64,000 nucleotides of DNA from Halovivax ruber XH-70. GTDB lineage: Archaea > Halobacteriota > Halobacteria > Halobacteriales > Natrialbaceae. The stretch's first letter is position 1; each line of letters opens with the position of its first letter. Positions 1-64,000 of this stretch are shown here, one piece after another. Where the stretch lies: positions 3,100,001-3,164,000 of the forward strand of contig NC_019964.1 of NCBI RefSeq assembly GCF_000328525.1. Reading direction: 5' to 3'. The notes under the pieces were generated by a model. That model was given only the letters and a program-made list of their open reading frames with translations. It was not told where the DNA came from and made no database searches. The translations under genes were made by a program, and so were the position numbers.

Positions 1-13
1 CGTTCGTCCGGGC

Positions 14-1150
14 ATGACACAGACGCCAGTCATCGCGAAGGCGATCAGAACGCCACAGGGCAAAGAAGACGGCGTCTTCGCCGACGTTCGGAGCGAAGAC
101 CTCTCGATCCCGCTGATCAACCACATCCTCGAGGACACAGGGCTCACCGGCGAGGAGGTCGACGACCTGATGTGGGGCGTCGCCGGCCAGCGCGGCGAAC
201 AGGACAACAACGTCGCCCGAGTCATCTCGCTGCTGTCCGATCTCGGCGAGGGCGTTCCGGCGACGACGATCAACCGCTGGTGTGCCTCGTCGATGCAGGC
301 GCTGATCTCCGCCTCCGACGCGATCCGCGCGGGACAGCGTGACTGTATCATCGCCGGCGGCGTCGAGAACATGTCCCGCGTGCCGATGCAAGGTGGCGAG
401 CGGGCGCTCCATCCGCAACTCGCCGAAGAGTACGTCGTCACCGACCTCATGATGGGCATGACCGCCGAAGAGGTCGCCGAGCGCTACGAGGTCTCCCGGG
501 AGGCACAGGACGAGTACGCCGCGAAGAGCCAGCAGCGCGCCGTCGCGGCCACGGAGGAAGGGCGCTTCGACGACCAGATCCTCCCGATCGAGACCGAGGA
601 GGGGACGATCAGCGAGGACGAAGGCCTGCGTCCGGGAACGACGGCCGAGAAGTTGGCCGGACTCTCACCGGTCTTCACCGGCGACGGCTCCGTCACGGCC
701 GGCAACTCCTCGCAGATCTCCGACGGGGCCGCCGCGCTTCTGGTGACGAGTGAGGAGTTCGCCGACGAACACGACCTGGAGATTTTGGCCGAGGTCGGCG
801 ACAACAACGTCGCCGGCGTCGACCCCACCGTGATGGGCATCGGTCCGGTCCCCGCCACCCGTGGCCTCCTCGAACGTACCGGCCGCGAGATCGACGATTA
901 CGACCTCGTCGAACTCAACGAGGCCTTCGCCAGCCAGACCGTCTACGCCCGCGACGAACTCGGCATCGACCCCGAGATCTTCAACGTCAACGGCGGCGCC
1001 ATCGCCATCGGCCACCCGCTCGGCGCCTCCGGCGCCCGCCTGCCGGTCACGCTCATCCACGAGCTCTCCCAACGCGGCGGCGGACGCGGTCTCGCGACGC
1101 TCTGTGTCGGCTTTGGCCAGGGAGCGGCGATCGACTTCGAAGTTCGATAA
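14..1150 (+). CDS. Thiolase family protein (acetyl-CoA C-acyltransferase)
   Basis: A 378-residue thiolase, which cleaves or condenses acyl-CoA with acetyl-CoA in fatty acid or ketone metabolism. The nucleophilic cysteine is visible at about residue 90 (NRWCASSMQAL). The C-terminal catalytic motifs are GHPLGASG (His334) and CVGFGQG (Cys364). The length fits the family (about 380-400). Beta-oxidation and biosynthetic members cannot be told apart from sequence alone. An acyl-CoA ligase at 4162-6156 is the nearest gene likely to share the pathway. The start lies 13 bases from the window edge, so its promoter is not visible. Confidence 0.93.
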   Translation: MTQTPVIAKAIRTPQGKEDGVFADVRSEDLSIPLINHILEDTGLTGEEVDDLMWGVAGQRGEQDNNVARVISLLSDLGEGVPATTINRWCASSMQALISASDAIRAGQRDCIIAGGVENMSRVPMQGGERALHPQLAEEYVVTDLMMGMTAEEVAERYEVSREAQDEYAAKSQQRAVAATEEGRFDDQILPIETEEGTISEDEGLRPGTTAEKLAGLSPVFTGDGSVTAGNSSQISDGAAALLVTSEEFADEHDLEILAEVGDNNVAGVDPTVMGIGPVPATRGLLERTGREIDDYDLVELNEAFASQTVYARDELGIDPEIFNVNGGAIAIGHPLGASGARLPVTLIHELSQRGGGRGLATLCVGFGQGAAIDFEVR

Positions 1151-1221
1151 GCGGCGGACGGTGGCAGTACTCGACCGCGGGTGAGGCACACGATTTTGCC
1201 CCTCCGTCTCCTACCGGGGGT

Positions 1222-1593
1222 ATGGTCACTCCGTTGCTCGTCTTCCTGATCGCCGTTCCGGTCGGGATCCAGCTCCTGTTGGCCGCGTTCGTCCACTACG
1301 ACGCCGGTGACATCGGGATGAACGCCCGGAAGTGGGCGGCGATCGTCGGGGGAATTCCGATCGCCGGCCTGGCGATCTACCTGCTGGCCCGCAGCGAACA
1401 CTTCTACGATCCTGCCGACGATCCCTTTCGCGAACATACCCACGAGATTCATCCCTCCAGACGGGACGAACCGGTCGATCCGGCCGCGACACAGTCCGGG
1501 ACTGATCGAGGATCCGACGGTGACGCGACGTCGTCTGCGGCGCGACAGGCCGACAGCGGTGATGCAGCCGACGACCATCGAGACAATTCCTGA
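1222..1593 (+). CDS. Small membrane protein of unknown function
   Basis: A 123-residue protein not recognised as a named family. Two hydrophobic segments (about residues 5-25 and 38-57) are followed by a hydrophilic, Asp/Ser-rich tail of about 60 residues that is probably cytoplasmic. It lies 71 bases after the thiolase and 56 bases before another membrane protein, in the same direction, so it may be co-transcribed. The coding bias is typical for the genome. Confidence 0.7.
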   Translation: MVTPLLVFLIAVPVGIQLLLAAFVHYDAGDIGMNARKWAAIVGGIPIAGLAIYLLARSEHFYDPADDPFREHTHEIHPSRRDEPVDPAATQSGTDRGSDGDATSSAARQADSGDAADDHRDNS

Positions 1594-1649
1594 TTACAGC
1601 GCGCCACCCGGCCGGGAGAGTAATCCCACGTCGGAACGAGACAGCCCGT

Positions 1650-2630
1650 ATGGACGCGCCCGTTTCCTGGTCGTTCGATCCAGCCACCAATCCGACGCTC
1701 CGGTGGCTCGGATGGGGTCAGCTGGTGCTGGTCGACGGCTGGGCGGTCCTCGGGTCGATACTGCTGCTCGCGTCCCCCATCGTTCCGACTGGAATCGGCC
1801 CCATCGCCGGTTTCGTCACGGTGATACTCACCATCGGACGCGCGCAAGCGTGGGTCGAAACCGACGGTACCTGGCTGGACGGCGTCGAAGCCGATCTCGA
1901 TGCGGTCGCGAACCAACCCGTCCCACGACAGTTCTGGGGACGCTTCGAATCGACAGCCACGGCCGACAGTTTCGTCCCCGACGCGCCGGGGCAGACGCTA
2001 TACGACCATCGCAGAATCGTCGCACCGGCAGCCGCCGCCCTTCTGGGCGGGCTCGGCTACGCCATCGGCTGGGTGCTGATCGGACCAATTGTGGTCAGCG
2101 TCGCTGTGGTCGCCGGACTCGCGGGCGGACTCCTTTCGGGACTGCTTGACCGAGGCCGCGCGAGTGGGGAGATCGATCCCGCCGACGACCGGGTGACCTA
2201 CCGCGGTCGAACCCGGCCCCGGTCCTCGATCACGGACTGGTGGACGGTCCGCCTGGGCACGATCACTCTGCTTCGGTGTCGCGGCCCGCGCGGACTGGAC
2301 GAACCGACGTGGCTCGCGGTCCCGACCGATCGAGCACCAGCCGTCGCGGCGGCGCTCGCGACCGAGTCAGCGACGAGTACTGCAACCGATCGTGACGCCA
2401 GCGGGCCGACAGGAGGTGGCCACCGACTGAGACTGAAAGCCGCCATCGTCGGAGCCGAGGTCGCACTCATCGGCGTCGGTGCCGGGTTCGCTGGACAGTA
2501 CGTCCACCCGGGGACGACGTCCGGCTTCGTTCTCGTCGCGGTTTCCGGGGCCGCAGTCACCGCACTCCTCTCGATCGCGCTCCTCGTCGGCGTCGTCCGT
2601 GGCCGTGCTCGCCGGCGGACGACCCGCTAG
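1650..2630 (+). CDS. Hypothetical multi-pass membrane protein
   Basis: A 326-residue protein without a recognised family. Hydrophobic stretches occur at about residues 25-65 (two segments), 118-160 (two glycine/alanine-rich segments with a GxxxG-like pattern) and 265-315 (two segments). A soluble section of about 100 residues between the second and third pairs looks like a small beta-rich domain, resembling the PH-like parts of other haloarchaeal membrane proteins. The C-terminus is Arg-rich. No enzyme motif is visible. Confidence 0.75.
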   Translation: MDAPVSWSFDPATNPTLRWLGWGQLVLVDGWAVLGSILLLASPIVPTGIGPIAGFVTVILTIGRAQAWVETDGTWLDGVEADLDAVANQPVPRQFWGRFESTATADSFVPDAPGQTLYDHRRIVAPAAAALLGGLGYAIGWVLIGPIVVSVAVVAGLAGGLLSGLLDRGRASGEIDPADDRVTYRGRTRPRSSITDWWTVRLGTITLLRCRGPRGLDEPTWLAVPTDRAPAVAAALATESATSTATDRDASGPTGGGHRLRLKAAIVGAEVALIGVGAGFAGQYVHPGTTSGFVLVAVSGAAVTALLSIALLVGVVRGRARRRTTR

Positions 2631-2764
2631 TCGACCGATCGATCCTGACAGGCCCGAGTGTCGGTCCAACACGGATCCGCCCACACGACGGCCGGGACGA
2701 CCGAATCTTGTCGACCCACGCCACGTCGCACAGCACCTATACCGTGCCAGCGGAATGGCGGTCC

Positions 2765-3082
2765 ATGGCCGACGTCTACGACAAACTGGTTCGTGACGAG
2801 ATTCCAGCCATCATCGAAGCCGACGGCGACGAACCGACGATCCACCGCGCCGACGACGCGGCGTACCGCGAGCGGCTGGCCGACAAGCTAGACGAGGAGG
2901 TCACCGAGTTCCTCGAGAGCCGCGACGTCGAAGAGCTGGTGGACATCGTGGAAGTCGTCCACGCGATCCGGCGTGCGCGCGGTGTGAGCCTCGAGGAATT
3001 TCAGGAGAAACGTACCCGGAAAGCCGATCGGCGGGGCCGCTTTGAAGAACGAATCGTCCTCGAACGAGTCGAACGCTCGTAG
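2765..3082 (+). CDS. MazG-like nucleoside triphosphate pyrophosphohydrolase
   Basis: A 105-residue, all-alpha protein of the MazG / phosphoribosyl-ATP pyrophosphohydrolase-like group. It starts with YDKLVRDEIP, typical of small archaeal members, followed by an EExxE-type acidic helix (KLDEEVTEFLES) and EELVDIVEVVHAI, the expected metal-binding helices. Such enzymes release pyrophosphate from (d)NTPs, often as house-cleaning enzymes. The internal ATG at 2765 is chosen over an upstream start at 2708 because homologues begin with the KLVRDEIP segment and the preceding residues look non-coding. Confidence 0.85.
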   Translation: MADVYDKLVRDEIPAIIEADGDEPTIHRADDAAYRERLADKLDEEVTEFLESRDVEELVDIVEVVHAIRRARGVSLEEFQEKRTRKADRRGRFEERIVLERVERS

Positions 3083-3322
3083 CGACAGCCTGGCGGATAT
3101 CGATGCCGGCGGGTCACTCGGTGGGCGAAGTGACCGGACGTGACTCGGACGGACCACGGGACTGCCGCCACAACTAATTACGATCCCCGGGTCGAAGTAA
3201 ACGCTTGATCTTCGGAAGCGTCCGACTTCGGGCAGTCGTCGAGCACGGCGAGGTCGACACCGTCCGCGTCGGGCGATGTATCGCCTCCATAACAACGCGG
3301 TCACGACCCACCTGAACGGACG

Positions 3323-3922
3323 ATGTGGCCCTGGGAACACGTCCTCGTCGGCTACCTGGCGTACTCGCTGCTCGCGCACCTGTGGTGGCGCGACGGGCCG
3401 AGCGGGCTGGAAGCGATCGCCGTCGCCGTCGGCGCGCTCCTTCCCGATCTCGTCGACAAGCCGCTGGCCTGGGAGTTCGGCGTCTTCCAGTCGGGCTACG
3501 CCATCGGCCACTCGATCTTCTTCGCACTCCCAATTTCGCTCGCCGCCGGCGTGCTCGCCAGCCGGCTCGGCAAGCTCCGAGTCGGCGTCGCCCTCGCCGT
3601 CGGCTACCTGCTCCACCTGCCGGGTGACCTCCTCTACGGCTTCGTCCAGGACCGCGTCCTCTATCTACAGACTATCAGCTGGCCGTTCGGCACGGCTCCA
3701 CCGGCCGGCGACCCACCGGGCTTTCAGGAACGGCTCACCTACTTTCTGAGTGGCTATCGCGAGGAACTCGCGAGCGGCGACCTCTCGACGTACGTCCTGA
3801 TACAACTCGGACTGGCAGGACTCGTCGTGGCCCTCTGGCTCTACGACGGCGCACCGGTCCTCCGCGAGTGCCTCCGGGCTCTGAAGCGCCTTGGCCACCG
3901 GTTTCTGGCGGTTATAGGGTGA
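3323..3922 (+). CDS. Membrane-bound metal-dependent hydrolase (YdjM/DUF457-like)
   Basis: A 199-residue membrane protein resembling the YdjM / DUF457 group of inner-membrane metal-dependent hydrolases. Conserved His and Asp residues fall in short motifs: WEHVLVGYL near the N-terminus, LLPDLVDKP at about 38-46, IGHSIFF at about 60 and LLHLPGDLLYG at about 98. These alternate with hydrophobic helices, the usual pattern for a membrane-embedded metal site. The substrate is unknown. The 240 bases upstream hold no gene. Confidence 0.82.
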   Translation: MWPWEHVLVGYLAYSLLAHLWWRDGPSGLEAIAVAVGALLPDLVDKPLAWEFGVFQSGYAIGHSIFFALPISLAAGVLASRLGKLRVGVALAVGYLLHLPGDLLYGFVQDRVLYLQTISWPFGTAPPAGDPPGFQERLTYFLSGYREELASGDLSTYVLIQLGLAGLVVALWLYDGAPVLRECLRALKRLGHRFLAVIG

Positions 3923-4094
3923 CGCGGAACGGGATGGGCGCGGTGTCGCTGTCGGTGGGCCTTGCCGGGTCAGATCCGATGCGAGCGAAGAAGCGAGAGT
4001 ATAGTGAAGCGCCTCGAAAAACGCGAACGCCGAAGCGGTGAGCGATAGCATCTCAATCGACCGCCAGTGCAGGTGGTGCCTGCGGAGGCGGCCT

Positions 4095-4159
4095 TTTTCA
4101 TCGAAGTTTTTCGCGACGGGTCGCGCGAAGCGCGATCCCGATCGCGCAAAAAGTTCGTT
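4095..4159 (-). repeat. 3'-flanking repeat with internal hairpins, copy 1
   Basis: This lies immediately after the stop codon of the acyl-CoA ligase gene. On the minus strand it begins AACGAACTTTT and ends AAAACTTCGATGAAAA, with hairpins between (for example CGCGATC-CC-GATCGCG). The same outer blocks occur after polC at 24947-25006 with different inner stems. It may be a 3'-end or termination element, or a dispersed repeat. Confidence 0.7.
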
Positions 4160-4161
4160 GT

Positions 4162-6156
4162 TCAGTCCTCCGGATACATCGACTCGATACGATCCTCGAA
4201 GCGATCCGTGATCGTGCGGCGCTTCTTCTTCATCGTCGGCGTCATGAGGTCGTTTTCCTCGGTGAATTCGGTGCCGACGAGGCGGAACTTCTTGATGGTC
4301 TCGTAGTCCTCGAAGTGTTCGTTGACGCGATCGACTTCGTCGCGAACGTACTCGCGAACGCGGTCGTGGGTACAGGCGGCCTCCGGGTCGTCGGGCAGGT
4401 CGATGCCCTCCTCGGCGGCCCACTCGCGGACGTGTTCCATGTTGGGGACGACCAGCGCGGAGACGAACTTGCGGCCGTCGCCGACGACCATGCACTGTTC
4501 GACGACGGAACTCGCGGCGAAGCGGTCCTCGATGGGGCCGGGGGCGACGTTCTTGCCGGTCGAGAGGACGAGGATCTGTTTGGCGCGCTCGCGGAATTCG
4601 ATGTAGCCGTCGGGGCGTCGGTGGACGATGTCACCGGTGCGGAACCACTGCCCCGCGCGTTCGGGGGTCTCGAGTTCGCCGTGGACCTCGCCCGGCGCCT
4701 CGTCGATGTACGATCGCTCGGTGGCGCCCGGTTTGTTCCAGTAGCCCTCGCTCACGTTGGGACCGCGGACGACGAGTTCGCCCACCTCACCGGGGTCGCT
4801 GGCGAACGCATCGTCGTCGACGATGCTCTCGTCGACGGTCGTCTGGATGTCGACGACCGGTGGGCCGATCGTTCCGACCTTCGGGAAGCCTGGCGGGTTG
4901 ACCGAGACGACGGGTGCGGTCTCCGTGAGGCCGTAGCCTTCGTAGATCGGCAGGCCCATCGCGTGGTAGAGCGAGCAGAGTTCGGCCGAGAGGCTGCCGC
5001 CGCCGCTGATGAGCATCTCGATGTTGCCACCCAGGGCGTCGCGAACGGTCGAGAAGACGAGTTTGTCCGCGAGTTTGCGTTTGACGTCGAGGATCGGACC
5101 CGGGGAGTCGGTCTCCTGGTACTCGACGCCGACGTCGACCGCCCACTCGAAGATTTTCTCCTTGATCGCGGACTCGCTGGCCTGTTCGCGGATCGCATCG
5201 TAGATCTTCTCGTAGACCCGGGGGACGCTCGTCGCGCTCGTCGGTTCGACGGCGGCGAAGTCGTCCTGAAGGGTGTCCGGACTCTCCGCGTAGGCGACGC
5301 TGGCGCCACTGCCGAACATGAGGAAGTGACCCGAGGTTCGTTCGAAGACGTGTGCGAGCGGGAGGTACGAGACGACGCGCGTGTGTTCGTCGATCGACGG
5401 GACGTCGTCCGGCGTCTCCGGCTTGCGAGCGACGCGTTTGCGCACCTGCGTGACGTTCGCCCGGAAGTTTCGGTGGGTGAGCTGGACGCCCTTCGGCTTG
5501 CCGGTCGTCCCGCTGGTGTAGATCAGGCTCGCCAGATCGTCCATGTCGGGTTCGTCGAGCCACTCGCGGTAGGCCTCCGGATCGAAGACGTCGCTGCCGA
5601 TGTCGTAGACCTCCGCCAGCGTATAGACGTCGTCACGAGCAGTCGCTTCGTCGACGGTGTCCATCGTGACGATGAACGAGAGGTCGAGTTCGTCCTCCAC
5701 TTCGAGGACGCGATCGAGCATCTCCCCGTTCTCGACGACGACGGCGTCAGCACCGGCGTCGCCGAGGAGATACGAGACCTTCGAGGTGGACGAGCCGGCG
5801 TAGACGGTCGAGACGACCGCACCGATCGAGAGGAGCGAAAAGTCGGTCTGGGCCCACTCCATGCGCGTGTTGGCGAAGATGCCGACGCGGTCGCCACCAT
5901 CGATGCCCAGCTCGCGAAAGCCGGCCGCGAGTTTGCGAACGACGTCGCGCATTTCGCCGTACGTGATCGTCTCCCACTCGCCCGGTGGCGCCTGCGGGAG
6001 GATCGATCCAGTAATGGTCCGGTCGTAGATCCCGCCCTTGTAGAGCTGGGCGGGTCGATCCGGGTAGCGTTCCGCGGCGTCCTCGAACAGCCGGCCGAGG
6101 GTCGTCTCTCCAGTCACCTCGTCCTCGTAGTCGCGTTCCGTCGCCAGCAGGTCCAT
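4162..6156 (-). CDS. AMP-forming long-chain acyl-CoA synthetase
   Basis: A 664-residue member of the ANL superfamily that activates a fatty acid to acyl-AMP and then acyl-CoA. The P-loop TSGTTGKPKG is at about 214-223, GYGLTET lies in the middle, and the hinge region TGDIVHRRPDGYIEF with FRERAKQI follows. The C-terminal lysine region includes TMKKKRR. The length matches the FAA1/LC-FACS group. The ATG at 6156 is preferred to a GTG at 6177 because a TATA box at 6181-6190 lies about 28 bases before the ATG, as for a leaderless message. Confidence 0.93.
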   Translation of the reverse strand: MDLLATERDYEDEVTGETTLGRLFEDAAERYPDRPAQLYKGGIYDRTITGSILPQAPPGEWETITYGEMRDVVRKLAAGFRELGIDGGDRVGIFANTRMEWAQTDFSLLSIGAVVSTVYAGSSTSKVSYLLGDAGADAVVVENGEMLDRVLEVEDELDLSFIVTMDTVDEATARDDVYTLAEVYDIGSDVFDPEAYREWLDEPDMDDLASLIYTSGTTGKPKGVQLTHRNFRANVTQVRKRVARKPETPDDVPSIDEHTRVVSYLPLAHVFERTSGHFLMFGSGASVAYAESPDTLQDDFAAVEPTSATSVPRVYEKIYDAIREQASESAIKEKIFEWAVDVGVEYQETDSPGPILDVKRKLADKLVFSTVRDALGGNIEMLISGGGSLSAELCSLYHAMGLPIYEGYGLTETAPVVSVNPPGFPKVGTIGPPVVDIQTTVDESIVDDDAFASDPGEVGELVVRGPNVSEGYWNKPGATERSYIDEAPGEVHGELETPERAGQWFRTGDIVHRRPDGYIEFRERAKQILVLSTGKNVAPGPIEDRFAASSVVEQCMVVGDGRKFVSALVVPNMEHVREWAAEEGIDLPDDPEAACTHDRVREYVRDEVDRVNEHFEDYETIKKFRLVGTEFTEENDLMTPTMKKKRRTITDRFEDRIESMYPED

Positions 6157-6180
6157 ACTCGCGTGAGAGTCCCTCACGCA

Positions 6181-6190
6181 TGATAAAGCC
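6181..6190 (-). promoter_or_regulatory. TATA box of the acyl-CoA synthetase gene
   Basis: The minus strand reads GGCTTTATCA, centred about 29 bases before the ATG at 6156. The same GGCTTTAT form precedes genes at 36081 and 36199 at the same distance, supporting a leaderless transcript. Confidence 0.6.
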
Positions 6191-6334
6191 TGAGGATCCG
6201 GTTACCTATTTATCGGCGTTTATTCGCCGCCTGCTGGCGATCGACCCGGTGCAAGATCTGCAGCGATCCGAAGGGATAGTGTGGCGGCGGGCGGACACCC
6301 GCCGCAACCGTCGTGGACGCCTTACACAGGCATT

Positions 6335-7237
6335 TTACCCGTCAAGAGACGTCAGCACGCCGCGGACGTTCATCGAGACCTCACCACGGGCTTTCGTCTC
6401 GCCCCAGACGCGATCGAGGTCGGTCGCGTCCGCGAAGTGGTCGATCACGGCTTCGTCGGCACCAAGTTCCGCGCGCTTCTCCCTGACCGACTCGACCCAG
6501 GCGGAGAGCGTCTCCGCGTACGCATCGAGGACGTCACCGGTCTCGCGAGGGCCGAAGTGCGCGAAACAGAGCGTCGAGCGATCGAGGTCACGAATCGTCT
6601 CCACGTCGGCCAGACACTGCGCCAGGTCGAACTGCGGCGGCGGCGAGGTGGGCCGGATCTCGTCGATGGCGGGCACCCAGATGCCGGCCCCATCGGCGGT
6701 GAAGACGGCGTCGTTCGCGGGATCCTCGAAGACGAAGTGGTGCGGGGCGTGGCCAGGTGCGGCGTGGGCGCGCAACTCGTGGGTCCCGAGGTCGATGACA
6801 TCGCCATCCTCGTACGGTTCCATCCGATCCTCGGGCACCGGCTTCGGTTCGACGTAGTAGCGCCACTGGTCGCCGACCGCGGCCTTCGTCCCCTCGACGA
6901 GTCGCGACGGGTCAGTCACGTGGCGCGCGCCGTTGTGCGGGGCGTACACCGTCGCGTTCGGACACGCCTCGGCGAGGAAACCCGCCCCGCCGGCGTGGTC
7001 GAGATGGACGTGCGTCAGCACGATCGCCGCGAGGTCGTCGTGATCGATCCCCACCTCCTCGAGCGCGGCGAGGATGCGCTCGTAGTTCGTCCCGATCCCC
7101 GAGTCGACGATCGCCGGCCGCTCGTCGTCGATAAGGTAGACCGACCCGTACTCGGCCGTGTCGTACATCCCCGTATCGACGTAGTGGAGGTCCGTGCAGT
7201 CGCCGACCGTCACCCGGGTAACGTCGCCGATTCCCAT
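6335..7237 (-). CDS. MBL-fold metallo-hydrolase
   Basis: A 300-residue metallo-beta-lactamase-fold protein. The zinc-binding motif HVHLDHAGG is at residues 76-84 (His76, His78, Asp80, His81). Further metal ligands probably include the His in the HAAPGHAPHHF segment near 165-175. Family members include glyoxalase II-like hydrolases and lactonases; the substrate is not shown here. The ATG at 7237 is chosen because the preceding in-frame extension lacks family similarity and crosses an AT-rich promoter-like stretch near 7262-7275. Confidence 0.88.
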   Translation of the reverse strand: MGIGDVTRVTVGDCTDLHYVDTGMYDTAEYGSVYLIDDERPAIVDSGIGTNYERILAALEEVGIDHDDLAAIVLTHVHLDHAGGAGFLAEACPNATVYAPHNGARHVTDPSRLVEGTKAAVGDQWRYYVEPKPVPEDRMEPYEDGDVIDLGTHELRAHAAPGHAPHHFVFEDPANDAVFTADGAGIWVPAIDEIRPTSPPPQFDLAQCLADVETIRDLDRSTLCFAHFGPRETGDVLDAYAETLSAWVESVREKRAELGADEAVIDHFADATDLDRVWGETKARGEVSMNVRGVLTSLDG

Positions 7238-7325
7238 ACCACGATAGGGGACGGGCGGGGGCAAAAAGACTAGTTTCTCGGTCGGCCAGCAAGCGATCGG
7301 GGTCGTTTCGGGGAAAGACTGATGT

Positions 7326-7586
7326 GTGGTACCGACGAACACAGTGGTACTCGTGTACACGACCGACATCCGTGAAGACCCCGATCGCGGCCGCGCAGCG
7401 ACGGGGCCACTCGATGGGTCGGGATGCGATCACGAGCGAACGGTGTACGTCGAAAGCCGCGCTGGCGGGTCGCTCACCTGCCAGGAGTGCGGGACCGTGA
7501 TCCCGGACGACGACCGGGGCGACAGTAGCCCCGAGATCTCGGCTACCTGTCGCTGGGTACTCACCCGCGACGGTGGCCGGTACTGA
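7326..7586 (+). CDS. Small putative zinc-binding protein
   Basis: An 86-residue reading frame with a GTG start. A Cys/His pair (GCDHER, about 34-36) and a CQEC knuckle (about 52-55) could form one zinc site. It resembles the many small CxxC proteins of haloarchaea, but no family is recognised. It is divergent from the MBL-fold gene across about 90 bases. The start codon is uncertain. Confidence 0.5.
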   Translation: MVPTNTVVLVYTTDIREDPDRGRAATGPLDGSGCDHERTVYVESRAGGSLTCQECGTVIPDDDRGDSSPEISATCRWVLTRDGGRY

Positions 7587-7763
7587 CGGGTTCCAGTTCC
7601 CTCGACCCACCGACTCGCTCACCCGCAGACCACTCGCATTCTCGGTCGGCTACCGCCGGTTTCGTCGCTCCACGGGCTCGGCCACTCGGATGGACGTTCG
7701 CTGAATCAGTCGTTCACTGGACCAGTAGCCTGATGTAGCCTATCTTCGAACGAACAGGCGACC

Positions 7764-8210
7764 GTGTCGCCATCGACCGTCCTCGCCAGACTTGAGACGG
7801 CCGCGATCGTCGCAATCGGCGCGTTCGCGGGGGCAAACCTCCGTTTCGCCGTCGGCGACGTCGCCGGTTCGCTCGGCGGGACGCTCGCGGTGAACGTCCT
7901 GGCCAGCCTTCTGCTCGGGTTTCTCGTCTACGAGACGTATTATACGCCGGCGATCAGCCGGAAAGCGAAACTGCTCGTGACGACCGGGTTCCTCTCGTCG
8001 CTGTCGACCTACAGCGCGTTCGTCCTGGAGACGACGACGGGGGGCGGATCGGCAGACAACGGATTGGCGTTCGCGGATCCGATGCTCGCAATCGGCTACG
8101 TCGGAGCAACCTACGCGCTCGGTTTTGCAGCGGTGCTCGTCGGGCGATGGTTCGCGAGTCTCGTGGGGAACGGCCGCGACGAAGCGCCCACGGGAGGTGC
8201 GTCGGCATGA
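7764..8210 (+). CDS. crcB: CrcB/FEX-family fluoride channel subunit 1
   Basis: A 148-residue protein with four predicted membrane helices. The hallmark segments are GAFAGANLRF near residue 20, a central helix starting VNVLASLLLGF, and the polar track TTGFLSSLSTYSAFVLET, which corresponds to the conserved TTFSTF motif of Fluc fluoride channels. It exports fluoride as a dimer. The gene is immediately followed by a second crcB copy, as usual in haloarchaea, suggesting a heterodimeric channel. The start is GTG. No crcB-type fluoride riboswitch was recognised upstream. Confidence 0.88.
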   Translation: MSPSTVLARLETAAIVAIGAFAGANLRFAVGDVAGSLGGTLAVNVLASLLLGFLVYETYYTPAISRKAKLLVTTGFLSSLSTYSAFVLETTTGGGSADNGLAFADPMLAIGYVGATYALGFAAVLVGRWFASLVGNGRDEAPTGGASA

Positions 8211-8232
8211 ACGGATCTCGGGGTGTCGGCGC

Positions 8233-8604
8233 GTGATCGAGGCCCTCCTCGCGCCCGATCTCTCGCCCGCCCACCTCGTGGGGATCGGCGCGGCGGTCGG
8301 CGCCCTCCTCCGCCACTGGATCTATACCGAGATCGCCGGGGACGAGTTCCCCTGGCCGACGCTGATCGTCAACGCCCTCGGGAGCTTCGCGCTCGGCCTC
8401 CTGGCGTTTGGCGGGGTGGGACCCGCGACGATGCAGCTCCTCGGCGTCGGACTTTGCGGGGCGTTCACCACCTTCTCGACGTTCTCTGTCGAAACGGTGG
8501 GGCTGTGGGAGCGCGGCGAGCGGCGGGCGGCGACGACGAACGCCGTCGGCACCCTCGTCTGCTCGCTGGCCGGGCTGGGCGTGGCCGGTTGGCTCGTCGG
8601 ATGA
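8233..8604 (+). CDS. crcB: CrcB/FEX-family fluoride channel subunit 2
   Basis: A 123-residue Fluc-type channel subunit. The key segments are [11 protein letters not shown] near the N-terminus, [13 protein letters not shown], and the canonical fluoride track [13 protein letters not shown]. It follows the first crcB by only 22 bases. The chosen GTG start at 8233 puts the first helix at the N-terminus, as in the family; an in-frame extension upstream would run back into the first gene. The paired arrangement suggests one operon making a two-gene channel. Confidence 0.88.
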
Positions 8605-8705
8605 AGGAAGCATCGGCAACCACCCGAAGTGTTCCAGAACCGGGTTCGCGAGGGGACTCCCCGGAGAGCGAGGGATATTTGGGCCGTCTGACCCTCGTTC
8701 CGACT

Positions 8706-9794
8706 ATGGACCTCACGCAGCGCCCCCGCCGGCTCCGGAGCGATCCCGTCCGGGATCTCGTCGGCGAGACGAGCCTCTCGCCGTCGGACCTGATCGCCCC
8801 GATCTTCGTCGACGCGACGACGGACGAGCGCGTCCCCATCGAGTCGATGCCGGGTCACGAACGCGTCCCCGTCGACGAGAGTGTCGCCCGCGTCGAGGAG
8901 GTGCTCGCGACCGGCGTCGAGGCCGTCATGGTCTTCGGTATCCCGCGCTCGAAGGACCCAACCGGGACCCGCGCCTGGGCCGAGGACGGCGTGGTTCAGG
9001 CGGCGATCCGCCGCATCACCGCCGAAACCGACGCGACCGTCTTCACGGACGTCTGTCTCTGCGAGTACACCGATCACGGCCACTGTGGCCCGCTGGAGGA
9101 CGGACTGGAGGCGGCACACGCGGCCGAGGGGGAGGGAGACAGCGACGGGGAGGCGGACGCCGACGGTACGTCCGGCCCGGGTATCCCACACGGGCATCGC
9201 GAACCCACGCTCACCGTCGACAACGACGCCGCCATCGAGAAACTCGCGCAGGTCGCCGTTTCGCACGCCGAGGCGGGCGCCCACGTCGTCGCTCCCAGCG
9301 CGTCGATGGACGGGATGGTCGGTGCGATTCGCGAGGGGCTCGACCGAGAGGGCTTCGAGTCGGTACCGATCATGTCCTACGCGGCGAAGTACCGGAGCGC
9401 ATTCTACGGCCCGTTCCGCGACGCCGCGGACGGCGCGCCGTCCTTCGGTGATCGGCGTCACTACCAGATGGATCCCGGGAACGCCCGCGAAGCTCGCCGT
9501 GAGGTCGCGCTGGACGTCGAAGAAGGTGCGGACGTGCTCATGGTCAAGCCTGCCCTCCCGTACCTCGACGTGATCGCCGACGTTCGCCGCGAGTTCGACC
9601 ACCCCGTCGCGGCGTACAACGTCTCCGGCGAGTACGCTATGCTCCACGCCGCCGCGGAGAACGGCTGGCTCGATCTCGAAGAAACGGCGTTCGAGTCGCT
9701 CCTCTCGATCAAACGCGCCGGCGCGGATCTGATTCTGACCTACTTCGCCGAAGACGTCGCAGACGGACTATCTGAGAAGCGCCCCCAGGCCTAA
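8706..9794 (+). CDS. hemB: Delta-aminolevulinic acid dehydratase (porphobilinogen synthase)
   Basis: A 362-residue HemB that condenses two 5-aminolevulinate molecules to porphobilinogen. The Schiff-base lysines are visible as Lys228 ([13 protein letters not shown]) and Lys281 ([11 protein letters not shown]). A cysteine-rich metal site ([14 protein letters not shown]) indicates a zinc-type enzyme. An acidic insertion of about 25 residues after that motif ([14 protein letters not shown]) is a halophilic addition. The ATG at 8706 is chosen because [11 protein letters not shown] is the usual haloarchaeal N-terminus. hemL, hemC and hemD lie downstream. Confidence 0.97.
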
Positions 9795-9805
9795 GATTCT
9801 ACGAT

Positions 9806-9828
9806 ATATTCACAGCCGCAGTGAATAT
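9806..9828. repeat. Perfect 8-bp inverted repeat between hemB and a lipoprotein gene
   Basis: ATATTCAC and GTGAATAT are separated by seven bases (AGCCGCA) and start 12 bases after the hemB stop codon. It could be a 3' hairpin of hemB or an operator about 35 bases upstream of the lipoprotein TATA box. The surrounding stretch is AT-rich. Confidence 0.6.
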
Positions 9829-9857
9829 CTGTTCGATATTAGTCGGGTTTGGCCAAT

Positions 9858-9868
9858 GAATTAATAGG
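9858..9868 (+). promoter_or_regulatory. TATA box of the lipoprotein gene at 9890
   Basis: TGAATTAATAG lies about 27 bases before the ATG at 9890, fitting a leaderless transcript and supporting that start. Confidence 0.55.
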
Positions 9869-9889
9869 TCTTCGTTCAGTACCCGAGAT

Positions 9890-10399
9890 ATGAACGGCAG
9901 GCAATCACGACGGGCAGTACTGCAGGCAGTGGCGGGTTCGGGCGTCGCTCTCGGCCTCGCAGGATGTACGAGTTCGATTCCGGGGATGGGTGGGGACGAA
10001 TCGTCGGCCGGCGAGCCGTGCAGCGACGCGGGCGAATACGTCGAAGCGGTTGTGGATGGCGACGCCGAAGCAGCCATCGAGTACGTTCCCTACGAGTACG
10101 ACACCGAAACGAACAGGGAAGAGGTCCTCGAGCAGTACGAGCCGAGTGATCGACAGCAAGAAAGGTTCGATGCGATCGACGTCGGCTTCGAGTGCGAAGA
10201 GAACCGAGAACTCGACGACAGTGAGATCGACGACCTCGACGCGGACCTCGGCGACCACGAGATCACGGCCGCACACGAGCTCTCGTTGACGGTGACGATG
10301 TCGGGCGAGTACGACGGCGAGGAGATCGACGAGGAGCAAGAATCGACCGGAATCATCGTCGCAATCGACGGCGATGGCTGGTACATCTGGGAGGAGTGA
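9890..10399 (+). CDS. Tat-exported lipoprotein of unknown function
   Basis: A 169-residue secreted protein. The N-terminus has a twin arginine (QSRRAVLQ, residues 6-13), a hydrophobic stretch and a lipobox (GLAGC, Cys26), so it is probably exported folded and lipid-anchored. The mature part is strongly acidic, with Asp/Glu runs. A region of about 60 residues after the lipobox resembles short nuclear-transport-factor-like helices (AGEYVEAVVDGD), but no family is certain. It lies between hemB and hemL; no functional link is visible. Confidence 0.8.
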   Translation: MNGRQSRRAVLQAVAGSGVALGLAGCTSSIPGMGGDESSAGEPCSDAGEYVEAVVDGDAEAAIEYVPYEYDTETNREEVLEQYEPSDRQQERFDAIDVGFECEENRELDDSEIDDLDADLGDHEITAAHELSLTVTMSGEYDGEEIDEEQESTGIIVAIDGDGWYIWEE

Positions 10400-10697
10400 G
10401 ACGACGGGCGACAGCACCCGAAACACCGATTCGTTCAGGCTGGGCTGGAGGGAGTTCGTCACACAGCGCCGGTGAGCGATGGATGGCCCCTCGCAACGGA
10501 GAAGCGACGAATCGGTCCCGGTGAGCGAATCGGATTACTCCTGTCGAATCGAGTCGACCCATTCCGGTTCGGCGAGCGTGACGTCGTCGACGGCGAGGTG
10601 GTGGTTCGTTCCGACTGCGAACCGATCGCTTCCCACAGCCGCGAGCCGTCGACGGAACCTCGGTACATCTTTGCCGCCTGGCCGACAACCGGCGAGT
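10400..10697. other. Gene gap before hemL
   Basis: No convincing gene, RNA or repeat is seen in these 298 bases. A weak TATA-like CATCTTTG at about 10667 lies some 28 bases before the hemL start. Confidence 0.5.
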
Positions 10698-11972
10698 ATG
10701 AAACACGACCGGTCACGCACGCTGTACGATCGGGCGCTGTCGGTGATGCCGGGCGGTGTCAACTCCGCCGTCCGGGCGGCGATCGAGCCCTACCCGTTCT
10801 TCGTCCGCAAGGGCGACGGGGGTCACGTCATCGACGCGGACGACAACCGCTACGTCGACTGGGTGATGGGCCTCGGCCCGTTGCTCCTGGGCCACGACAT
10901 GCCGGAACAGGTACGCGCAGCGATTCAGCGCAAAGCGAGTGAAGGGCCCATGTACGGCGCGCCGACCGAGGTCGAGGTCGACCTCGCCGAGTTCGTCACG
11001 CGCCACGTCCCGAGCGTCGAGAAGATCCGATTCGTCAACTCCGGCACCGAAGCGACGGTCTCGGCAGTCCGCCTGGCCCGCGGCCATACCGGGCGGAACA
11101 AAATCGTCGTGATGCAGGGTGGCTACCACGGCGCCCAGGAGTCGACACTCGTCGAGGGCGACGCCGAGAACCCACAGCCTTCCTCCGCCGGCGTCCCGCA
11201 GTCGTTCGCCGAACACACCCTGCCGGTCCCCTTCAACGACGGGGAAGCGATGGAGGCGGTCTTCGCCGAACACGGCGACGACATCGCCGCGGTCCTCACC
11301 GAACCCATCCTCGGCAACTACGGCATCGTCCACCCGCAAGAGGGGTATCACGAGTTCCTCCGCGAGATCACCCGAGAGCACGGGTCGCTCCTGATCTTCG
11401 ACGAGGTCATCACCGGCTTCCGCGTCGGCGGCCTCGGCTGCGCGCAAGGGCGGTTCGATATCACGCCCGACCTCACCACCTTCGGCAAGGTCGTCGGCGG
11501 CGGGTTCCCCGTCGGCGCCGTCGGCGGGCGCGCCGAGATCATGGAAGACCTCACGCCCGCGGGCGACGTCTTCCAGGCCGGCACCTTCTCCGGCCATCCC
11601 GTCACGATGGCCGCCGGACTCGAAACCCTTCGATACGCCGCCGAGCACGACGTCTACGACCACGTCGATCGCCTCGGCGAGCAACTTCGCGGCGGGCTCT
11701 CCGATATCGTCGCCGACCAGGCACCCGAGTACACCGTCGCCGGCACCGGGAGTATGTTCAAGGTCATCTTCACGCGCGACGGGGCAGAACCCACCTGCGC
11801 CGCGGACGTCAAACGCGCAGAAACCGACCGCTGGCGGCGCATCTTCTGGGAAGCGATGCTCGAAGAGAAGGTATTCCTCTCGCAGAACCAGTTCGAGTGC
11901 CAGTTCGTCAGCGCTGCCCACACCGAAGACGACGTCGAACGAACGCTCGAAGCGTACAAGGAAGCGCTCTGA
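10698..11972 (+). CDS. hemL: Glutamate-1-semialdehyde 2,1-aminomutase
   Basis: A 424-residue, class III aminotransferase-fold, PLP enzyme that isomerises glutamate-1-semialdehyde to 5-aminolevulinate, the C5 route to heme. The PLP lysine is Lys264 ([15 protein letters not shown]). DEVITGFR precedes it, carrying the Asp that binds the PLP nitrogen. The N-terminal [11 protein letters not shown] is typical. The ATG at 10698 matches family starts; the longer in-frame extension upstream has no similarity. It supplies the substrate of HemB, encoded about 0.9 kb upstream. Confidence 0.97.
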
Positions 11973-12016
11973 TATCGGGACGCGAACGACGCGTGGAGGG
12001 CCGGAAGCGGCGTCGA

Positions 12017-12688
12017 TTACGCGTCGTCGGACGACGAGTCGCCCTGCGAGTCGCCGGCAGACGCGCTGTTCGACGCCATGCCGATACCGACCGAGGAGCC
12101 GTCGGGAAACGAAACCGAGACGGAGGCCTCGTTGGGCGGCTCTGCCGTCGTCGCCCGGACAACGGCGCCTTCGGCCGTCAGTTGCTGGGTACACATATCG
12201 TCGCCGTCGTCCGCCTCTTCCAGGCTGGTGCTAACCGAGATGGCGCCGTCGTCGTCCAACGAGACGTCCGAGACGGTGAGCTGGTGGCAGCCGTCGGGCG
12301 CCTGGGCCTCGATCGCGATCGCTCGTGACGACCCGTAATCGGTCTCGCGAAGCGCAGTCGCGGCCGGCCCGTTCGGTTCGATCTGACCGGAGGCACTATC
12401 GAGCCAGGATTCGACGTCCTCGACGGACGTGAACAGTTCGGCCCTCGCTTCGGCCGGGGGTTGGGAGTGACTGTATCGGACGAAGCCAGCGGACTCGATC
12501 CCGTCGGCCGCCTCGATCGACGAGAGGACCGAGCTGTCGTCCTCGTCGTCGGTCGATCCGTTACTGGCGGGCTCGTCCGACGAGTCAGTATCGCCGCCGA
12601 TCACGCCGCCATCGGTCAAACAACCGGCGCTGAGCGCGACGAGCGCCGTCGATGCGCCCAGTACCTCGCGTCGTGAGAGTCGTTCCAT
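12017..12688 (-). CDS. Putative lipoprotein with acidic linker
   Basis: A 223-residue protein. A twin arginine (LSRREVLG) and a lipobox (ALSAGC, Cys23) mark a Tat lipoprotein. A Ser/Asp-rich linker covers about residues 28-60. The remaining domain contains two cysteines (GCHQLTV and MCTQQLT) that could form a disulfide outside the cell. No family is recognised. It is convergent with hemL and divergent from the nucleobase permease. The ATG at 12688 is chosen because it puts the Tat motif at the N-terminus. Confidence 0.8.
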   Translation of the reverse strand: MERLSRREVLGASTALVALSAGCLTDGGVIGGDTDSSDEPASNGSTDDEDDSSVLSSIEAADGIESAGFVRYSHSQPPAEARAELFTSVEDVESWLDSASGQIEPNGPAATALRETDYGSSRAIAIEAQAPDGCHQLTVSDVSLDDDGAISVSTSLEEADDGDDMCTQQLTAEGAVVRATTAEPPNEASVSVSFPDGSSVGIGMASNSASAGDSQGDSSSDDA

Positions 12689-12924
12689 ACATCCGCGTAC
12701 GCAACCCGATAGTGAAGAAGTATTCCTAGGTGAAAGAGATATTTTACCAGTACATGTCAGACAATTCCACCGTTTCGGTTTGGATATCGAATCGAACGCC
12801 GCCGAACACCCCTCGGTGAGACAGCCGTCCCAGTCGTGGCTGCGAGCAATCACCGGACAAACACGGGTCCGTCGGCGCCGCCAACCCGCTGACTCCCGCC
12901 TCAGCCCGATATCGAGTCTCGGAA
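12689..12924. other. Divergent gap, lipoprotein side
   Basis: No gene is seen. The stretch nearest the lipoprotein gene is AT-rich (around 12720-12755) and should hold its promoter. Confidence 0.5.
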
Positions 12925-12933
12925 GATTTATCC
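12925..12933 (+). promoter_or_regulatory. Likely TATA box of the nucleobase permease gene
   Basis: GATTTATCC is the only good TATA-like sequence in the upstream gap. It predicts a transcription start near 12957, giving an untranslated leader of about 90 bases, unusual among the mostly leaderless genes here. Confidence 0.5.
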
Positions 12934-12956
12934 GCATTCCATCGCAGGTTGAGCGC

Positions 12957-13047
12957 AGACCTGTACGCACACGGGAGAGATCTTGGACCGGTACCGAGGG
13001 CAGGGACGGCTCGAGGGCTCGATGGGGCGTACATGGAGGACACATAA
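12957..13047 (+). promoter_or_regulatory. Structured 5' leader of the nucleobase permease
   Basis: TGTACGC at 12962-12968 is a perfect complement of GCGTACA at 13027-13033, closing a loop of 58 bases. The 3' half of this stem directly abuts the Shine-Dalgarno-like TGGAGG at 13034-13039, eight bases before the ATG. Inside are GG-ACCGGTACC and CGAG...CTCG pairings. This is the geometry of a translational switch, but no known riboswitch class is recognised. Confidence 0.4.
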
Positions 13048-14634
13048 ATGACAGAAAACACAGACGAAGTCGCGAAGACGGACGGCGGCGACGTCACACG
13101 CGAGGAGGCGTCGTTCGTCGAGTACGGCATCGAGGACAAACCGCCACTCGGCGAGTCGATCTTCCTCGGGATGCAACACTACCTGACGATGGTCGGCGCG
13201 TCGGTCGCCGTCCCGCTCATTCTGGCCGCAGAGATGGGAATGGGACCCGGCCCGACGGCTCGACTTGTGGGAACGTTCTTCGTCGTGTCCGGAATCTCGA
13301 CGCTGGCGCAGACGACCGTCGGCAACCGGTATCCGATCGTCCAGGGTGGGACGTTTGCACTCCTAGCGCCGGCGGTCGCGATAATCGCGGCGCACGGTGG
13401 CCCGTGGGAAGTGACGATACTACAGTTACAGGGAGCGGTAATCGCAGCCGCACTCGTGCAGGTGTTCCTCGGTTACTCGGGCCTGCTCGGGCGCCTAACG
13501 AAGTACCTCTCGCCGGTCGTCCTCGCGCCGGTGATCGTCCTGATCGGGCTATCGCTGGTGAATGCCCCCGATGTCACGCGGACCGACCAGAACTGGTGGC
13601 TGCTCGGACTCACGCTGTTCCTCATCATCCTCTTCTCACAGTATCTGGACAAGTACAGTCGGTACGCGAAGCTGTTCCCCGTCCTTCTCGGTGTCGCCGG
13701 CGCCTGGATCTTCGCCGGCGCTCTGACCGTTCTGGGCGTCTTCACCGAGGCGACGCACGTCTCCGGGGCGAACGACAGTAGCCTCGGATACATCGACTTC
13801 TCGCAGATCGCCGACGCGACGCTCGTCCAGCCCATCGTCCCGTTCCAGTGGGGCATGCCCGAGTTTACCGCAGCGTTCGCGATCGGGATGCTCGCGGGGA
13901 TCTTCGCCTCGATACTGGAGAGTATCGGCGACTACTACGCCGTCGCCCGGATTGCCGGTGTCGGCGCACCGAGCCAGAAGCGGATCAACCACGGAATCGG
14001 GCTGGAGGGACTCAGCAACATTTTCGCCGGTATCATGGGTACCGGGAACGGTTCGACCTCCTACGGGGAGAATATCGGCGCGATCGGAATCACCGGCGTC
14101 GCTTCCCGGTACGTAGTCCAGATCGGTGCCATCGTCATGCTGATCGTCGGGTTCTTCGGGCCGTTCGGCGCGCTGATCACGACGATCCCCAGTCCGATCG
14201 TCGGCGCGCTCTACATCGCCATGTTTGGCCAGATCGCTGCGGTCGGGCTATCGAACCTGCGGTTCGTCGACTTAGACGCATCGCGGAACGTGTTCATCGT
14301 CGGGATCGCACTATTCGTCGGACTGGCGCTGCCGAACTACTTCGGCGGGTTCGATAGCGCAAGCACCTTCCAGGAGACCGCCGAGACCGCCGCGATCGTC
14401 GGACCGATCTTCGCACAACAAGTCGTCTCCAACACGATCTACGTCGTCGGATCGACGACGATGGCCGTCGGCGGCCTGATTGCGTTCATCCTCGACAACA
14501 CCATCGAGGGAACTCGTGAGGAGCGGGGGCTCACCGAGTGGACACAACTCGCCGAGGACGAGTCCGAGTTCCAGACAGTGTTCGACCGCCTCCGTTCTTC
14601 CGACGACTCCACGGTAGCCGACACGGCCGACTGA
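13048..14634 (+). CDS. NCS2-family xanthine/uracil permease
   Basis: A 528-residue nucleobase:cation symporter-2 with about 12-14 membrane helices. Family hallmarks are GMQHYLTMVGASVAVP near residue 40, the substrate-site segment QGGTFALLAPAVA, and GTGNGSTSYGENIGAIG, the NCS2 signature between helices 8 and 10. Uracil and xanthine specificity cannot be separated by eye. A second half of the salvage route, upp, lies at 58060. The gene has a Shine-Dalgarno sequence and a structured leader. The C-terminus is a hydrophilic acidic tail of about 45 residues. Confidence 0.94.
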   Translation: MTENTDEVAKTDGGDVTREEASFVEYGIEDKPPLGESIFLGMQHYLTMVGASVAVPLILAAEMGMGPGPTARLVGTFFVVSGISTLAQTTVGNRYPIVQGGTFALLAPAVAIIAAHGGPWEVTILQLQGAVIAAALVQVFLGYSGLLGRLTKYLSPVVLAPVIVLIGLSLVNAPDVTRTDQNWWLLGLTLFLIILFSQYLDKYSRYAKLFPVLLGVAGAWIFAGALTVLGVFTEATHVSGANDSSLGYIDFSQIADATLVQPIVPFQWGMPEFTAAFAIGMLAGIFASILESIGDYYAVARIAGVGAPSQKRINHGIGLEGLSNIFAGIMGTGNGSTSYGENIGAIGITGVASRYVVQIGAIVMLIVGFFGPFGALITTIPSPIVGALYIAMFGQIAAVGLSNLRFVDLDASRNVFIVGIALFVGLALPNYFGGFDSASTFQETAETAAIVGPIFAQQVVSNTIYVVGSTTMAVGGLIAFILDNTIEGTREERGLTEWTQLAEDESEFQTVFDRLRSSDDSTVADTAD

Positions 14635-14714
14635 TCCGACACGACGTTCACACCACGTTCTGTCCCGGTTCGGACCGCACACATTCTTACCCGGCCCGTC
14701 CCCAGTGAGTGACG

Positions 14715-15149
14715 ATGCCGAACAGGTCGGGGCTAGAACTCGAGGCGGGCGAGCGGTTGCGCTACCGTGGTGACCTCCGATTCGGCGGGGAGGTGGCGGT
14801 CACCGACGATCGGCTGCTCGTCGTGCGTCCCGACGAGCGACTCAGCGTCGCCTACGAGCGGATCGACGAGGTTGCCCACGAGGGCTTCGACTGGTTCCTC
14901 GGGCTCCTGAGCGTATCGCTGGTCGCCTTCGGCCTGTACGGCCTGACGCGAAACCCGGCCCTGGGCGCGTTCTTCGTCCTGGCCGGCCTCTGGAGCATCC
15001 ACCGATCGTTCCGACGCCGCGACCTCGTCCGCGTCCACGTGCAGGACGAGGCGAAACCGGTCACCATCCATCCGACCGCGATCGACGACTGTTTTGGGGC
15101 GCTCGAGGCCGCGATGGATGCGGCCCGCGACACTGCCGACGCAACGTGA
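14715..15149 (+). CDS. Membrane protein with PH-like domain
   Basis: A 144-residue protein. The N-terminal part (LEAGERLRYRGDLRFGGEVAVTDDRLLV split by short strands) looks like the bacterial PH-like fold seen in YdbS/DUF2244-type membrane proteins. Two hydrophobic helices occur at about residues 60-95, followed by a second short beta-rich segment. Function is unknown. A GTG two codons upstream (14709) is an alternative start. Confidence 0.7.
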   Translation: MPNRSGLELEAGERLRYRGDLRFGGEVAVTDDRLLVVRPDERLSVAYERIDEVAHEGFDWFLGLLSVSLVAFGLYGLTRNPALGAFFVLAGLWSIHRSFRRRDLVRVHVQDEAKPVTIHPTAIDDCFGALEAAMDAARDTADAT

Positions 15150-15223
15150 CGACCAGTCCCACACCGTGAGTCGGGCAACTCCATAGCGTGCGGTTTTCGT
15201 ACCCTCGGCCCGGAGAGGGAGAC

Positions 15224-16360
15224 ATGAAATCACGGGGGACACTTCGGCTGGCGACGCGCGGGTCGCTGCTCGCCAGACGACAGGCAGGGATGGTCGGCGA
15301 GCGACTCGAAGAACGGCGCTACGACGTCGACCTCGTCACGGTCGAGACGACCGGCGATCAGCTCGCCGACGAATTGATCCACCGGCTGGGCAAGACCGGC
15401 GCGTTCGTCCGCGAACTCGACGAACGGGTGCTCGACGGCGACTGCGACGCGGCCATCCACTCGCTGAAGGACGTCCCCACGGAGCAGCCCGACGAACTGG
15501 TCACCGCAGCGGTCCCCGAACGCGGGCCCGCCGAAGACGTCCTCCTCACCCCCGAGGGGACCACGCTCGACGACCTCCCGCGAGGCGCCACCGTCGGCAC
15601 CTCCAGTCTGCGCCGGCGCGCGCTCCTGCTCGACCAGCGGCCCGACCTCACCGTCGAACCCCTCCGTGGCAACGTCGACACGCGCATCGAGAAGCTCCTC
15701 GCCCCCACGTTGCAGGCCGAACACGAGGCGCGAACAGAGGCCGACAAGGAGCGCAAGGGCCACGCCGGCGACGAGGACTTCGAACCCGAATACGATCGAA
15801 CCGTCGAAGAGTGGTTCGACGACCGGTCGGAACTCGAGAAGGGCGCGCTCGGCCGCGAGGTCGAAACCGAGTACGACGCTATCGTCCTCGCCAGAGCTGG
15901 CCTCGAACGCAGCGGCCTCGCCCACGCGGTCGACTTCGAGCCCCTGTCGCTCACGACGTTCGTGCCCTCGCCCGGCCAGGGCGCCCTCTGTGTGACGGCG
16001 ACCGACGGCGAGACCGCTCGCGAGATTCAGTCGGCGATCGATCATCCCCGAAGTCGGGTCGAGGTGACCGTCGAACGGACGATCCTCGCAACCCTCGGCG
16101 GCGGCTGCATCGCCCCGCTGGGCATCCACGCCGTCGTCCAGGGCGAGTACGTCCACACCGCCGTCGCCGTCTACGATCGCGACGGCGAGACGTCCGTGAA
16201 AGCGACGCGTGACCTCCCGATCGAGACGCACGCGACCGCCGCCCGCGAGTTCGCCGACGAACTCGCCGACCGCGGCGCCGCCGAGCTGATCGAGGAGTCC
16301 AGAAAGGAACTCGAGGACGACGGCGAGCCGGCGCCCGAAGACCAGCCAGAGGGCAAGTGA
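15224..16360 (+). CDS. hemC: Hydroxymethylbilane synthase (porphobilinogen deaminase)
   Basis: A 378-residue HemC that polymerises four porphobilinogen units to hydroxymethylbilane. The N-terminal LATRGSLLARRQA and IHSLKDVPTEQ carry conserved Arg/Lys and Asp residues. The dipyrromethane cofactor cysteine is Cys295 (LGGGCIAPLG). The protein is some 60 residues longer than usual: a charged insertion (about residues 165-220, rich in Glu/Lys/Asp) separates GNVDTRIEKL from DAIVLARAGL. The ATG at 15224 gives the usual N-terminus. Its TGA overlaps the ATG of hemD. Confidence 0.96.
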   Translation: MKSRGTLRLATRGSLLARRQAGMVGERLEERRYDVDLVTVETTGDQLADELIHRLGKTGAFVRELDERVLDGDCDAAIHSLKDVPTEQPDELVTAAVPERGPAEDVLLTPEGTTLDDLPRGATVGTSSLRRRALLLDQRPDLTVEPLRGNVDTRIEKLLAPTLQAEHEARTEADKERKGHAGDEDFEPEYDRTVEEWFDDRSELEKGALGREVETEYDAIVLARAGLERSGLAHAVDFEPLSLTTFVPSPGQGALCVTATDGETAREIQSAIDHPRSRVEVTVERTILATLGGGCIAPLGIHAVVQGEYVHTAVAVYDRDGETSVKATRDLPIETHATAAREFADELADRGAAELIEESRKELEDDGEPAPEDQPEGK

Positions 16361-17145
16361 TGGCACCGGACACGGCATCGGCCCAACGATCGGCGGGCGA
16401 CCGCCCACGTATCGCCGCCTTCAGACCGGCCGACGAGCGACTCGACCGCGCGGCCGACACGCTCCGCGGCCTCGGCGCCGAACCCGTCACCGACCCGATG
16501 CTGGCCGTCGAGCCGACCGGTGAGGCACCCCGGTCGGGCGCCGACTACGTCGTCCTGACGAGCAAGACCGGTGTCGAACTCGCCGCTGACGCCGGCTGGG
16601 AGCCCGGCGCCGCTACCGTCTGTGCCATCGGCCCGGCGACCGCCGACGCGCTGGACGAGGCCGGCTATCAGGTCGACGTCGTCCCCGAAGAGTACACCTC
16701 GAACGGACTCGTCGAGACACTCACCGCCGAATCCGACATCGACGCGGCATCCGTCGAGATTGCCCGGAGCGATCACGGGAGTCAAGTGCTCATAGACGGC
16801 CTGGCGGACGCGGGTGCGACAGTCCACGAAACCGTCCTGTATCGACTCGTCCGACCCGCAGCAAGCGGTGAGTCAGCCGAACTGGCCGCAGCCGGCGAGC
16901 TCGACGCCGTCTGCTTCACCTCGTCGCTCACCGTCGAACACTTCCTCGCCGCTGCCGACGAACGCGAGGTCGGCGCGGCCGTGCACGACGCCCTGGACGA
17001 GGTCGTCGTCGGCGTCATCGGCGCGCCGACGGCCGAGACCGCTCGTGACCGCGGAATCGACGTCGACGTCGTCGCAAGCGAGGCCACGTTCGAGACGCTC
17101 GCACGCGAGACGGTGGCCCGACTCGACGAGCGAACCACGCGATAG
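16360..17145 (+). CDS. hemD: Uroporphyrinogen-III synthase
   Basis: A 261-residue HemD that closes hydroxymethylbilane with inversion of ring D. The family is poorly conserved, but the two-domain alpha/beta pattern is visible: YVVLTSKTGVEL, CAIGPATADAL, LYRLVRP, AVCFTSSLTVEHFL and VIGAPTAETARDRG in the expected order. The ATG overlaps the hemC stop (TGATG), so translation is coupled. No uroporphyrinogen-III methyltransferase gene sits between or next to the pair. Confidence 0.92.
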   Translation: MAPDTASAQRSAGDRPRIAAFRPADERLDRAADTLRGLGAEPVTDPMLAVEPTGEAPRSGADYVVLTSKTGVELAADAGWEPGAATVCAIGPATADALDEAGYQVDVVPEEYTSNGLVETLTAESDIDAASVEIARSDHGSQVLIDGLADAGATVHETVLYRLVRPAASGESAELAAAGELDAVCFTSSLTVEHFLAAADEREVGAAVHDALDEVVVGVIGAPTAETARDRGIDVDVVASEATFETLARETVARLDERTTR

Positions 17146-17287
17146 CGACGGCCCACGGACGGAGGTAACGATGGCAACGCTCGCTGAGTGAACCAAGCTG
17201 TTCTCGAAAAATCGGAGCGAAAACCGCGATTCACCGATCAGATCCGGGTCGGTGAGTAGCGACGGATCGCGCTCGCTCGTCCGCAGA

Positions 17288-17908
17288 CTACTCGTCGGTG
17301 AGTCGACCCGTCAGGTACGACGCGGCGGGGTCGACCATCTTCCACAGCGCGCGGGCGATGAACGCGACCGGGACGAGCGCTGCGAGGAGGAAGAGTCCGT
17401 CGTAGAGCCACATCGGCCCGTCGACGAGGGTGACGAGCGGGACGAAGCCGCGGTGCAGTGTCAGGACGGCTGCCAGCACGAGTGTCCAGACGGTTGCGGT
17501 CACGCCGGGTTCGCGCACCTCGCGCGGGCCGTCGAACGCGCTGCGGACGTACCACGGGATAACCATGGCGACGTACCCCAGCACGGCCGCGATCGAGACG
17601 GCGAGGACGCCGTTCGCCAGCGCTGTGAACGCATCACCGGTCGCGTTCAGCCCGGGGAGCAAACTCAGCAGGAACAACACGACGATGATCGCCAGACCAC
17701 CCAGGACGGCGCTGGTGGCCTTGCGAAGCGCGCGCTCGTCGTGCAGCGGTTTTCGCCACGATTCCGGCGTGAGCGGCCCGTGACCGATCGGATCGTCGGA
17801 CCCGGTCGGCGGATCGGCGCTCCCGCTCTCGGTCGGAGGACTGTCGGCTGTCTCGCTCGCGTCGTCCGCGTCGGTCGACGCGTCGGCAGTCGATTCTGTA
17901 CGGGGCAT
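17288..17908 (-). CDS. Hypothetical membrane protein
   Basis: A 206-residue protein not assigned to a family. The first 60 residues are hydrophilic, Asp/Ser/Thr-rich and disordered-looking. Four hydrophobic segments follow, at about residues 66-88, 96-118, 135-152 and 160-182. It is convergent with hemD and divergent from the DHH phosphoesterase gene. Confidence 0.7.
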   Translation of the reverse strand: MPRTESTADASTDADDASETADSPPTESGSADPPTGSDDPIGHGPLTPESWRKPLHDERALRKATSAVLGGLAIIVVLFLLSLLPGLNATGDAFTALANGVLAVSIAAVLGYVAMVIPWYVRSAFDGPREVREPGVTATVWTLVLAAVLTLHRGFVPLVTLVDGPMWLYDGLFLLAALVPVAFIARALWKMVDPAASYLTGRLTDE

Positions 17909-18073
17909 TGCACTCGGGCGGTTCGGCGGAGTCGGTGAAAAGGCCCCGATGGTTCACCACCGTTTTCCCTGCTGAACGGTCCTGAACGGAGGACAGTCCC
18001 TGGTTGAAGACCGCCCCGGGGAGATCTGTATCGATCGAAACGATCCCAGCTCGACGCCTCCATCGGTCCACGG

Positions 18074-18081
18074 GTTTATGA
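18074..18081 (+). promoter_or_regulatory. TATA box of the DHH phosphoesterase gene
   Basis: GTTTATGA lies about 28 bases before the ATG at 18106, consistent with a leaderless transcript. Confidence 0.5.
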
Positions 18082-18105
18082 CCGAAGCCGCCCGACCCCA
18101 ACCCA

Positions 18106-19629
18106 ATGGCAGGACCGGTCCCTGAGCTCGAAGATCGCGCGGCCGCGTGCGCGGAGCGACTCCACGAGGCCGACCGCGTCCTGCTCGCATCGCACATCGA
18201 CGCCGACGGCCTCACCAGCGCCGCGGTCGCTTCGAGTGCGCTCGAACGTGCGAGCGTGCCGTTCGAAGTCGTCTTCGAGAAGCAACTCGACGAGGACGCG
18301 ATCGCACGCATCGCCCGGACCGACTACGAGACGGTCTGGTTCACCGACTTCGGCAGCGGGCAGTTAGACATCATCACCGACTACGCCGCCGACGGCGGAT
18401 TCACGCCCGTGATCGCGGACCACCACCAGCCCGCCGACGCCGACACCGAGTTCCACTGTAACCCGCTCCTCGAAGGACTCGACGGCGCGAGCGAGTTGTC
18501 GGGAGCCGGCACGGCGTACCTCCTCGCCCGCGAACTGGCCGGCTACGGCCCGACCGAATCGGCTGGGGCGAACGAGCGCAAATCGGGGCCGAACCCACCC
18601 ACCGACCCCACGATGACGGACGGTGGCACCGTCGCGACCACGACACGGGCGGACAACCGCGACCTGGCCGCCCTCGCCGTCGTCGGTGCCGTCGGCGACA
18701 TGCAGGCCTCCGGTGGCGAACTCCACGGCGCGAACGCCGAGATCGTGGCCGACGGCGTCGAAGCCGGGGTCCTGGAACCGACGACGGACCTCGCCCTCTA
18801 CGGCACGCAGACGCGGCCGCTCCCGAAGTTACTCGAGTACGCGACCGACGTGCGCATTCCCGGCATCTCGAACGATCAGCGCGGAGCCATGCGCTTTCTC
18901 GACGGACTCGACCTCGAACTGCGAGACGATGCGGGCGAGTGGCGCCGGTGGGGCTATCTCACTGCTGACGAACAGCAGACTGTCGCCAGCGCACTCGTCA
19001 AACACGCTATCTCCCGCGGCGTCCCCGCCGGCAAGATCGATGGCCTCGTCGGGACGAGTTACCAGCTCACGGCCGAAACGACGGGAACGGAGCTTCGCGA
19101 CGCCAGCGAGTTCTCGACGCTCCTCAACGCGACCGCGCGGTACGACCGCGCCGACGTCGGGCTCGCCGTCTGTCTCGGCGACCGCGGCGGTGCGCTCGAA
19201 CGCGCCCGCGAGTTACTCCGTTCACACCGCCGAAACCTCTCGGAGGGAATCGACCTCGTGACCACGGAGGGCGTCACCAACGAAGGGCACGTCCAGTGGT
19301 TCCACGCCGGTGACCGCATCCGGGAGACGATCGTCGGCATCGTCGCCGGCATGGCGCTCGGGAACGAGGGCATCGATCGCGATCGACCGATCTTCGCGTT
19401 CGCCGAGAAGAGCGACGAACCCGACGCCGTCAAGGTCTCCGGTCGCGGCACCCACACACTCGTCCGCCAGGGTCTGGATCTCTCCGTCGTCCTCGGCGAG
19501 GCCGCCCGCCACGTGGGTGGCGACGGCGGTGGACACGACGTCGCGGCCGGCGCAACCGTCCCAGCGGGACGCGAACCCGACTTTCTCCAGCGAGCCGACG
19601 AGCTCGTCGGCGAACAACTCGGCCAGTAA
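18106..19629 (+). CDS. DHH-family phosphoesterase, GAN/RecJ-type nuclease
   Basis: A 507-residue DHH/DHHA1 phosphoesterase of the archaeal RecJ group. It has motif I HIDADG (His30, Asp32, Asp34), an aspartate in TDFGSGQ (about 81-85) and DHHQP (Asp105, His106, His107). The C-terminal DHHA1 part ends with SGRGTH...GLDLSVVLGEAA...VGGDGGGHDVAAGATVP, the usual glycine-rich end, here broken into segments. Close relatives act as 5'-3' exonucleases; one (GAN) binds GINS in the CMG complex. A poorly conserved, hydrophilic stretch of about 35 residues (about 150-185) interrupts the DHH domain. Confidence 0.9.
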   Translation: MAGPVPELEDRAAACAERLHEADRVLLASHIDADGLTSAAVASSALERASVPFEVVFEKQLDEDAIARIARTDYETVWFTDFGSGQLDIITDYAADGGFTPVIADHHQPADADTEFHCNPLLEGLDGASELSGAGTAYLLARELAGYGPTESAGANERKSGPNPPTDPTMTDGGTVATTTRADNRDLAALAVVGAVGDMQASGGELHGANAEIVADGVEAGVLEPTTDLALYGTQTRPLPKLLEYATDVRIPGISNDQRGAMRFLDGLDLELRDDAGEWRRWGYLTADEQQTVASALVKHAISRGVPAGKIDGLVGTSYQLTAETTGTELRDASEFSTLLNATARYDRADVGLAVCLGDRGGALERARELLRSHRRNLSEGIDLVTTEGVTNEGHVQWFHAGDRIRETIVGIVAGMALGNEGIDRDRPIFAFAEKSDEPDAVKVSGRGTHTLVRQGLDLSVVLGEAARHVGGDGGGHDVAAGATVPAGREPDFLQRADELVGEQLGQ

Positions 19630-19789
19630 CGACGGCCGATTCGACCGCCACGAACACAGTTCGGTTGCGATCCTGCGAACTCGCTGCCCGAGCGGCGCCG
19701 ATACGTGCAGAGAACGACCGATAGGTGCGGATCGCTGGCGCATTCGTATTCAGCAACCACCAGTACCATCTCAATAAGTCGGGAAGCAG

Positions 19790-19833
19790 AATTCGATATC
19801 GCATTATGCAATATATCGTATAAGGAGATGGGC
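19790..19833 (+). repeat. AT-rich terminal motif, module A left end
   Basis: It begins AATTCGATATCGCATTATG. The first 19 bases match the reverse complement of the module A right end at 18 positions. The motif also contains a near-palindrome (CGATAT...ATATCG) and ends in TATAAGGAG. It may be a transposon-like end, a promoter, or both. Confidence 0.75.
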
Positions 19834-19834
19834 C

Positions 19835-19957
19835 ATGGAAAAGGCAGGACCCGCCAACCAAGCGGCAAACGGCAGCGCTAACGCACCAGTTCCGACCACG
19901 GCCATCCCTGCGCTACCCCATCAGACGAACTGTTCGATGTGCCAGCCAGCGCAGTGA
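19835..19957 (+). CDS. Possible 40-residue CxxC microprotein (weak)
   Basis: A short ATG frame with a GGAG sequence seven bases upstream and the AT-rich module end just before it. The product is Ala/Pro/Asn-rich and ends NCSMCQPAQ, with one CxxC pair. Codon use is not typical of the genome, so coding potential is doubtful. Reported because module B also has a CxxC frame in the equivalent position. Confidence 0.22.
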   Translation: MEKAGPANQAANGSANAPVPTTAIPALPHQTNCSMCQPAQ

Positions 19958-20643
19958 GACATCGAACGAGCGAGGCGGTGAGAGGAAGCCGAATAGCTCG
20001 AGCCCGCACTCAGTGAGCTAACCGACTGTAATCAGCAGAGGTGAGAACAGACTGTGCCATGGTATCGGACAGTCCGAATGACCTATTCAGAGACCAGCGG
20101 TTCAATCGTCGACGGCGGCGGACATCCTACCGATAGCACACAGCCAGTTCGAAGCTTCTGGCACCCGAGACGTGGCCGAGACCCCATCGATCACCAAACC
20201 AGGACCGGGTGCATCGTACATATGTCCCACGCGCAGCGAGAGAGGCCCGAAGCGAGAGGTTCTGAAGAGGGAGACGGGTCGAGCCAGACCGCGCGTAGAC
20301 CCGGCCGGCCCCACACGGGCAGAAACCGGGTTCTCCAGAGTCCAAAGAGTCGGAGCGTGCGGGCCCTGACCCCACTTTCGGTACGAAGCGACAGCACCGA
20401 CAGCCACCCAGATCCTCCGTCGATAGGGTAGTTGGTTCGCGCGTGCATGCGACTACGAGTGCTGGCCAGCCCGCAACCAGTTTGTCCGCCCCGAAATCAA
20501 CAGATATCGTCGTCGACGTGACTGACCGCTCGCACAGCTGCGGCGAAGACCGGCCAAGTGGCGAGCGTTAGAAGCTAGTTCTCCGCAGGCAGCGGAGCGA
20601 GCCACCCTAAAATCGAACCAACCCCGTACAGCACCAGCCCCAC

Positions 20644-20679
20644 CTTATATAATGAATCCCATAATGCGATACCGAATTA
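20644..20679 (-). repeat. AT-rich terminal motif, module A right end
   Basis: On the minus strand it reads AATTCGGTATCGCATTATG and continues to ATTATATAAGG. It is the inverted partner of 19790-19833 and closely matches the module B right end, including GATTCA followed by TATATAA. Confidence 0.75.
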
Positions 20680-20851
20680 GACACCGGAGGGCGAGCGCCG
20701 TGACGGGGCACCCACCTCATCAGAGCGTGGAGTCGATCAGAATAAAACACCGAATTCGCGACAGAATCGTCTCGTAACACCTTCGAGAGGGGCGGAAAAC
20801 AGCGAAGAGCAGGGCCGAGACAGACAGGTGTAGCGCACGCCCGACTGGCAC

Positions 20852-21214
20852 CTACGACACCGAGTTGTCGTCCGATCGGAGCAATCGACAGGCGTCTATC
20901 GGGTCCGAGATATCGGGAAGTCGGCGGTGAAACGCGTCCAGAATCGACCGAAGTTCCGTTTGCAGGTCAGCCCTCGTCGAGACGCGGGCGAGAACGTCGG
21001 TGGCCGTACACTCACCGATTGCATACCGGAGACGCAATTCCCAGCATCGATCGATCCCCAACTTCGCATCCGTCGGCTCGGGATCGACGCAAACCCCTTC
21101 CACCGAGAGCCCCAGATCCGTGTGCCGGTAAACGACCTCGTCCGGCGTCATCGAAACGACCGCCCAGCCTGGCGGGAGTAAGTCGTCTTGCAGGGAATCC
21201 CATTCGACCGACAT
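20852..21214 (-). CDS. Hypothetical haloarchaeal protein
   Basis: A 120-residue soluble protein with no recognised family. It contains a short beta-rich start (GWAVVSMTPDEVVYRHTD) and a helical C-terminal half. Two cysteines (CWELRLRYA, GECTATD) do not form an obvious zinc motif. Codon bias and acidic composition support coding. It is convergent with the GAN/RecJ-type gene across module A. Confidence 0.65.
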   Translation of the reverse strand: MSVEWDSLQDDLLPPGWAVVSMTPDEVVYRHTDLGLSVEGVCVDPEPTDAKLGIDRCWELRLRYAIGECTATDVLARVSTRADLQTELRSILDAFHRRLPDISDPIDACRLLRSDDNSVS

Positions 21215-21338
21215 CTATGCCGACGGATGCCTGCGGGGAGAAAGTGGGTTCGGCTTGCTCACGCAACACAGCTGGGTCGAACTGGCCTCGAACGGATGCG
21301 CGTTCGGAGGTGATGAGCTGTCACCGTCCGATCGTCCG

Positions 21339-21347
21339 ACTTTTAGC
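21339..21347 (+). promoter_or_regulatory. TATA-like box of the gene at 21370
   Basis: ACTTTTAGC lies about 27 bases before the ATG at 21370 and supports that start over longer in-frame alternatives. Confidence 0.45.
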
Positions 21348-21369
21348 CGCCTGGCACGTCGAAACCGGT

Positions 21370-21687
21370 ATGGCCGACTTCGATCCGGAACTGTTCGAGG
21401 ACAAGTACGCGAACTACTTCCCAGAACTCCAGCAGGCGTACAAGAACGCGTTCACCCGGATGAACGACCGCTACGACTCGCAACTGGTCCACGGGATCGA
21501 CCAGCAGGTCCTGAACGAGAGCGAACCGTTCTACGAGGGCGACGGCGAATTCCGTATCGAATTACCGGACGATCCGTACGATCGGCTCCAGGGCGTCGTC
21601 GTTCCGAAAGAAAAGTTCGAGGACGTACTCGCGGTTCACGTCGAGGAGATCGAAACGGAGCTCCAGCGAGTGTTCGGGTTCGCCTGA
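21370..21687 (+). CDS. Conserved haloarchaeal protein (DUF5783-like)
   Basis: A 105-residue acidic protein beginning MADFDPELFEDKYANYF, a sequence type I associate with the uncharacterised haloarchaeal family DUF5783 (assignment from memory). It is mainly helical in the first half and has a short strand-rich end. No catalytic motif is seen. It is followed after 104 bases by a NifU-domain gene in the same direction. Confidence 0.78.
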   Translation: MADFDPELFEDKYANYFPELQQAYKNAFTRMNDRYDSQLVHGIDQQVLNESEPFYEGDGEFRIELPDDPYDRLQGVVVPKEKFEDVLAVHVEEIETELQRVFGFA

Positions 21688-21791
21688 GAAAATCGCCGCG
21701 TTCGAGAATCGCCAGCCCGCATCGAGCCGGCCGTCGGTGCCCGAACACGGGCGACGGAAGGCCTAAGGAGGTTCGCACCCAATCGAGTGCT

Positions 21792-22154
21792 ATGAGCACG
21801 GAGACTCAGGACGGAGACGACCTGGAAGAGCGCGTCGCCAACTTCCTGCGGCGTAACTTCCCGCAGATCCAGATGCACGGGGGAAGTGCGGCAGTGCAGA
21901 ACATCGACCGCGAGTCCGGAGAGGTCTCGATCGCGCTCGGCGGTGCCTGCAGCGGCTGTGGGATCTCGCCGATGACGATCCAGGCGATCAAGAGCCGGAT
22001 GGTCAAGGAGATTCCCGAGATCACGCAGGTCAACGCCAGTACCGGCATGGACGGCGGTGGCGGCATGGGTGACGGCGGAATGAGTCCGTCGTTCCCCGGC
22101 GAAACCGTCGACGACGAAGAAGGCGACGACGAAGGGCCGCAGGCACCGTTCTAA
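21792..22154 (+). CDS. NifU C-terminal domain protein (Fe-S cluster scaffold/carrier)
   Basis: A 120-residue protein with a single NifU-type thioredoxin-like domain. The Fe-S binding motif GACSGCGISPMT gives Cys53 and Cys56, preceded by MHGGSAAVQNID. Such proteins bind and hand over 4Fe-4S clusters. The C-terminal 40 residues are Gly/Asp-rich and probably disordered. The ATG at 21792 is the family start. Confidence 0.92.
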   Translation: MSTETQDGDDLEERVANFLRRNFPQIQMHGGSAAVQNIDRESGEVSIALGGACSGCGISPMTIQAIKSRMVKEIPEITQVNASTGMDGGGGMGDGGMSPSFPGETVDDEEGDDEGPQAPF

Positions 22155-22330
22155 CGCGTTCGACTCGTTTCGCAGGTCGTTTTCACACTCACGGAACCCA
22201 CCGAGAACCGTGTATAGAGACGAAAGCCCAATTTTCCGCCCAATAGCGTTGCCATAGTCGCCACTCACTCGCCACCGAGTGACGAGTGCCACTGGACCAG
22301 GGCTAGCGGCCGAATAGCGTGCACGCCCAG

Positions 22331-22360
22331 ATTCGATATCGTGATATAGAGTGTATTCAT
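22331..22360 (+). repeat. AT-rich terminal motif, module B left end
   Basis: ATTCGATATCG is identical to the start of the module A left end; the match then decays. An ATG at 22359 follows directly. Confidence 0.6.
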
Positions 22361-22559
22361 GGCAGAGAGTTTCGAAACGTCCCGGACGAGCCCACACAGA
22401 CCAGGTGTATCGACCGCACTCGTAGAGCAGATCAACAGTCCAAAGACGCCCCTCAATGATCGACTGCCGCGGCCCGTTTGTGACAGCTGTGGCGATCGCC
22501 CGATTGCCCGATTACCGAGAACGAACCGATCCGATCGACACCAACCGGTCAAGGACTAG
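22359..22559 (+). CDS. Possible 66-residue CxxC protein (weak)
   Basis: An ATG frame that starts at the end of the AT-rich motif. The product is basic, with one CDSCGDRP zinc-knuckle-like motif near residue 41. It is not acidic and lacks the codon bias of neighbouring genes, so it may be fortuitous. The position relative to the motif parallels the small frame in module A. Confidence 0.25.
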   Translation: MAESFETSRTSPHRPGVSTALVEQINSPKTPLNDRLPRPVCDSCGDRPIARLPRTNRSDRHQPVKD

Positions 22560-22648
22560 GGCAACAACGAAACGTGAAGGCCACCACCCGAGCCGGAAAG
22601 GACGACTTCTCTCTGCAAGACCGCTGCCAACGTGACTCGATGACGAGC

Positions 22649-22694
<46 letters not shown>

Positions 22695-23088
22695 CGGCGT
22701 GTTGCCTGCACCGCAGGAACCACAGCGTGCACAACCCCCTCGACCCAGTCCACCACCATCCGCCAGGACCGAGAGTGGACCACGAATAGCCAGGCAATCC
22801 AAACAGTGTCACCGGAACGCCCCAACCCGACCAAGTAGTGTGATCGAACGGGATCAACACTCACAGAAGACGATTCGTCCGATACCTAGATTCAGTGCAA
22901 CCCCCATAGCCGCCCAGTCGGCCAGGGGCGTAGACGAGACTCGCGTGCGCGAGGAAATGGAGCGGTTCGCTGTCCCCCCTGCCGGTTCGCTTCTCACGAG
23001 ATCACTAGAGCGACCAGCCAGTAACCAACCCCACAGAGCCCCAGAACAGGCAACAAACATCGGGCAAGACCTCCAACCGCAGCACCCA

Positions 23089-23125
23089 TTTATATATTGA
23101 ATCTCATTACGCTATACCAAAATTC
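23089..23125 (-). repeat. AT-rich terminal motif, module B right end
   Basis: On the minus strand: AATTTTGGTATAGCGTAATG, then AGATTCAATATATAAATGGG. It aligns with the module A right end with one single-base gap. The similarity continues inward (CCAACC...CAGCACC on the plus strand). Confidence 0.7.
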
Positions 23126-23320
23126 ACGACGGAGCCCGATACCGACCGATCGAAATGATGGCAGTCGCCAACCAATACGGGCCTATTCGTCCAAAACAAG
23201 CCAATAAGCATTCCAAAATACCTGATAAAGGACAATATTGAACAGATAGCTCCAAAGAGGAGAGAATTTAGCCGATCGTTTCGGAGGGAGTCCGTCGCGA
23301 CGTGAATTTGCGGCCGCAGT

Positions 23321-24220
23321 TTACCGAAGGTCCTGACCGCGCTCCCAGGTTCGAATCGTGGTGGCGAGCGTCCGATTCGTCGGGGTGTCGACTCCCAGTT
23401 CCTCGCCTCGATCGACCACGTAGCCGGAGATCGCGTCGACCTCGGTCCGAGCGTCGGACTCGACGTCCTGCAGCATCGACGAGCGGTTGGCCGCAGTCGC
23501 CGTCGCGACCGATTCGACGGCACCAGTCGCCTCGGTGTCGGTTAGCTCGACGCCATCAGCGCGGGCTACCTGCGCGGTTTCGCGGGCAGCGGCCGCGGCG
23601 AGATCGGCAGTTGGTGGGTCGAGGATCGCGCCGTTCTCGACGCGGGCGAGTGCCGTGACGGGGTTGATCGCGGTATTGACGGCGAGTTTTCGCCACAGTC
23701 GCCGCGGCATGTCCATCGCGACGGTCGTCTCGATGGCGGCTGCACCGAACGCCGTCCCGATTCGATCGGCGAGCGGACTGGACCCACCGTCGCGCGGTCC
23801 CAGTGCGAGTTCGCCGATACCCGTGCACTCGACGCGGCCAGGCTCGACGAACATGGCCCCGTACGTGATCGTGCCGGCGAAGACGGGGCAGTCCAGGTGA
23901 GTTGCGAGCGTCGCCTCGTTTCCCATCCCGTTCTGCAGAGAGAGTGCGGCGTCGAGCGAGCCGGTTGCGAGCGTCCGGGCCGCTGCGTCCGTGTCGAACG
24001 CTTTGACCGTCACGACGGCGAGATCGGCGTCGAGGCCGGTCCCATCGGTCGTCGCCGTCGGGAAGACGTGGGCATCGAGTTCGCCATCGATCCTGAGGCC
24101 GTTGCGCTCGATTCGATCGACGTGTGGATTTCGGCCGACGAGCGTGACGTCGTGCTCACGCGCGAGCAGTCCCCCGACGAGACTGCCGAGACTGCCTGCG
24201 CCGAACACGACGATGTCCAT
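23321..24220 (-). CDS. panE: Ketopantoate reductase (2-dehydropantoate 2-reductase) family
   Basis: A 299-residue ApbA/PanE-type protein that reduces ketopantoate to pantoate with NAD(P)H, for CoA synthesis. The N-terminal dinucleotide motif GAGSLGSLVGG starts at residue 7. VTVKAFDT, with the conserved Lys, sits near residue 72, and a second Lys in RRLWRKLAVNTAINPVTAL near residue 175. SMLQDVESDARTEVDAISG near residue 250 is the family's C-terminal signature. Paralogues with other substrates exist, so the exact substrate is inferred. Confidence 0.9.
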   Translation of the reverse strand: MDIVVFGAGSLGSLVGGLLAREHDVTLVGRNPHVDRIERNGLRIDGELDAHVFPTATTDGTGLDADLAVVTVKAFDTDAAARTLATGSLDAALSLQNGMGNEATLATHLDCPVFAGTITYGAMFVEPGRVECTGIGELALGPRDGGSSPLADRIGTAFGAAAIETTVAMDMPRRLWRKLAVNTAINPVTALARVENGAILDPPTADLAAAAARETAQVARADGVELTDTEATGAVESVATATAANRSSMLQDVESDARTEVDAISGYVVDRGEELGVDTPTNRTLATTIRTWERGQDLR

Positions 24221-24308
24221 ACCGGAGCCTACCGCCCCCGATCAATAGAAGATTCGGTCGCCTCGCCTCGGTCCGGCGGCCGCAGAGCGATTCGATCCGT
24301 GAGGCGAT

Positions 24309-24641
24309 TCAGTCCTCGGTCCAGTACATCAGGTCTTCCTTCTCGGTGCCACAGTTGGGACAGGTTCCCGGAAGGCCATCGCTCAACTCACCCATCTCGC
24401 CGCAGTTCGTACAGCGCCACATGAGTTCAGCCTCGCCAAACGCTTGCCCGGAGCGGACGTGCTCGACCGACAGCGAGTCGATCCCCTCCCGCGTCGTCAC
24501 GTAGAACCCGTCGTCGTCGACGCCGCGGACGGTCCCGAGGACGGTCCCCCGCTCGTCGGATATCGTCTGCCCGAGCGCGATCTTTGGCGCGTCTTCGACC
24601 GCATCGTTCCCCGCCGTCGTGACGTCACCTGTATCCTCCAT
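24309..24641 (-). CDS. Rubredoxin-like zinc-ribbon protein
   Basis: A 110-residue protein. The N-terminal half has a small beta-barrel-like region (IALGQTISDERGTVLGTVRG split by turns) that may bind another partner. The C-terminal half ends with a two-knuckle ribbon, CTNCGEMG and CPNCGTEKE, for one zinc or iron. Such haloarchaeal proteins (DUF7130-like, assignment from memory) have no known function. The ATG at 24641 is preferred because the residues before it lack coding character. Confidence 0.78.
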   Translation of the reverse strand: MEDTGDVTTAGNDAVEDAPKIALGQTISDERGTVLGTVRGVDDDGFYVTTREGIDSLSVEHVRSGQAFGEAELMWRCTNCGEMGELSDGLPGTCPNCGTEKEDLMYWTED

Positions 24642-24946
24642 GGATGGGGAGACATCGAACCATCGGGTAAACTTCCACCCGGAGTTGGCAAGGGGCTGCT
24701 GACGGCAAAGCGTACCACCGAGAGAGTCATACTCCATGCGGTAGCGGTGTGGTCCGAATCACAGTCACCGCGAGCGAAGCGCGGTTCGGAGGATGCGCGG
24801 TTCGGAGCGAACGACATGAGCGAGAACCGCGGGAAAGCGAGCGGTAAAACCGCGAGCTTGACGGCCGAGAACCGCGAAATGCGAACGGGCGAAACCCGTG
24901 AGCGAAGCGAGCGGGCCGACGAGCGGCCAACGGGAGTGAGGAGTGC
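24642..24946. other. Gap between zinc-ribbon gene and polC
   Basis: No gene is seen. Much of the gap consists of GCGAGC/GAACGC-type short imperfect repeats, including a copy of a dispersed repeat at 24795-24832. Confidence 0.6.
24795..24832. repeat. Dispersed GC-rich repeat, copy 1
   Basis: GCGCGGTTCGGAGCGAACG followed by a variable pair of bases and GAGCGAGAACCGCGG. It is nearly identical to 58738-58776. Its ends are partly self-complementary (CCGCG with CGCGG), so it can fold. Confidence 0.8.
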
Positions 24947-25006
24947 TTTTCATCGAAGTTTTCCCGAGGGCGCGGCTCCGCCGCGCCCGCAGCGGAAAAG
25001 TTCGTT
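24947..25006 (-). repeat. 3'-flanking repeat with internal hairpin, copy 2
   Basis: This directly follows the polC stop codon. Minus-strand ends AACGAACTTTT and AAAACTTCGATGAAAA match copy 1 at 4095-4159. Here the middle is the single strong hairpin GGGCGCGG-CGGAG-CCGCGCCC (read on the minus strand). Confidence 0.75.
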
Positions 25007-28000
25007 TCACATGAAATCCGCAATCCCGCTCTGTTTGTTCTTGTCGTTCTCGAAGATGCTCTCCAGGGACGTTTCGAGGACTTCGAGGCGCTGTTTGGTG
25101 TAGTCGCGACAGCCGAATTCCTCGGCGACCTGGATGGCGGTGTCCATGTACTTGTTCACCGAGCCCTCGTGGACGGTGAGGTTGACGTTGCCGCCACACT
25201 CGCGACAGACTTCGGTCAGCGGCATGCGGCGGAACTTCTCGCCGCAATCGAGACAGCGGGTCTCCTGGCGTGAGAAGGCGCGCAGGTTGCCGATAAGGTC
25301 GGGCAGGAAGTGGTACTCGATGACGCGCTCAGCGACGTCGGTCTCGTCGACAGCCCGGAGTTTGCGCGAGATTTCGAGCTGGGCGTCCATCTTGTCCATC
25401 ATGGAGCCGAGCGTCTTGTACGCCGAGAGGTCGGGCCCCATCGCGATGTCGGTCGTGTCGTGCGTGTGCTGGAAGCCGGTGTACTCGCCGTCGGTGCCGA
25501 GGGTGTCCTCGCCGATCTGGATATCGACCTCGCCCGGATCGACCATCTCCAGGCTCGCCTCGTAGAATTCGCGGGGATACTGCGAGACGATGTCCATGTT
25601 GTGCGCCTCGTCGTCGATCTCGGAGGGGTCGATCCGCGACGACATAACCAGCGGGGCGTCCATCCGCCCGCCGCGTTTGTCCGGGAGGAAGGATTTGCTA
25701 AAATTCAAAAGCCCATCTAAAAGGAGCATTACGCAATCTTCATCACCATCGCAATTTCTTCTTTTTGCTGCATGAAAATAAGGGTGCGCGTACCCGACGG
25801 CCGCGCTCGTAAAGCCGATCACGCGGCCAACGGTCGCGGCGCTCGTGTGTGGCGCCATCCCGAAGACGAGTTCGCCGACGAGTTCGTCGCGGCCCTCGAG
25901 TTCGTAGTAGGGCTCGAGCCCGTAGTACTGTTCGAGGAGATCGTCGATGAAATCGGCGGTCTGGAGCATGTGCGCTGCGGCGCCGTCGGAGAGGACGATG
26001 TCCTGGACCTTGAGTTCGACCAGCTGGTCCTCGTGGGCGAGCGGTTCGCCGTGGATATCCTCCTCGTAGCCGAGCGCCTCGAGTTGGCCAACGGTGACGT
26101 CGAGTTCGCTCGCGCGCACGGACGTGACCGGGAGATCGGTCATGTCGTAGCGGACGGTGCCGTCTTTGAACGAGGAGACGTCGTGTTTCGCCCGGAGGAT
26201 GCCCTTCTCGATGGGTTCGGGGAGTTTGTCCGTCGAGGTGAGTCCCTTGACGCCTTTCAGGATGTCGTAGGCGTTCTCACGCTCGCCGACGGACTCGAGA
26301 GCGTCGCGGTAGGCGGCGTTGAGGTCGATCGGCCTGGGTTCGACGCAGGTTGCAGTCTTCTCACAGCGGTCGCACTCGACGCGACCCGCCTCGTCCGGCC
26401 GGATGCGTTCGTCGCACGACGGACAGCGGTAGTCGGGTTCGGTGCGGGTATCACACTCCGGGCATCGATGGTCGTAGGACTCCGTGTCACACTCGGGACA
26501 GCGGGTGCGCCCGACCTGGATCTCGACGACACCGGGCGTGTCGGCCATGGTGTCGGCGTGCGAGCCAGCTTTCGCCACGTCGCGCTGGGCGCCGCCGGCC
26601 TCGCCGATGGGAAAGAGGGTGTGGACGGCGGGGCTCATGTCACGACTCTCCGACTTCTCCGGGCGACCCATCCGGTTGCCGACGCGCGTCGGTGCCCGCT
26701 CACGGATCTCGAACGGCGCGACCTCGGTGACCGCTTCGACGGCGTTGTCACCGGGTTCGGCCGTTCCCCACGTGCGAGCGTGTTCCGAAAGGTCCTCGTC
26801 GACCCAGTCGCGTTCGATGCGGCCGGTCTTCGTGATCCGGCAGCCGAGCGAACGGACGAACGGGCGTGGGTCGTCGATCTCGATGTGGTCCTCGCGCTGG
26901 CGGTGTTCGATCACGACCGTTTCGAGTGCGTCGCGCGTCGCGTCCGTGTGGTCGAGTTCGAGCACGGGACCCGCGTCCGTGTCCTCGATCCGGCCCGCGG
27001 CGACGGTGGCCGCCAGGTCGCAGAAGGCCTCGACAGAGAGGTCGTGCCAGAGGAAGGTGTAGGCGGGGTGCAGCGGCGCATCGTAGGTCTCGGCCCACTC
27101 CAGCGCACGCTCGATCGTCGGGTGGTCGAGGTCGATCGACGGGTCGTCCTGCAGGGCCTGGACGTCGACACCGGCGGCCGCCAGGTCCTGAACCCACCAC
27201 TCGGGAACGTAGGAGGCGGGCGCGAGCGGGTGATTGTTCTCGACGAACTCGCCGTAGTTGACGAGATACTCCCCCAGGTCGAGGATCTTCTCGACGCCGT
27301 TTCGCAGTTCGAGGGCGACCTCGGGGTCGTCAATCTGCCTGACGTCGCCGTTGGCGAGGCGAACCGTCGGCCCCTCGATCGAGTCGACGGGAACGACACC
27401 CGCCGCCTTCCCCGGCCGCTCGGTCTTGATCTGGGTCCCCGTCGCGAGGAAGTCGTCGAGCAGGTGCATCGCCGCCGGGTGGACGCCCGCGGTCGCGAAC
27501 CCGTGATTGCGCGCCCGGCCGTATCGAAGGCGAAAGCCACCTTCTGCACAGGGGTGCGAGAAGACCGGCCGGCCGGCGATCAGGTCCCGCAAGAACTTCG
27601 TCGACTCCTCGACTCGTTCGGGCCCGTCGTAGTCGACGGCTTCGACCGAAGCGTCGTCCTCGGATTCCGTCGCCGCCTCGTCGTCACTCGAGTCGTCCTC
27701 GTCGCCGTCGCCTCCCTCATCGCCGTCCCCGTCGTTACCGTTGCTCGCGCCATCCTCACCGTCTGCCTCGTCCGCCTCGCCGTCCGCGTCGTCGTAGTAG
27801 GTGCCGTCGATCAGGTCCTGCAGCCAGGGCCAGTCGACCTCGTCGAGCTGGGACGTGTATCGCTGGATCTTCGGGGCCTTGAGCGCGATCCCCTCTGCGA
27901 GGACGAGACACATCCCGCCGCGGGCGGAGTTGGTGTCGACGCGTTCTAGGTCCCGAAAGCCCGAGACCTCCTCGTCGCCGGTGGCCTCGCCGTCCAGCAT

Positions 28001-28633
28001 GATCGGGAGGTGCTTGGCGATGAACTTCGTCTCCTTGTCCTTCGGCGTGTACTGGAGACCGGTCTCGGAGTCGTACAGCGAGATCTCCTCGGCGTAGCGC
28101 TCGATCTCTTCGTCCCGGGCCTGGTACGTTTCGAGCCCGACGAGTGCGCGCGTGTAGTCGGCGACGAGCACCGAGAGTGCCTGGGCGGTCCCACCCGCAG
28201 AGCGGATCGGGCCGGCGTAGTAGACGTTGACGAACTCGGACCCGTCGCTATTTTCGAGGAATTCGACGCGGTCGATGCCCTCGATCGGCGCGGCGACGAC
28301 GCCCTCGGTCAACAGCGCGACCGCGGTGCGGACGGCGCCTTCGACCTTGCCCGCCTTGGTCTCGTAGTCGCCGACGCGACCCTCCGCGAAGTCGACCGCG
28401 AGTTCGAGCGCGGCCTCTTCGCGGCTCATCTCGCCTTCGAGTTCGCGGACGCGTTCGGCGACGCCCTCGATGCCGAGGATGTTCTCGACGCGGTCGGCCA
28501 TGTCTCTGGCGACGGGGATCTCGACCTCGGGTTCCGGATCGCCGCCGCGCGAGCGAGCGCGCTCGGCGACGTCGAACGCGTCGTCGAGTTCGGCCTCTAA
28601 CGTCTCGAAGTAGCGTTCGTCTACCTCGCGCAT
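25007..28633 (-). CDS. polC: DNA polymerase II (PolD) large subunit DP2
   Basis: The 1208-residue catalytic subunit of the archaeal D-family replicative polymerase. The active-site motif NCDGDED is at residues 960-966, with catalytic Asp962 and Asp964. Zinc-binding clusters lie at about 704-761 (CPEC/CPSC/CDRC series) and about 1123-1149 (CLDCG, CRECG). The C-terminus QSGIADFM resembles a PCNA-interacting (PIP) box. An Asp/Glu-rich insertion covers about residues 278-326. No intein is present, but codons around residue 960 are strikingly A/T-rich. The start codon lies one base after the stop of the PPC gene, so they form an operon. Confidence 0.97.
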   Translation of the reverse strand: MREVDERYFETLEAELDDAFDVAERARSRGGDPEPEVEIPVARDMADRVENILGIEGVAERVRELEGEMSREEAALELAVDFAEGRVGDYETKAGKVEGAVRTAVALLTEGVVAAPIEGIDRVEFLENSDGSEFVNVYYAGPIRSAGGTAQALSVLVADYTRALVGLETYQARDEEIERYAEEISLYDSETGLQYTPKDKETKFIAKHLPIMLDGEATGDEEVSGFRDLERVDTNSARGGMCLVLAEGIALKAPKIQRYTSQLDEVDWPWLQDLIDGTYYDDADGEADEADGEDGASNGNDGDGDEGGDGDEDDSSDDEAATESEDDASVEAVDYDGPERVEESTKFLRDLIAGRPVFSHPCAEGGFRLRYGRARNHGFATAGVHPAAMHLLDDFLATGTQIKTERPGKAAGVVPVDSIEGPTVRLANGDVRQIDDPEVALELRNGVEKILDLGEYLVNYGEFVENNHPLAPASYVPEWWVQDLAAAGVDVQALQDDPSIDLDHPTIERALEWAETYDAPLHPAYTFLWHDLSVEAFCDLAATVAAGRIEDTDAGPVLELDHTDATRDALETVVIEHRQREDHIEIDDPRPFVRSLGCRITKTGRIERDWVDEDLSEHARTWGTAEPGDNAVEAVTEVAPFEIRERAPTRVGNRMGRPEKSESRDMSPAVHTLFPIGEAGGAQRDVAKAGSHADTMADTPGVVEIQVGRTRCPECDTESYDHRCPECDTRTEPDYRCPSCDERIRPDEAGRVECDRCEKTATCVEPRPIDLNAAYRDALESVGERENAYDILKGVKGLTSTDKLPEPIEKGILRAKHDVSSFKDGTVRYDMTDLPVTSVRASELDVTVGQLEALGYEEDIHGEPLAHEDQLVELKVQDIVLSDGAAAHMLQTADFIDDLLEQYYGLEPYYELEGRDELVGELVFGMAPHTSAATVGRVIGFTSAAVGYAHPYFHAAKRRNCDGDEDCVMLLLDGLLNFSKSFLPDKRGGRMDAPLVMSSRIDPSEIDDEAHNMDIVSQYPREFYEASLEMVDPGEVDIQIGEDTLGTDGEYTGFQHTHDTTDIAMGPDLSAYKTLGSMMDKMDAQLEISRKLRAVDETDVAERVIEYHFLPDLIGNLRAFSRQETRCLDCGEKFRRMPLTEVCRECGGNVNLTVHEGSVNKYMDTAIQVAEEFGCRDYTKQRLEVLETSLESIFENDKNKQSGIADFM
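25685..25783 (-). other. A/T-rich synonymous-codon patch at the DP2 intein site
   Basis: Within polC, 23 of these 33 codons end in A or T, including AGA, AGA, TTA and GTA, while flanking codons are almost all G/C-ending. The protein sequence is fully conserved. The patch straddles the Asn960/Cys961 junction (between 25754 and 25753), where DP2 inteins insert in other archaea. Confidence 0.9.
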
Positions 28634-28634
28634 A

Positions 28635-29057
28635 TCAGAGCGGCCAGAGGTCGAGGTCGGTCGTCTCGTCGTGGGCGCGTTCGAGCGGCGTCTCGAACGC
28701 CCGCATGTAGACCTCGCCGGCGAAGACGGTCCCCGCGTTCAGGTGGCCGGCGACGGCCTCGCCGTCGGGCCGCGAGAGGACGGCGTGGGTGTGAGCGAAT
28801 CGCTCGCCATCGAGGAGGGAGACGTTGCCGACGCAGCTCGCGACTTCGAGTTCCTCGTCGAACGTGATCGGATCGTAGGATCCCTCGTCCTGGTAGTAGA
28901 ACCAGAGTTCGGCGTCCTGGACGGCACCGAGTGCCGTGAACCAGGCCGCGTCCGCGTCGACCGCGGCGGCGAGGGCCTCGATCTCGGTCCGCCAGTCCGC
29001 GCCCGTTTCGAGCCGGGCGACGTACTCGCCTGCGGTCTCGACCGATCGAAAGTGCAT
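28635..29057 (-). CDS. PPC/DUF296-domain DNA-binding protein
   Basis: A 140-residue protein with a PPC (DUF296) domain, found in plant AHL proteins and in stand-alone prokaryotic DNA-binding proteins. The pattern is visible as AWFTALGAVQDAELWFY, a central beta core, a HTHAVLSRPDG turn and the signature GHLNAGTVFAGEVYMR. It lies one base upstream of polC and should be co-transcribed with it. The ATG at 29057 has a TATA-like TTTTT box about 28 bases upstream; a start four codons earlier is possible. Confidence 0.86.
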   Translation of the reverse strand: MHFRSVETAGEYVARLETGADWRTEIEALAAAVDADAAWFTALGAVQDAELWFYYQDEGSYDPITFDEELEVASCVGNVSLLDGERFAHTHAVLSRPDGEAVAGHLNAGTVFAGEVYMRAFETPLERAHDETTDLDLWPL

Positions 29058-29082
29058 GGGACAACTCACCCGCGCAGCGTGG

Positions 29083-29103
29083 AAAAAGTCTCCGCTTGGA
29101 GAC
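29083..29103 (-). promoter_or_regulatory. Promoter with adjoining palindrome, PPC-polC operon
   Basis: Read on the minus strand, GTCTCC-AAGC-GGAGAC (29088-29103) directly abuts the T-rich TATA position (29083-29087) of the operon. A dyad overlapping the BRE/TATA region is a usual place for a repressor operator. Confidence 0.5.
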
Positions 29104-29120
29104 TGCCAGATCGTCGAACC

Positions 29121-29208
29121 GTTTCGTCCGAGTCGAGCGATCGTTTCAGCAGAGTCAGCTGACTGTTTCGGTCGCAGCGGCAGACCGTTTCAGCCGAGTC
29201 GCTCCAAC
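29121..29208. repeat. Four tandem 22-bp degenerate repeats (GTTTC boxes)
   Basis: GTTTC occurs at 29121, 29143, 29165 and 29187, exactly 22 bases apart. Units share the pattern GTTTC, A or G, then a GAGTC or similar core. A 22-bp period is about two helical turns, so the boxes face the same side of the helix. The period is not a multiple of three, so this is not a coding repeat. Confidence 0.8.
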
Positions 29209-29480
29209 CGAGAGGCTACTCGTCTCACCTCCGCTGGCCGAGCCGGTCGCAGTGGGAAGGGCAAGGGCCCAGGCGGGGCGCAGGATGGCAGAGCGGTTCG
29301 AATCGGTAGTATCACCCAGCTACCGCTGTTTCACGAGGCAAGAACGGCCCACTCACGAGACGGCGACGACGGAGCCTGCGAGGGGTCCGGTTCGTCGCGC
29401 TCGCAATACGCAGTCCGTACCGGAGTAAATGCGGGATTAAGCGTTCGTTTCAAAAATTACGCGAGAGATACATCTCGAGT
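29209..29480. other. Divergent gap between PPC-polC and peptide ABC operons
   Basis: No gene is seen. A hairpin CGGTAG...CTACCG with a 10-base loop lies near 29304-29325. Base composition becomes A/T-rich towards the peptide operon promoter. Confidence 0.5.
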
Positions 29481-29500
29481 AATAATATCATATATAATAC
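29481..29500 (+). promoter_or_regulatory. AT-rich promoter of the peptide ABC transporter operon
   Basis: AATAATATCATATATAATAC precedes the ATG at 29523 by 22-42 bases and should contain the TATA element of the five-gene operon. Confidence 0.55.
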
Positions 29501-29522
29501 TATCCCCGTGTGGTCCTGTGCC

Positions 29523-31268
29523 ATGGCACGACCCACGACGCTATCGCGGCGGCGGCTGCTGGCCACCGGCGCGGTGGTCTCGGGCGCTGCGATTGCCGGT
29601 TGCATCGGTGGAGACGGGAACGGTGATGGTGACGGCGACGGACTCGTCGACCCCGAGGACTTCCAGTACGATCGCGAGGAGCCGGACGACGAGGAGGCCG
29701 CTCGCCAGAGCGAGTTACATTACACGCAAGAACAAGAGCGGTCGGAAGACTTCGACCCGGTCGTCTCGAACGACGCGTACAGTTTCCAGGTGTTCAACTG
29801 GGTGTTCGACGGGCTGTACGAGTTCGACGACGGACTCGGACTCGAACCGAAACTGGCGACCGGCGACCCGGAAATCGAGAACGACGGGACCCGGTTCATC
29901 TACGAGCTCGCCGATGGCGCGGAGTTTAGCAACGGGAATCCCGTCACCGCCGAAGACGTCGAACACTCGTTCATCGCGCCGGTCCTAGAGCAGACCGAGA
30001 ACGCCCCGGAGTACAGTATGATCGAGGCTACGGAGGTCATCGACGAGCGCTCCTTGCAGGTCGACCTCGTCGAGCCGTACGGTCCGTGGGAAACGCTGAC
30101 GCAGGCGATTTCTGTCGTCAGTAAGCAGGACCGGCTTGCCGATCCGGAGGCGTACGACGAGGCGACGCCGGACACTGTCGAGGCGAACCCCGATCAGTTG
30201 ACCGAGTACGTGAACACGTCGTACAACGACGACCCCGTCGGAAACACCGTTGGGAGCGGCCCGTTCGAGTTCGAGGAGTTCTCCCTCAACGGCCCGGCTA
30301 CGCTGGTTCGCCGGGACGATTACTGGGGCGAACCGCAGCCGTACCTGCAGCGGGTGACGTTCGAAGCCGCCGCCGACCCGTCGAGCCGAGTCAGTCAGAT
30401 CCAGGCGGACGATACCGACGCAATCTCGGGCATCCCCGACAACAGCTGGCCAGAACTGGACCAGGACGGTGTCCGGCGGCACATGAGCGAGAGTCCCTCG
30501 TACATGTACCTCGCGTTCAACTGTACGGACGAAGCCGACACGAGTTCGCCCGAGATTCGGCGGGCCATCTGCCAATCGTTCTCGATGCGCGATTTCGTCG
30601 AAACGAACGCCTCGAACACCACCCAGCCCATCACGACGCCGGTCCCGCCGATCACCAACGAAGAGTGGGGCTTCCCGATGGACGAGTGGCGCGACGAGTA
30701 CTATCCGGAGTACGACCCGGACAACGCCGAGTCGCTGCTCGGCGAGCACGCACCCGACGATTTCAATCCGACGATCATCACACCGTCCGGCATCCGGGCG
30801 GATCTCGCTGAGCGAATCGCGACGCGACTCGACGAGATCGGATACAGCGCCCAGGTGCAGGAACTGGACTTCGGGACGCTGACGGACACCTACATCACGG
30901 GAAACCCGGACGACTACGAGATGTATCTGCTCGGCTGGACCGGCGGGCCGGACCCGGACACCTACCTCTACAACCTGTTCCACGAGGAAGCGGCTGGGCT
31001 GAGTCAGGGGCACTTCTACGAGGGGAGCGACTCGTTCCACGACGACATCCTCGCGGCGCGACAGACGGCCGATCAGGACGAGCGCTACGACCTCTACGAG
31101 GGAGTTCTGATCGAGATTCTGGAACAGTTGCCCGCGCTCCCCGCGTTCACCCAGCACAACACGATGGCCGCTGGCACGCACGTGAAAGATCTGCACGCGC
31201 ACCCGAACGTCGCGACGAACCCACAACTCGCGACTCAGTACGGGAACGTCTGGGTCGAGGAGTCGTAG
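29523..31268 (+). CDS. ABC transporter substrate-binding lipoprotein (dipeptide/oligopeptide type)
   Basis: A 581-residue solute-binding protein family 5 member. The twin arginine (SRRRLLATG) and lipobox (AIAGC, Cys27) show a Tat-exported lipid-anchored protein. The mature chain has the family pattern: PVVSNDAYSFQVFNWVFDGL early, ANGNPVTAEDV-like (here SNGNPVTAEDVEHSF) and YLLGWTGGPDPD near the end. It delivers peptides or related solutes to the permease encoded directly downstream. The ATG at 29523 is chosen to place the Tat motif. Confidence 0.93.
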   Translation: MARPTTLSRRRLLATGAVVSGAAIAGCIGGDGNGDGDGDGLVDPEDFQYDREEPDDEEAARQSELHYTQEQERSEDFDPVVSNDAYSFQVFNWVFDGLYEFDDGLGLEPKLATGDPEIENDGTRFIYELADGAEFSNGNPVTAEDVEHSFIAPVLEQTENAPEYSMIEATEVIDERSLQVDLVEPYGPWETLTQAISVVSKQDRLADPEAYDEATPDTVEANPDQLTEYVNTSYNDDPVGNTVGSGPFEFEEFSLNGPATLVRRDDYWGEPQPYLQRVTFEAAADPSSRVSQIQADDTDAISGIPDNSWPELDQDGVRRHMSESPSYMYLAFNCTDEADTSSPEIRRAICQSFSMRDFVETNASNTTQPITTPVPPITNEEWGFPMDEWRDEYYPEYDPDNAESLLGEHAPDDFNPTIITPSGIRADLAERIATRLDEIGYSAQVQELDFGTLTDTYITGNPDDYEMYLLGWTGGPDPDTYLYNLFHEEAAGLSQGHFYEGSDSFHDDILAARQTADQDERYDLYEGVLIEILEQLPALPAFTQHNTMAAGTHVKDLHAHPNVATNPQLATQYGNVWVEES

Positions 31269-31374
31269 AGAGAGCGGACGGGCGAACCGAGCGGACGGAC
31301 ACCGCAAGTGCACACGAAATGGCGATCGGGAATCGAACGAAACGGCTGACCAATTCACAGAGACGCCACTAACG

Positions 31375-32373
31375 ATGGGACTCCTTCGCTACACGACGTT
31401 CCGGGTTGCCCAGGCGATCCCGGTGTTGATCGGAATCACTGCGATACTCTTCCTGTTCATCAACTTGACCCCGGGCGATCCGATCCGGATCATGACGGCC
31501 GGGCAAGAGGTATCGGAAGCACACCTGGCCTATCTGGAACAACGATACGGGCTCGACAGACCGCTCTACGTCCGGTACTGGGACTACCTGACGGGCATCC
31601 TGACGGGCGACCTCGGCCGGAGCATCCACTTCGATCGACCGGTGACCGAAGTGATGTGGCCCCGGGTCGGGCCGACGCTGCTGCTCGTGCTCTCGGCGTT
31701 TCTCTTCGCCATGGTCACGGCGATCCCGCTCGGGATACTCGCCGCGACGCGGCGGAACGAACCGACCGACCACATCTCGCGCCTCGTCGCCCTCTTCGGT
31801 GTCAGCACGCCATCGTTCTGGATCGGGATCATGCTCATCATCATCTTCGCGGTGCAACTCGGCTGGTTCCCGTCTGCAGGGCTCGTCATGCCGTGGCACG
31901 TCCCCGACGACGCCGGAGTGGACGGGTACTTCTGGCACATGATCGACGTCATCCACCACCTGTTCCTGCCGATGGTGTCGCTCGGAACGCTCCAGATGGC
32001 GACGATCATGCGCGTCGAGCGAACACAGATGATCGACTCGCTGCAGGGCGAGTACGTCAAACTCGCCCGGGCGTACGGCGTCTCGGAGCGAACGATCCTC
32101 AGAAAACACGCGTTCCAGGTGGCACAGCTCCCGGTAATCACCCTCGTCGGGCTCGGCCTGTCGACCGCACTCGGCGGGGCCGTTCTGACGGAGACCGTCT
32201 TCAACATCAACGGGATGGGACGGTTACTGATCGATTCGATCGGGCGAAAGGACTACCAAGTCGTGATGAGCGTCGCGACCATCCTGGCCGTCATCTTCGT
32301 CGTCGGCGTCATCATCACTGATATCGCGTACGCATACGTCGACCCGCGTGTCACGTACGGGGAGGGTGACTGA
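31375..32373 (+). CDS. ABC transporter permease, DppB type
   Basis: A 332-residue membrane protein with about six helices, starting with the conserved RVAQAIPVLIGITAI first helix. LTPGDPIRI and the long extracellular loop follow. The EAA motif that docks to the ATPase is EYVKLARAYGVSERTILRKH. It pairs with the DppC-type protein encoded two bases further on. It lies 106 bases after the binding-protein gene, in the same operon. Confidence 0.93.
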   Translation: MGLLRYTTFRVAQAIPVLIGITAILFLFINLTPGDPIRIMTAGQEVSEAHLAYLEQRYGLDRPLYVRYWDYLTGILTGDLGRSIHFDRPVTEVMWPRVGPTLLLVLSAFLFAMVTAIPLGILAATRRNEPTDHISRLVALFGVSTPSFWIGIMLIIIFAVQLGWFPSAGLVMPWHVPDDAGVDGYFWHMIDVIHHLFLPMVSLGTLQMATIMRVERTQMIDSLQGEYVKLARAYGVSERTILRKHAFQVAQLPVITLVGLGLSTALGGAVLTETVFNINGMGRLLIDSIGRKDYQVVMSVATILAVIFVVGVIITDIAYAYVDPRVTYGEGD

Positions 32374-32375
32374 CG

Positions 32376-33374
32376 ATGGCCGTCTCCAGCGAATCACAGG
32401 TCGAAGGCGGCGACGGCGCGAGCGGCGAGGTTGCAGCGAAGACGTGGCGGGACACGCTCGGGCGAATCAAGCGCGACACGACGGCCCGGTGGGGACTGTA
32501 CGTCATCAGCGTCGTCCTTGTCGTCGGCCTCTACGCCTTCGTCGACACCTACCTGTCGACGCTCACCTTCGGCGCCTTCGACAATTACACGATGGCGGAG
32601 GCGATTCCGATCTTCGACCACCCCGAACACCTCCCCGCACCTGGTGAGTCCCAGCCGAACCAGCCGCCCGCCTTCCACGTCGACGGCTCACTCGAGTATC
32701 CGCTCGGAACGGACCCCGAAGGTCGCGATTACTTCACGAGGCTGGTCTACGGGAGCCAGATCTCGGTCAGCGTCGGCATCGTCGCGACGCTGCTCGGCAC
32801 CGTGGCGGGGACGATCGTCGGGGCCGTCTCAGGTTACTACGGCGGCCGCGTCGACGACATCCTGATGCGCAGCGTCGAGACGCTCTACGCGATCCCGGGA
32901 CTGATCCTGATCATCGTCTTCACCGAGTTCGCCAGCGGCGGGGAACGGAACATTCAGTACGCGATCATCGGCGTCTCGCTGACGACGATCCCGATCTTCG
33001 CGCGAATCATCCGCTCGCGAGTGCTCTCGGTGCGCGAGATGGACTACATCGAAGCCGCGCGAGCGGCCGGCGTGAAGGACCGATACATCATTGCAAAGCA
33101 CATCATCCCGAACAGCTTCGCGCCGGTGCTCGTCTACGCGACGCTGGAGATCGGTGTCGTGATCCTCATCGTGGCCGGCCTGTCGTTTCTCGGCTACGGT
33201 GCCCAGCCACCGACACCGGACTGGGGGCGAATGCTCGCCCAGTCGTACCGCTACATGCACTCGAACATCTGGCTCTCGATCTGGCCGGGACTCGCGATCA
33301 TGTTCACCATCATGGGCTTCAACCTCTTCGGCGACGGGCTCCAGGACGCCCTCGACCCGCGAATCGACAACTAA
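32376..33374 (+). CDS. ABC transporter permease, DppC type
   Basis: A 332-residue permease with a hydrophilic N-terminus of about 35 residues, one early helix and five clustered helices. The signature LGTDPEGRDYFTRLVYGSQIS is split across its two halves as in DppC proteins, and the EAA motif is YIEAARAAGVKDRYIIAKH. The start lies two bases after the dppB-type stop codon. It forms the heteromeric channel with the previous protein. Confidence 0.93.
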   Translation: MAVSSESQVEGGDGASGEVAAKTWRDTLGRIKRDTTARWGLYVISVVLVVGLYAFVDTYLSTLTFGAFDNYTMAEAIPIFDHPEHLPAPGESQPNQPPAFHVDGSLEYPLGTDPEGRDYFTRLVYGSQISVSVGIVATLLGTVAGTIVGAVSGYYGGRVDDILMRSVETLYAIPGLILIIVFTEFASGGERNIQYAIIGVSLTTIPIFARIIRSRVLSVREMDYIEAARAAGVKDRYIIAKHIIPNSFAPVLVYATLEIGVVILIVAGLSFLGYGAQPPTPDWGRMLAQSYRYMHSNIWLSIWPGLAIMFTIMGFNLFGDGLQDALDPRIDN

Positions 33375-33383
33375 CACCAGACA

Positions 33384-34517
33384 ATGAGTACCGAACCACT
33401 GCTTCGCGTCGAGAACCTGAAGACACAGTTCGTCACCGAGAACGGAACCGTTCGTGCCGTCGACGGCATCTCCTTCGAGGTCTACGAGGGCGAGATCGTC
33501 GGTATCGTGGGCGAGAGCGGCGCGGGAAAGAGCGTCGCCTCGATGAGCCTGCTCAGACTCGTCGACAGCCCCGGCGAGATCGTCGCCGGCGAGATAACCT
33601 ACAAGGGACGGACGATCTTCGCGGCCGAAGAGACCGAAGACGGCGACAGACGGCCACGCGAGGGGACACTCTCGGCCGAGACAGTCCGCAAGGAGATCCG
33701 TGGCAACGAGATCGCCGCCATCTTCCAGGACCCGATGGAGTCGCTCAATCCCGTCTTCACGATCGGCGGCCAGCTCCGGGAGTTCATCGAACTCAACCGG
33801 GATCTGACGGGCGACGAGGCCCGCAAGGAGGCGATCGACATGCTCCGTGAGGTCGGCATTCCCGACGCCGAGGGGCGCTACGACGAGTATCCGCACCAGT
33901 TCTCCGGCGGCATGCGCCAGCGCGTGCTGATCGCGATGGCACTGGCCTGCCAGCCGAGCCTGATCATCGCCGACGAGCCGACGACCGCGCTTGACGTCAC
34001 CGTCGAGGGACAGATCCTGGACCTCGTCGACGAGCTCCAGCGCAAGTACGGCACGAGCTTCATCTGGGTCACCCACGACATGGGCGTCGTCGCCGAAATC
34101 TGCGACCGCGTCAACGTCATGTATCTTGGAGAGATCGTCGAACAGGCACCCGTCGACGAACTCTTCTACGAGACCGGCCACCCCTACACGAAGGCCCTGC
34201 TCGACTCGATGCCGCGACCGGATCGAACGGTCACGGACTTAGATCCCATTCGTGGCGTCATGCCGGAGGCGATCGATCCACCGCCAGGTTGCCGATTCCA
34301 CCCGCGCTGTCCCGACGCGAGAGAGGTCTGTCGACAGATCCACCCCGAGCCGGCGGAGATCGATCGGGTCGACGGGTTCGCACACCGATCCGCGTGTTTC
34401 AAGCGCGACGTCTTCGACGTCGGCTACGACGAGAGTCCACCGCTCGACAACCTCGCACGGAGCGAGCGTGGACAGGAACCCTCGGAGGTCGCCAGCGGGG
34501 GTGAGGCGAATGAGTAG
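33384..34517 (+). CDS. ABC transporter ATP-binding protein, DppD type
   Basis: A 377-residue ATPase. Walker A is GESGAGKS (residues 43-50), the signature is FSGGMRQR, and Walker B is LIIADEPT. The C-terminal oligopeptide-transporter domain carries [11 protein letters not shown] with further cysteines, which in related proteins bind an Fe-S cluster or stabilise the fold. The final codons overlap the next gene by eight bases. Confidence 0.94.
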
Positions 34518-35877
34518 CGATTCTGCCCAGAGCGGCGATTCGGCTCGCACGGACACCCACGACCGGTCGGGAGGCGGCTCCGAGGCGGAGACCATGGTTC
34601 GCGTCAACGGCCTGAAGAAGTACTTCCGGTCGTCGTCCGGGCTGTTCGACGGGCTCAGCCTCGACACCAGTACGTTCCCGCCGATCCGCGTGGATCGCGA
34701 GCCGGTCAAGGCCGTCGACGACGTCTCGTTCGACATCCGTGACGGCGAGACGCTCGGCCTCGTCGGCGAGTCCGGCTGCGGGAAGAGTACACTCGGCCGG
34801 ACGATCCTCCGACTGCTGACGCCGACGGCGGGGAACATCTACTACAAGGGAAGCGACCTGGCCGAGTTGAGCGGGTCTGACCTGCGCGAGATGCGTTCGG
34901 ACATCCAGATGATCTTCCAGGACCCGCAGTCGTCGCTGGACCCGCGTATGCGCGTCGGCGACATCATCGAGGAGCCGATGTGGGCCCACGACATGCTCGA
35001 CGCCGAGGGGCGGGAGGCCCGCGCGAAGATGCTCCTCGAGAAGGTCGGCCTCGATCCGCACCACTACAACCGGTTTCCCCACGCCTTCTCGGGCGGCCAG
35101 CGCCAGCGAATCAACCTCGCCCGCGCGCTGTCGGTCGATCCCGACTTCATCGTCTGCGACGAGCCGGTCTCCGCGCTCGACGTCTCGATTCAGGCGCAGG
35201 TACTGAACACGATGGAGGAACTCCAGGAGGAGTTCGGCCTCACGTACCTCTTCATCGCCCACGACCTCTCGGTAATCCGGTACATCTCCGACCGCGTCGC
35301 CGTGATGTACCTCGGCAACATCGTCGAACTCGCAGCAAAGGAGGAACTCTTCGAGAACCCGTCCCATCCCTACACCCGGGCGCTCCTCGACTCGATTCCG
35401 GTCCCCGATCCACGCGACAGCGACGCACGAGGCGTCCTCGAAGGCGAGGTGCCGAGCCCGACCAACCCGCCCTCGGGATGTCGCTTCCGGACTCGCTGTC
35501 CGAAACTCATCGCGCCGGAGGCGTACGACCTGACCGACGGGGAGTGGAACGACGTCAGAGCCTTCATGCGGGCGGTCGACCGGCGCACGTTCGACACCGC
35601 GCCGGCAGCCGAACTCCGGGCGACGTTCTTCGAACGCGGCGTCCCCGGTGGCGACGCCGGGGCGATCGTCGAGGAAGCCATCGAACTCGTCGCGACCGAC
35701 GGCTCGGCGGCGTCCCAGCGGAGTACCAGTGCGCGGGCGAACTGGGACGAAGCCGCATCGCTGCTCGTCGGCTCCTTCGCCGACCAGAGTATCTGCGCCC
35801 GCGAGCGGCCAGCCTACGAGGTCGAGCCCGAATTCGGCGACGGCAGGCACTTCAGCGCCTGTCACCTTCACCGCTAG
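34510..35877 (+). CDS. ABC transporter ATP-binding protein, DppF type
   Basis: A 455-residue ATPase. Walker A is GESGCGKS (about 86-93), the signature FSGGQRQR and Walker [13 protein letters not shown]. It is about 120 residues longer than bacterial DppF. Extra length lies at the N-terminus (about 30 hydrophilic residues), in a loop after the first strand, and in an insertion of about 90 residues that splits the C-terminal cysteine domain between GCRFRTRCP and ICARERP...SACHLH. The ATG at 34510 overlaps the DppD-type gene and replaces a longer in-frame frame starting inside that gene. Confidence 0.93.
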
Positions 35878-35913
35878 GCGTCGAACTGGGCCGGGAAAAT
35901 TGGCGTCGCCCGC

Positions 35914-36081
35914 TCACCGCCAGGCGGCAAGCGCCGGTGCGGACTCCACGTTCATCGATACCCACGCCCCGTCTGTCGAGATGTCGGCGATGACGTACTC
36001 TTCGCCGCCGACCGCTGGATCGATCGACGCGACGACCGTCTCTGCATCCTGCGTCGCAGTAGGGAGTGGGTTACCCTCCAT
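35914..36081 (-). CDS. Small haloarchaeal protein of unknown function
   Basis: A 55-residue protein containing EEYVIADISTDGAWVSM and ending ALAAWR. It is compact, with alternating strand-like segments. The start at 36081 is supported by a TATA box (GGCTTTATCAA) about 28 bases upstream. It is convergent with the peptide transporter operon and divergent from the CBS protein gene, with the two promoters only about 50 bases apart. Confidence 0.68.
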   Translation of the reverse strand: MEGNPLPTATQDAETVVASIDPAVGGEEYVIADISTDGAWVSMNVESAPALAAWR

Positions 36082-36103
36082 GAGAAAGAATCTCACCCAG
36101 GGG

Positions 36104-36114
36104 TTGATAAAGCC
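36104..36114 (-). promoter_or_regulatory. TATA box of the small gene at 36081
   Basis: The minus strand reads GGCTTTATCAA, centred about 28 bases from the start codon. Confidence 0.6.
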
Positions 36115-36164
36115 GTCGAAGGTGTGACGGCGACTAGCACGGGTCGAGTGGACACGGAAACACT

Positions 36165-36174
36165 GGCTTTATAC
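36165..36174 (+). promoter_or_regulatory. TATA box of the CBS-glyS operon
   Basis: GGCTTTATAC is centred about 29 bases before the ATG at 36199, which decides that start over one 75 bases upstream. Confidence 0.62.
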
Positions 36175-36198
36175 GGGTTTTGGCCGTATCCGGACGAC

Positions 36199-37050
36199 AT
36201 GAAGGTAGCCGACGCGATGACGCCTCGCGACGAGGTCGTAACGGCGGTGCTGCCGGGGACGCGCAGCGACGTCCTGGAGTACCTCCAGGAGCGGTCGTTC
36301 TCCTCGGTTCCCGTGATCTCGGAGAGCGACGACGGCCCGGAGTACCGGGGGCTCATCTCGCGACAGTCGCTGATCGACCAGCCCGACGAGGACCAGCTCG
36401 TGATGCTGATGGAGGACGTCCCGACGACGACGGCCGACACCGACGTCGAGGACATCGCCGAGCTCATGGTCGAGGAGGGGGCGCGTCGCGTCCCGGTCGT
36501 CGATGGGGAGTTCGAGGGGATCGTCACCGTGACGGACGTCGTCGCCGCGATCGCCAGAGGGAAGGTCGACGTCGACGCCGAAGTCGGCGACTACGCGGCA
36601 CGCGACGTGAACACCACCCACCACGAGACGCCGCTGCTCGTCGCGGAGGCACAGCTGTCCTACGCGAACGCTCCGTACGCCGTGGTCCTCGACGACGAAG
36701 GATCGATGTGCGGCGTCCTCACCGAGGTCGACATCCTGGACGTCGCTCACATCGTCGAAGGCGAGGAGTCGACGGGCGACAACTTCCCGGATCAGGACGC
36801 CGAGTGGTCCTGGGAAGGGATCAAGGCCGTCGGAAGCCGGTCGCTCCCGACCCGTGACATCGAACTGCCGACCGGTCCCGTCCGGGAGTTCATGTCCGAC
36901 GACGTCGTGACCGTGACCCAGCACCGCGGCGTCGAGGAGGCCGCCCAGGAGATGATCTCGAACGACATCGAACAGATCCCGCTCGTCACGGGCGAGCGCC
37001 TCGTCGGCATCGTCCGGGACATCGACCTGCTGAGGGCCCTGTATGAGTGA
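36199..37050 (+). CDS. Four-CBS-domain protein
   Basis: A 283-residue protein made almost entirely of two Bateman modules (four CBS domains). Repeated signatures are visible: MKVADAMTP...VLEYLQERSFSSVPVI, ELMVEEGARRVPVVDGEFEGIVTVTDVV, PYAVVLDDEGSMCGVLTEVDIL (each quoted in part) and VREFMSDDVVTVTQ...IPLVTGERLVGIV. Such proteins sense adenosyl nucleotides such as AMP, ATP or SAM. Its last eight bases overlap the glycyl-tRNA synthetase gene, so translation is probably coupled. Confidence 0.9.
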   Translation: MKVADAMTPRDEVVTAVLPGTRSDVLEYLQERSFSSVPVISESDDGPEYRGLISRQSLIDQPDEDQLVMLMEDVPTTTADTDVEDIAELMVEEGARRVPVVDGEFEGIVTVTDVVAAIARGKVDVDAEVGDYAARDVNTTHHETPLLVAEAQLSYANAPYAVVLDDEGSMCGVLTEVDILDVAHIVEGEESTGDNFPDQDAEWSWEGIKAVGSRSLPTRDIELPTGPVREFMSDDVVTVTQHRGVEEAAQEMISNDIEQIPLVTGERLVGIVRDIDLLRALYE

Positions 37051-38926
37051 CGACGGCACGACTTCCACGGACGACGCCCGAACCAGCGAGCAACTGGTCG
37101 AACTCGCAAAGCGGCGGGGCTACTTCTTCCAGGCCTCCGGCGCGTACGGCGGCGTCGGCGGCTTCTACACGTTCGGTCCGCAGGGTGCGGCACTGAAGGG
37201 CAACGTCGAGGACGCCTGGCGCGAGCGATTCGCCGTCGCCGAAGGCAACATGGAGATCGACGCGCCGACGATCATGCCCGAACCGGTCTTCGAGGCCTCG
37301 AGCCACCTCGACACCTTCGACGACATGCTCGTCGAGTGTCCAGAGTGCGGCGAGAGCCACCGTGCCGACCACGTCGTCGAGGACAACACGGAGTACGAGG
37401 ACGCCGAAGGCCTCCCCATCCCCGAGGTCGAGGAGATCATCGCCGAGTACGAACTCGTCTGCCCGGCCTGCGGTGCCGGCCTCGCCGACCAGGCCGTCGA
37501 GACGTTCAACCTCATGTTCGCGACGAACATCGGCCCCGGCGACGCCCAGCCCGGCTACCTCCGCCCGGAGACCGCCCAGGGCATCTTCGTCGAGTTCCCC
37601 CGCTTGAAGGAGTACGCGCGAAACCAGCTCCCCTTCGGCGTCACCCAGATCGGCCGCGCCTACCGCAACGAGATCAGCCCCCGTCGCTCGATCATCCGCA
37701 CGCGGGAGTTCACGCAGGCCGAACTGGAACTGTTCGTCGACCCCGAGGACGACGAGCCCGACCTCTCGGCCGTCACAGATGTCGACGTGACGCTCTATCC
37801 CGCGAGCGAACAGGAGGAATCTGGCGGTGGCCACGTCGAGACCACCATCGGCGACGCCGTCGAGGCGGGGACGCTCCAGCCCTGGATCGCCTACTACCTC
37901 GGCGTCGCCAGGGAGTGGTACGACTCCCTCGGTGTCGACATGGACCGGTTTCGCTACCGCCAGCACCTCGCCGGAGAACGCTCACACTACGCGAGCGACT
38001 GCTGGGACGCCGAAGCCGAGATCGACGGCAACTGGATCGAGATCGCCGGCTTCTCCGATCGCGGCGCCTACGACCTCTCGAAGCACGACGAGTACTCGGA
38101 GGATCGCTTTACGGTCTTCCAGCAGTACGACGAGCCCAGAACCGTCGAGCGTGCCGTCGTCGACCCCGACATGAGCTACCTGGGTCCGGAGTTCGGCGGC
38201 GATGCCCAAGCCGTCGTGGACGCGCTCGAGACCAAAGCGGAGCGGGATCGGGCCGCGTTCGAGAGCGCGGCCGAAACGGCCGCGGGAGAGTCGAGCGGCG
38301 ACGGATCGGAGCCGCGAGACGCGGAGAGCGTCGAAATCGAGGTCGACGGCGAGCATCACGAGATCCCCGTCGCAAAAACCGGCTTCGCCGTCGAGGAACA
38401 GACCGAGGCCGGCGAACACATCGTTCCGCACGTCATCGAACCGTCGTTCGGCGTCGACCGACTCGTCTACACCGTCTGCCACCACGCCTACCGCGAGGAC
38501 GAGGTCGACGGCGAGGACCGGACGTACCTGGCACTCGAACCGGAGGTCGCCCCTACGTTCGTCGGCGTCTTCCCCCTGCAATCGGACGACGAACTCGAAG
38601 CGCGGGCGCGAGACATCGTCGACGAGTTACGCGCAGTGGGCCTGTCGGTCACGTACGACGATTCGGGTAACATCGGTCGCCGCTACCGCAGACAGGACGA
38701 GATCGGGACGCCGTACTGTGTGACCGTCGACTACGAGACGGTGGAGGGAAGCGAAGCGAGCGGCGACGGTCGGAGCGGCGCGGACGGAGCCGAAGCGCAT
38801 TCAGGGACGGTCACCCTTCGCGAACGCGACACGACGGCCCAGAAACGCGTCTCGATCGACGACCTCGCCGCGACCATCGAAGGGCTCCGCACGGGTGACC
38901 TGACGTTCGACGAACTCGACGGCTGA
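37043..38926 (+). CDS. glyS: Glycyl-tRNA synthetase (alpha2 type)
   Basis: A 627-residue class II synthetase that charges tRNA-Gly. FFQASGAYGGVGGFYTFGP is the typical N-terminal glycine-binding region. LRPETAQGIFVEF, RNEISPRRSIIRTREF (motif 2) and EPSFGVDRLVYTV (motif 3) follow in order. Two CxxC pairs (CPECGES, CPACGAG) suggest a zinc site in the insertion domain. Acidic insertions occur near residues 405-430 and 575-590. The C-terminal anticodon-binding domain starts near VAPTFVGVFPLQ. Confidence 0.97.
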   Translation: MSDDGTTSTDDARTSEQLVELAKRRGYFFQASGAYGGVGGFYTFGPQGAALKGNVEDAWRERFAVAEGNMEIDAPTIMPEPVFEASSHLDTFDDMLVECPECGESHRADHVVEDNTEYEDAEGLPIPEVEEIIAEYELVCPACGAGLADQAVETFNLMFATNIGPGDAQPGYLRPETAQGIFVEFPRLKEYARNQLPFGVTQIGRAYRNEISPRRSIIRTREFTQAELELFVDPEDDEPDLSAVTDVDVTLYPASEQEESGGGHVETTIGDAVEAGTLQPWIAYYLGVAREWYDSLGVDMDRFRYRQHLAGERSHYASDCWDAEAEIDGNWIEIAGFSDRGAYDLSKHDEYSEDRFTVFQQYDEPRTVERAVVDPDMSYLGPEFGGDAQAVVDALETKAERDRAAFESAAETAAGESSGDGSEPRDAESVEIEVDGEHHEIPVAKTGFAVEEQTEAGEHIVPHVIEPSFGVDRLVYTVCHHAYREDEVDGEDRTYLALEPEVAPTFVGVFPLQSDDELEARARDIVDELRAVGLSVTYDDSGNIGRRYRRQDEIGTPYCVTVDYETVEGSEASGDGRSGADGAEAHSGTVTLRERDTTAQKRVSIDDLAATIEGLRTGDLTFDELDG

Positions 38927-39032
38927 GCCCGCTGTGGAATGCCAGCCGACAATCGAGCGATGCGTTGGCACACAGCAAATCCGCCACGGCCAACCGATTG
39001 ACTGAAGGGAACGCCGACGAAGCGACCAGACG

Positions 39033-39623
39033 ATGGCGGACGAACTGAAGCGACGACTGGTGCACGCGAGTGGCTCCGGCCTCGTCGTTCTCTACCTGCT
39101 CGCGCAGTCGCTCGAGCTCGGGCTGACCTGGCAGTGGTTCCGTATCCTGCTCGTCGTGCTCGCGACCGGCGCCGTCGGCCTCGAGATCCTGCGACTCCAC
39201 TTCGGACTGGAGTGGTGGCTCTTCGACAGGCTGACCCGCGAGTACGAACAGGACCAGTTCGCCGGCTACGGCTGGTACATGGTCAGTATGGCGGTGGTCG
39301 TGGTGGTCTTCGGGTCGCACATCGCCCTGCCAGCGATGTTGATGCTGTCGCTCGGCGATCCGATCAGCGGCGCCCTCTCGGCGGACTCGCTCCAGCGGGT
39401 CAAAGACGGGCGGACGCTCGCCGGCATGTTCGTCCTCTGTGTCGTGCTCGCGACGCCGTTCCTCCGCGACTATCCGCTCGCCGTCGTCGCGGCTGCCCTC
39501 GGGGCGACCGTCGCAGATGGGGTGACGGTCCGACGCGGTGACTTCGTACTCGACGACAACCTGACGATCCCGATCTACGCCGGCGTGGCGGCCTGGATCG
39601 CGATCCAGATCGGTCCGTTCTAA
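39033..39623 (+). CDS. Dolichol kinase-like / SEC59-type membrane protein
   Basis: A 196-residue membrane protein with about six helices. It begins ELKRRLVHASGSGLVVLYLL, the RR/K-H start of polyprenol kinase and CDP-diglyceride-synthetase-like proteins, and contains LSLGDPISGALSADS and a VADGVT segment near the end, which carry the acidic cytoplasmic residues of that family. A role in dolichol phosphate supply for protein glycosylation is plausible but inferred. Confidence 0.8.
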   Translation: MADELKRRLVHASGSGLVVLYLLAQSLELGLTWQWFRILLVVLATGAVGLEILRLHFGLEWWLFDRLTREYEQDQFAGYGWYMVSMAVVVVVFGSHIALPAMLMLSLGDPISGALSADSLQRVKDGRTLAGMFVLCVVLATPFLRDYPLAVVAAALGATVADGVTVRRGDFVLDDNLTIPIYAGVAAWIAIQIGPF

Positions 39624-39709
39624 CCCAGACAGCAACCGACCACCAGTGGGAAACCAAACGAAATAAACTATCGTATTGCTTATTTCCATTGGTTAATTTT
39701 TCGTGGACC

Positions 39710-40354
39710 ATGCGGGTCGTCGCCCTCACCTCCCCCAATACTGCGGCAGCGCCCGACTCGGTCCCCCGACGAATCGTCTCCCAATTCGACTCGATCACGG
39801 TCGACGTCGTCTACATCGGCCGAGACGGGTCACTCGCGATTCCATACGTCTGGATGAGCGGCACACCGCCTACCGCGGTCGAATCGGCGATTAGCGCGGA
39901 GGAGAACTTCGCCATCGTCGATCGAATCGAACGGACGGACGACGGGGCGTTCTACAAGACGGCCTGGAAGGTCGACAGTCCCCTCGTCCGCTGTATCACC
40001 GACACGGACGGAATCGTCCTCGAGGCACAGGGGACGCCGGATCGGTGGCAACTGACCGTCTGGTTCGAGGACAGTGCCGCGACGTCGGCGTTTCAGGAGT
40101 GCTGTCTGGCACACGACGTCCCACTGACTGTCCAGCGGCTGGAATCGGTCGGCGAGTACTTCGGGTCCGGCGACGACACTCTCTCGAGTCCACAGAACGA
40201 GACGCTCACGATGGCGTATCAGCGTGGCTACTTCGAGGATCCGCGGCAGGTGTCCCAGGCCGAACTCGCCGAGGAACTCGGCATATCGTCCTCCGCCGTC
40301 GGCCAGCGACTGCGACGCGGGCTCGAGACACTCGCCGGCGAACACGTCGAGTGA
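39710..40354 (+). CDS. Bacterio-opsin activator-type HTH regulator
   Basis: A 214-residue regulator. The C-terminal HTH_10 domain is recognisable: LTMAYQRGYFEDPRQVSQAELAEELGISSSAVGQRLRRG (quoted in two parts in the family as AYxxGYFxxPR and ELAEELGIS). The N-terminal 140 residues form the usual variable sensory half with no cofactor motif. Three cysteines (Cys near 90 and ECCLAHD near 125) could be redox-active. The ATG at 39710 is preferred; the upstream gap is A/T-rich with a TATA-like TGCTTATTT about 28 bases before it. Confidence 0.87.
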   Translation: MRVVALTSPNTAAAPDSVPRRIVSQFDSITVDVVYIGRDGSLAIPYVWMSGTPPTAVESAISAEENFAIVDRIERTDDGAFYKTAWKVDSPLVRCITDTDGIVLEAQGTPDRWQLTVWFEDSAATSAFQECCLAHDVPLTVQRLESVGEYFGSGDDTLSSPQNETLTMAYQRGYFEDPRQVSQAELAEELGISSSAVGQRLRRGLETLAGEHVE

Positions 40355-40458
40355 CGAGCCGGTTCGTTCGCGCGCCTGGCCAGCCATAGTAACCCCGTTA
40401 TAAAAAGGTGTCTAACGGAACGTCCATCCTATTAGGCCTGGAGAAGGTATCGAAACGT

Positions 40459-40713
40459 ATGACGACGAATGCGCCGACTGGCGGCTGTCGTGACGAGCTC
40501 GTGGTCTCGATCGTCGACGCCGTCGCGGCCGCCAGCGGCTGCGAGCCGGCCGAGCTCCAGCCACTCCACGACGTCGTCGACCCCGACGCGTTGCAGGCCC
40601 TCTTCGCGGGAGCGGGACGATCCACCGGCCGAATCAGGTTCGCGTACGGCGAGTATACGGTCGTCGTCGACGCCGACGGGAACGTCCTCGTCAGGGACGG
40701 CCCCGACGAGTAA
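40459..40713 (+). CDS. HalOD1 output-domain protein
   Basis: An 84-residue protein with the haloarchaeal output domain HalOD1, defined by a helix-strand pattern: SIVDAVAAASGCEPAELQPL, LHDVVDPDALQALF and IRFAYGEYTVVVDADGNVLV (given in segments). The domain occurs alone or as the output of signalling proteins. It follows the HTH regulator after 104 bases and may belong to the same signalling unit. The ATG at 40459 is used rather than a start 51 bases upstream. Confidence 0.85.
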   Translation: MTTNAPTGGCRDELVVSIVDAVAAASGCEPAELQPLHDVVDPDALQALFAGAGRSTGRIRFAYGEYTVVVDADGNVLVRDGPDE

Positions 40714-40753
40714 GACCAGCCCACTATCACCGGACGCCACCGCCTGTCCGCGC

Positions 40754-41347
40754 TCAGAACTGTCGTTCGAGGTCGATCGGATCGGAATCCGTGTAGTACG
40801 GCCCGCCGAGCCGCGCGACCGTCTCGAGTTTCGTCGCGTCGATCTGGCCGTCGGTCTGGACGCCCTCGTCGACGTGGACGTGGCGGACGTCGCCGAGCGT
40901 GAGTAGCCGGTCGTGGACGGTCATAGTGCCGTAGAGCGTACACTCCATCGTGACGGGTGCGTCGGCCACGCGCGAAGCGTCGATCGTCGTACACGGCGCG
41001 CGTTCGACCTCGGCGAAGTCGAACTCGCTCTCGTCGGCGTCGAGCGAGGCCGACGTGGCGTCCATCTCCTCGGCGAGCGCCTCGGCGGCGACGTTCACTG
41101 CGAACTCGCCCGTCTCCAGGACGTTCCGCGCCGTGTCCTTCAGTTCGTCGCGGTCGCCCGCCGGCACGCTGAAGGAGACGACCGGTTCGGCCGAAGAGAC
41201 GTAGTTGTACGCCGAAAACGGCGCGAGGTTGTCCACGCCGTCGGGACTCCGCGTCGAAATCCAGGCGATCGGTCGCGGCGAGACGGCCGTCTTCATCAGG
41301 CGACCCCGTTCGCGCGCCGAAAGGTCAGAAACGTCGTGTTCTGTCAC
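40754..41347 (-). CDS. Flavin reductase-like FMN-binding split-barrel protein
   Basis: A 197-residue protein of the flavin reductase / nitrilotriacetate monooxygenase component B fold. The opening AVSPRPIAWISTRSPDGVDNLAPFSAYNY is quoted here only in part: PRPIAWIST and NLAPFSAYN are its hallmarks. FSVPAGDRDELKDTARNVL and GEFAVNVAAE complete the pattern. It binds FMN and may reduce flavin or another acceptor; the partner is unknown. It is convergent with the HalOD1 gene. Confidence 0.9.
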   Translation of the reverse strand: MTEHDVSDLSARERGRLMKTAVSPRPIAWISTRSPDGVDNLAPFSAYNYVSSAEPVVSFSVPAGDRDELKDTARNVLETGEFAVNVAAEALAEEMDATSASLDADESEFDFAEVERAPCTTIDASRVADAPVTMECTLYGTMTVHDRLLTLGDVRHVHVDEGVQTDGQIDATKLETVARLGGPYYTDSDPIDLERQF

Positions 41348-41511
41348 GGGCGGAAGTAGCGGCCGTGGCTACAAAGCGGTTGTCGAGGCGGTGAGTGACG
41401 GTGGTGACCGTGACGTCGAACCAGTCGCCCAGTCAACGCGCTGACGGCCCGCACTCCGTTCGTGGCGTCCCATTCGCACCGCCCTGTTTGCACCCATCTA
41501 GCGGTGGGAGT
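41348..41511. other. Gap after the flavin reductase gene, upstream part
   Basis: No gene is seen. A weak stem CCCA...TGGG at about 41492-41507 precedes the ORB-like site. Confidence 0.5.
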
Positions 41512-41534
41512 TCCAGTGGAAGCGAAGGGGTTCG
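41512..41534 (+). other. ORB-like (Orc1/Cdc6 recognition) sequence
   Basis: GTTCCAGTGGAAGCGAAGGG continues with GTT. It resembles the archaeal origin recognition box, a CCAGTGGAAAC core followed by a G-string, with one change (AAAC to AAGC). An A/T-rich stretch lies 55-85 bases downstream (41588-41619), in the position of a duplex-unwinding element. A weaker inverted relative (minus strand CCGGAAAACGAAACTC) lies near 41793-41808. No orc1/cdc6 gene is nearby. Confidence 0.4.
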
Positions 41535-41624
41535 CGGCGAGGGATGGCGAAATCAATCGTGATCGCCGACTTGATTCCACCAGCCACCAGTAACTATATT
41601 ACCCATCACGTCAATTATCCAGAC

Positions 41625-41687
41625 GGAAGCCGCGTCCGCATGGGCAGAAATGCCCCGGGTGTTAGAGGCACCCGAGACGTGGCTTCC
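41625..41687 (+). ncRNA. Predicted three-way-junction RNA (unnamed)
   Basis: A 12-bp stem (41625-41636 with 41676-41687, one G-U pair) encloses two perfect hairpins: GGGCA-GAAA-TGCCC (41642-41655, GNRA tetraloop) and CGGGTG-TTAGAGG-CACCCG (41656-41674), which abut with no linker. The G-U pair and the GAAA loop both indicate the plus strand. Two more perfect hairpins follow. It does not fold as a tRNA and no RNA family is recognised. An A/T-rich stretch at 41588-41619 could supply a promoter. Confidence 0.4.
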
Positions 41688-41688
41688 A

Positions 41689-41706
41689 AATCCCCTAGCC
41701 GGGATT
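41689..41706 (+). repeat. Hairpin following the RNA candidate
   Basis: AATCCC-CTAGCC-GGGATT is a perfect 6-bp stem with a 6-base loop, two bases after the three-way junction. Confidence 0.7.
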
Positions 41707-41734
41707 CTGGTCGCCATGTTCCGAAACACACCTT

Positions 41735-41752
41735 CGAGACAAAAAGGTCTCG
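41735..41752 (+). repeat. Second hairpin following the RNA candidate
   Basis: CGAGAC-AAAAAG-GTCTCG is a perfect 6-bp stem. It could end the putative transcript, though no T-run follows. Confidence 0.65.
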
Positions 41753-41864
41753 CACGCCCGTTGCCTAGAGAGTCGTATCGCTACCCGTCGCTGAGTTTCG
41801 TTTTCCGGGATTGGGGGCCGAGTCGCTTCGATCGGTTCGAGCCGTCGGACTGCGAGGTGCTCGG

Positions 41865-42119
41865 ATGAAATCCGTCGAGCGAACGCGCGACGGGACCGGC
41901 GAGACGGTATCTGATCGGGAGTGCTATCGGTGTGATCGGGACGTGGCACCGGCGCGGCTGTTTCGGGTCACCACCGAGCCGCCAGCCGCGTTGTCGCACG
42001 ACTACCAGACGGCAGAACGCTGGTGCTGTCCGGACTGTGCGGCCGGGATGAACCTCTCTGAATTTTCGGAACGGTTGAAAGCACGCGCCGGACGGGAGGG
42101 GTCATCGCCGACGGAGTAA
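41865..42119 (+). CDS. Small CxxC zinc-finger protein
   Basis: An 84-residue protein with CYRCDRD near residue 20 and CCPDCAAG near residue 55, a typical four-cysteine zinc site in which an H-Y-rich loop (LSHDYQTAERW) lies between the knuckles. The C-terminal 20 residues are basic. Haloarchaea encode many such proteins of unknown function. The start at ATG 41865 is the most reasonable of several. Confidence 0.7.
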   Translation: MKSVERTRDGTGETVSDRECYRCDRDVAPARLFRVTTEPPAALSHDYQTAERWCCPDCAAGMNLSEFSERLKARAGREGSSPTE

Positions 42120-42207
42120 AACCACCGTCAGCGTGGCGAGGATGTGACCGCTGCCATTTGCAACAGCATTTGAGGGCATTCAGTATGCCACCTTGTATGG
42201 GAAACCC

Positions 42208-43464
42208 TCACCCACCAGCCGGGAGCGTCGCGCGGCGCTGGATGGCGTCGGCAACGCCCCGATACTCCCGCAGATACGCCAACTCCGCCAGTCGATCGTC
42301 CAACGTCTCGACACGTACCGTGCCGTAGCCCGCGATGCGAGCGGCGAATCCCCGGTCGACAGAGACCGACTCGATCGTGTCGTATGGGAGTTGCCAGACG
42401 GGTTCCCCAAGCCAGCGGTCGTAGCACACGAGTTGGTCGTCGTAGCACTCGTATTCGAGACTCCCGTGTCGCGGGAGCGAGACGATCAGGGCGGGGAGTG
42501 TCACGAGGAGGAACCCGACGGTCAGCGAACCGGTGGAGGCGATCGGTCGGCCGTCGACGACAAAGAGGAGAGCGAATCCGGTCGAAACGAACACCGAAAG
42601 CGACGCATGGATTCCCAGTAATCCACGGAAGGGGCTGGCGGCCACAATACTCGAGATACTGGGACGAACGGTCGTCTGTGGGGTGGCACCGGGGTGAGGA
42701 ACCGACGGGACCGCACCGATCTCGGTCAACCCACCCTGACGAGAGAGCCCCGCGAAGAACGCTTGCTCGTACTCGATGGGAGTCTCGGTTGTCCGTCTGA
42801 ACCATCGCCAGCGGCGGGTATGGACGAGCGCGACGAGGGCGAGTTTCCCACCGACGATGGCGTAGAGGACAGCCAGTGGCGCAGGATCCGAAGCACTCCC
42901 TGACAGCGAAACGGAGACGACCAAGCCGACGAGAACGAGTATTCCGACTGTGTACGCCGACGATGCGGCAGCGGCCGATTCGGGGGACTCCCGTTCGAAT
43001 TGGTTCGTCCGGAAGTATGCCCGCGCCAGCAAGCCGTGTCCCAGCGCGAGCAATCCGGCTGTGACTACCACGCCAGCGTGCAGTTCCCACCACGGATGCG
43101 ACAGTGGCGATGCCGACCAGAGGAGGGCCGCTCCCGTCACGGTCCAGAAAGCAAGAAATCCGAGCAGTTGCGCGACGATCGAGGGCACGTTCCGAGCAAG
43201 AACGGATCGACCGGCGATGTCGAGCGTGCCTCGTCTCACCCGGACAGACGGTTCGCGTCGCTGCTCAGGAATCGGGTACGTGACGAGTCTGGCAGGCCAT
43301 GCTCGGACAGCCCCAACGGCGATCACGACGAACCACTCGATCCAATACAGGACTATAAGTTCGTTCACTCCCCAGCCGAGTGCTCCAGTTCCGAAGAGCG
43401 GGAAGAGATTGAGACAGAGGAGACCGACAACACAGAGCCGACAGCCACCGAAACGAGATTCCAT
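42208..43464 (-). CDS. DUF6498-type membrane protein with PH-like C-terminus
   Basis: A 418-residue membrane protein. The N-terminal half (NLFPLFGTGALGWGV, VLYWIEWFVV and a KNVPSI-like ARNVPSIVAQ segment) matches the DUF6498 pattern, a family known only by sequence (assignment from memory). It has about nine hydrophobic segments. The last 90 residues resemble a PH-like domain: LEYECYDDQLVCYDRW and VWQLPYDTIESVSVDRG. A GTG start at 43494 that overlaps the preceding stop codon is an alternative. Confidence 0.75.
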   Translation of the reverse strand: MESRFGGCRLCVVGLLCLNLFPLFGTGALGWGVNELIVLYWIEWFVVIAVGAVRAWPARLVTYPIPEQRREPSVRVRRGTLDIAGRSVLARNVPSIVAQLLGFLAFWTVTGAALLWSASPLSHPWWELHAGVVVTAGLLALGHGLLARAYFRTNQFERESPESAAAASSAYTVGILVLVGLVVSVSLSGSASDPAPLAVLYAIVGGKLALVALVHTRRWRWFRRTTETPIEYEQAFFAGLSRQGGLTEIGAVPSVPHPGATPQTTVRPSISSIVAASPFRGLLGIHASLSVFVSTGFALLFVVDGRPIASTGSLTVGFLLVTLPALIVSLPRHGSLEYECYDDQLVCYDRWLGEPVWQLPYDTIESVSVDRGFAARIAGYGTVRVETLDDRLAELAYLREYRGVADAIQRRATLPAGG

Positions 43465-43490
43465 ATGTGAATACAACGTAGACAGTGTCG

Positions 43491-43709
43491 TCACTCGGCA
43501 CTATTTTGCCAACTTCCGGTTACGAGTTCCAGCGTGAACAAGACGATCGCTATCGTGAATGCTCCAGCGTAGGGAAACTCTGCACCCAGCAGGAGACTGA
43601 CTGCGAGCCAGCCGAGCCCCGCGGAAATCCCAATGAAAACCGCATACGGCCCACGGGGAAGACCCCGCAACCAGGCATCAGTACGAGAATAGAATCGTTT
43701 CAGAGACAC
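43491..43709 (-). CDS. Small two-helix membrane protein
   Basis: A 72-residue protein with two hydrophobic helices (about residues 22-42 and 46-64) after a basic N-terminus (RFYSRTDAWLRGLPRG). No family is named. It lies immediately upstream of the DUF6498-type gene in the same direction and is probably in its operon. Confidence 0.65.
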   Translation of the reverse strand: MSLKRFYSRTDAWLRGLPRGPYAVFIGISAGLGWLAVSLLLGAEFPYAGAFTIAIVLFTLELVTGSWQNSAE

Positions 43710-43910
43710 AATAGGGCTGAATTTGCGGTTAGGAACAAGTATTTTTTGAAGGGCGTCCCCTCGTGAACTGGCCCAGATTCACGGGAGCCAATCGAATCCA
43801 AAACACGACCCAGACATCGTGGACGGAGAAGTGGGAAACGCCACACCACCGTCGTTCACTTCCACCACGCTATCTCAACCCTTAACCGATCCAGTGACGA
43901 AGCCCGTTCA

Positions 43911-46370
43911 ATGGCAGTGACGGACGAGGAGATCCCCTCCATCGATCATCCCCTCCTGAAGCCCGACTTCCTGGAGCGGCGGCTGTATCAGCTCCAGCTC
44001 GCGGGCACCGCGGCCGACGACGACACGCTCGTCTGTCTCCCGACGGGTCTCGGGAAGACGACCGTGAGCCTACTGGTGACCGCCCGACGGCTCGACGAAG
44101 TCGGCGGCACGTCGCTCATGCTCGCGCCGACGAAACCGCTCGTCCAGCAACACGCCGAGTTCTATCGCGAGGCGCTGCAGATCCCCGACGACGAGATCGT
44201 CGTCTTCACGGGCGAAGTGAGCCCGGACGACCGGCAGGCGCTGTGGGACGAGGCGACGATCGTCCTGGCGACGCCGCAGGTGATCGAGAACGACCTCGTC
44301 GGCAGTCGGATCTCGCTTTCAGACGTGACCCATCTCACCTTCGACGAGTGTCACCGCGCGACCGGCGACTACGCGTATAACTACATCGCCGAGCGCTACC
44401 ACGCCGACGCTCGCGACCCGCTGGTGACCGGGATGTCGGCCTCGCCGGGCGGCGACGAAGAAGCGATCCTGGACGTCTGTGACAACCTCGGGCTGCAGGA
44501 GGTCGCGGTGATGACCCGCGAGGACGCCGACGTCGAGGAGTTCACCCACGACACCGACGTCGAGTGGGAGCGGATCGACCTCCCCGACGAGGTGCTCGAG
44601 ATTCGCGACGCGTTGAACGAGGTGATCACCGACCGACTGGAGAAGCTGAAGGAACTCGGCGTCGCCTCCTCCACCCAGCCCGACCAGTCCCAGAAGGACC
44701 TGAACAAGATGCGCGCGGAGTTGCAGAAATTGATCAACAACGACCAGTCGGAGGGCTACAAGGGCATGTCCGCCCACGCGGAGGTGATGAAGCTCCGCCA
44801 GGCCGTGACGCTGGTGGAGACCCAGAGCGTCGAGGCCCTGCGACGGTACTTCGAACGCCAGCGCAACCAGGCTCGCTCCTCCGGTGCGTCGAAGGCGAGC
44901 CAGCGGCTGGTGTCCGACCCACGCGTGCGCGAGGCGATGCGCAAGGCCGAGAAGTTCGACGATCTGCACCCCAAGTACGCCAAAACGCGCATGCTGCTGG
45001 CCGAAACCCTCGGCCTGGAAGGTGGCGAACGAGTCATCGTCTTCACCGAATCGCGGGACACGGCGGAGGCGCTCACCGAGTTCCTCTCGGAGAGCTTCGA
45101 CGCCCGGCGCTTCGTCGGCCAGGGCGACCGCGAGGGTTCCGACGGCATGACCCAGACCGAACAGCAGGACGCCCTGGAGGCCTTCCGCGCCGGCGAGTTC
45201 GAGGTGCTCGTCTCGACCTCCGTCGCGGAGGAGGGACTCGACGTGCCCGAGGTCGACCTCGTCCTGTTCTACGAACCCGTCCCGACGGCCATCCGCTCGA
45301 TCCAGCGCAAGGGCCGGACCGGTCGGCAGTCGGAGGGACGCGTCGCCGTCCTGATGGCCGAGGACACCCGCGACGAGGCGTACTTCTGGATCTCACGCCG
45401 GCGCGAGAAGGAGATGGAATCCGAACTGCGCCAGTTGAAGAGCATGGCCGACGACCTCGCCGACGAACTCGACGACGCCCAGCACTCGCTCGCTGACTTC
45501 GATGGGGACGAATCACCGTCTGCCGGTGCTTCAGGCGAAGGCGAAGCCGGCGACAGCACTGGCACTCGGAATGACGGCAGTTCCAGTCGAAACGGAGGGG
45601 TCGACGAGCAGCCGGGCCTCCAGGATTTCGCGGCAGAAACTGACGAAGATTCGACCGACAACCCCCCTGTTTCAGGTGGAGAATCCGAATCGACCCCGGT
45701 GCCGTCGGGCGATTCTGACACAGTCGAAATCGTCGCCGACCAGCGTGAGATGGACGCGAACATCGCACGCGACCTCTCGAAACGCGACGACGCCGAGGTT
45801 CGACTGGAGACGCTATCGGTCGGCGACTACGTCTGTTCGGATCGCGTCGTGGTCGAGCGCAAGTCGACGGCGGACTTCGTCGACTCGCTGGTCGGCGGCG
45901 ACCGGTCGGTCTTCGAGCAGGTCGGGGCGATGGCGCGCCACTACAGCCGGCCGGTCGTCGTGGTCGAGGGCGAGGGACTCTACGAACAGCGAGATATCCA
46001 CCCGAACGCGATTCGGGGCGCACTCTCGAGTCTGGCCGTCGACTTCGGGGCGAGCGTCCTGCGAACTGAGAGCGAAGCCGACACGACCGAACTCCTGGCC
46101 GTCATCGCCGGGCGAGAGCAGGAGACCGCCGACCGCGAGGTCTCCGTCCACGGCGAGAAGCAGGACAAGACCCTCGGCGAACAACAGGAGTACGTCGTCT
46201 CCGCCATCGCCGAAATCGGCCCCGTGACGGCCCGAGCGCTGCTGGCCGAGTTCGGCACCGTCGAGGCCGTCATGACGGCCCGCGAGGACGACCTCCTGGA
46301 GGTCGAGGGCGTCGGTCCGGTGACGGCAGAACGCATCCGCGAGGTCGTCGGCAGCGAGTACACCGAGTAA
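43911..46370 (+). CDS. hef: Hef helicase-nuclease
   Basis: An 819-residue fusion of a superfamily 2 helicase and an XPF/MUS81-type nuclease, acting on stalled or forked DNA. Walker A is PTGLGKTT (residues 44-51) and motif II is FDECH. Motif VI, QRKGRTGRQ, closes the helicase part. An acidic low-complexity linker covers about residues 525-605. The ERKST nuclease motif is Glu649-Arg650-Lys651 with its VVV strand, and a tandem HhH region ends the protein (EIGPVTARALLAEFG, VEGVGPVTAERI). No intein is present. Confidence 0.96.
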   Translation: MAVTDEEIPSIDHPLLKPDFLERRLYQLQLAGTAADDDTLVCLPTGLGKTTVSLLVTARRLDEVGGTSLMLAPTKPLVQQHAEFYREALQIPDDEIVVFTGEVSPDDRQALWDEATIVLATPQVIENDLVGSRISLSDVTHLTFDECHRATGDYAYNYIAERYHADARDPLVTGMSASPGGDEEAILDVCDNLGLQEVAVMTREDADVEEFTHDTDVEWERIDLPDEVLEIRDALNEVITDRLEKLKELGVASSTQPDQSQKDLNKMRAELQKLINNDQSEGYKGMSAHAEVMKLRQAVTLVETQSVEALRRYFERQRNQARSSGASKASQRLVSDPRVREAMRKAEKFDDLHPKYAKTRMLLAETLGLEGGERVIVFTESRDTAEALTEFLSESFDARRFVGQGDREGSDGMTQTEQQDALEAFRAGEFEVLVSTSVAEEGLDVPEVDLVLFYEPVPTAIRSIQRKGRTGRQSEGRVAVLMAEDTRDEAYFWISRRREKEMESELRQLKSMADDLADELDDAQHSLADFDGDESPSAGASGEGEAGDSTGTRNDGSSSRNGGVDEQPGLQDFAAETDEDSTDNPPVSGGESESTPVPSGDSDTVEIVADQREMDANIARDLSKRDDAEVRLETLSVGDYVCSDRVVVERKSTADFVDSLVGGDRSVFEQVGAMARHYSRPVVVVEGEGLYEQRDIHPNAIRGALSSLAVDFGASVLRTESEADTTELLAVIAGREQETADREVSVHGEKQDKTLGEQQEYVVSAIAEIGPVTARALLAEFGTVEAVMTAREDDLLEVEGVGPVTAERIREVVGSEYTE

Positions 46371-46643
46371 ACCGCCGCTGACGGCGTGGCTGGGGTGGTG
46401 GATTGTGGGGTGGCAGACCGAGCAAGCACACCCGCGGCAGGACGTGGTCGAGCGAATGGGCGTGTGGAAGCGAAAGCAAACGAGTGTGAGCACTGCCTGT
46501 GACGCTTCGACTCCCAGAGAAACATTCTGCGTACGAACCGGGAGGAACGCTTTTTCGAGCGAATTGTCATCGGGCTGGCGACACGGATTACCAGAATGAA
46601 TGTCACTATGGCCTAAATTTATTCAACGGTATATGTTCAGTAG
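46371..46643. other. Gap upstream of the TFB gene
   Basis: No gene is seen. The last 60 bases turn A/T-rich and contain AAATTTATT near 46614, a possible second promoter element. Confidence 0.5.
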
Positions 46644-46656
46644 ATTTATTGTATAG
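46644..46656 (+). promoter_or_regulatory. TATA region of the TFB gene
   Basis: ATTTATTGTATAG is centred about 29 bases before the ATG at 46679 and decides that start. Confidence 0.55.
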
Positions 46657-46678
46657 GAGTTTCTACATTCAGTTATGC

Positions 46679-47548
46679 ATGGGCGTAACTGATAGCGATA
46701 ACTGTCCCGAATGTGCCGGGCGACTTCGGATGGACGGCACTGAACTGTGCTGTGAGGAGTGTGGCCTCGTCGTCGCAGAGGACGCCATCGACCACGGCCC
46801 GGAGTGGCGCTCGTTCGAGGACGGACCGGATCGACGACGGACCGGCGCACCACTCACTCGATCGCGTCACGACCGCGGCCTCTCGACCGAAATCGGCTAC
46901 GAGGCGCGTGGCCGCATCACCGGTCGAAAGCGCCGACAACTCGCCCGCCTTCGACGCGAACACGATCGGGCGCGGATCGCCACGAAGGCCGACAGCAACC
47001 GAGTCTGTGGATTCTCACAGATCAAGGGACTCGTCGATCGGCTCTCACTCCCGCTCGATGCACGAGAGCAGGCCTGCCGCCTCTTCGAATCGGCCCAGAA
47101 CGACGGCCTCCTCCCGGGCCGATCGATCGAAGGCTTCGCCGCCGCCTGCGTCTACACCGTCGCCCGGACGCTCGAGGTTCCGCGAACGATCGACGAGGTC
47201 GTCGCCAACGCAAGCGCGACCGACGCCGAGCTCAAAGCGGCCTACGACGCGATGAACCGCGAGCTCGGACTCCCGACTGGACCCATCGAACCTACGACGT
47301 ACGTCCCTCGATTCGCCTCCGAACTCGACCTCTCGACCGACGTCGAACGACTCGCCCGTTCGTTTATCGAGCGATTGGTGACCAACAACGCCATCGGCGG
47401 CCGCAACCCCTGCGGCGTCGCCGCCGCCTGCCTGTACGTGGCGGCGAAACGCCAGGGCTGCCCCGTCACACAGGCCGAAGCCGGCTCCGTCGCCGACGTC
47501 GCCCCGGTCACGATTCGCAAGACCGTCCAGACACTCTCAGAGCTATAG
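46679..47548 (+). CDS. tfb: Transcription initiation factor IIB (TFB paralogue)
   Basis: A 289-residue TFB that bridges TBP-DNA and RNA polymerase. The N-terminal zinc ribbon has CPEC (Cys9, Cys12) and CCEECG (Cys25, Cys28). The B-reader/linker region RSFEDGPDRRRTGAP and two cyclin-like repeats follow (SLPLDAREQACRLFESAQ...; DVERLARSFIERL...). It is shorter than typical TFBs (about 310-330), and the first cyclin repeat is divergent. Haloarchaea use several TFBs for regulon control, so this is probably a specialised paralogue. Confidence 0.93.
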   Translation: MGVTDSDNCPECAGRLRMDGTELCCEECGLVVAEDAIDHGPEWRSFEDGPDRRRTGAPLTRSRHDRGLSTEIGYEARGRITGRKRRQLARLRREHDRARIATKADSNRVCGFSQIKGLVDRLSLPLDAREQACRLFESAQNDGLLPGRSIEGFAAACVYTVARTLEVPRTIDEVVANASATDAELKAAYDAMNRELGLPTGPIEPTTYVPRFASELDLSTDVERLARSFIERLVTNNAIGGRNPCGVAAACLYVAAKRQGCPVTQAEAGSVADVAPVTIRKTVQTLSEL

Positions 47549-47613
47549 ACCGAGCACACCAGATCGCCCAGCCAACCACAACGGCTTTTTCAGTGATATG
47601 CCAATCTAGTGTC

Positions 47614-48003
47614 ATGCGCCGGTCCGTCTCTCCCCTGATCGAAGCCCTCATCCCGGTGATCGCCGTCGCGACGCTGCCGATCGGCACCCTCGCGCTCATC
47701 TTTCTGGATTCGTCGATCGGGCTCGCCATCTTCATCGTCGGCTGGTTCCTGCTCGTGCCGCTCCTCAGCGTGCTCTCCGGACTCAGCGACGAGGAGTGTG
47801 ATGTCGAGACAGAAGCGCGAACGGACGACGTCGCCAGCGAGCGTCAAGACCCGCTCGAGACGCTTCGCGAGCGCTACGCCCGCGGCGAGATCGACGAAGC
47901 GGCGTTCGAACGCCGCGTCGACGACCTGCTTGACACGGACCCGAGGGAGACGGACAGTCGGGTGAGCGACCGATCGCGAGATCGGAACGTGGAATACGAG
48001 TAA
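47614..48003 (+). CDS. SHOCT-domain membrane protein
   Basis: A 129-residue protein with two N-terminal hydrophobic helices (about residues 8-55) and a C-terminal SHOCT motif, LETLRERYARGEIDEAAFERR. SHOCT domains are short oligomerisation modules. The rest is charged. It lies 65 bases after the TFB gene with its own TATA-like CTTTTT about 28 bases upstream. Function is unknown. Confidence 0.85.
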   Translation: MRRSVSPLIEALIPVIAVATLPIGTLALIFLDSSIGLAIFIVGWFLLVPLLSVLSGLSDEECDVETEARTDDVASERQDPLETLRERYARGEIDEAAFERRVDDLLDTDPRETDSRVSDRSRDRNVEYE

Positions 48004-48043
48004 AAACAGCCAGACGAAAGATCAGTCCGCGTTCGGGGAGCGA

Positions 48044-50146
48044 CTACGTCGTCCGCAGGTGATCCGTTTTGGGCTCGTAAACCTCACCCTTCTGTTTGAG
48101 TTTCTCGATCTCGTGTTCGGCCTGGGACTCGTCCATGCCGATGTCTTCGGCGCGTTCTAGGACGACGTCGATCGGCGCGCCGTCGTCGTACTCCTCCTCG
48201 ACGTCGCCGATGAGGGCCTTGATGTTCTTGATCCGGTCGCGCTGGGATTTCGAGCGACCGGCCTCGACGATGTCCGCGTCGAACTCGCCCGTCTCCGGGT
48301 CGACCCCGATGTCCTGAAGACTGTCTCGCGTGATCTTGATGATACGCTCTGCGTCCTCGCGACTGACAGTATCGGAGAGACGGATCCGCGCACTCGCTTC
48401 CGCGAGGCGGACGAGTGCCTCTAGCTGTCGGGCGGTGACCGGAACCGGCGCGTCTTCGTCGACGCCCTTCGAGCGGAGGTCGACGTAGAAGTCCTGGATC
48501 GCCTCGCGTGCCGCCTCAGTCATCCGTGGATGGCAGTTCTGTTTCGCGTAAGCGATGTACTTCCGGAGGAGATCGGCGTCGATCGCCGGGTCGACAGACT
48601 CGGTCATCTCCTCGATTTCGGCGGCGCTGACGTCGGTCGAGTTCATCTCCGCGCGCTGGGTCGTCAGCTCCCCCGCGTAGTTCGTCGTCAGGATGTGCTC
48701 GGCCAGGTTCGCGTCCTTCTCCTCGTCGGGCTGGTCCGTGACGGTGAAGATGAGGTCGAATCGCGAGATGAGCGCGGGTTCGAGATCGATCTGCTCGCCG
48801 ATCGGTTCGTACTGGTCGAACCGGCCGTACTTCGGGTTCGCCGCGCCAAGCAGCGAACAGCGCGACTTGAGCGTCGCGTTGATCCCGGCCTTCGAGACGG
48901 AGATTTTCTGCTGCTCTAAGGCCTCGTGCATCGCCGATCGGTCGTCGGGAGCCATCTTGTCGAGCTCGTCGACCGCCGCGATCCCCTGATCGGCGAGGAC
49001 CAGCGCACCGGCTTCGAGCGACCACTGATCGCCGTCGCCGAAGTCGTCGCGAACCGCGGCTGCCGTCAACCCGGCCGACGACGAACCCTTGCCGGAGGTG
49101 TAGACGGAACGGGGCGCGATATTTTGGATATACGACAGCATCTGCGATTTGCCAGTACCAGGGTCACCGATCAGCAGCATGTGGAGGTCGCCGCGGATGC
49201 GCGAGCCGTCGGGGAGGTGCTTGGTGACGCCGGAGAAGAGCTGGAGCATCATCGAGAGCTTCTCCTGGTCGTAGCCGAAGATCGAGGGGGCGATGGAGTC
49301 GACCATCGTGTCGTAGATATCATCGCGCTGTGAGAGACGGACGATCTCGGCTTTGTCTTCCTCGGTGATGTCCATGTCCTCGAACTGCTCTTCGTCGATC
49401 TCGACGGACATGCCATCCATGTAGAAGTCGAAGACGGGCGACTTGTCCTGGTCCGAGCCCTGCTGTTCGAGCCGGAGGACGCCGACGGCGGAGACGTGGT
49501 CGCCGGGGGTGACCTCGCCGGTGATGTCGTCCTCGATGTGGATGTCGATCGCCTGGGGCGTCTCACCACCGCGCAGTCCCTCGGGGCTCTCCTGGATGCG
49601 CAACTTCTGAGAGTCGATAAACTCTGACTGGTCGAAGTTCACCCGGAAGGGGCCCTGTCGCTCACAGCCCTGACACTCGTGGGGTTCCTGAAAGTCGCCG
49701 GTCGATTGGGGGACCCGCGTGAGAGTACCACAGAGTTGGCACTCGAACGCGGCCTCCTCCACTTTCGGGCGAACGTCCGTGGCCTTCCGGACGATGCCGC
49801 GGACCGCCACGAGCCGGTTCATGTGCTGTGACCTGATCTCGCGGATCTCGGGCGTCTCCGTCTCCGGAAGGTTCCTGATGCGGACGTGTGCGCGCCCGAG
49901 GCTCACGTCGATCGGCAGGTCGTACAGCCGCAGCGCCTCCTCTGCGTACTGGCGAAGCTGCTCGGGCTGGGCCAGGTAGTCGTCCGCCAGATCCGGGTTG
50001 TACCGGTGGACGTCGTCGAAATCGACGAAGAGCGAGCGCTGCTCGCCCGGGTAGCGCTGTGCGAGTTCCTTGATCTCCGCGTCGTAGTAGTTGCGGAAGA
50101 ACTGCTCGAAGTCGTCGATGAGTTCCGCGTTCCCCGCTTGCGCCAT
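48044..50146 (-). CDS. mcm: Replicative DNA helicase MCM
   Basis: The 700-residue minichromosome maintenance helicase. A zinc finger lies at about 134-162 (CQLCG...CQGC). Walker A GDPGTGKSQ contains Lys333, Walker B is VDELDKM (about 391-397), and the arginine finger SRFDLIF is near 460. The C-terminal winged helix covers the last 80 residues. No intein interrupts the gene, although the P-loop and other sites carry inteins in some haloarchaea. Codons around the P-loop have more A/T-ending forms than the rest. Confidence 0.97.
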   Translation of the reverse strand: MAQAGNAELIDDFEQFFRNYYDAEIKELAQRYPGEQRSLFVDFDDVHRYNPDLADDYLAQPEQLRQYAEEALRLYDLPIDVSLGRAHVRIRNLPETETPEIREIRSQHMNRLVAVRGIVRKATDVRPKVEEAAFECQLCGTLTRVPQSTGDFQEPHECQGCERQGPFRVNFDQSEFIDSQKLRIQESPEGLRGGETPQAIDIHIEDDITGEVTPGDHVSAVGVLRLEQQGSDQDKSPVFDFYMDGMSVEIDEEQFEDMDITEEDKAEIVRLSQRDDIYDTMVDSIAPSIFGYDQEKLSMMLQLFSGVTKHLPDGSRIRGDLHMLLIGDPGTGKSQMLSYIQNIAPRSVYTSGKGSSSAGLTAAAVRDDFGDGDQWSLEAGALVLADQGIAAVDELDKMAPDDRSAMHEALEQQKISVSKAGINATLKSRCSLLGAANPKYGRFDQYEPIGEQIDLEPALISRFDLIFTVTDQPDEEKDANLAEHILTTNYAGELTTQRAEMNSTDVSAAEIEEMTESVDPAIDADLLRKYIAYAKQNCHPRMTEAAREAIQDFYVDLRSKGVDEDAPVPVTARQLEALVRLAEASARIRLSDTVSREDAERIIKITRDSLQDIGVDPETGEFDADIVEAGRSKSQRDRIKNIKALIGDVEEEYDDGAPIDVVLERAEDIGMDESQAEHEIEKLKQKGEVYEPKTDHLRTT
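49121..49168 (-). other. Mild A/T-ending codon patch at the MCM P-loop
   Basis: Eight of 16 codons end in A or T here (GGT, CCT, GGT, ACT, AAA, TAT, CAA, AAT), against roughly one in five just outside. The protein motif GDPGTGKSQML is unchanged. Confidence 0.55.
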
Positions 50147-50311
50147 TGCACTGGCCTAGGTCCCCCATCCGGTATAAACCCGCGTGAATCGAGGCGGTAC
50201 TAGAGCGCGTGACAGTCACCGAGAGCACAAGCAGCACTCCCCGGCAGACGGACGGTCGGATCGGCGATGCACGGCCGGGACGACTCCGACGTGACGGGAT
50301 CTGGCAACAGG

Positions 50312-50320
50312 CTTATATAC
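50312..50320 (+). promoter_or_regulatory. TATA box of the Cmi4-like gene
   Basis: CTTATATAC is centred about 28 bases before the ATG at 50344. Confidence 0.65.
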
Positions 50321-50343
50321 GCGCCCGTCGGGAGTTCCCACCC

Positions 50344-50931
50344 ATGAACGAGAAAACCGAGGAACTCCGGGACATCTTCACCGAGGTGACCGACGAGGAG
50401 GCGGTCACCGAATCGCAAGAGGCAGACCGGGGCTCGCTCGAACAGGACGAGCGAAGCGTCGACGAGCGCCTCAACGGTGTCATCGAACAGCTTCGCAACC
50501 GGTACACGTTCGACACCGCGCTCTCGACGGCGGAGCTCCGAACGGTCGCACGCGAGTTCTACGACGGGGCGAGTGACGACGCCATCGCCGGCGAGATCGG
50601 TGTCGATACCGACGAAGTCTTCGAAGCGAGGCTGGCGATGCACCTGACGCGAGACGACGCCGTCGAGGACGTCGATCTCGTGGCCCTGCGCGAACACGAC
50701 GGGTCTGTCGAGACCATCGCCGACGAGTTCGACTGCGCCGTCGAGGACGTCGCCCGGTACCGGGCCATCGCAGAGGCCAACGCCGAGTCGCGGGCGGCCA
50801 ACGACCGCTACCGTGACGAGTTCGACAGTATCCTCGCGGATACGGGAATTTCGACGCGCATGGCGAGCGACGTCCGGGAGGACGGCCTCGAAGACGCGAC
50901 GGAAGGCATGGAAACCGACGTCTCCTTCTAG
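50344..50931 (+). CDS. Conditioned medium-induced protein 4 (Cmi4)-like
   Basis: A 195-residue acidic protein resembling the haloarchaeal Cmi4 proteins, named from induction by conditioned medium (assignment from memory). It has an Asp/Glu-rich N-terminal third and two helix-turn-helix-like segments: EFYDGASDDAIAGEIGVDTDEV and LREHDGSVETIADEFDCAVEDV (quoted in part). Their similarity suggests tandem DNA-binding repeats. It is divergent from mcm. Confidence 0.82.
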   Translation: MNEKTEELRDIFTEVTDEEAVTESQEADRGSLEQDERSVDERLNGVIEQLRNRYTFDTALSTAELRTVAREFYDGASDDAIAGEIGVDTDEVFEARLAMHLTRDDAVEDVDLVALREHDGSVETIADEFDCAVEDVARYRAIAEANAESRAANDRYRDEFDSILADTGISTRMASDVREDGLEDATEGMETDVSF

Positions 50932-51001
50932 CCGGTTCACGACACCGACGCAACGCCGGGCCACGGGTGTCAAGCGTTGACGACGACAGTTGCGGCCGAC
51001 G

Positions 51002-51010
51002 GTTTATATC
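51002..51010 (+). promoter_or_regulatory. TATA box of the Cas4-like gene
   Basis: GTTTATATC is centred about 28 bases before the ATG at 51034 and decides that start. Confidence 0.65.
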
Positions 51011-51033
51011 GGAAGCCGCGGCCAGGACGGTCC

Positions 51034-51699
51034 ATGGTGAGCGTGACGTTCAGCGATCTCAGGTCGGCGGCGTTCTGTCCGCGCCAGTGTTACTACGAGT
51101 GGGTCGACGACGACCGAGATCCGCCACCACACGTCGAGCGAGTCAGATCGCTCGCCTTCCGGTACGACGAGCTTCTCCGTGCGGATCGACTGTCACTCGC
51201 CGCCGAACCGATCGAAATCGATCCTGCAGTGTACCAGCGACAGCTGGCCGACGCGAAGACGCGCCACGATCGCTGGCGCGAGTGCTGTACCCCGGCGAGT
51301 CGGGAAGTCCTGGTCGACGGTCGTGACTGTCGCGGCATCGTTCACAAGGTGTTCGAGGCGCCGCTCGAACCGGTTATCGTCTCGACGGGCACGCCGCCCG
51401 ATCGCGGTGTCTGGGAGAGTCACTCGATCGTCGCCGTCGCGGCGGCGAAGGCCCTCGCCTGGGAGCGCGAACAATCCGTCGAGTCGGCCTACGTCGAGTA
51501 TCCAGCCGCCGCCGTGATCCGACGCATCGACCTCACGACCCGTCGGAAAGCCGCCTACCGGCGGACACTCCGGACCGTCCGCGAAATCGACGGCCCGCCG
51601 CCGCGGACGAACGACCGGTCGAAGTGTGACCACTGTGACTACGCCCACAAGTGCGGCGTCCGCACCCGAACACTGCGATCGCTGCTCGAACGACGATAG
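51034..51699 (+). CDS. Cas4/Dna2-like Fe-S protein with altered nuclease motifs
   Basis: A 221-residue protein of the Cas4/Dna2-like PD-(D/E)XK group. The Fe-S cysteines are retained: FCPRQCYYEW (Cys15, Cys19) and CDHCDYAHKCG (Cys198, Cys201, Cys207). The nuclease motifs are not: where GxxDxV is expected the sequence is GIVHKV, and no E-x-K follows (EPVIVSTGTP). A QxxxY-like motif is also unclear. It may bind DNA through the cluster without cutting. No CRISPR array or other cas gene is in the window. Confidence 0.78.
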   Translation: MVSVTFSDLRSAAFCPRQCYYEWVDDDRDPPPHVERVRSLAFRYDELLRADRLSLAAEPIEIDPAVYQRQLADAKTRHDRWRECCTPASREVLVDGRDCRGIVHKVFEAPLEPVIVSTGTPPDRGVWESHSIVAVAAAKALAWEREQSVESAYVEYPAAAVIRRIDLTTRRKAAYRRTLRTVREIDGPPPRTNDRSKCDHCDYAHKCGVRTRTLRSLLERR

Positions 51700-51767
51700 G
51701 GGCGACACGACGGTCGCTACTCGCATGACGGTGCGGCCAGAGAGAAGTACGAGATCGGCGACCGTCG

Positions 51768-52352
51768 TCAGTTCGCGGTGAGCCAGTGTTCGATGTCGTC
51801 GGCGCGTGCGCCACGACGGTGGATGGTGTCGGTGGCGACGTCGACCACCGTACTCTCGGTTCCGTCGGTCTCGCCGCCGTCCAAGACGACCGCCGCCTGC
51901 TCGCGGATCGAATCGTCGAGTTCGTCCGGACGACGGACGCTCGGTCGGCCACTCACGTTCGCACTCGTGGCCGTGATCGGCGTGCCGGCGCGTTCACAGA
52001 GGCGCAACGCGAGCGGGTGGTCGGGCACGCGGATTCCGACTCGGTCCCGACCGGCCGTGAGCACGTCCGGGACCGACGAGCGACGCGTACAGAGGACTGT
52101 GACCGGGCCGGGGAGGAACGTCGCCATGAATCGGCGTTCTCGGTCGGTCGCCCTGACGTGCTCGAGCGCCGAGGGGACGGAGGGGACGGCCATCGAGAGC
52201 GGCTTGTCTCGGTCCCTGCCTTTCGCCTCGAAGACGCGCTCGATCGCACTCGGATCGAGGGCGTCGGCGCCGAGACCGTACACCGTCTCGGTCGGGTAGA
52301 CGACCAGCTCGCCGGCATCGATCGCGTCGGCGGCCGCACGAATCGGGGGCAT
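51768..52352 (-). CDS. Threonylcarbamoyl-AMP synthase (Sua5/YrdC/YciO family)
   Basis: A 194-residue single-domain YrdC-type protein that makes threonylcarbamoyl-AMP for t6A modification of tRNA. VYPTETVYGLGADA, KGRDRDKPLSMAV, a PGPVTVLCTRR-like segment and RVPDHPLALRLC...TSANVSGRPSV follow in the family order. It lacks the extra C-terminal Sua5 domain. The ATG at 52352 gives the usual start; an ATG nine codons upstream is less likely. Confidence 0.93.
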   Translation of the reverse strand: MPPIRAAADAIDAGELVVYPTETVYGLGADALDPSAIERVFEAKGRDRDKPLSMAVPSVPSALEHVRATDRERRFMATFLPGPVTVLCTRRSSVPDVLTAGRDRVGIRVPDHPLALRLCERAGTPITATSANVSGRPSVRRPDELDDSIREQAAVVLDGGETDGTESTVVDVATDTIHRRGARADDIEHWLTAN

Positions 52353-52437
52353 GCCCGCTACTCCGGGGATTCGGGGCAAAAAAGTAGCGCTCGGACGGTT
52401 GGAAGTCCCGCATCGACGCGGCGAGACAGCGCCTCGG

Positions 52438-53058
52438 CTACCAGTCGGCGAGCACGGCCTCGAGTTCGTCGTAGTCGGGGAAGTCCGGCCACTCGGTGGC
52501 GACCCAGGCGTACTCGACGGTACGGTCCGCGTCGAGGACGAAGATCGCCGGACGCGGTTCGGTGATGCCGGTCATGCCGTCGAGGTCGTGGACCACGCCG
52601 TAGGTCTCGGCGACCGCGTTCGTCGGATCGCTGAAGACGCCGTACGGGAGGTCGTGGTCGCGCAGGAACGGAGCGAGTTCGTACGGACTCGAGATGGAGA
52701 CGGCCAGGACGCTCGCCGAGGAGGCTACAGCCGTCGGTCGGTCGGCGTCGAGTGGCGTCGCTTCCTCGTCGGTTGTGGCCCTGTCGTCGGCTTCGTCTCC
52801 GTCCTCAGTCCGAGCTGGATCCGCGTCCGTCGCACTCACACCGATTCCCCGGTCACGAAGTTCGGTGAGCGTGTACTCGGCGGGAAATGCCCCGGCCATC
52901 GTCGTGAAGACGAGGACGGTCGGCGAGCCGGCAGTGTCGGCGAACGAGGCGTCGTGCCAACCGTCGTCGGCAACCAGCGGGCGCGTGAAGTCCGGGGCCG
53001 TCTCGCCAAGTGCGACGTGGTCGGTCGGACCGAGGTCGACGACGTCGAAGTCGACCAT
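52438..53058 (-). CDS. AhpC/TSA-fold redoxin lacking cysteine
   Basis: A 206-residue peroxiredoxin-like protein. APDFTRPLVADDGW, LVFTTMAGAFPAEYTLTELRDRG, YGVFSDPTNAVAETYGV and FVLDADRTVEYAWVA give the fold order. The position of the peroxidatic cysteine is occupied by a non-cysteine residue and the whole protein contains no cysteine. An acidic insertion of about 30 residues follows the second strand. The ATG overlaps the stop codon of the glutaredoxin-like gene by one base, so they are coupled. Confidence 0.85.
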   Translation of the reverse strand: MVDFDVVDLGPTDHVALGETAPDFTRPLVADDGWHDASFADTAGSPTVLVFTTMAGAFPAEYTLTELRDRGIGVSATDADPARTEDGDEADDRATTDEEATPLDADRPTAVASSASVLAVSISSPYELAPFLRDHDLPYGVFSDPTNAVAETYGVVHDLDGMTGITEPRPAIFVLDADRTVEYAWVATEWPDFPDYDELEAVLADW

Positions 53059-53327
53059 CAGGCACCACCCTCGCCGTACGTGCGTTCGAGGTAGGCGACG
53101 ATGTTCTCACTCTCGGCCATCGTGACGCCGGTCGACTCGTCGACGATGACGGGGACCGTTCGCACGCCCGCGGCACGTTTGACCGCATTTCGCCGGGAGT
53201 GCAGCGGTTCGACGAAGTGAGAGTGGTAGTCGACGCCGAGGTCGTCGAGGACGCGAACGACTCGTTCACAGAACGGACAGCCCTGCAGGCGATAGAGCGT
53301 GATCGAGTCGGAAGCGGTGCTCGTCAT
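53058..53327 (-). CDS. Glutaredoxin-like protein
   Basis: An 89-residue protein of the glutaredoxin / GST N-terminal type. The redox motif CPFCERV (Cys17, Cys20) is followed by the cis-proline TVPVIVDES and an ESENIVAYLE helix. It could supply the thiols missing from the redoxin encoded directly downstream. Confidence 0.92.
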   Translation of the reverse strand: MTSTASDSITLYRLQGCPFCERVVRVLDDLGVDYHSHFVEPLHSRRNAVKRAAGVRTVPVIVDESTGVTMAESENIVAYLERTYGEGGA

Positions 53328-53603
53328 ATCACGACGTACGGAATCGCGTCCGAAAACGGTTGGCTTCCGGCACGGCTCGCCGGGACCGGCGACACCTCGT
53401 CGCTGGCAGGGTCACTGGTTCCGGAACGACATACGGGCGATGGCGCTCATTGGGACTCACTGGTGACGAGACGGCGTACGAGCAGGGAGTGGGTTTCCTC
53501 CCATAGCCCAGAATCGCCCGTATATCTGGAGGGTGAACGGCGAGCAGGTTGATTTCCCACATGACAAACGTTAATCGGGGGGAGTGCAAACTGCAGACAG
53601 CCA

Positions 53604-55007
53604 ATGGTGCTTCGATCGCTGACAGGGGCAGTCCTCGCGGCGTACGAGATCCCGTTCGTCGGAGTCAGTCTGACCGAGTCGACGGTGACGATCCTCGGGA
53701 GCGTCGCGATCGTCGCCCTCTTGCTCGGTTCGGCGTTCTTCTCGTCGTCGGAGCTCGCGATGTTCTCGCTCCCGAAACACCGCATCGACGGCCTCGTCGA
53801 GGACGGCGTACCGGGCGCTGAACGAGTGAAAGCGTTGAAAGAGGACCCACACCGCTTGCTCGTGACGATTCTCGTCGGGAACAACATCGTCAACATCGCG
53901 ATGTCCTCGATCGCGACGGCGGTGCTGTCGATCCACTTCGGTGGCCTCGTCGGCGTGTTGCTCGCGACGTTTGGGATCACCGCCATCGTCCTCCTCTTCG
54001 GCGAGAGTGCACCGAAATCCTACGCCGTCGAGCACCCCGAGTCCTGGTCGATCCGCGTCGCTGCTCCACTGAAAGCCACGGAGTACCTCTTGCTCCCGCT
54101 GGTCGTTCTCTTCGATTACCTCACTCGCTGGATCAACCAGCTGACCGGATCGAGCGGCGAGATCGAGTCGCCGTACGTCACGCGCGACGAGATCCAGGAG
54201 ATGATCGAGTCGGGCGAGCGCGAGGGCGTCTTAGAAGAGGACGAACACGAGATGCTTCAGCGCATCTTCCGCTTCAACAACACCATCGTCAAGGAGGTAA
54301 TGACGCCGCGACTCGACGTGACCGCCGTCACCGTCGACGACAGTATCGACGAGGCCATCGAGACCTGCATCCAGAGCGGACACGCTCGCATTCCCGTCTA
54401 CGAGAACAGCCTGGACAACATCCTCGGCGTCGTCAACATCCGCGATCTGGTCCGCGATCGTAACTATGGAGAGACCGACGACGGCGACCTGACGATCAAC
54501 GACGTCATCCAGCCGACGCTGCACGTCCCCGAGTCGAAGAACGTCGACGAGTTGTTGACCGAGATGCGCGAGAACCGCATGCACATGGCCATCGTCATCG
54601 ACGAGTTCGGGACGACCGAGGGGCTAGTGACGATGGAGGACATGATCGAAGAGATCGTCGGCGAGATCTTAGAAGGCGGCGAAGACGAGCCGATCGAGAC
54701 GGTCGACGACCGGACGATGATCGTCCGCGGCGAGGTCAACATCGAGGACGTCAACGAGGCCCTCGGCGTCGACCTCCCCGAGGGCGAGGAGTTCGAGACC
54801 ATCGCCGGCTTCATCTTCAACCGCGCCGGTCGCCTCGTCGAAGAGGGCGAGTCGATCTGCTACGACGGGATCGATATCCGCGTCGAGCAGGTCGAGAACA
54901 CGCGGATCATGAAAGCCAGGCTCAGAAAACCGGATCAGAACGAATCCGCGGACGGATCGGAATCGGAAGCAGATCCAGCCGTCGCAGAGAACGGCGACAG
55001 CGCCTGA
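53604..55007 (+). CDS. CNNM/HlyC-type transporter (DUF21-CBS-CorC)
   Basis: A 467-residue protein with the DUF21 membrane domain (first ~185 residues; ELAMFSLPKHRIDGLVEDG and LVTILVGNNIVNIAMSS are typical). Two CBS domains follow (VMTPRLDVTAVTVDD; DVIQPTLHVPESKNVDELL) and then the CorC_HlyC domain (GEEFETIAGFIFNRAGR...). Related proteins export Mg2+ or Na+/Mg2+. The C-terminal 30 residues are acidic and disordered. It is divergent from the glutaredoxin-like gene. Confidence 0.93.
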   Translation: MVLRSLTGAVLAAYEIPFVGVSLTESTVTILGSVAIVALLLGSAFFSSSELAMFSLPKHRIDGLVEDGVPGAERVKALKEDPHRLLVTILVGNNIVNIAMSSIATAVLSIHFGGLVGVLLATFGITAIVLLFGESAPKSYAVEHPESWSIRVAAPLKATEYLLLPLVVLFDYLTRWINQLTGSSGEIESPYVTRDEIQEMIESGEREGVLEEDEHEMLQRIFRFNNTIVKEVMTPRLDVTAVTVDDSIDEAIETCIQSGHARIPVYENSLDNILGVVNIRDLVRDRNYGETDDGDLTINDVIQPTLHVPESKNVDELLTEMRENRMHMAIVIDEFGTTEGLVTMEDMIEEIVGEILEGGEDEPIETVDDRTMIVRGEVNIEDVNEALGVDLPEGEEFETIAGFIFNRAGRLVEEGESICYDGIDIRVEQVENTRIMKARLRKPDQNESADGSESEADPAVAENGDSA

Positions 55008-55052
55008 TCGCCGTCGAATCCGACGAGCGACTCGTTTCTGACGAACGGCTCG

Positions 55053-55730
55053 TTATCCGACGAGTGACTCGAGTTCGGTCGCGACTCGCTGTGGCAAGAG
55101 GAGGCGTCGCGGCCCGGGAATATACTCGTTATCCGGAGTTCGATAGCGGAGCCTGACGATCGCCGACCCCCCGATCGACCGCGTCGAGACGGCCGACAGC
55201 TGCTCCAGATCGATCGCGTCTTCGGGCTCGTAGAGGAAGAGGACGCCTTCGTCGGGGTCGAGGACGCCGGTCGAGCGCATGAAGACGGCAGCGAGGAGAA
55301 AGACGACCGAGAGCGGGATCGTCGCCGCGGCGAGCATCTCGCCGACGTTACCCACGATGAGCGTGTCGAAACCGGCGATGAGCGCGCCCACGAACACGGC
55401 ACCGACGGCCGCGTCGATCCCGCGTTTGAGACGGGTGTCTGCCGCCTCGTCCGGCGTGTACTCGACGACGGGCAGGTAGCCGACGATGGTTGCGAGGCGC
55501 TGTGCCGAATTCCCCGCGATCGCGAGCGCCAGTACCGCCACGCCCGTCGCGACGAGTGCGCCGAGCAAGAGTACCTGCCCACCGACCTGGGCCGCGAGTC
55601 CGAGCAGGCGGCCGAAGACGATGAGGGCGAGTGCTCCGAACAGCGTTCCGACGCCGAGACTCCAGCAGACCCTGATCAGGGGAGAGGTGTCGGCATCACG
55701 ATGCCACTGAATGCGAGCCGCCTCTGTCAT
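55053..55730 (-). CDS. Hypothetical membrane protein
   Basis: A 225-residue protein with about five hydrophobic segments (residues 20-45, 50-72, 100-120, 125-145 and a weak one), then a soluble end with GSAIVRLRYRTPDNEYIPGPRRLLLP, a likely beta-rich domain. No family is recognised. It is convergent with the CNNM-type gene and lies 50 bases after the phosphate transporter in the same direction, so it may be in its operon. Confidence 0.72.
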   Translation of the reverse strand: MTEAARIQWHRDADTSPLIRVCWSLGVGTLFGALALIVFGRLLGLAAQVGGQVLLLGALVATGVAVLALAIAGNSAQRLATIVGYLPVVEYTPDEAADTRLKRGIDAAVGAVFVGALIAGFDTLIVGNVGEMLAAATIPLSVVFLLAAVFMRSTGVLDPDEGVLFLYEPEDAIDLEQLSAVSTRSIGGSAIVRLRYRTPDNEYIPGPRRLLLPQRVATELESLVG

Positions 55731-55780
55731 ACACTCACTCGCCGGCCGACGACAGTAGACCCTTCGGTCTCGCCGCGATC

Positions 55781-56968
55781 CTAGCCGACGACGAACTGGA
55801 ACGCGCTGAAGCCGCCGAAGCCGACGGCGAGCGCCCCGAGAAAGGAGAGGATCCACGCGAGGATCGTAAAGCCGATCTTCCGGACGCTGACGCCCCCAGA
55901 GCCGGCTGCGGCGAACCCGCTGCCGATGATGGAGCTGACCACGATTTCGTTGAAGGAGACGGGGATACCGAACAGGACGGCGGCCTGAGCGAGAGCGAAC
56001 GACGGGATGAGCGCCGCGATCGAACGGCGCGGACCGAGCGAGGAGTAGTCCTGCGAGATCGCCTTGATCATCCGAGGGGCGCCGGTCCACGAGCCGATCA
56101 ACAGCCCCACGCCGCCGCCGGCGAGCAGGGCGACGAGCGGGAGGCCGACGTCCTCGCTCAAGGGGACGAGCGGACCGACCGCCAGCCCGACCTGACTGCC
56201 GCCGGCGGAGAAGGCGACGAGGCCGCCCATGACGAGGAGGAACCGACGTTCGGTTCTGAGGGGGTCTGCGCGCATGCCGATCGTGATCGGGACGGCCCAG
56301 AGCACTGCGACGGCGACCGTTACCAGTATCGGGCCGACTGCGGCGGGACCGGGGATCGGCTCCCCGGCCGCCGCGGCGATCGAGGCCGCGGCGGTCCCCT
56401 CACCGAGAACCGCGAACTCGATGTTGGCGACGATGACACCGACCAGCACCCCGAGCAGGGCGACGAGCGTCCGCTCGGAGATCGGCTCGTCACGCAACGA
56501 CCGGGCGATGAGGTACGCGGCGAAGCCGCCGACGAACGGAGTGAGTATCCACATCGCCCCGATCTCGGTGTACTTCGCCCAGGCGGGATCGCCGCCCAGC
56601 GCCAGACCGACGCCGATCACCGAGCCGGTGGCCGTGAAGGCAGTCGCGATCGGGTAGCCGGTGAAGACCCCGGCTGCGACGAGAGCGGCAGCGATCGAGA
56701 GCGCGAGCGTCGCCGCCGCCGGCGAGAGTGAGACGCCGGCGATGAGATCCCGACCCATCGCCTCGGAGACGTTCTGTCCCTGGAGAATCGCCCCGGAGAT
56801 GCCGAGCAACCCGACGAGAAAACCAGCTCGCATCACCGAAATCGCGTTCGCGCCGACCGCCGGTGCGAACGGTGTCGACCCGCTGGAGCCAGCACCGATC
56901 GACCAGGCCATGAAGAGGCTGGCGCCAGCGGCGACGAGGAACGTCCCCAGCGTGACGATGTCGACCAT
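55781..56968 (-). CDS. Inorganic phosphate transporter (Pit family)
   Basis: A 395-residue phosphate:cation symporter with about ten helices. The duplicated Pit signatures are visible as FAPAVGANAISVM near residue 35 and VSFNEIVVSSIIGSG near residue 340, each with the conserved polar pair of the GANDxxN-type motif, slightly altered. Glycine-rich helices dominate. It is a low-affinity phosphate importer by family. Confidence 0.92.
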   Translation of the reverse strand: MVDIVTLGTFLVAAGASLFMAWSIGAGSSGSTPFAPAVGANAISVMRAGFLVGLLGISGAILQGQNVSEAMGRDLIAGVSLSPAAATLALSIAAALVAAGVFTGYPIATAFTATGSVIGVGLALGGDPAWAKYTEIGAMWILTPFVGGFAAYLIARSLRDEPISERTLVALLGVLVGVIVANIEFAVLGEGTAAASIAAAAGEPIPGPAAVGPILVTVAVAVLWAVPITIGMRADPLRTERRFLLVMGGLVAFSAGGSQVGLAVGPLVPLSEDVGLPLVALLAGGGVGLLIGSWTGAPRMIKAISQDYSSLGPRRSIAALIPSFALAQAAVLFGIPVSFNEIVVSSIIGSGFAAAGSGGVSVRKIGFTILAWILSFLGALAVGFGGFSAFQFVVG

Positions 56969-57111
56969 CTACTCGCCCGTACCGGCGGGGGGTACAAGTG
57001 TGTGCCGACCGACGCAACGTGTTCGGGGGTCGCCACGGCAGGACCGACGCGCGATGAGAACGTGTGCCGAGAGTGAGAGTGAATGAGTGAGAGAGACGCG
57101 CGAACGCAGCC

Positions 57112-57831
57112 TCAGGTCGTCGTGGAGCGCGAACTGTCTTCGGGCTCCGGCGGGGGTTCGGCCCCTTCGATCGCTTCGGCGGCCTCGGTGTCCTTCTCGG
57201 TCTCGACGTGCCAGCGGTCGATCTCGTCGTCGAGGTCGGCGAGCGTCGCCGAGACGCGCTCTTTGAGTTCGTCGTCGTTGACGTTGACCTCGAAGACGAA
57301 CTCCTCGGTGCCGTTGCCCCGTCCCGACTGCTGGACGTTGGCGCTGATCAGTTCGTTGTCGAAGTAGTAGGGCGCCAGCTGGGTCATCACTCGCTGGTAA
57401 ACGGTGTCCTCGACGCGGCGGATCGCCTTGCGGCTGGCGGAGTCGGCGGCGCGCGCGACGTAGTCGATCGACTCGCGCCAGTTGTTGACGGCTTCGTCGG
57501 CGTCGTCGTCCTCGAGTGCCCGGTAGGACTCCGAGAGTTTTTCGCCGGCGGTTTTGATGTCCTCGTCCGGGTCCTTCCCGGCTTTTTCGCCCTTTCCTTC
57601 CTCGACACGAGCCTGTTCGGCGGTCTTCTCGCTGACGTGGCTGTCCAGCCGTTCGTGACTCTTTGGACGCCACTCCTCCCACTCGACGAAGGCGTCAGCG
57701 TACTGGCTTCCGACGTCGGTCTCGGCGTCGTGGGCGTCCGCTTCCCGAAGGGCAGCGGTGATCCGTTCGCCATGCTCGACGACGTCGCCCCAGTCGCCGC
57801 GGATCTTGAACCCGGAGATGCTCTCTTCCAT
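57112..57831 (-). CDS. Conserved haloarchaeal protein (DUF5828-like)
   Basis: A 239-residue, highly charged, mostly helical protein without a known function (DUF5828-like, assignment from memory). It starts MEESISGFKIRGDWGDVV, has a Lys/Glu-rich centre (about residues 60-100) and a compact segment AVNNWRESIDYVARAADSA. The C-terminal 25 residues are Glu/Pro-rich. It is divergent from upp. Confidence 0.78.
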   Translation of the reverse strand: MEESISGFKIRGDWGDVVEHGERITAALREADAHDAETDVGSQYADAFVEWEEWRPKSHERLDSHVSEKTAEQARVEEGKGEKAGKDPDEDIKTAGEKLSESYRALEDDDADEAVNNWRESIDYVARAADSASRKAIRRVEDTVYQRVMTQLAPYYFDNELISANVQQSGRGNGTEEFVFEVNVNDDELKERVSATLADLDDEIDRWHVETEKDTEAAEAIEGAEPPPEPEDSSRSTTT

Positions 57832-57983
57832 CCGACTGGCGCGGGTCTATGACTCGCGTCGTTATAAACTTCGTCGCCGAAAGGGCCGGGCGTGCCACGA
57901 GTCACCACGGCCCGGGACCGACCCTGTCGGATCGATGGGCGGCCCGACCGAGCGTTCCGGGCGATGCTGGGATCACCCGACAG

Positions 57984-58015
57984 GTCGCCGCCGCGACACG
58001 GACGGTGGCGGCGAC
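57984..58015. repeat. 9-bp perfect inverted repeat upstream of upp
   Basis: GTCGCCGCC and GGCGGCGAC are separated by 14 bases, 45 bases before the upp start. It could be an operator or an RNA hairpin if the transcript starts upstream. Confidence 0.6.
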
Positions 58016-58059
58016 GCGAGACCGCAAGGTTCAGGCAGGCACTGGTCCGAATACCTTGC

Positions 58060-58737
58060 ATGCCAATCGAAGACCGTGACGACGCCTACCTCGTCACGCA
58101 CGGGCTCGCCAGCGATACACTCTCTCGGCTCCGATCGGTCGAGACCGAACAGGTCGCGTTCCGGAAGGGACTGGTGAAACTGGGCCGACTCTGTGGCTAC
58201 GAGATCATCGACGGCCGGATGGAGACGGAGTACGTCGAGATCGAGACGCCGCTCGAACCGACGATGGGCGAGCGCGTCAAAGGGCTCGACGACGTCGTCA
58301 TCATCAACGTCCTCCGGGCCGCGACGCCGTTCGTCGAGGGACTGCTGAAGGCGTTCCCGCGCGCCCGCCAGGGCGTCATCAGCGCCAGCCGGGACGAGTC
58401 CGGCGGCCGCGCCGAGGACGGGTCGTTCCCGATCACCATCGACTACGTCAAGCTCCCCGAGATCACCGAAGACGACACCGTCATCGTCGCCGATCCGATG
58501 CTCGCGACCGGGTCGACGATGAACGCCGTTCTCGACCACGTCGTCGAGAACGCGCCCGAACCGGAGCACCTAATCGTCCTCTCGGCCGTCTCGGCCCCCG
58601 AAGGACTGCTCCGCGTCGGCGATGCGTTCCCGCAGGCCGACCTTCTCACCGTCTCGATCGACGACTATCTCGACGACGACGGCTACATCGTCCCCGGACT
58701 CGGCGATGCCGGGGATCGGGCGTTCCGGACGACGTGA
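58060..58737 (+). CDS. upp: Uracil phosphoribosyltransferase
   Basis: A 225-residue PRTase that makes UMP from uracil and PRPP. The PRPP-binding loop [10 protein letters not shown] starts at residue 145. The uracil-recognising C-terminus is seen as [36 protein letters not shown], with the conserved Arg, lies near residue 88. With the NCS2 permease at 13048 it gives an uptake and salvage route. The ATG at 58060 is chosen because [15 protein letters not shown] is the usual N-terminus. Confidence 0.96.
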
Positions 58738-58776
58738 GCGCGGTTCGGAGCGAACGCAGTGAGCGAGAAACGCGGA
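58738..58776. repeat. Dispersed GC-rich repeat, copy 2
   Basis: Begins GCGCGGTTCGGAGCGAACG, directly after the upp stop codon (its first base is the base after TGA's last codon position). It matches 24795-24832 apart from a few bases. Confidence 0.8.
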
Positions 58777-58862
58777 AAACCGAGCGGCGAAGCCGCGAGG
58801 AGCAAGGCGTTCACTTCATTCACGTCTCGGTAATCGAGCAGTGAGGGTAGCGAACCGCGAGG

Positions 58863-59060
58863 TCACGACGAGCAGGTATCGATACCGAGTAGCGCGTTCA
58901 CCGGACAGCGGCCGATCACGACGGTCGCCAGCAGGTCGCTCCCGGCGAGGAAGGCGAGTGTCCCGGCCGTCGAATCGCGCCGCCGATAGCCGACGACGAG
59001 CAGGACGAGGGCGACCAAAACGCGAAGCGCACGATCGAATCCACCGACGTTTCGGTCCAT
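58863..59060 (-). CDS. DUF2892/YgaP-like small membrane protein
   Basis: A 65-residue membrane protein. It begins MDRNVGGFDRALRVLVALVL and ends CPVNALLGIDTC, the two ends of the YgaP-type DUF2892 domain, with two hydrophobic helices between. In some bacteria this domain is fused to a rhodanese; here it stands alone. The role is unknown. Confidence 0.88.
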   Translation of the reverse strand: MDRNVGGFDRALRVLVALVLLVVGYRRRDSTAGTLAFLAGSDLLATVVIGRCPVNALLGIDTCSS

Positions 59061-59190
59061 ACCCGGGCGTTCGTGGAGAAGCGAGTTAGTAGTCAGGGAC
59101 GATTCACGGACGGAGGAGTCACGGATCTCGGCTGCCGACCACGTGCCGTCGAAACCAAGACGAACCGGCTAGGCCGGACTGCGAACGCCG

Positions 59191-61380
59191 TTACGCGTCG
59201 TCGGCTGACTCGTCGTCGGTTTCGTCTTCATCCTTCTCGTCCTCGCCCGTGTCGCCAGCGGCGGACAGGCCAGCGTTCGGTTCGCGTTCGAGCGCCGGTG
59301 GGACGTCTTTCCGGTCGGAGTAGCCGTCGAACCAGCGGACGATCCGCTCGATTCGGTCCACGACGTGGCCCGGTTCGCCCGACCGCGAGAGTTCGTGCCC
59401 TTCGCGAGGGTACCGGACTAGACGGGTGTCGACGCGGTGTTTCTTCAGGCCGGTGTAGTAGAGTTCGGCGCCGTTGGCGGGCGTCCGGTAGTCGCGATCC
59501 GAGTGGACGAGGAGCGTCGGCGTGTCGACCTCGGGGGCGAGCGAGACCGGCGAATGCTCCCAGAGGAACTGTGGCTCCTCCCACGGGGTGGTGCCGAAGT
59601 CGTATTCGACGAGTTTGTACGCGCCGTCGGTCGAGCCATAGAAGCCGGTGAGGTCGTAGACGCCGCGCTGGGCGACCGCAGCGGTGAAGCGGTCGGTGCG
59701 CCCGACCGCCCAGGCGGCCATGTAGCCGCCGAAACTGCCGCCGGTGACGTACTGCTCGTCGGCGTCGATCTCGGGGCGCTCGCTCACCACGTCGGCGCCT
59801 GCCAGAACGTCCTCGAGGGTTTTGTCGCCCCAGTCGCGGTAGGTGGCCATCGCATAGTCCTCGCCGTAGCCCGTCGAGCCGCGCGGGTTCGACCAGAAGA
59901 CGGCGTAGCCGTTGGCCGCGAGCGTCTGGAACTCGTGCCACATCGTGCCCGACGTCGTCCACTGGACGTGCGGCCCGCCGTGGATCTCGACGACGAGTGG
60001 GTACGGTTCCTCGCCGATCGCGTCGGCGCCACCACCGTCGCCGTTTGTATCGTCGCGGTCAGCGTCGTCGGCCGATTCAACGCCAGACGGCGGGGTCAGC
60101 AGCCAGCCCTGACACTCGGCGCCGTCACTCTCGAACCACAGTTCCTCGGGTTCGGCGACCGCGTGCGCCGCGAAGTAGTCGGCGTTGACGTCGGTGAGGC
60201 GAGTCGGATCGCCGCCCGAGCGGTCGGCGAGGAAGACGTCGCCGGGGTGGTCCCACTCGCTCTGCGTGACGGCCAGGTGGTCGTCACCGACGGAGAACCC
60301 ATCGACGTGACTCCCGTCGTCGTAGACACGGTCCGGATCGGCGCTCGCGTCGCCGGGCGCGGACCACAGGCAGACCGCCCCTTCATCGGGCGTCGCGAAG
60401 AAGAGCGACTCCTCGTCCGGCCCCCACTGGAAGCCGCCGCCGTGGGCGAGCGTCCGGTCGAGTGGATCCGTCGGAACCACTTCCTCGCCGGTCTCGGTGT
60501 CGTAGACGACGATGTCGACCTGTCGCATCGTCATCCGCTCTTCGGGCGTGCGCGGGAACGCGACCAATCCATCGGTCGTCGCCTCGATCATCCCACCCCA
60601 GCCGATCGTCTGCGTGAGAACCTCGGGGTCGGCGTCCGCGCCGAGCGGATGCGCGTAGATGTCGAGGACGACCGAATCGTCCGGGACATCCTCGTCCGCG
60701 GGCTTGCTCGCGTAGTAGATCGTCTCGTCGTCGCCCCACGCGGCACCGATGTAGTCCGTGTCGCCGTCGGTGAGGCGCGTGAGCGCATCCTCGCGCGACG
60801 GGTCGTCGCCCGCCGCCTCGGCGGCCGCGATCGCCCGTTCGACGTCCAGCACGTAGACGTGGTTTCGCTTCCCGTCGGCGTACTGTTGCATCGAGCGGAA
60901 GTTGAGCCGGTCGATGACCCGCGGATCCGGCGTCTCGGGTTCGAAGTCCGGCTCGACGGACAGGTCACGGCCTTCCTCGCGATCCTCGGGAGTCGACGCC
61001 TGCGTGAAGACGATGCGCGAGCCGTCGGGACTCCACTCGATGCCGGCGACGCCGCCAGCGACCTCGGTCACCTGACGCGCCTCGCCGCCCGCAGTCGGAA
61101 GGACCCACAGCTGCGGGCGGTCGTCGTCGGCCCCGCGCGTGCTCACGAACGCCAGGTACTCGCCGTCCGGGCTCCATCGGGGCTGGCTGTCGACGCCCTC
61201 GGAGACGGTGAACTGTCGGGGCTCACCGCCGTCGGTCGGGACGACGTGAATCGTCGCGACGGAGGACTGGTCGTCGTCGGCCGCCTGCCGGACGAACGCG
61301 ACCCGCTCACCGTCGGGAGACAGTCGCGGATCGCCTACCTGCACGAGGGTGTGCAAATCTGACGCGTCAATCGGATGCAT
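59191..61380 (-). CDS. S9-family prolyl oligopeptidase-like peptidase
   Basis: A 729-residue serine peptidase of the acylaminoacyl-peptidase/dipeptidyl-peptidase type. The first ~450 residues form a WD40-like propeller with repeated SPDGxxxAF and WSPDG motifs. The alpha/beta-hydrolase domain has the nucleophile in GGSFGGYMA (Ser549), VEIHGGPH before it, and the LVHSDRDYRTP (Asp) and YPREGHELS (His) motifs after it. An acidic tail ends the protein. A TATA box at 61404-61412 supports the ATG at 61380. Confidence 0.94.
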   Translation of the reverse strand: MHPIDASDLHTLVQVGDPRLSPDGERVAFVRQAADDDQSSVATIHVVPTDGGEPRQFTVSEGVDSQPRWSPDGEYLAFVSTRGADDDRPQLWVLPTAGGEARQVTEVAGGVAGIEWSPDGSRIVFTQASTPEDREEGRDLSVEPDFEPETPDPRVIDRLNFRSMQQYADGKRNHVYVLDVERAIAAAEAAGDDPSREDALTRLTDGDTDYIGAAWGDDETIYYASKPADEDVPDDSVVLDIYAHPLGADADPEVLTQTIGWGGMIEATTDGLVAFPRTPEERMTMRQVDIVVYDTETGEEVVPTDPLDRTLAHGGGFQWGPDEESLFFATPDEGAVCLWSAPGDASADPDRVYDDGSHVDGFSVGDDHLAVTQSEWDHPGDVFLADRSGGDPTRLTDVNADYFAAHAVAEPEELWFESDGAECQGWLLTPPSGVESADDADRDDTNGDGGGADAIGEEPYPLVVEIHGGPHVQWTTSGTMWHEFQTLAANGYAVFWSNPRGSTGYGEDYAMATYRDWGDKTLEDVLAGADVVSERPEIDADEQYVTGGSFGGYMAAWAVGRTDRFTAAVAQRGVYDLTGFYGSTDGAYKLVEYDFGTTPWEEPQFLWEHSPVSLAPEVDTPTLLVHSDRDYRTPANGAELYYTGLKKHRVDTRLVRYPREGHELSRSGEPGHVVDRIERIVRWFDGYSDRKDVPPALEREPNAGLSAAGDTGEDEKDEDETDDESADDA

Positions 61381-61403
61381 ACCCCGTGGCAACAGGCGAC
61401 ATC

Positions 61404-61412
61404 GATTATACG
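61404..61412 (-). promoter_or_regulatory. TATA box of the S9 peptidase gene
   Basis: The minus strand reads CGTATAATC, centred about 28 bases before the ATG at 61380. Confidence 0.6.
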
Positions 61413-61517
61413 TTTCGCTTCGAAGGTGGATGGCGTCGCGATGGACCGATTCGTGGGGCCGATGGAGACGGTCGCTCACCAGTCCGGATCGAACGCGGAC
61501 GCAGAGTGAGACGGCGC

Positions 61518-62123
61518 TCAATCGAGGTTCGCCCGCCCGCTGGTCGCGCTCCGGAGTCGGTCGCGAAAGGCGTCGGCCTCGGCGACCGGAACGTCGACGG
61601 CGAACGTCACGGCCTCAGCGTATTCGGCGTCGATGTCGTAGCCCTCGCTCTTGATGATGGCCCGAACCGTCCCCGAGTCGTCGTAGTCGACGCCGATCAC
61701 GACCCGCTCGTGGGGTCGCCGTTCCACCACGCCGGCGGCCTCGAGGGCGTCTTTCACGGCCTGCGAGTACGCCCTGACGAGACCACCGACGCCGAGGTTC
61801 GTCCCGCCGTAGTAGCGCGTGACGACGACGGCGACGTTCTCGAGTTCCTGTCCTTGCAGGACCGAGAGGGCGGGTTTGCCGGCAGATCCCGACGGTTCGC
61901 CGTCGTCGCTCGAATACTCACGGAGAAAGTCGGCGTCCGGATCCGTCCGCACGCGGTAGGCAGGGACGTTGTGCGTCGCGTCGGCGTAGGTCTCGCGAAC
62001 TTCGTCGACGAAGTCCTCGGCGGCAGCCACCGACTCGACGGGGCGGACGTGGCCCAGAAACTCCGATCCCTGCACCTCGAAGCTGGCGGTGGCGGCCTCG
62101 GCGACGGTGGTGTACGAATCCAT
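61518..62123 (-). CDS. IMPACT/YigZ family protein
   Basis: A 201-residue protein of the IMPACT (UPF0029)/YigZ family. SEFLGHVRPVESVAAAEDF, YSSDDGEPSGSAGKP and VVVTRYYGGTNLGVGGLVRAY (the family signature, given in part) are present, followed by a DUF1949-like ferredoxin-fold C-terminus. The role is unclear; the eukaryotic IMPACT protein regulates GCN2. Confidence 0.93.
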   Translation of the reverse strand: MDSYTTVAEAATASFEVQGSEFLGHVRPVESVAAAEDFVDEVRETYADATHNVPAYRVRTDPDADFLREYSSDDGEPSGSAGKPALSVLQGQELENVAVVVTRYYGGTNLGVGGLVRAYSQAVKDALEAAGVVERRPHERVVIGVDYDDSGTVRAIIKSEGYDIDAEYAEAVTFAVDVPVAEADAFRDRLRSATSGRANLD

Positions 62124-62149
62124 GGCGAACGAGGGACGTCAGTTCTCGG

Positions 62150-62653
62150 TCACTGCAACTCGATCGACCGAACGAACGGCAGATCACGGAGTTCCGTGAT
62201 GAGCGAACCGGGGATGTCCTGGTCGGTGACGAGGTAGAGGCGCGGTTCGTCGGTGAACTCGGGATCTTCGCTGATCGTCTGGCGGATCGAGACGCCGCGG
62301 TCGGCGACGACGCCCGTGACTGTCGCGACGATCCCCTCGGCGTCGGGGTCGTCGACCTCGATCGAGAGGACCGTCAGGTCGAGCACCGGCGCGAGGTCCA
62401 TCAGACTCGGCACCTGCGAGATGTTCTGGAAGATACGCCGGAGTTCTCCGTCCTCGAGGATCGCATCGGTGGTCGAGTCGACGACGCGCCGGTCGACGTC
62501 GATCTCGCGAGCGATGCCCGTGTTGGGAATCTCGATCCCGCCGGAGACCACCCGCCCCTCGTCGCTGACGGAGAAGCCTCGCTCTAACAGCAGCCGGATC
62601 ACGGCCTGCTGGCTCGGCGAGCCCTCGAACTTCTCCATGATCTCGTCGAACAT
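62150..62653 (-). CDS. ACT-domain amino-acid-binding regulator
   Basis: A 167-residue protein. The N-terminal half contains SPSQQAVIRLLLERGFSVSDEG, a winged-helix-like segment, and the C-terminal half an ACT domain (LTVLSIEVDDPDAEGIVATVTGVVADRGVSI, in part). Such proteins act as amino-acid-responsive regulators. The ATG at 62653 is chosen; an in-frame extension upstream looks non-coding. It lies 26 bases upstream of the YigZ-type gene, possibly one operon. Confidence 0.85.
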   Translation of the reverse strand: MFDEIMEKFEGSPSQQAVIRLLLERGFSVSDEGRVVSGGIEIPNTGIAREIDVDRRVVDSTTDAILEDGELRRIFQNISQVPSLMDLAPVLDLTVLSIEVDDPDAEGIVATVTGVVADRGVSIRQTISEDPEFTDEPRLYLVTDQDIPGSLITELRDLPFVRSIELQ

Positions 62654-62857
62654 GCGCCCCGCTTTTGGGGCCACGCACATATCTGTCCCGGAGCGCGGAC
62701 CGGAACTGGTGACGACGAGCCGATTCGCCGAGGGCAGTCGAGATGGACGGCGTGCTGCGACGATCCGACGGCGGGTGAGGCGGCGATCCCGTGGGGCGTC
62801 GCCCGGCGACCGATCGGGACGGGCGGTTTTTTGGTTACCGACCGGCAATCACCGCGC

Positions 62858-63583
62858 ATGCGACAGCTCCGGACCTGTGACTTCTGTGGCGACGATGCGG
62901 TCGGCACGTTCGAGATCGTGCCGCCGGAATTGCACCCGACAGAGGCCGAGCAGCGCCGCGTCGTCCTCTGTGGCGACTGCCAGCCGACGCTCGAAGAACT
63001 GCTGGAACCGCTGCTCGCCCGCGCCGGGGCGGCACCGACGGGAGAAACGGGCAGCGAAGCGTCCGGAGACGACGCGCAATCGAACGGGCAAGCCGATCAG
63101 CAGGCGTCCGAACGCGACGACCAGCCAGAAACCCGTCCCCTCAGCACCCGCGACACCGACGACACCACGAGCCGTGGCACGCCGGGGATCGAGACCGACG
63201 CGGCCGGTGACGAGGCCGGCGACGTCGTCACGCCGAGTGCGTCCGAGCGCTCGACCGGCGACGAGGGCGTCGCGATCCAGCCGGGGGACAAGACAGCCGA
63301 CGACACCAACCCGTCGGCGACTGGGACTGCCAACGCGAGCGACGATGCATCGACCGCGACCGCGGCACAGGCCGACACGTCGAACACTCCCTCGGCGCCG
63401 AAAGCCTACGGGAAAGTGCTACGACTCCTCCAGAACCGGGAGTTCCCGATGGCGCGGGCCGACGTCGAGGCGCTCGCGGCCGGCGCGTACGACCTGGAGG
63501 ACCACCAGGCCGAAGCCGTCGTCGATCACGCCGTCGAACAGGGCGACCTGGTCGAAGACGGCCGGAACGTTCGGCTGGGATAG
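62858..63583 (+). CDS. Zinc-finger protein with disordered linker and C-terminal helical domain
   Basis: A 241-residue protein. The N-terminal 45 residues hold a four-cysteine zinc site (CDFCGDD and LCGDCQP). A low-complexity linker of Thr/Asp/Ser/Ala covers about residues 60-180. The last 55 residues (KVLRLLQNREFPMARADVEAL and DHAVEQGDLVEDGRNVRLG) look like a winged-helix domain. No family is named; DNA or RNA binding is plausible. A T-rich box about 28 bases upstream fits the ATG at 62858. Confidence 0.78.
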   Translation: MRQLRTCDFCGDDAVGTFEIVPPELHPTEAEQRRVVLCGDCQPTLEELLEPLLARAGAAPTGETGSEASGDDAQSNGQADQQASERDDQPETRPLSTRDTDDTTSRGTPGIETDAAGDEAGDVVTPSASERSTGDEGVAIQPGDKTADDTNPSATGTANASDDASTATAAQADTSNTPSAPKAYGKVLRLLQNREFPMARADVEALAAGAYDLEDHQAEAVVDHAVEQGDLVEDGRNVRLG

Positions 63584-63655
63584 GTGGGTCCGCGGGAACC
63601 GACGGAATCGACCGTGGGAATCTGTGCCGTCGGAGAAGATCGAACGGACTGACTA

Positions 63656-64000
63656 CTACTCCTCGTCGCCGAGCAACGCCCGTGACGAGTTCGTCACCAC
63701 GAGGAGGCTCGACGTGCCCATCGCGACGGCGGCGAACAGCGGATTGATCAGGGTCGACACGGCGAGTGGGATCGCGATCGCGTTGTAGACGAACGCCCAG
63801 CCGATGTTCTGGCGGACGCGGCGACGGGCGGCGTTCGCGATGGCGAAGACCGTCGACAGCGAAGACAGGTCGTCGTCGACGATGGCGACGTCGGCGGCGT
63901 CGGCCGCGAGAGCGGTGCCGCCGCCGAGAGCGATGCCGAGATCCGCGCTGGCGAGTGCGGGCGCGTCGTTGGTTCCGTCGCCGACCATCGCCGTCTTGCC
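63656..64000 (-). CDS. Heavy-metal-translocating P-type ATPase, C-terminal part (runs off the window)
   Basis: Only the last ~115 residues are in the window. They include the hinge motif [20 protein letters not shown], preceded by GKTA at the very edge, and two final membrane helices ([16 protein letters not shown] and a following segment with [14 protein letters not shown]). This matches P1B-type Cu/Zn/Cd ATPases. The metal-selectivity motif (CPC or similar) lies outside the window, so the metal cannot be stated. Confidence 0.92.

Follow-up and report, generated by a model that had tools for sequence, protein, structure and literature searches.

A putative 5'-terminal mRNA stem that may gate translation of an NCS2/NAT permease in Halovivax ruber and related haloarchaea

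In the 64,000-nucleotide stretch of the Halovivax ruber XH-70 genome analysed here (NC_019964.1, positions 3,100,001 to 3,164,000; hereafter the window, whose own coordinates are used throughout), the gene for an NCS2/NAT permease of 528 amino acids (13048..14634, forward strand, with its ATG at 13048; PF00860, E 2.7e-76) is preceded by a leader in which the first dozen nucleotides of the mRNA would pair with a strand further down. This proximal stem, P1, is kept by relatives while both of its strands have changed, which, as far as sequence comparison goes, suggests an effect on translation or on the preservation of the message. We put at about even the chance that P1 is a stem at the 5' terminus of the mRNA and that it sets or gates permease translation. 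In Haloferax volcanii, 72% of protein-coding transcripts are reported to be leaderless, and the authors judge control by structured leaders to be untypical of haloarchaea (PMC4983044). A stem at the predicted mRNA 5' end of one gene across a haloarchaeal family would therefore offer a system in which RNA-level control in these organisms could readily be studied.

The permease transcription start would lie near 12957, placed by its spacing from a TATA-like box, TTTATC (12927..12932, forward strand), that is recognised both in the sequence and in the homologous leaders. The resulting predicted 5' leader is 91 nt long (12957..13047, forward strand; folding z -2.6), in line with the leader of about 90 bases given in the original prediction. 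No TTTA-like element is found within these 91 nt, so no promoter is seen for a start at ATG 13048, and a leaderless start there was rejected; transcription attenuation was rejected as well, the leader having no T-run. The 5' strand of P1, CCTGTACGC (12960..12968, forward strand), has pair probabilities of 0.88-1.00 and is conserved in all three genus leaders. It includes TGTACGC (12962-12968), which pairs perfectly, as had been predicted, with GCGTACA (13027-13033) across 58 bases. The loop between them (12969..13026, forward strand) carries a predicted distal hairpin (~12972-13024) in the consensus fold of three leaders, and the 3' strand, delimited by the folds, consists of GCGTACA, a bulged T and GG (13027..13036, forward strand), the aligned strand in L045 being CCGTATACGG. 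The predicted contact with the Shine-Dalgarno-like TGGAGG (13034..13039, forward strand) was also found, GCGTACA ending at 13033. Furthermore, the fold extends the two arms by C12960-G13036 and C12961-G13035, and since the pairing runs on past the bulged U13034, the first two G of GGAGG lie within P1.

Open reading frames around the leader were considered and set aside. An upstream frame from ATG 13033 is lost in L046 (ACATGG to ACACGG), and one from ATG 13022 is in another frame in L046 and reads ATG-GCG-TGA in L045. An antisense frame reaches 13045, and its overlap with the leader is judged spurious because the probable start of that gene is at 12688, where MERLSRREV begins.

On its own, and in statistics within the window alone, the leader barely exceeds chance. 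Its minimum free energy is -31.1 kcal/mol (z -2.61), a value equalled by 6 of 200 shuffles, and z ranges from -2.5 to -2.9 over separate shuffle runs. Among 1422 equal-sized stretches of the window, taken on both strands, 27 have z <= -2.6 in a run in which the leader itself scored -2.52, and 65% have a minimum free energy as low as the leader's or lower. The lowest folding z values of the window are found elsewhere, at ~4051-4144 on the reverse strand (z -4.59) and at 41671-41764 on the forward strand (z -4.30). A perfect 7-bp inverted repeat is present in 33.9% of 18260 window stretches of 94 nt, and one placed as in the leader in 2.9% of them. A reading by chance and base composition, in which the 5' arm owes its conservation to a promoter role alone and any GC-rich leader will contain a partner for it, fits the abundance of such repeats in a third of the stretches, the z of the leader, which is within the range of other window stretches, and the weak covariation within each layout described below. 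We nevertheless regard it as quite doubtful in view of the combined arm and fold tests over relatives and the both-sided changes at arm positions 3 and 4. Indeed, it is the comparison with homologous leaders that makes P1 credible above chance.

Homologs were collected from 125 genomes of the family, 392 genomes of the order and 43 named loci. A permease match at E<=0.001 is present in 107 of the 125 family genomes, and the 392 order genomes gave 47 matches at E<=1e-200. Of the five genomes that represent the genus, two lack the gene at E<=0.001; the nearest named relative among the loci found is Halovivax asiaticus. The leader set (n=21) comprises all 20 family loci with at least 73% protein identity, our own included, and L093 from another family. 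L057, a near-copy of L056, was left out of the pairing and shuffle statistics, which leaves 20 distinct leaders, and also out of the rows taken for layout B (described below). In all 21 homologous leaders, TTTAT[ACG] is followed after 25-27 nt (26 nt in 16 of the 21) by the 5' arm, whose motif is RYCTGT, with ACCGGG in L061; this agreement is partly by construction, because the arm was searched for with a regular expression that fixed the spacing range at 24-30 nt and allowed few letters. From the TATA spacing, the homologous RNAs are predicted to begin 1-2 nt before the arm motif.

None of the more distant relatives (19 of 20 further loci, L093 apart) was counted for P1. At L096, L098, L105 and L110 the inferred mRNA 5' end also carries a predicted hairpin, in each case unrelated in sequence; three of these hairpins sit shortly before a purine-rich stretch and the AUG. 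Hairpins at the 5' end are possibly a wider habit of these permease genes. Predicted leaders of 13-18 nt, with no hairpin, are found at L095, L097, L099 and L102-L104. The nine other distant loci give no clear picture, show no structure or have no evident TATA box; one of them, L094, has a strong fold (z -2.5).

Each of the 20 distinct leaders was folded individually, with positions counted from the 5' end. Arm positions 5, 7 and 8 are paired in 19, 19 and 20 leaders, respectively, as C-G in 19 at position 5, as G-C in 18 and G.U in one at position 7, and as U-A in 19 and G-C in one at position 8. The flanking positions vary on both sides: position 3 is A-U in 12, G-C in three and unpaired in five, position 4 is C-G in 13, U-A in five and unpaired in two, and position 9 is A-U in four, G-C in five, G.U in six, C-G in one and unpaired in four, where L056 (one base shorter) is out of register beyond position 8, L061 is so beyond position 5, and L048 and L049 are in a neighbouring register. 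Pairing is weak in L055, and L093 uses a different partner strand that overlaps its AUG; with these two set aside, P1 is counted in 18 of the 20. L045 alone favours a shifted register, which folds at -38.3 kcal/mol where its aligned P1 reaches -35.3, and in this leader the arm test is not significant (p 0.445).

Within the genus (three leaders), where loss of the stem in close relatives had been named as grounds for rejection, eight P1 pairs are present in all three leaders, one of them through a change from G-C to G.U, and a ninth in two. The genus consensus fold has one P1 pair broken in one sequence; in its distal part, two pairs show both-sided changes and each of six others is disrupted in a single sequence. 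The covariation that the original prediction had proposed to look for takes the form of both-sided pair changes across leaders. Formal scores within layouts are weak: computed on six similar rows per layout, they are matched by 14 of 500 shuffles for layout A and by 125 of 500 for layout B. When 11 rows of the B and C types were folded jointly with L093 in RNAalifold, only four pairs came out, because the registers differ.

When shuffle tests were combined over the 20 leaders, which are related to one another, z was 6.4 for folding of the sense strand and 3.4 for that of the antisense strand; testing the 5' arm against the remainder of the leader gave 6.0. Because of this relatedness one median p per layout was also used, which gave 0.0009 (sense) and 0.0016 (arm). 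In 15 of the 20 leaders the sense z is below the antisense z, a preference for folding of the transcript strand. Furthermore, a hand tally of the A and B helices counts 18 G.U against seven A.C mismatches (binomial p 0.02), an excess that is expected if the transcript strand folds, yet one biased by folding software that favours G.U. Both observations bear on the possibility that a repressor or activator recognises the arms as a DNA operator situated where transcription starts, the RNA fold being a by-product of the operator's symmetry. Such an operator would suit a 5' arm that is fixed relative to the TATA box and the tight layout B hairpins, which are nearly palindromic: a covariance model, R2, weakly matches the opposite strand (E 0.08 and 0.48) at two leaders of its own set. 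The strand preference and the G.U excess speak for RNA, however, and the gap between the arms, although constant within layout B, varies from one layout to another between a few nt and 58, where half-sites at a fixed spacing would be looked for. With this variable spacing, and with no strong further sites among the candidates scored in 125 genomes, the operator is disfavoured and, in our judgement, unlikely.

The search for further sites used pattern matching and two covariance models. The pattern TATA-N-RYCTGTRCG has one site in the H. ruber genome, at the permease gene, and a pattern search gave 74 sites, of which 11 are permease leaders and 63 are not. Across the 125 genomes, covariance model R1 retrieves its six training leaders at E<=5.2e-11, with the next match at 0.0466, and R2 retrieves seven leaders (six training leaders and L057) at E<=2.6e-10, with the next at 0.0027; R2 also matches four layout C leaders weakly (E 0.14-0.80). 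The leader of the window itself is found by neither model. No strong match of either model outside permease leaders was seen in these genomes among the 45 or 57 first-look candidates scored per genome, a number at which weaker copies could be missed. Rfam 15 gave no match at the gathering score in the window or 11 relatives, and the two matches at E<=5 are both far below that score. A literature search, mostly covering papers outside subscription journals, found no description of the P1 element.

Around the proximal stem, the leaders take four layouts. In layout A (six leaders), P1 is joined by a second hairpin, P2, that ends 8-16 nt before the AUG, and layout B (seven leaders, one a near-copy) has a tight hairpin such as GGGUGUGAACACCC. 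In layout C (four leaders, three of them clear, Natrinema where named), the 3' strand GUACAGGU lies near the AUG, and in layout D (three leaders, the genus of the window), the 3' strand near the AUG is GUACAYGG or GUAUACGG and the loop is ~58 nt. The distance from the end of P1 to the AUG is 9-13 nt for layout D, for the three clear leaders of layout C and for two of layout B. For the remaining four distinct leaders of layout B it is 21-27 nt, so P1 is not always at the border of the ribosome landing site. Together, the distances of stems and hairpins to the AUG mean that a fold is often, but not always, present at the upstream edge of that site. On the protein tree, layouts C and D form one clade each, A needs five changes and B four, a number that is unsure for B because the L056 row is in the wrong frame and on a long branch; we infer that layout A is the oldest. 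The loop of P1, from 4 to ~58 nt across layouts, makes these natural variants around one proximal stem a ready series for reporter tests.

The permease protein bears on what such a leader might respond to. Its best relative of solved structure in the PDB is SLC23A1 (E 1.4e-99), and it is far less close to UraA (E 1.5e-13). SLC23A1 is an animal carrier of ascorbate and UraA a bacterial uracil permease. Because SLC23A1 is so much the closer, a nucleobase substrate is not established, and judged from the protein sequence the permease may carry something else. The gene is single-copy at E<=0.001 in the 3,223,876-base genome. In the genus of the window it lies among heme-synthesis genes. In most relatives (L075-L093) it is divergent from a gene for a 642-aa hydrolase-like protein and is itself followed by a CoA-transferase-like gene; genes for molybdenum-hydroxylase-like subunits and for a second, distant NCS2 permease often lie close by (all labels by eye). 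A small gene (cluster c2) lies 3' of the permease in 16 of 23 neighbourhoods; the copy in the window (14715-15149), which is not among the called members of the cluster, by eye resembles those of L074 and L091 and has no Pfam or NCBIfam match.

A metabolite riboswitch sensing a nucleobase or another permease substrate would account for a structured leader immediately 5' of a transporter gene and for a P1 that adjoins the landing site in the genus of the window. The layouts share no unpaired core, however, their loops varying in length and sequence in the alignments, and for this reason the riboswitch is disfavoured. Folds of single leaders revealed no competing stem, the pair probabilities showing one dominant P1; furthermore, there is no Rfam match and, among the candidates scored, no strong match at other genes. 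We consider such a riboswitch very unlikely, and the same findings leave the nucleobase that had been put forward as controlling ligand unsupported. Of the control of ribosome access by a ligand or protein that the original prediction envisaged, the structured leader and, in relatives, a stem at the landing site are supported, while control by a ligand is not, given the lack of a core and of an Rfam match. In a broader form, the leader would be a natural RNA switch that answers the permease's own substrate, directly or via a protein, with P1 opening and closing with its level. This we see as a long shot; if true, it would be the first such leader in a group with mostly leaderless mRNAs.

Gating of translation by P1 itself would work through the position of the stem. 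With P1 closed just upstream of where the ribosome lands, initiation would be lowered or gated, and the stem might be shifted by a protein, the growth state or salt rather than by a metabolite held in an aptamer. Gating of initiation is the best-supported reading because of a haloarchaeal precedent, the hp 5'-UTR stem-loop, where, in the available part of the report, stabilisation stopped translation and destabilisation made it constantly high (PMC2636863). Masking of the Shine-Dalgarno-like motif, part of the ribosome-site control originally suggested, is less likely to be the point of P1, since the Shine-Dalgarno motif is reported not to be used in Haloferax volcanii 5'-UTRs (PMC3986360).

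The main rival to gating of translation is protection of the 5' end from decay, in which P1 shields the mRNA and sets its half-life and translation is not the target. Haloarchaea possess 5'-to-3' exonucleases, which counts in favour of such a shield, as does the fact that P1 is predicted to open the message in every layout; the variable distance to the AUG (9-35 nt) also suits a function at the 5' end better than a block to the ribosome. The hp precedent, however, as described in the part of the report at hand, concerns translation (PMC2636863), and the literature search found nothing on decay of the permease mRNA. Protection from decay seems to us rather unlikely.

The fluoride (crcB) riboswitch is described, in the available part of a published account, as the only archaeal riboswitch determined experimentally, and it resembles the permease leader in being a structured archaeal leader presumed to act on translation (PMC8241225). 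It is a different RNA, and the window holds no crcB or other Rfam match. NMT1 was presumably among the Rfam families searched. This xanthine/uric acid riboswitch is an RNA element tied, in the portion of the source available, to bacterial purine-related genes (PMC7373994). In contrast to it, the permease leaders have no shared unpaired core, and NMT1 has no match in the window or 11 relatives. COG2252 is a group that we take to be NCS2-type permeases. The COG2252 motif, likened to P1 here by its description, takes its name from a gene family and is a candidate cis-regulatory RNA; in the available part of the source it is a table row for Pseudomonadales that carries no Rfam number (PMC2864571). 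A further close system is the hp leader, compared here by description with a leader whose function is predicted: its stem-loop, with a predicted dG of -7.4 kcal/mol against -31.1 for the permease leader, apparently does not belong to a permease gene, but like the predicted P1 it lies in a haloarchaeal 5'-UTR, and its stability is reported, in the part of that work available, to govern translational efficiency (PMC2636863).

Follow-up and report, generated by a model that had tools for sequence, protein, structure and literature searches.

A candidate two-state RNA leader ahead of small zinc-finger-type genes in haloarchaea

The window analysed here is a stretch of 64,000 nucleotides from Halovivax ruber XH-70 (NC_019964.1, positions 3,100,001 to 3,164,000), and all positions below count from its first letter. 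On its plus strand, a promoter, a folded RNA and two overlapping reading frames follow one another. The promoter (41571-41601) consists of a conserved TTGATTCC block and a TATA box, TATATTA (41595-41601). It is kept among the copies of the locus in the same genome, while the DNA further upstream is unrelated between copies. The TATA box lies about 27 nt 5′ of the first stem, P1, and a TATA-like element stands at a similar spacing in other families. Given this position and spacing, transcription is predicted to start at 41625, the first base of P1, or at an adjacent base.

The RNA begins with the P1 5′ strand, GGAAGCCGCGUC (41625-41636), which pairs over 12 bp, one of them G-U, with the P1 3′ strand, GACGUGGCUUCC (41676-41687). 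P1 closes a three-way junction (41625-41687) over two hairpins, P2 (GGGCA-GAAA-UGCCC, 41642-41655; 41642-41646 with 41651-41655 across a GAAA loop) and P3 (CGGGUG-(UUAGAGG)-CACCCG, 41656-41674; 41656-41661 with 41669-41674 across a 7-base loop), which abuts P2 without a linker. Two further 6-bp hairpins follow: P4 (AAUCCC-(6 nt)-GGGAUU, 41689-41706; 41689-41694 with 41701-41706) and P5 (CGAGAC-(AAAAAG)-GUCUCG, 41735-41752; 41735-41740 with 41747-41752). All of these stems had been described in the initial annotation of the window, and each is present as drawn there. However, that annotation had placed them in a gene-free gap, which is wrong. P5 lies within the codons of an upstream open reading frame (uORF) of 50 aa (MFRNTPSRQKGLARPLPRESYRYPS..., 41716-41868), whose AUG at 41716 stands within GCCATG, 28 nt past P1. 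The uORF stop overlaps, as ATGA, the start of a second gene (ORF2, 41865-42119), which encodes an 84-aa Cys-rich protein of the form CxxC...CxxC. By longer comparison of the Halovivax copies, the repeated unit begins at about 41571 and extends as far as this ORF does, ending near 42096-42119. Beyond it on the minus strand, a 428-aa membrane-type ORF (42128-43494) lies between the element and a hef-like helicase gene; the 1.7-kb stretch holding this ORF has no match in the corresponding flank of three other Halovivax species.

Folding statistics agree that stems this regular are unlikely to arise by chance. The plus strand of 41625-41752 has a minimum free energy of -61.4 kcal/mol, whereas shuffled sequences average -45.5 (z = -4.2) and none of 200 folded as well. 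The leader alone (41625-41715) reached z = -4.8. A search for tRNA and tmRNA found neither at the locus, and Rfam 15 gave no match for 41360-42200 at the gathering threshold or at E-values up to 10, so the earlier statements that the RNA is not a tRNA and belongs to no known family hold within these searches.

How widely does the RNA occur? A 191-base query found matches in 23 of the 61 genomes searched, its own among them. A first covariance model (R1) detected 23 copies in the own genome, 82-88% identical to each other; across the order, 54 of 293 genomes had matches. A second model (R2), rebuilt from a wider set, added families, and the relatives now span seven haloarchaeal families with up to 28 copies per genome. 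Among 393 genomes sampled by phylum, matches were confined to the haloarchaeal order. A DNA pattern search in named genomes returned at least 120 places, and those listed all lie in genera that we take, from their names, to be Natrialbaceae; none of the places lie in IMG/VR, and phage and viral collections had no match to the element. Named hosts beyond the Natrialbaceae are Haladaptatus and Halalkalicoccus jeotgali. We regard the element as a new, previously undescribed RNA family. Its copies can lie close together, as in a 3.3-kb segment with three of them (G024:C1:1570913-1574231). Several own-genome copies (among L263, L266, L032, L038 and L269) stand beside a recurrent variable gene set, which includes proteins with PDAPIPDAP repeats and acidic proteins of 300 aa; near L263 it also has one that carries an HELAHVKQQ motif. 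A 599-kb plasmid of Haladaptatus halobius (NZ_CP085339.1) has thirteen places that resemble the leader of SWIM-type genes.

The covariance-model test that the initial annotation had proposed was clearly passed. In 67 model-aligned sequences, 95.2% of cells were paired against 84.5% in shuffled controls, and 16 of 22 pairs were compensated by changes on both sides against 9.9 when shuffled. The covariation score was 0.320 against 0.130 shuffled, and controls with slid partners stayed at or below 0.083; this alignment leans to the structure of its model. However, alignment bias cannot explain the helices because P1 and P2 are replaced wholesale between families (for example GGAAGCCACG/CGUGGCUUCC, GGAAGACCGG/CCGGUCUUCC and GAGAGCACAG/CUGGGCUCUC). 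P2 carries compensatory changes in five of its six pairs, and P3 is paired in 100% of cells. P4, which lies outside the covariance model, forms 5.2 contiguous pairs against 3.8 in shuffled segments and does so with many different pair sets. In P5, one of six pairs clearly covaries (46 of 53; shuffle maximum 43). RNAalifold on an earlier MAFFT alignment (A1) recovered mainly P1 and P3 because P2 and P4 were misaligned there; A1 was replaced by the covariance-model alignment (A4).

The junction is not the most constant part of the element; that is the tip of P3, a GUG with a tetraloop-like core above it that is mostly closed by C.A or U.G, together with the GAA in P2. Among P3 loops of six bases, the first and last positions are mostly C.A or U.G (127 of 172; mutual information z = 45.7), with Watson-Crick closing absent among the listed pair types; the survey of loops in distant families mixed some P2 hairpins into P3, and the clear P3 rows alone were used. 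Our preferred interpretation is an isosteric wobble-type closing pair. Inversion of the loop as a recombination site, for which C..A and T..G would be reverse complements, was considered and rejected because the inner positions lack reverse-complement symmetry. Across about 270 elements the P3 loops are otherwise highly variable, with 96 different sequences in 134, and two copies 4.3 kb apart (L195 and L203) are nearly identical outside this loop. The junction strand J1/2 varies in length and has no obvious conserved small-molecule pocket. A pseudoknot between the P2 loop and J1/2 is suspected by eye.

What lies behind the element is also conserved in kind. We found that 138 of 177 non-redundant elements precede a small ORF on the same strand with two Cys pairs, as against 2 of 120 control positions further downstream and 20 of 177 divergent upstream ones. 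The proteins belong to unrelated types: zinc ribbons in Natrialbaceae, SWIM proteins in Haladaptatus and others (one scores 21.5 bits with Pfam SWIM, cut-off 19.6), and 44-aa proteins in another family. Some targets have no Cys pairs, for example MSTRKAATQEP.... In the window, ORF2 holds CYRC and CPDC within 84 aa, and its protein had no significant match in Pfam or NCBIfam. Its reading frame is open in nearly all Halovivax copies. Paralogues (22 copies, two species) have a median dN of 0.160 and dS of 0.579 (dN/dS about 0.28), and comparison with the H. asiaticus orthologue gives dN 0.016 and dS 0.298; judged by these rates, ORF2 is under purifying selection. The initial annotation had called the locus a structured non-coding RNA. 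Structure and plus strand stand, but a leader that acts in cis on its mRNA is a better reading than a free-standing non-coding transcript, because of the placement of the promoter, the nearby AUG, and the closeness and context of the start and the type of gene that follows, which are conserved through seven families. A separate, processed short RNA might also come from the locus.

The uORF is typical of Natrialbaceae and is absent in Haladaptatus and Halalkalicoccus, where the RNA lies directly 5′ of the gene. Its motif, [HQYL]K[RGH], is conserved in relatives. The first 24 codons have dN/dS 0.30 and a low dS (0.124), which points to constraint at the nucleotide level there too, while the remainder (dN/dS 0.90) looks unconstrained as protein. 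The lysine codon of the motif (41743-41745 in the window) is AAA in all 53 non-redundant uORFs, in GC-rich genomes, and the adjacent synonymous sites are frozen. Three copies (L186, L190 and L134) encode the motif and the zinc ribbon in one continuous frame, joined by a long acidic linker, which supports a functional link between the two. Could the peptide itself be the regulator? As a leader-peptide attenuator, a short basic peptide of the HKRLAR or YKRPAR type would stall or release ribosomes before the zinc-finger ORF. The conserved motif with its invariant codon, the low dS in the first 24 codons and the stop-start overlaps would suit such a device. However, other families carry the same RNA directly 5′ of the gene and have no uORF, and the fusions also speak against it, so that we give attenuation little credence.

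The abundance of the element raises another question, namely whether it is a mobile repeat: a small dispersed transposable element whose RNA fold serves its own movement. Copy numbers of 23 in this genome and 28 in another, the close clustering of copies, and downstream flanks that often differ between species would be expected of such a repeat. However, the copy in the window keeps its position, between the same flanking genes, in four Halovivax species, the identity among copies gives no sign of a recent burst, and purifying selection acts on the downstream ORF. An alignment of 13 copies revealed no terminal inverted repeats, and conservation fades past the ORF2 stop. Most of the other own-genome copies have at least one flank in common with H. 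asiaticus, with variable downstream flanks. With the shared flanks, the 82-88% identity and no terminal inverted repeats seen in the alignment, a gene family that dispersed long ago seems likelier than a transposon still active, and we consider movement of this kind very improbable as the reason for the RNA.

The feature that sets the leader apart lies around the start codon. The sequence before the AUG repeats the P1 5′ strand, family by family, and the P1 3′ strand can therefore pair with either. It covaries with both. In the window, the start-codon region GCCAUGUU (41713-41720) can pair with GACGUGGC (41676-41683), and when the P1 5′ strand is left out these segments form an 8-bp helix with P4 at its tip. 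Across 34 P1 classes, pairing between the 3′ strand and the start context of its own class comes to -9.29 kcal/mol, as against -6.73 with those of other classes. A permutation over the 34 classes gave z = -7.2, with none of 20000 trials reaching the own value, a figure that is not a strict probability since the classes share ancestry. An earlier version on a smaller scale gave 1 in 2000. Examples of the alternative pairing are GAAGCC:GGCUUC, GAAGACC:GGUCUUC, GAAACCC:GGGUUUC and GACAACC:GGUUGUC. Some start codons were set by rule (the first plausible AUG, with C before the AUG preferred in the first set), which could slightly favour the pairing signal; annotated RefSeq starts are independent of the rule, and those of the Haladaptatus (SWIM) and Halalkalicoccus genes lie exactly at the AUG predicted from the leader.

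In partition functions computed without the first 12 nt, 72 of 91 elements have their AUG region paired with the P1 3′ strand, compared with 19 of 91 in a control with swapped starts. Full-length leaders range in silico from wholly P1 to mostly the alternative, some having folds of near-equal stability. In the window's own copy P1 is far more stable (P = 1.00), making a spontaneous flip unlikely without a factor, a 5′-shortened transcript or co-transcriptional folding. Copies with a CGCGG P1 strand have the A-U pair to the AUG broken, and Halovivax starts form 6-8 bp with the P1 3′ strand rather than 9. From these comparisons, P1 and the AUG-hiding hairpin appear to compete for one strand as mutually exclusive helices.

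We therefore propose that the element is probably a cis-acting, riboswitch-like leader with two states, through which the translation of a small protein of zinc-finger type is controlled. A translational switch is the simplest account of two helices at the start codon that both covary and exclude each other. The computed features are those looked for in a riboswitch: a covarying receptor-like structure, an exclusive start-hiding helix, and a place in the 5′ leader of related genes. Transcription would begin at or next to the first P1 base. In state A, P1 would close the junction over P2 and P3, P4 would be a small hairpin, and the AUG would be exposed. In state B, the P1 3′ strand would drop its 5′ partner and pair with the bases through the AUG, giving a long hairpin, tipped by P4, in which the start codon is hidden. 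Whatever stabilises P1 would decide the outcome, be it zinc or some other metal ion, a different ligand, a protein, salt or temperature. In Natrialbaceae, including the window, the uORF would be controlled first, and translational coupling would probably carry the signal on to the zinc-finger ORF; elsewhere the RNA would act directly on the gene behind it. Haloarchaea do not strictly require a Shine-Dalgarno sequence. The structure, its conservation, its gene association and the covariation of both competing helices are computed observations, and we infer the interconversion of states in cells, the direction of control, the coupling and the trigger.

What might the trigger be? The list of targets suggests zinc or a shared protein, and occurrence in haloarchaea only allows for an effect of salt. 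A leader in which a protein on P2/P3 locks P1 or the start codon, with no small ligand, is a serious contender that we place somewhat short of an even chance; it overlaps with the proposed switch, of which it could be one possible trigger. The protein would perhaps be the zinc-finger protein encoded behind the leader, or else a single RNA-binding protein shared by the leaders. This reading draws on the constancy of the P3 tip and the P2 GAA, which exceeds that of the junction, and on targets that are mostly small proteins of zinc-binding type, a common RNA-binding fold. A duplicated protein-binding motif would equally account for the likeness between the start context and the P1 5′ strand. However, the unrelated downstream proteins argue against each one binding its own leader, while leaving room for a single shared trans factor. 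That the folds respond directly to heat or ionic strength and involve no specific ligand is unlikely: the restriction to haloarchaea and the near balance of several leaders in silico are in keeping with a salt or temperature sensor, yet a simple thermosensor has no need of a conserved P3 tip and P2 GAA, and the balance varies widely among copies. We also think it rather doubtful that the element is a riboswitch class for zinc or another metal, in which the ion would bind the P2/P3 junction, lock P1 and free the start codons of the micro-proteins. If it were, one RNA class would set the zinc-protein pool at more than 20 sites per genome.

The proposed two-state leader resembles several known systems in part. 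T-box leaders are one RNA class with many copies before related genes and two competing folds. The haloarchaeal RNA is likewise repeated before related genes with two competing folds; however, it has no Rfam T-box match, a tRNA-pairing specifier was not seen, it is archaeal, and it would act at a start codon and not a terminator. Like translational riboswitches, it opens the mRNA with a folded domain that is conserved and has a strand in common with a start-hiding helix. Unlike them, it would hide the AUG itself with no Shine-Dalgarno sequence involved, resembles no Rfam family, and occurs in up to 28 copies per genome, mostly before small zinc-finger genes. A natural archaeal example, the fluoride/crcB riboswitch of Thermococcus kodakarensis, is cited in PMC8241225. 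An S15 ribosomal-protein leader exists in Halobacteria, according to PMC7247131. That class too comprises cis-acting, structured haloarchaeal mRNA leaders, possibly bound by protein, whereas the present element has many dispersed copies and a competing start-hiding helix. Membership in the class was rejected because the genes behind the element are small Cys-rich or SWIM genes, not ribosomal ones.

The downstream products recall the C(P)XCG zinc-finger micro-proteins of Haloferax volcanii, which carry two CxxC-type motifs (PMC11241148, PMC6562870). The leader-linked proteins are likewise small, with two CxxC-type motifs and putative zinc binding, and the window protein has the two motifs, though its 84 aa slightly exceed the 70-aa limit used for the Haloferax set. 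The passages searched in these two papers on haloarchaeal zinc micro-proteins describe neither this RNA nor a leader RNA for C(P)XCG micro-proteins, and the RNA does not appear in those searched on haloarchaeal riboswitches and archaeal leader or motif surveys (PMC8241225, PMC7247131, PMC2864571).

Hardly any natural RNA switches are known from archaea; PMC8241225 names just one case established by experiment as of 2021. The element looks like a candidate for a new kind of archaeal RNA gene switch, widespread in haloarchaea and carrying built-in evidence of two competing folds. It also flags small zinc-finger genes in large number, which annotation can miss and may often have missed. The leader offers a handle on start-codon control in haloarchaea and on the purpose of dozens of zinc micro-proteins. 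In Natrinema sp. SYSU A 869, the zinc-ribbon ORF after one leader (L352) is missing from the plasmid gene table.
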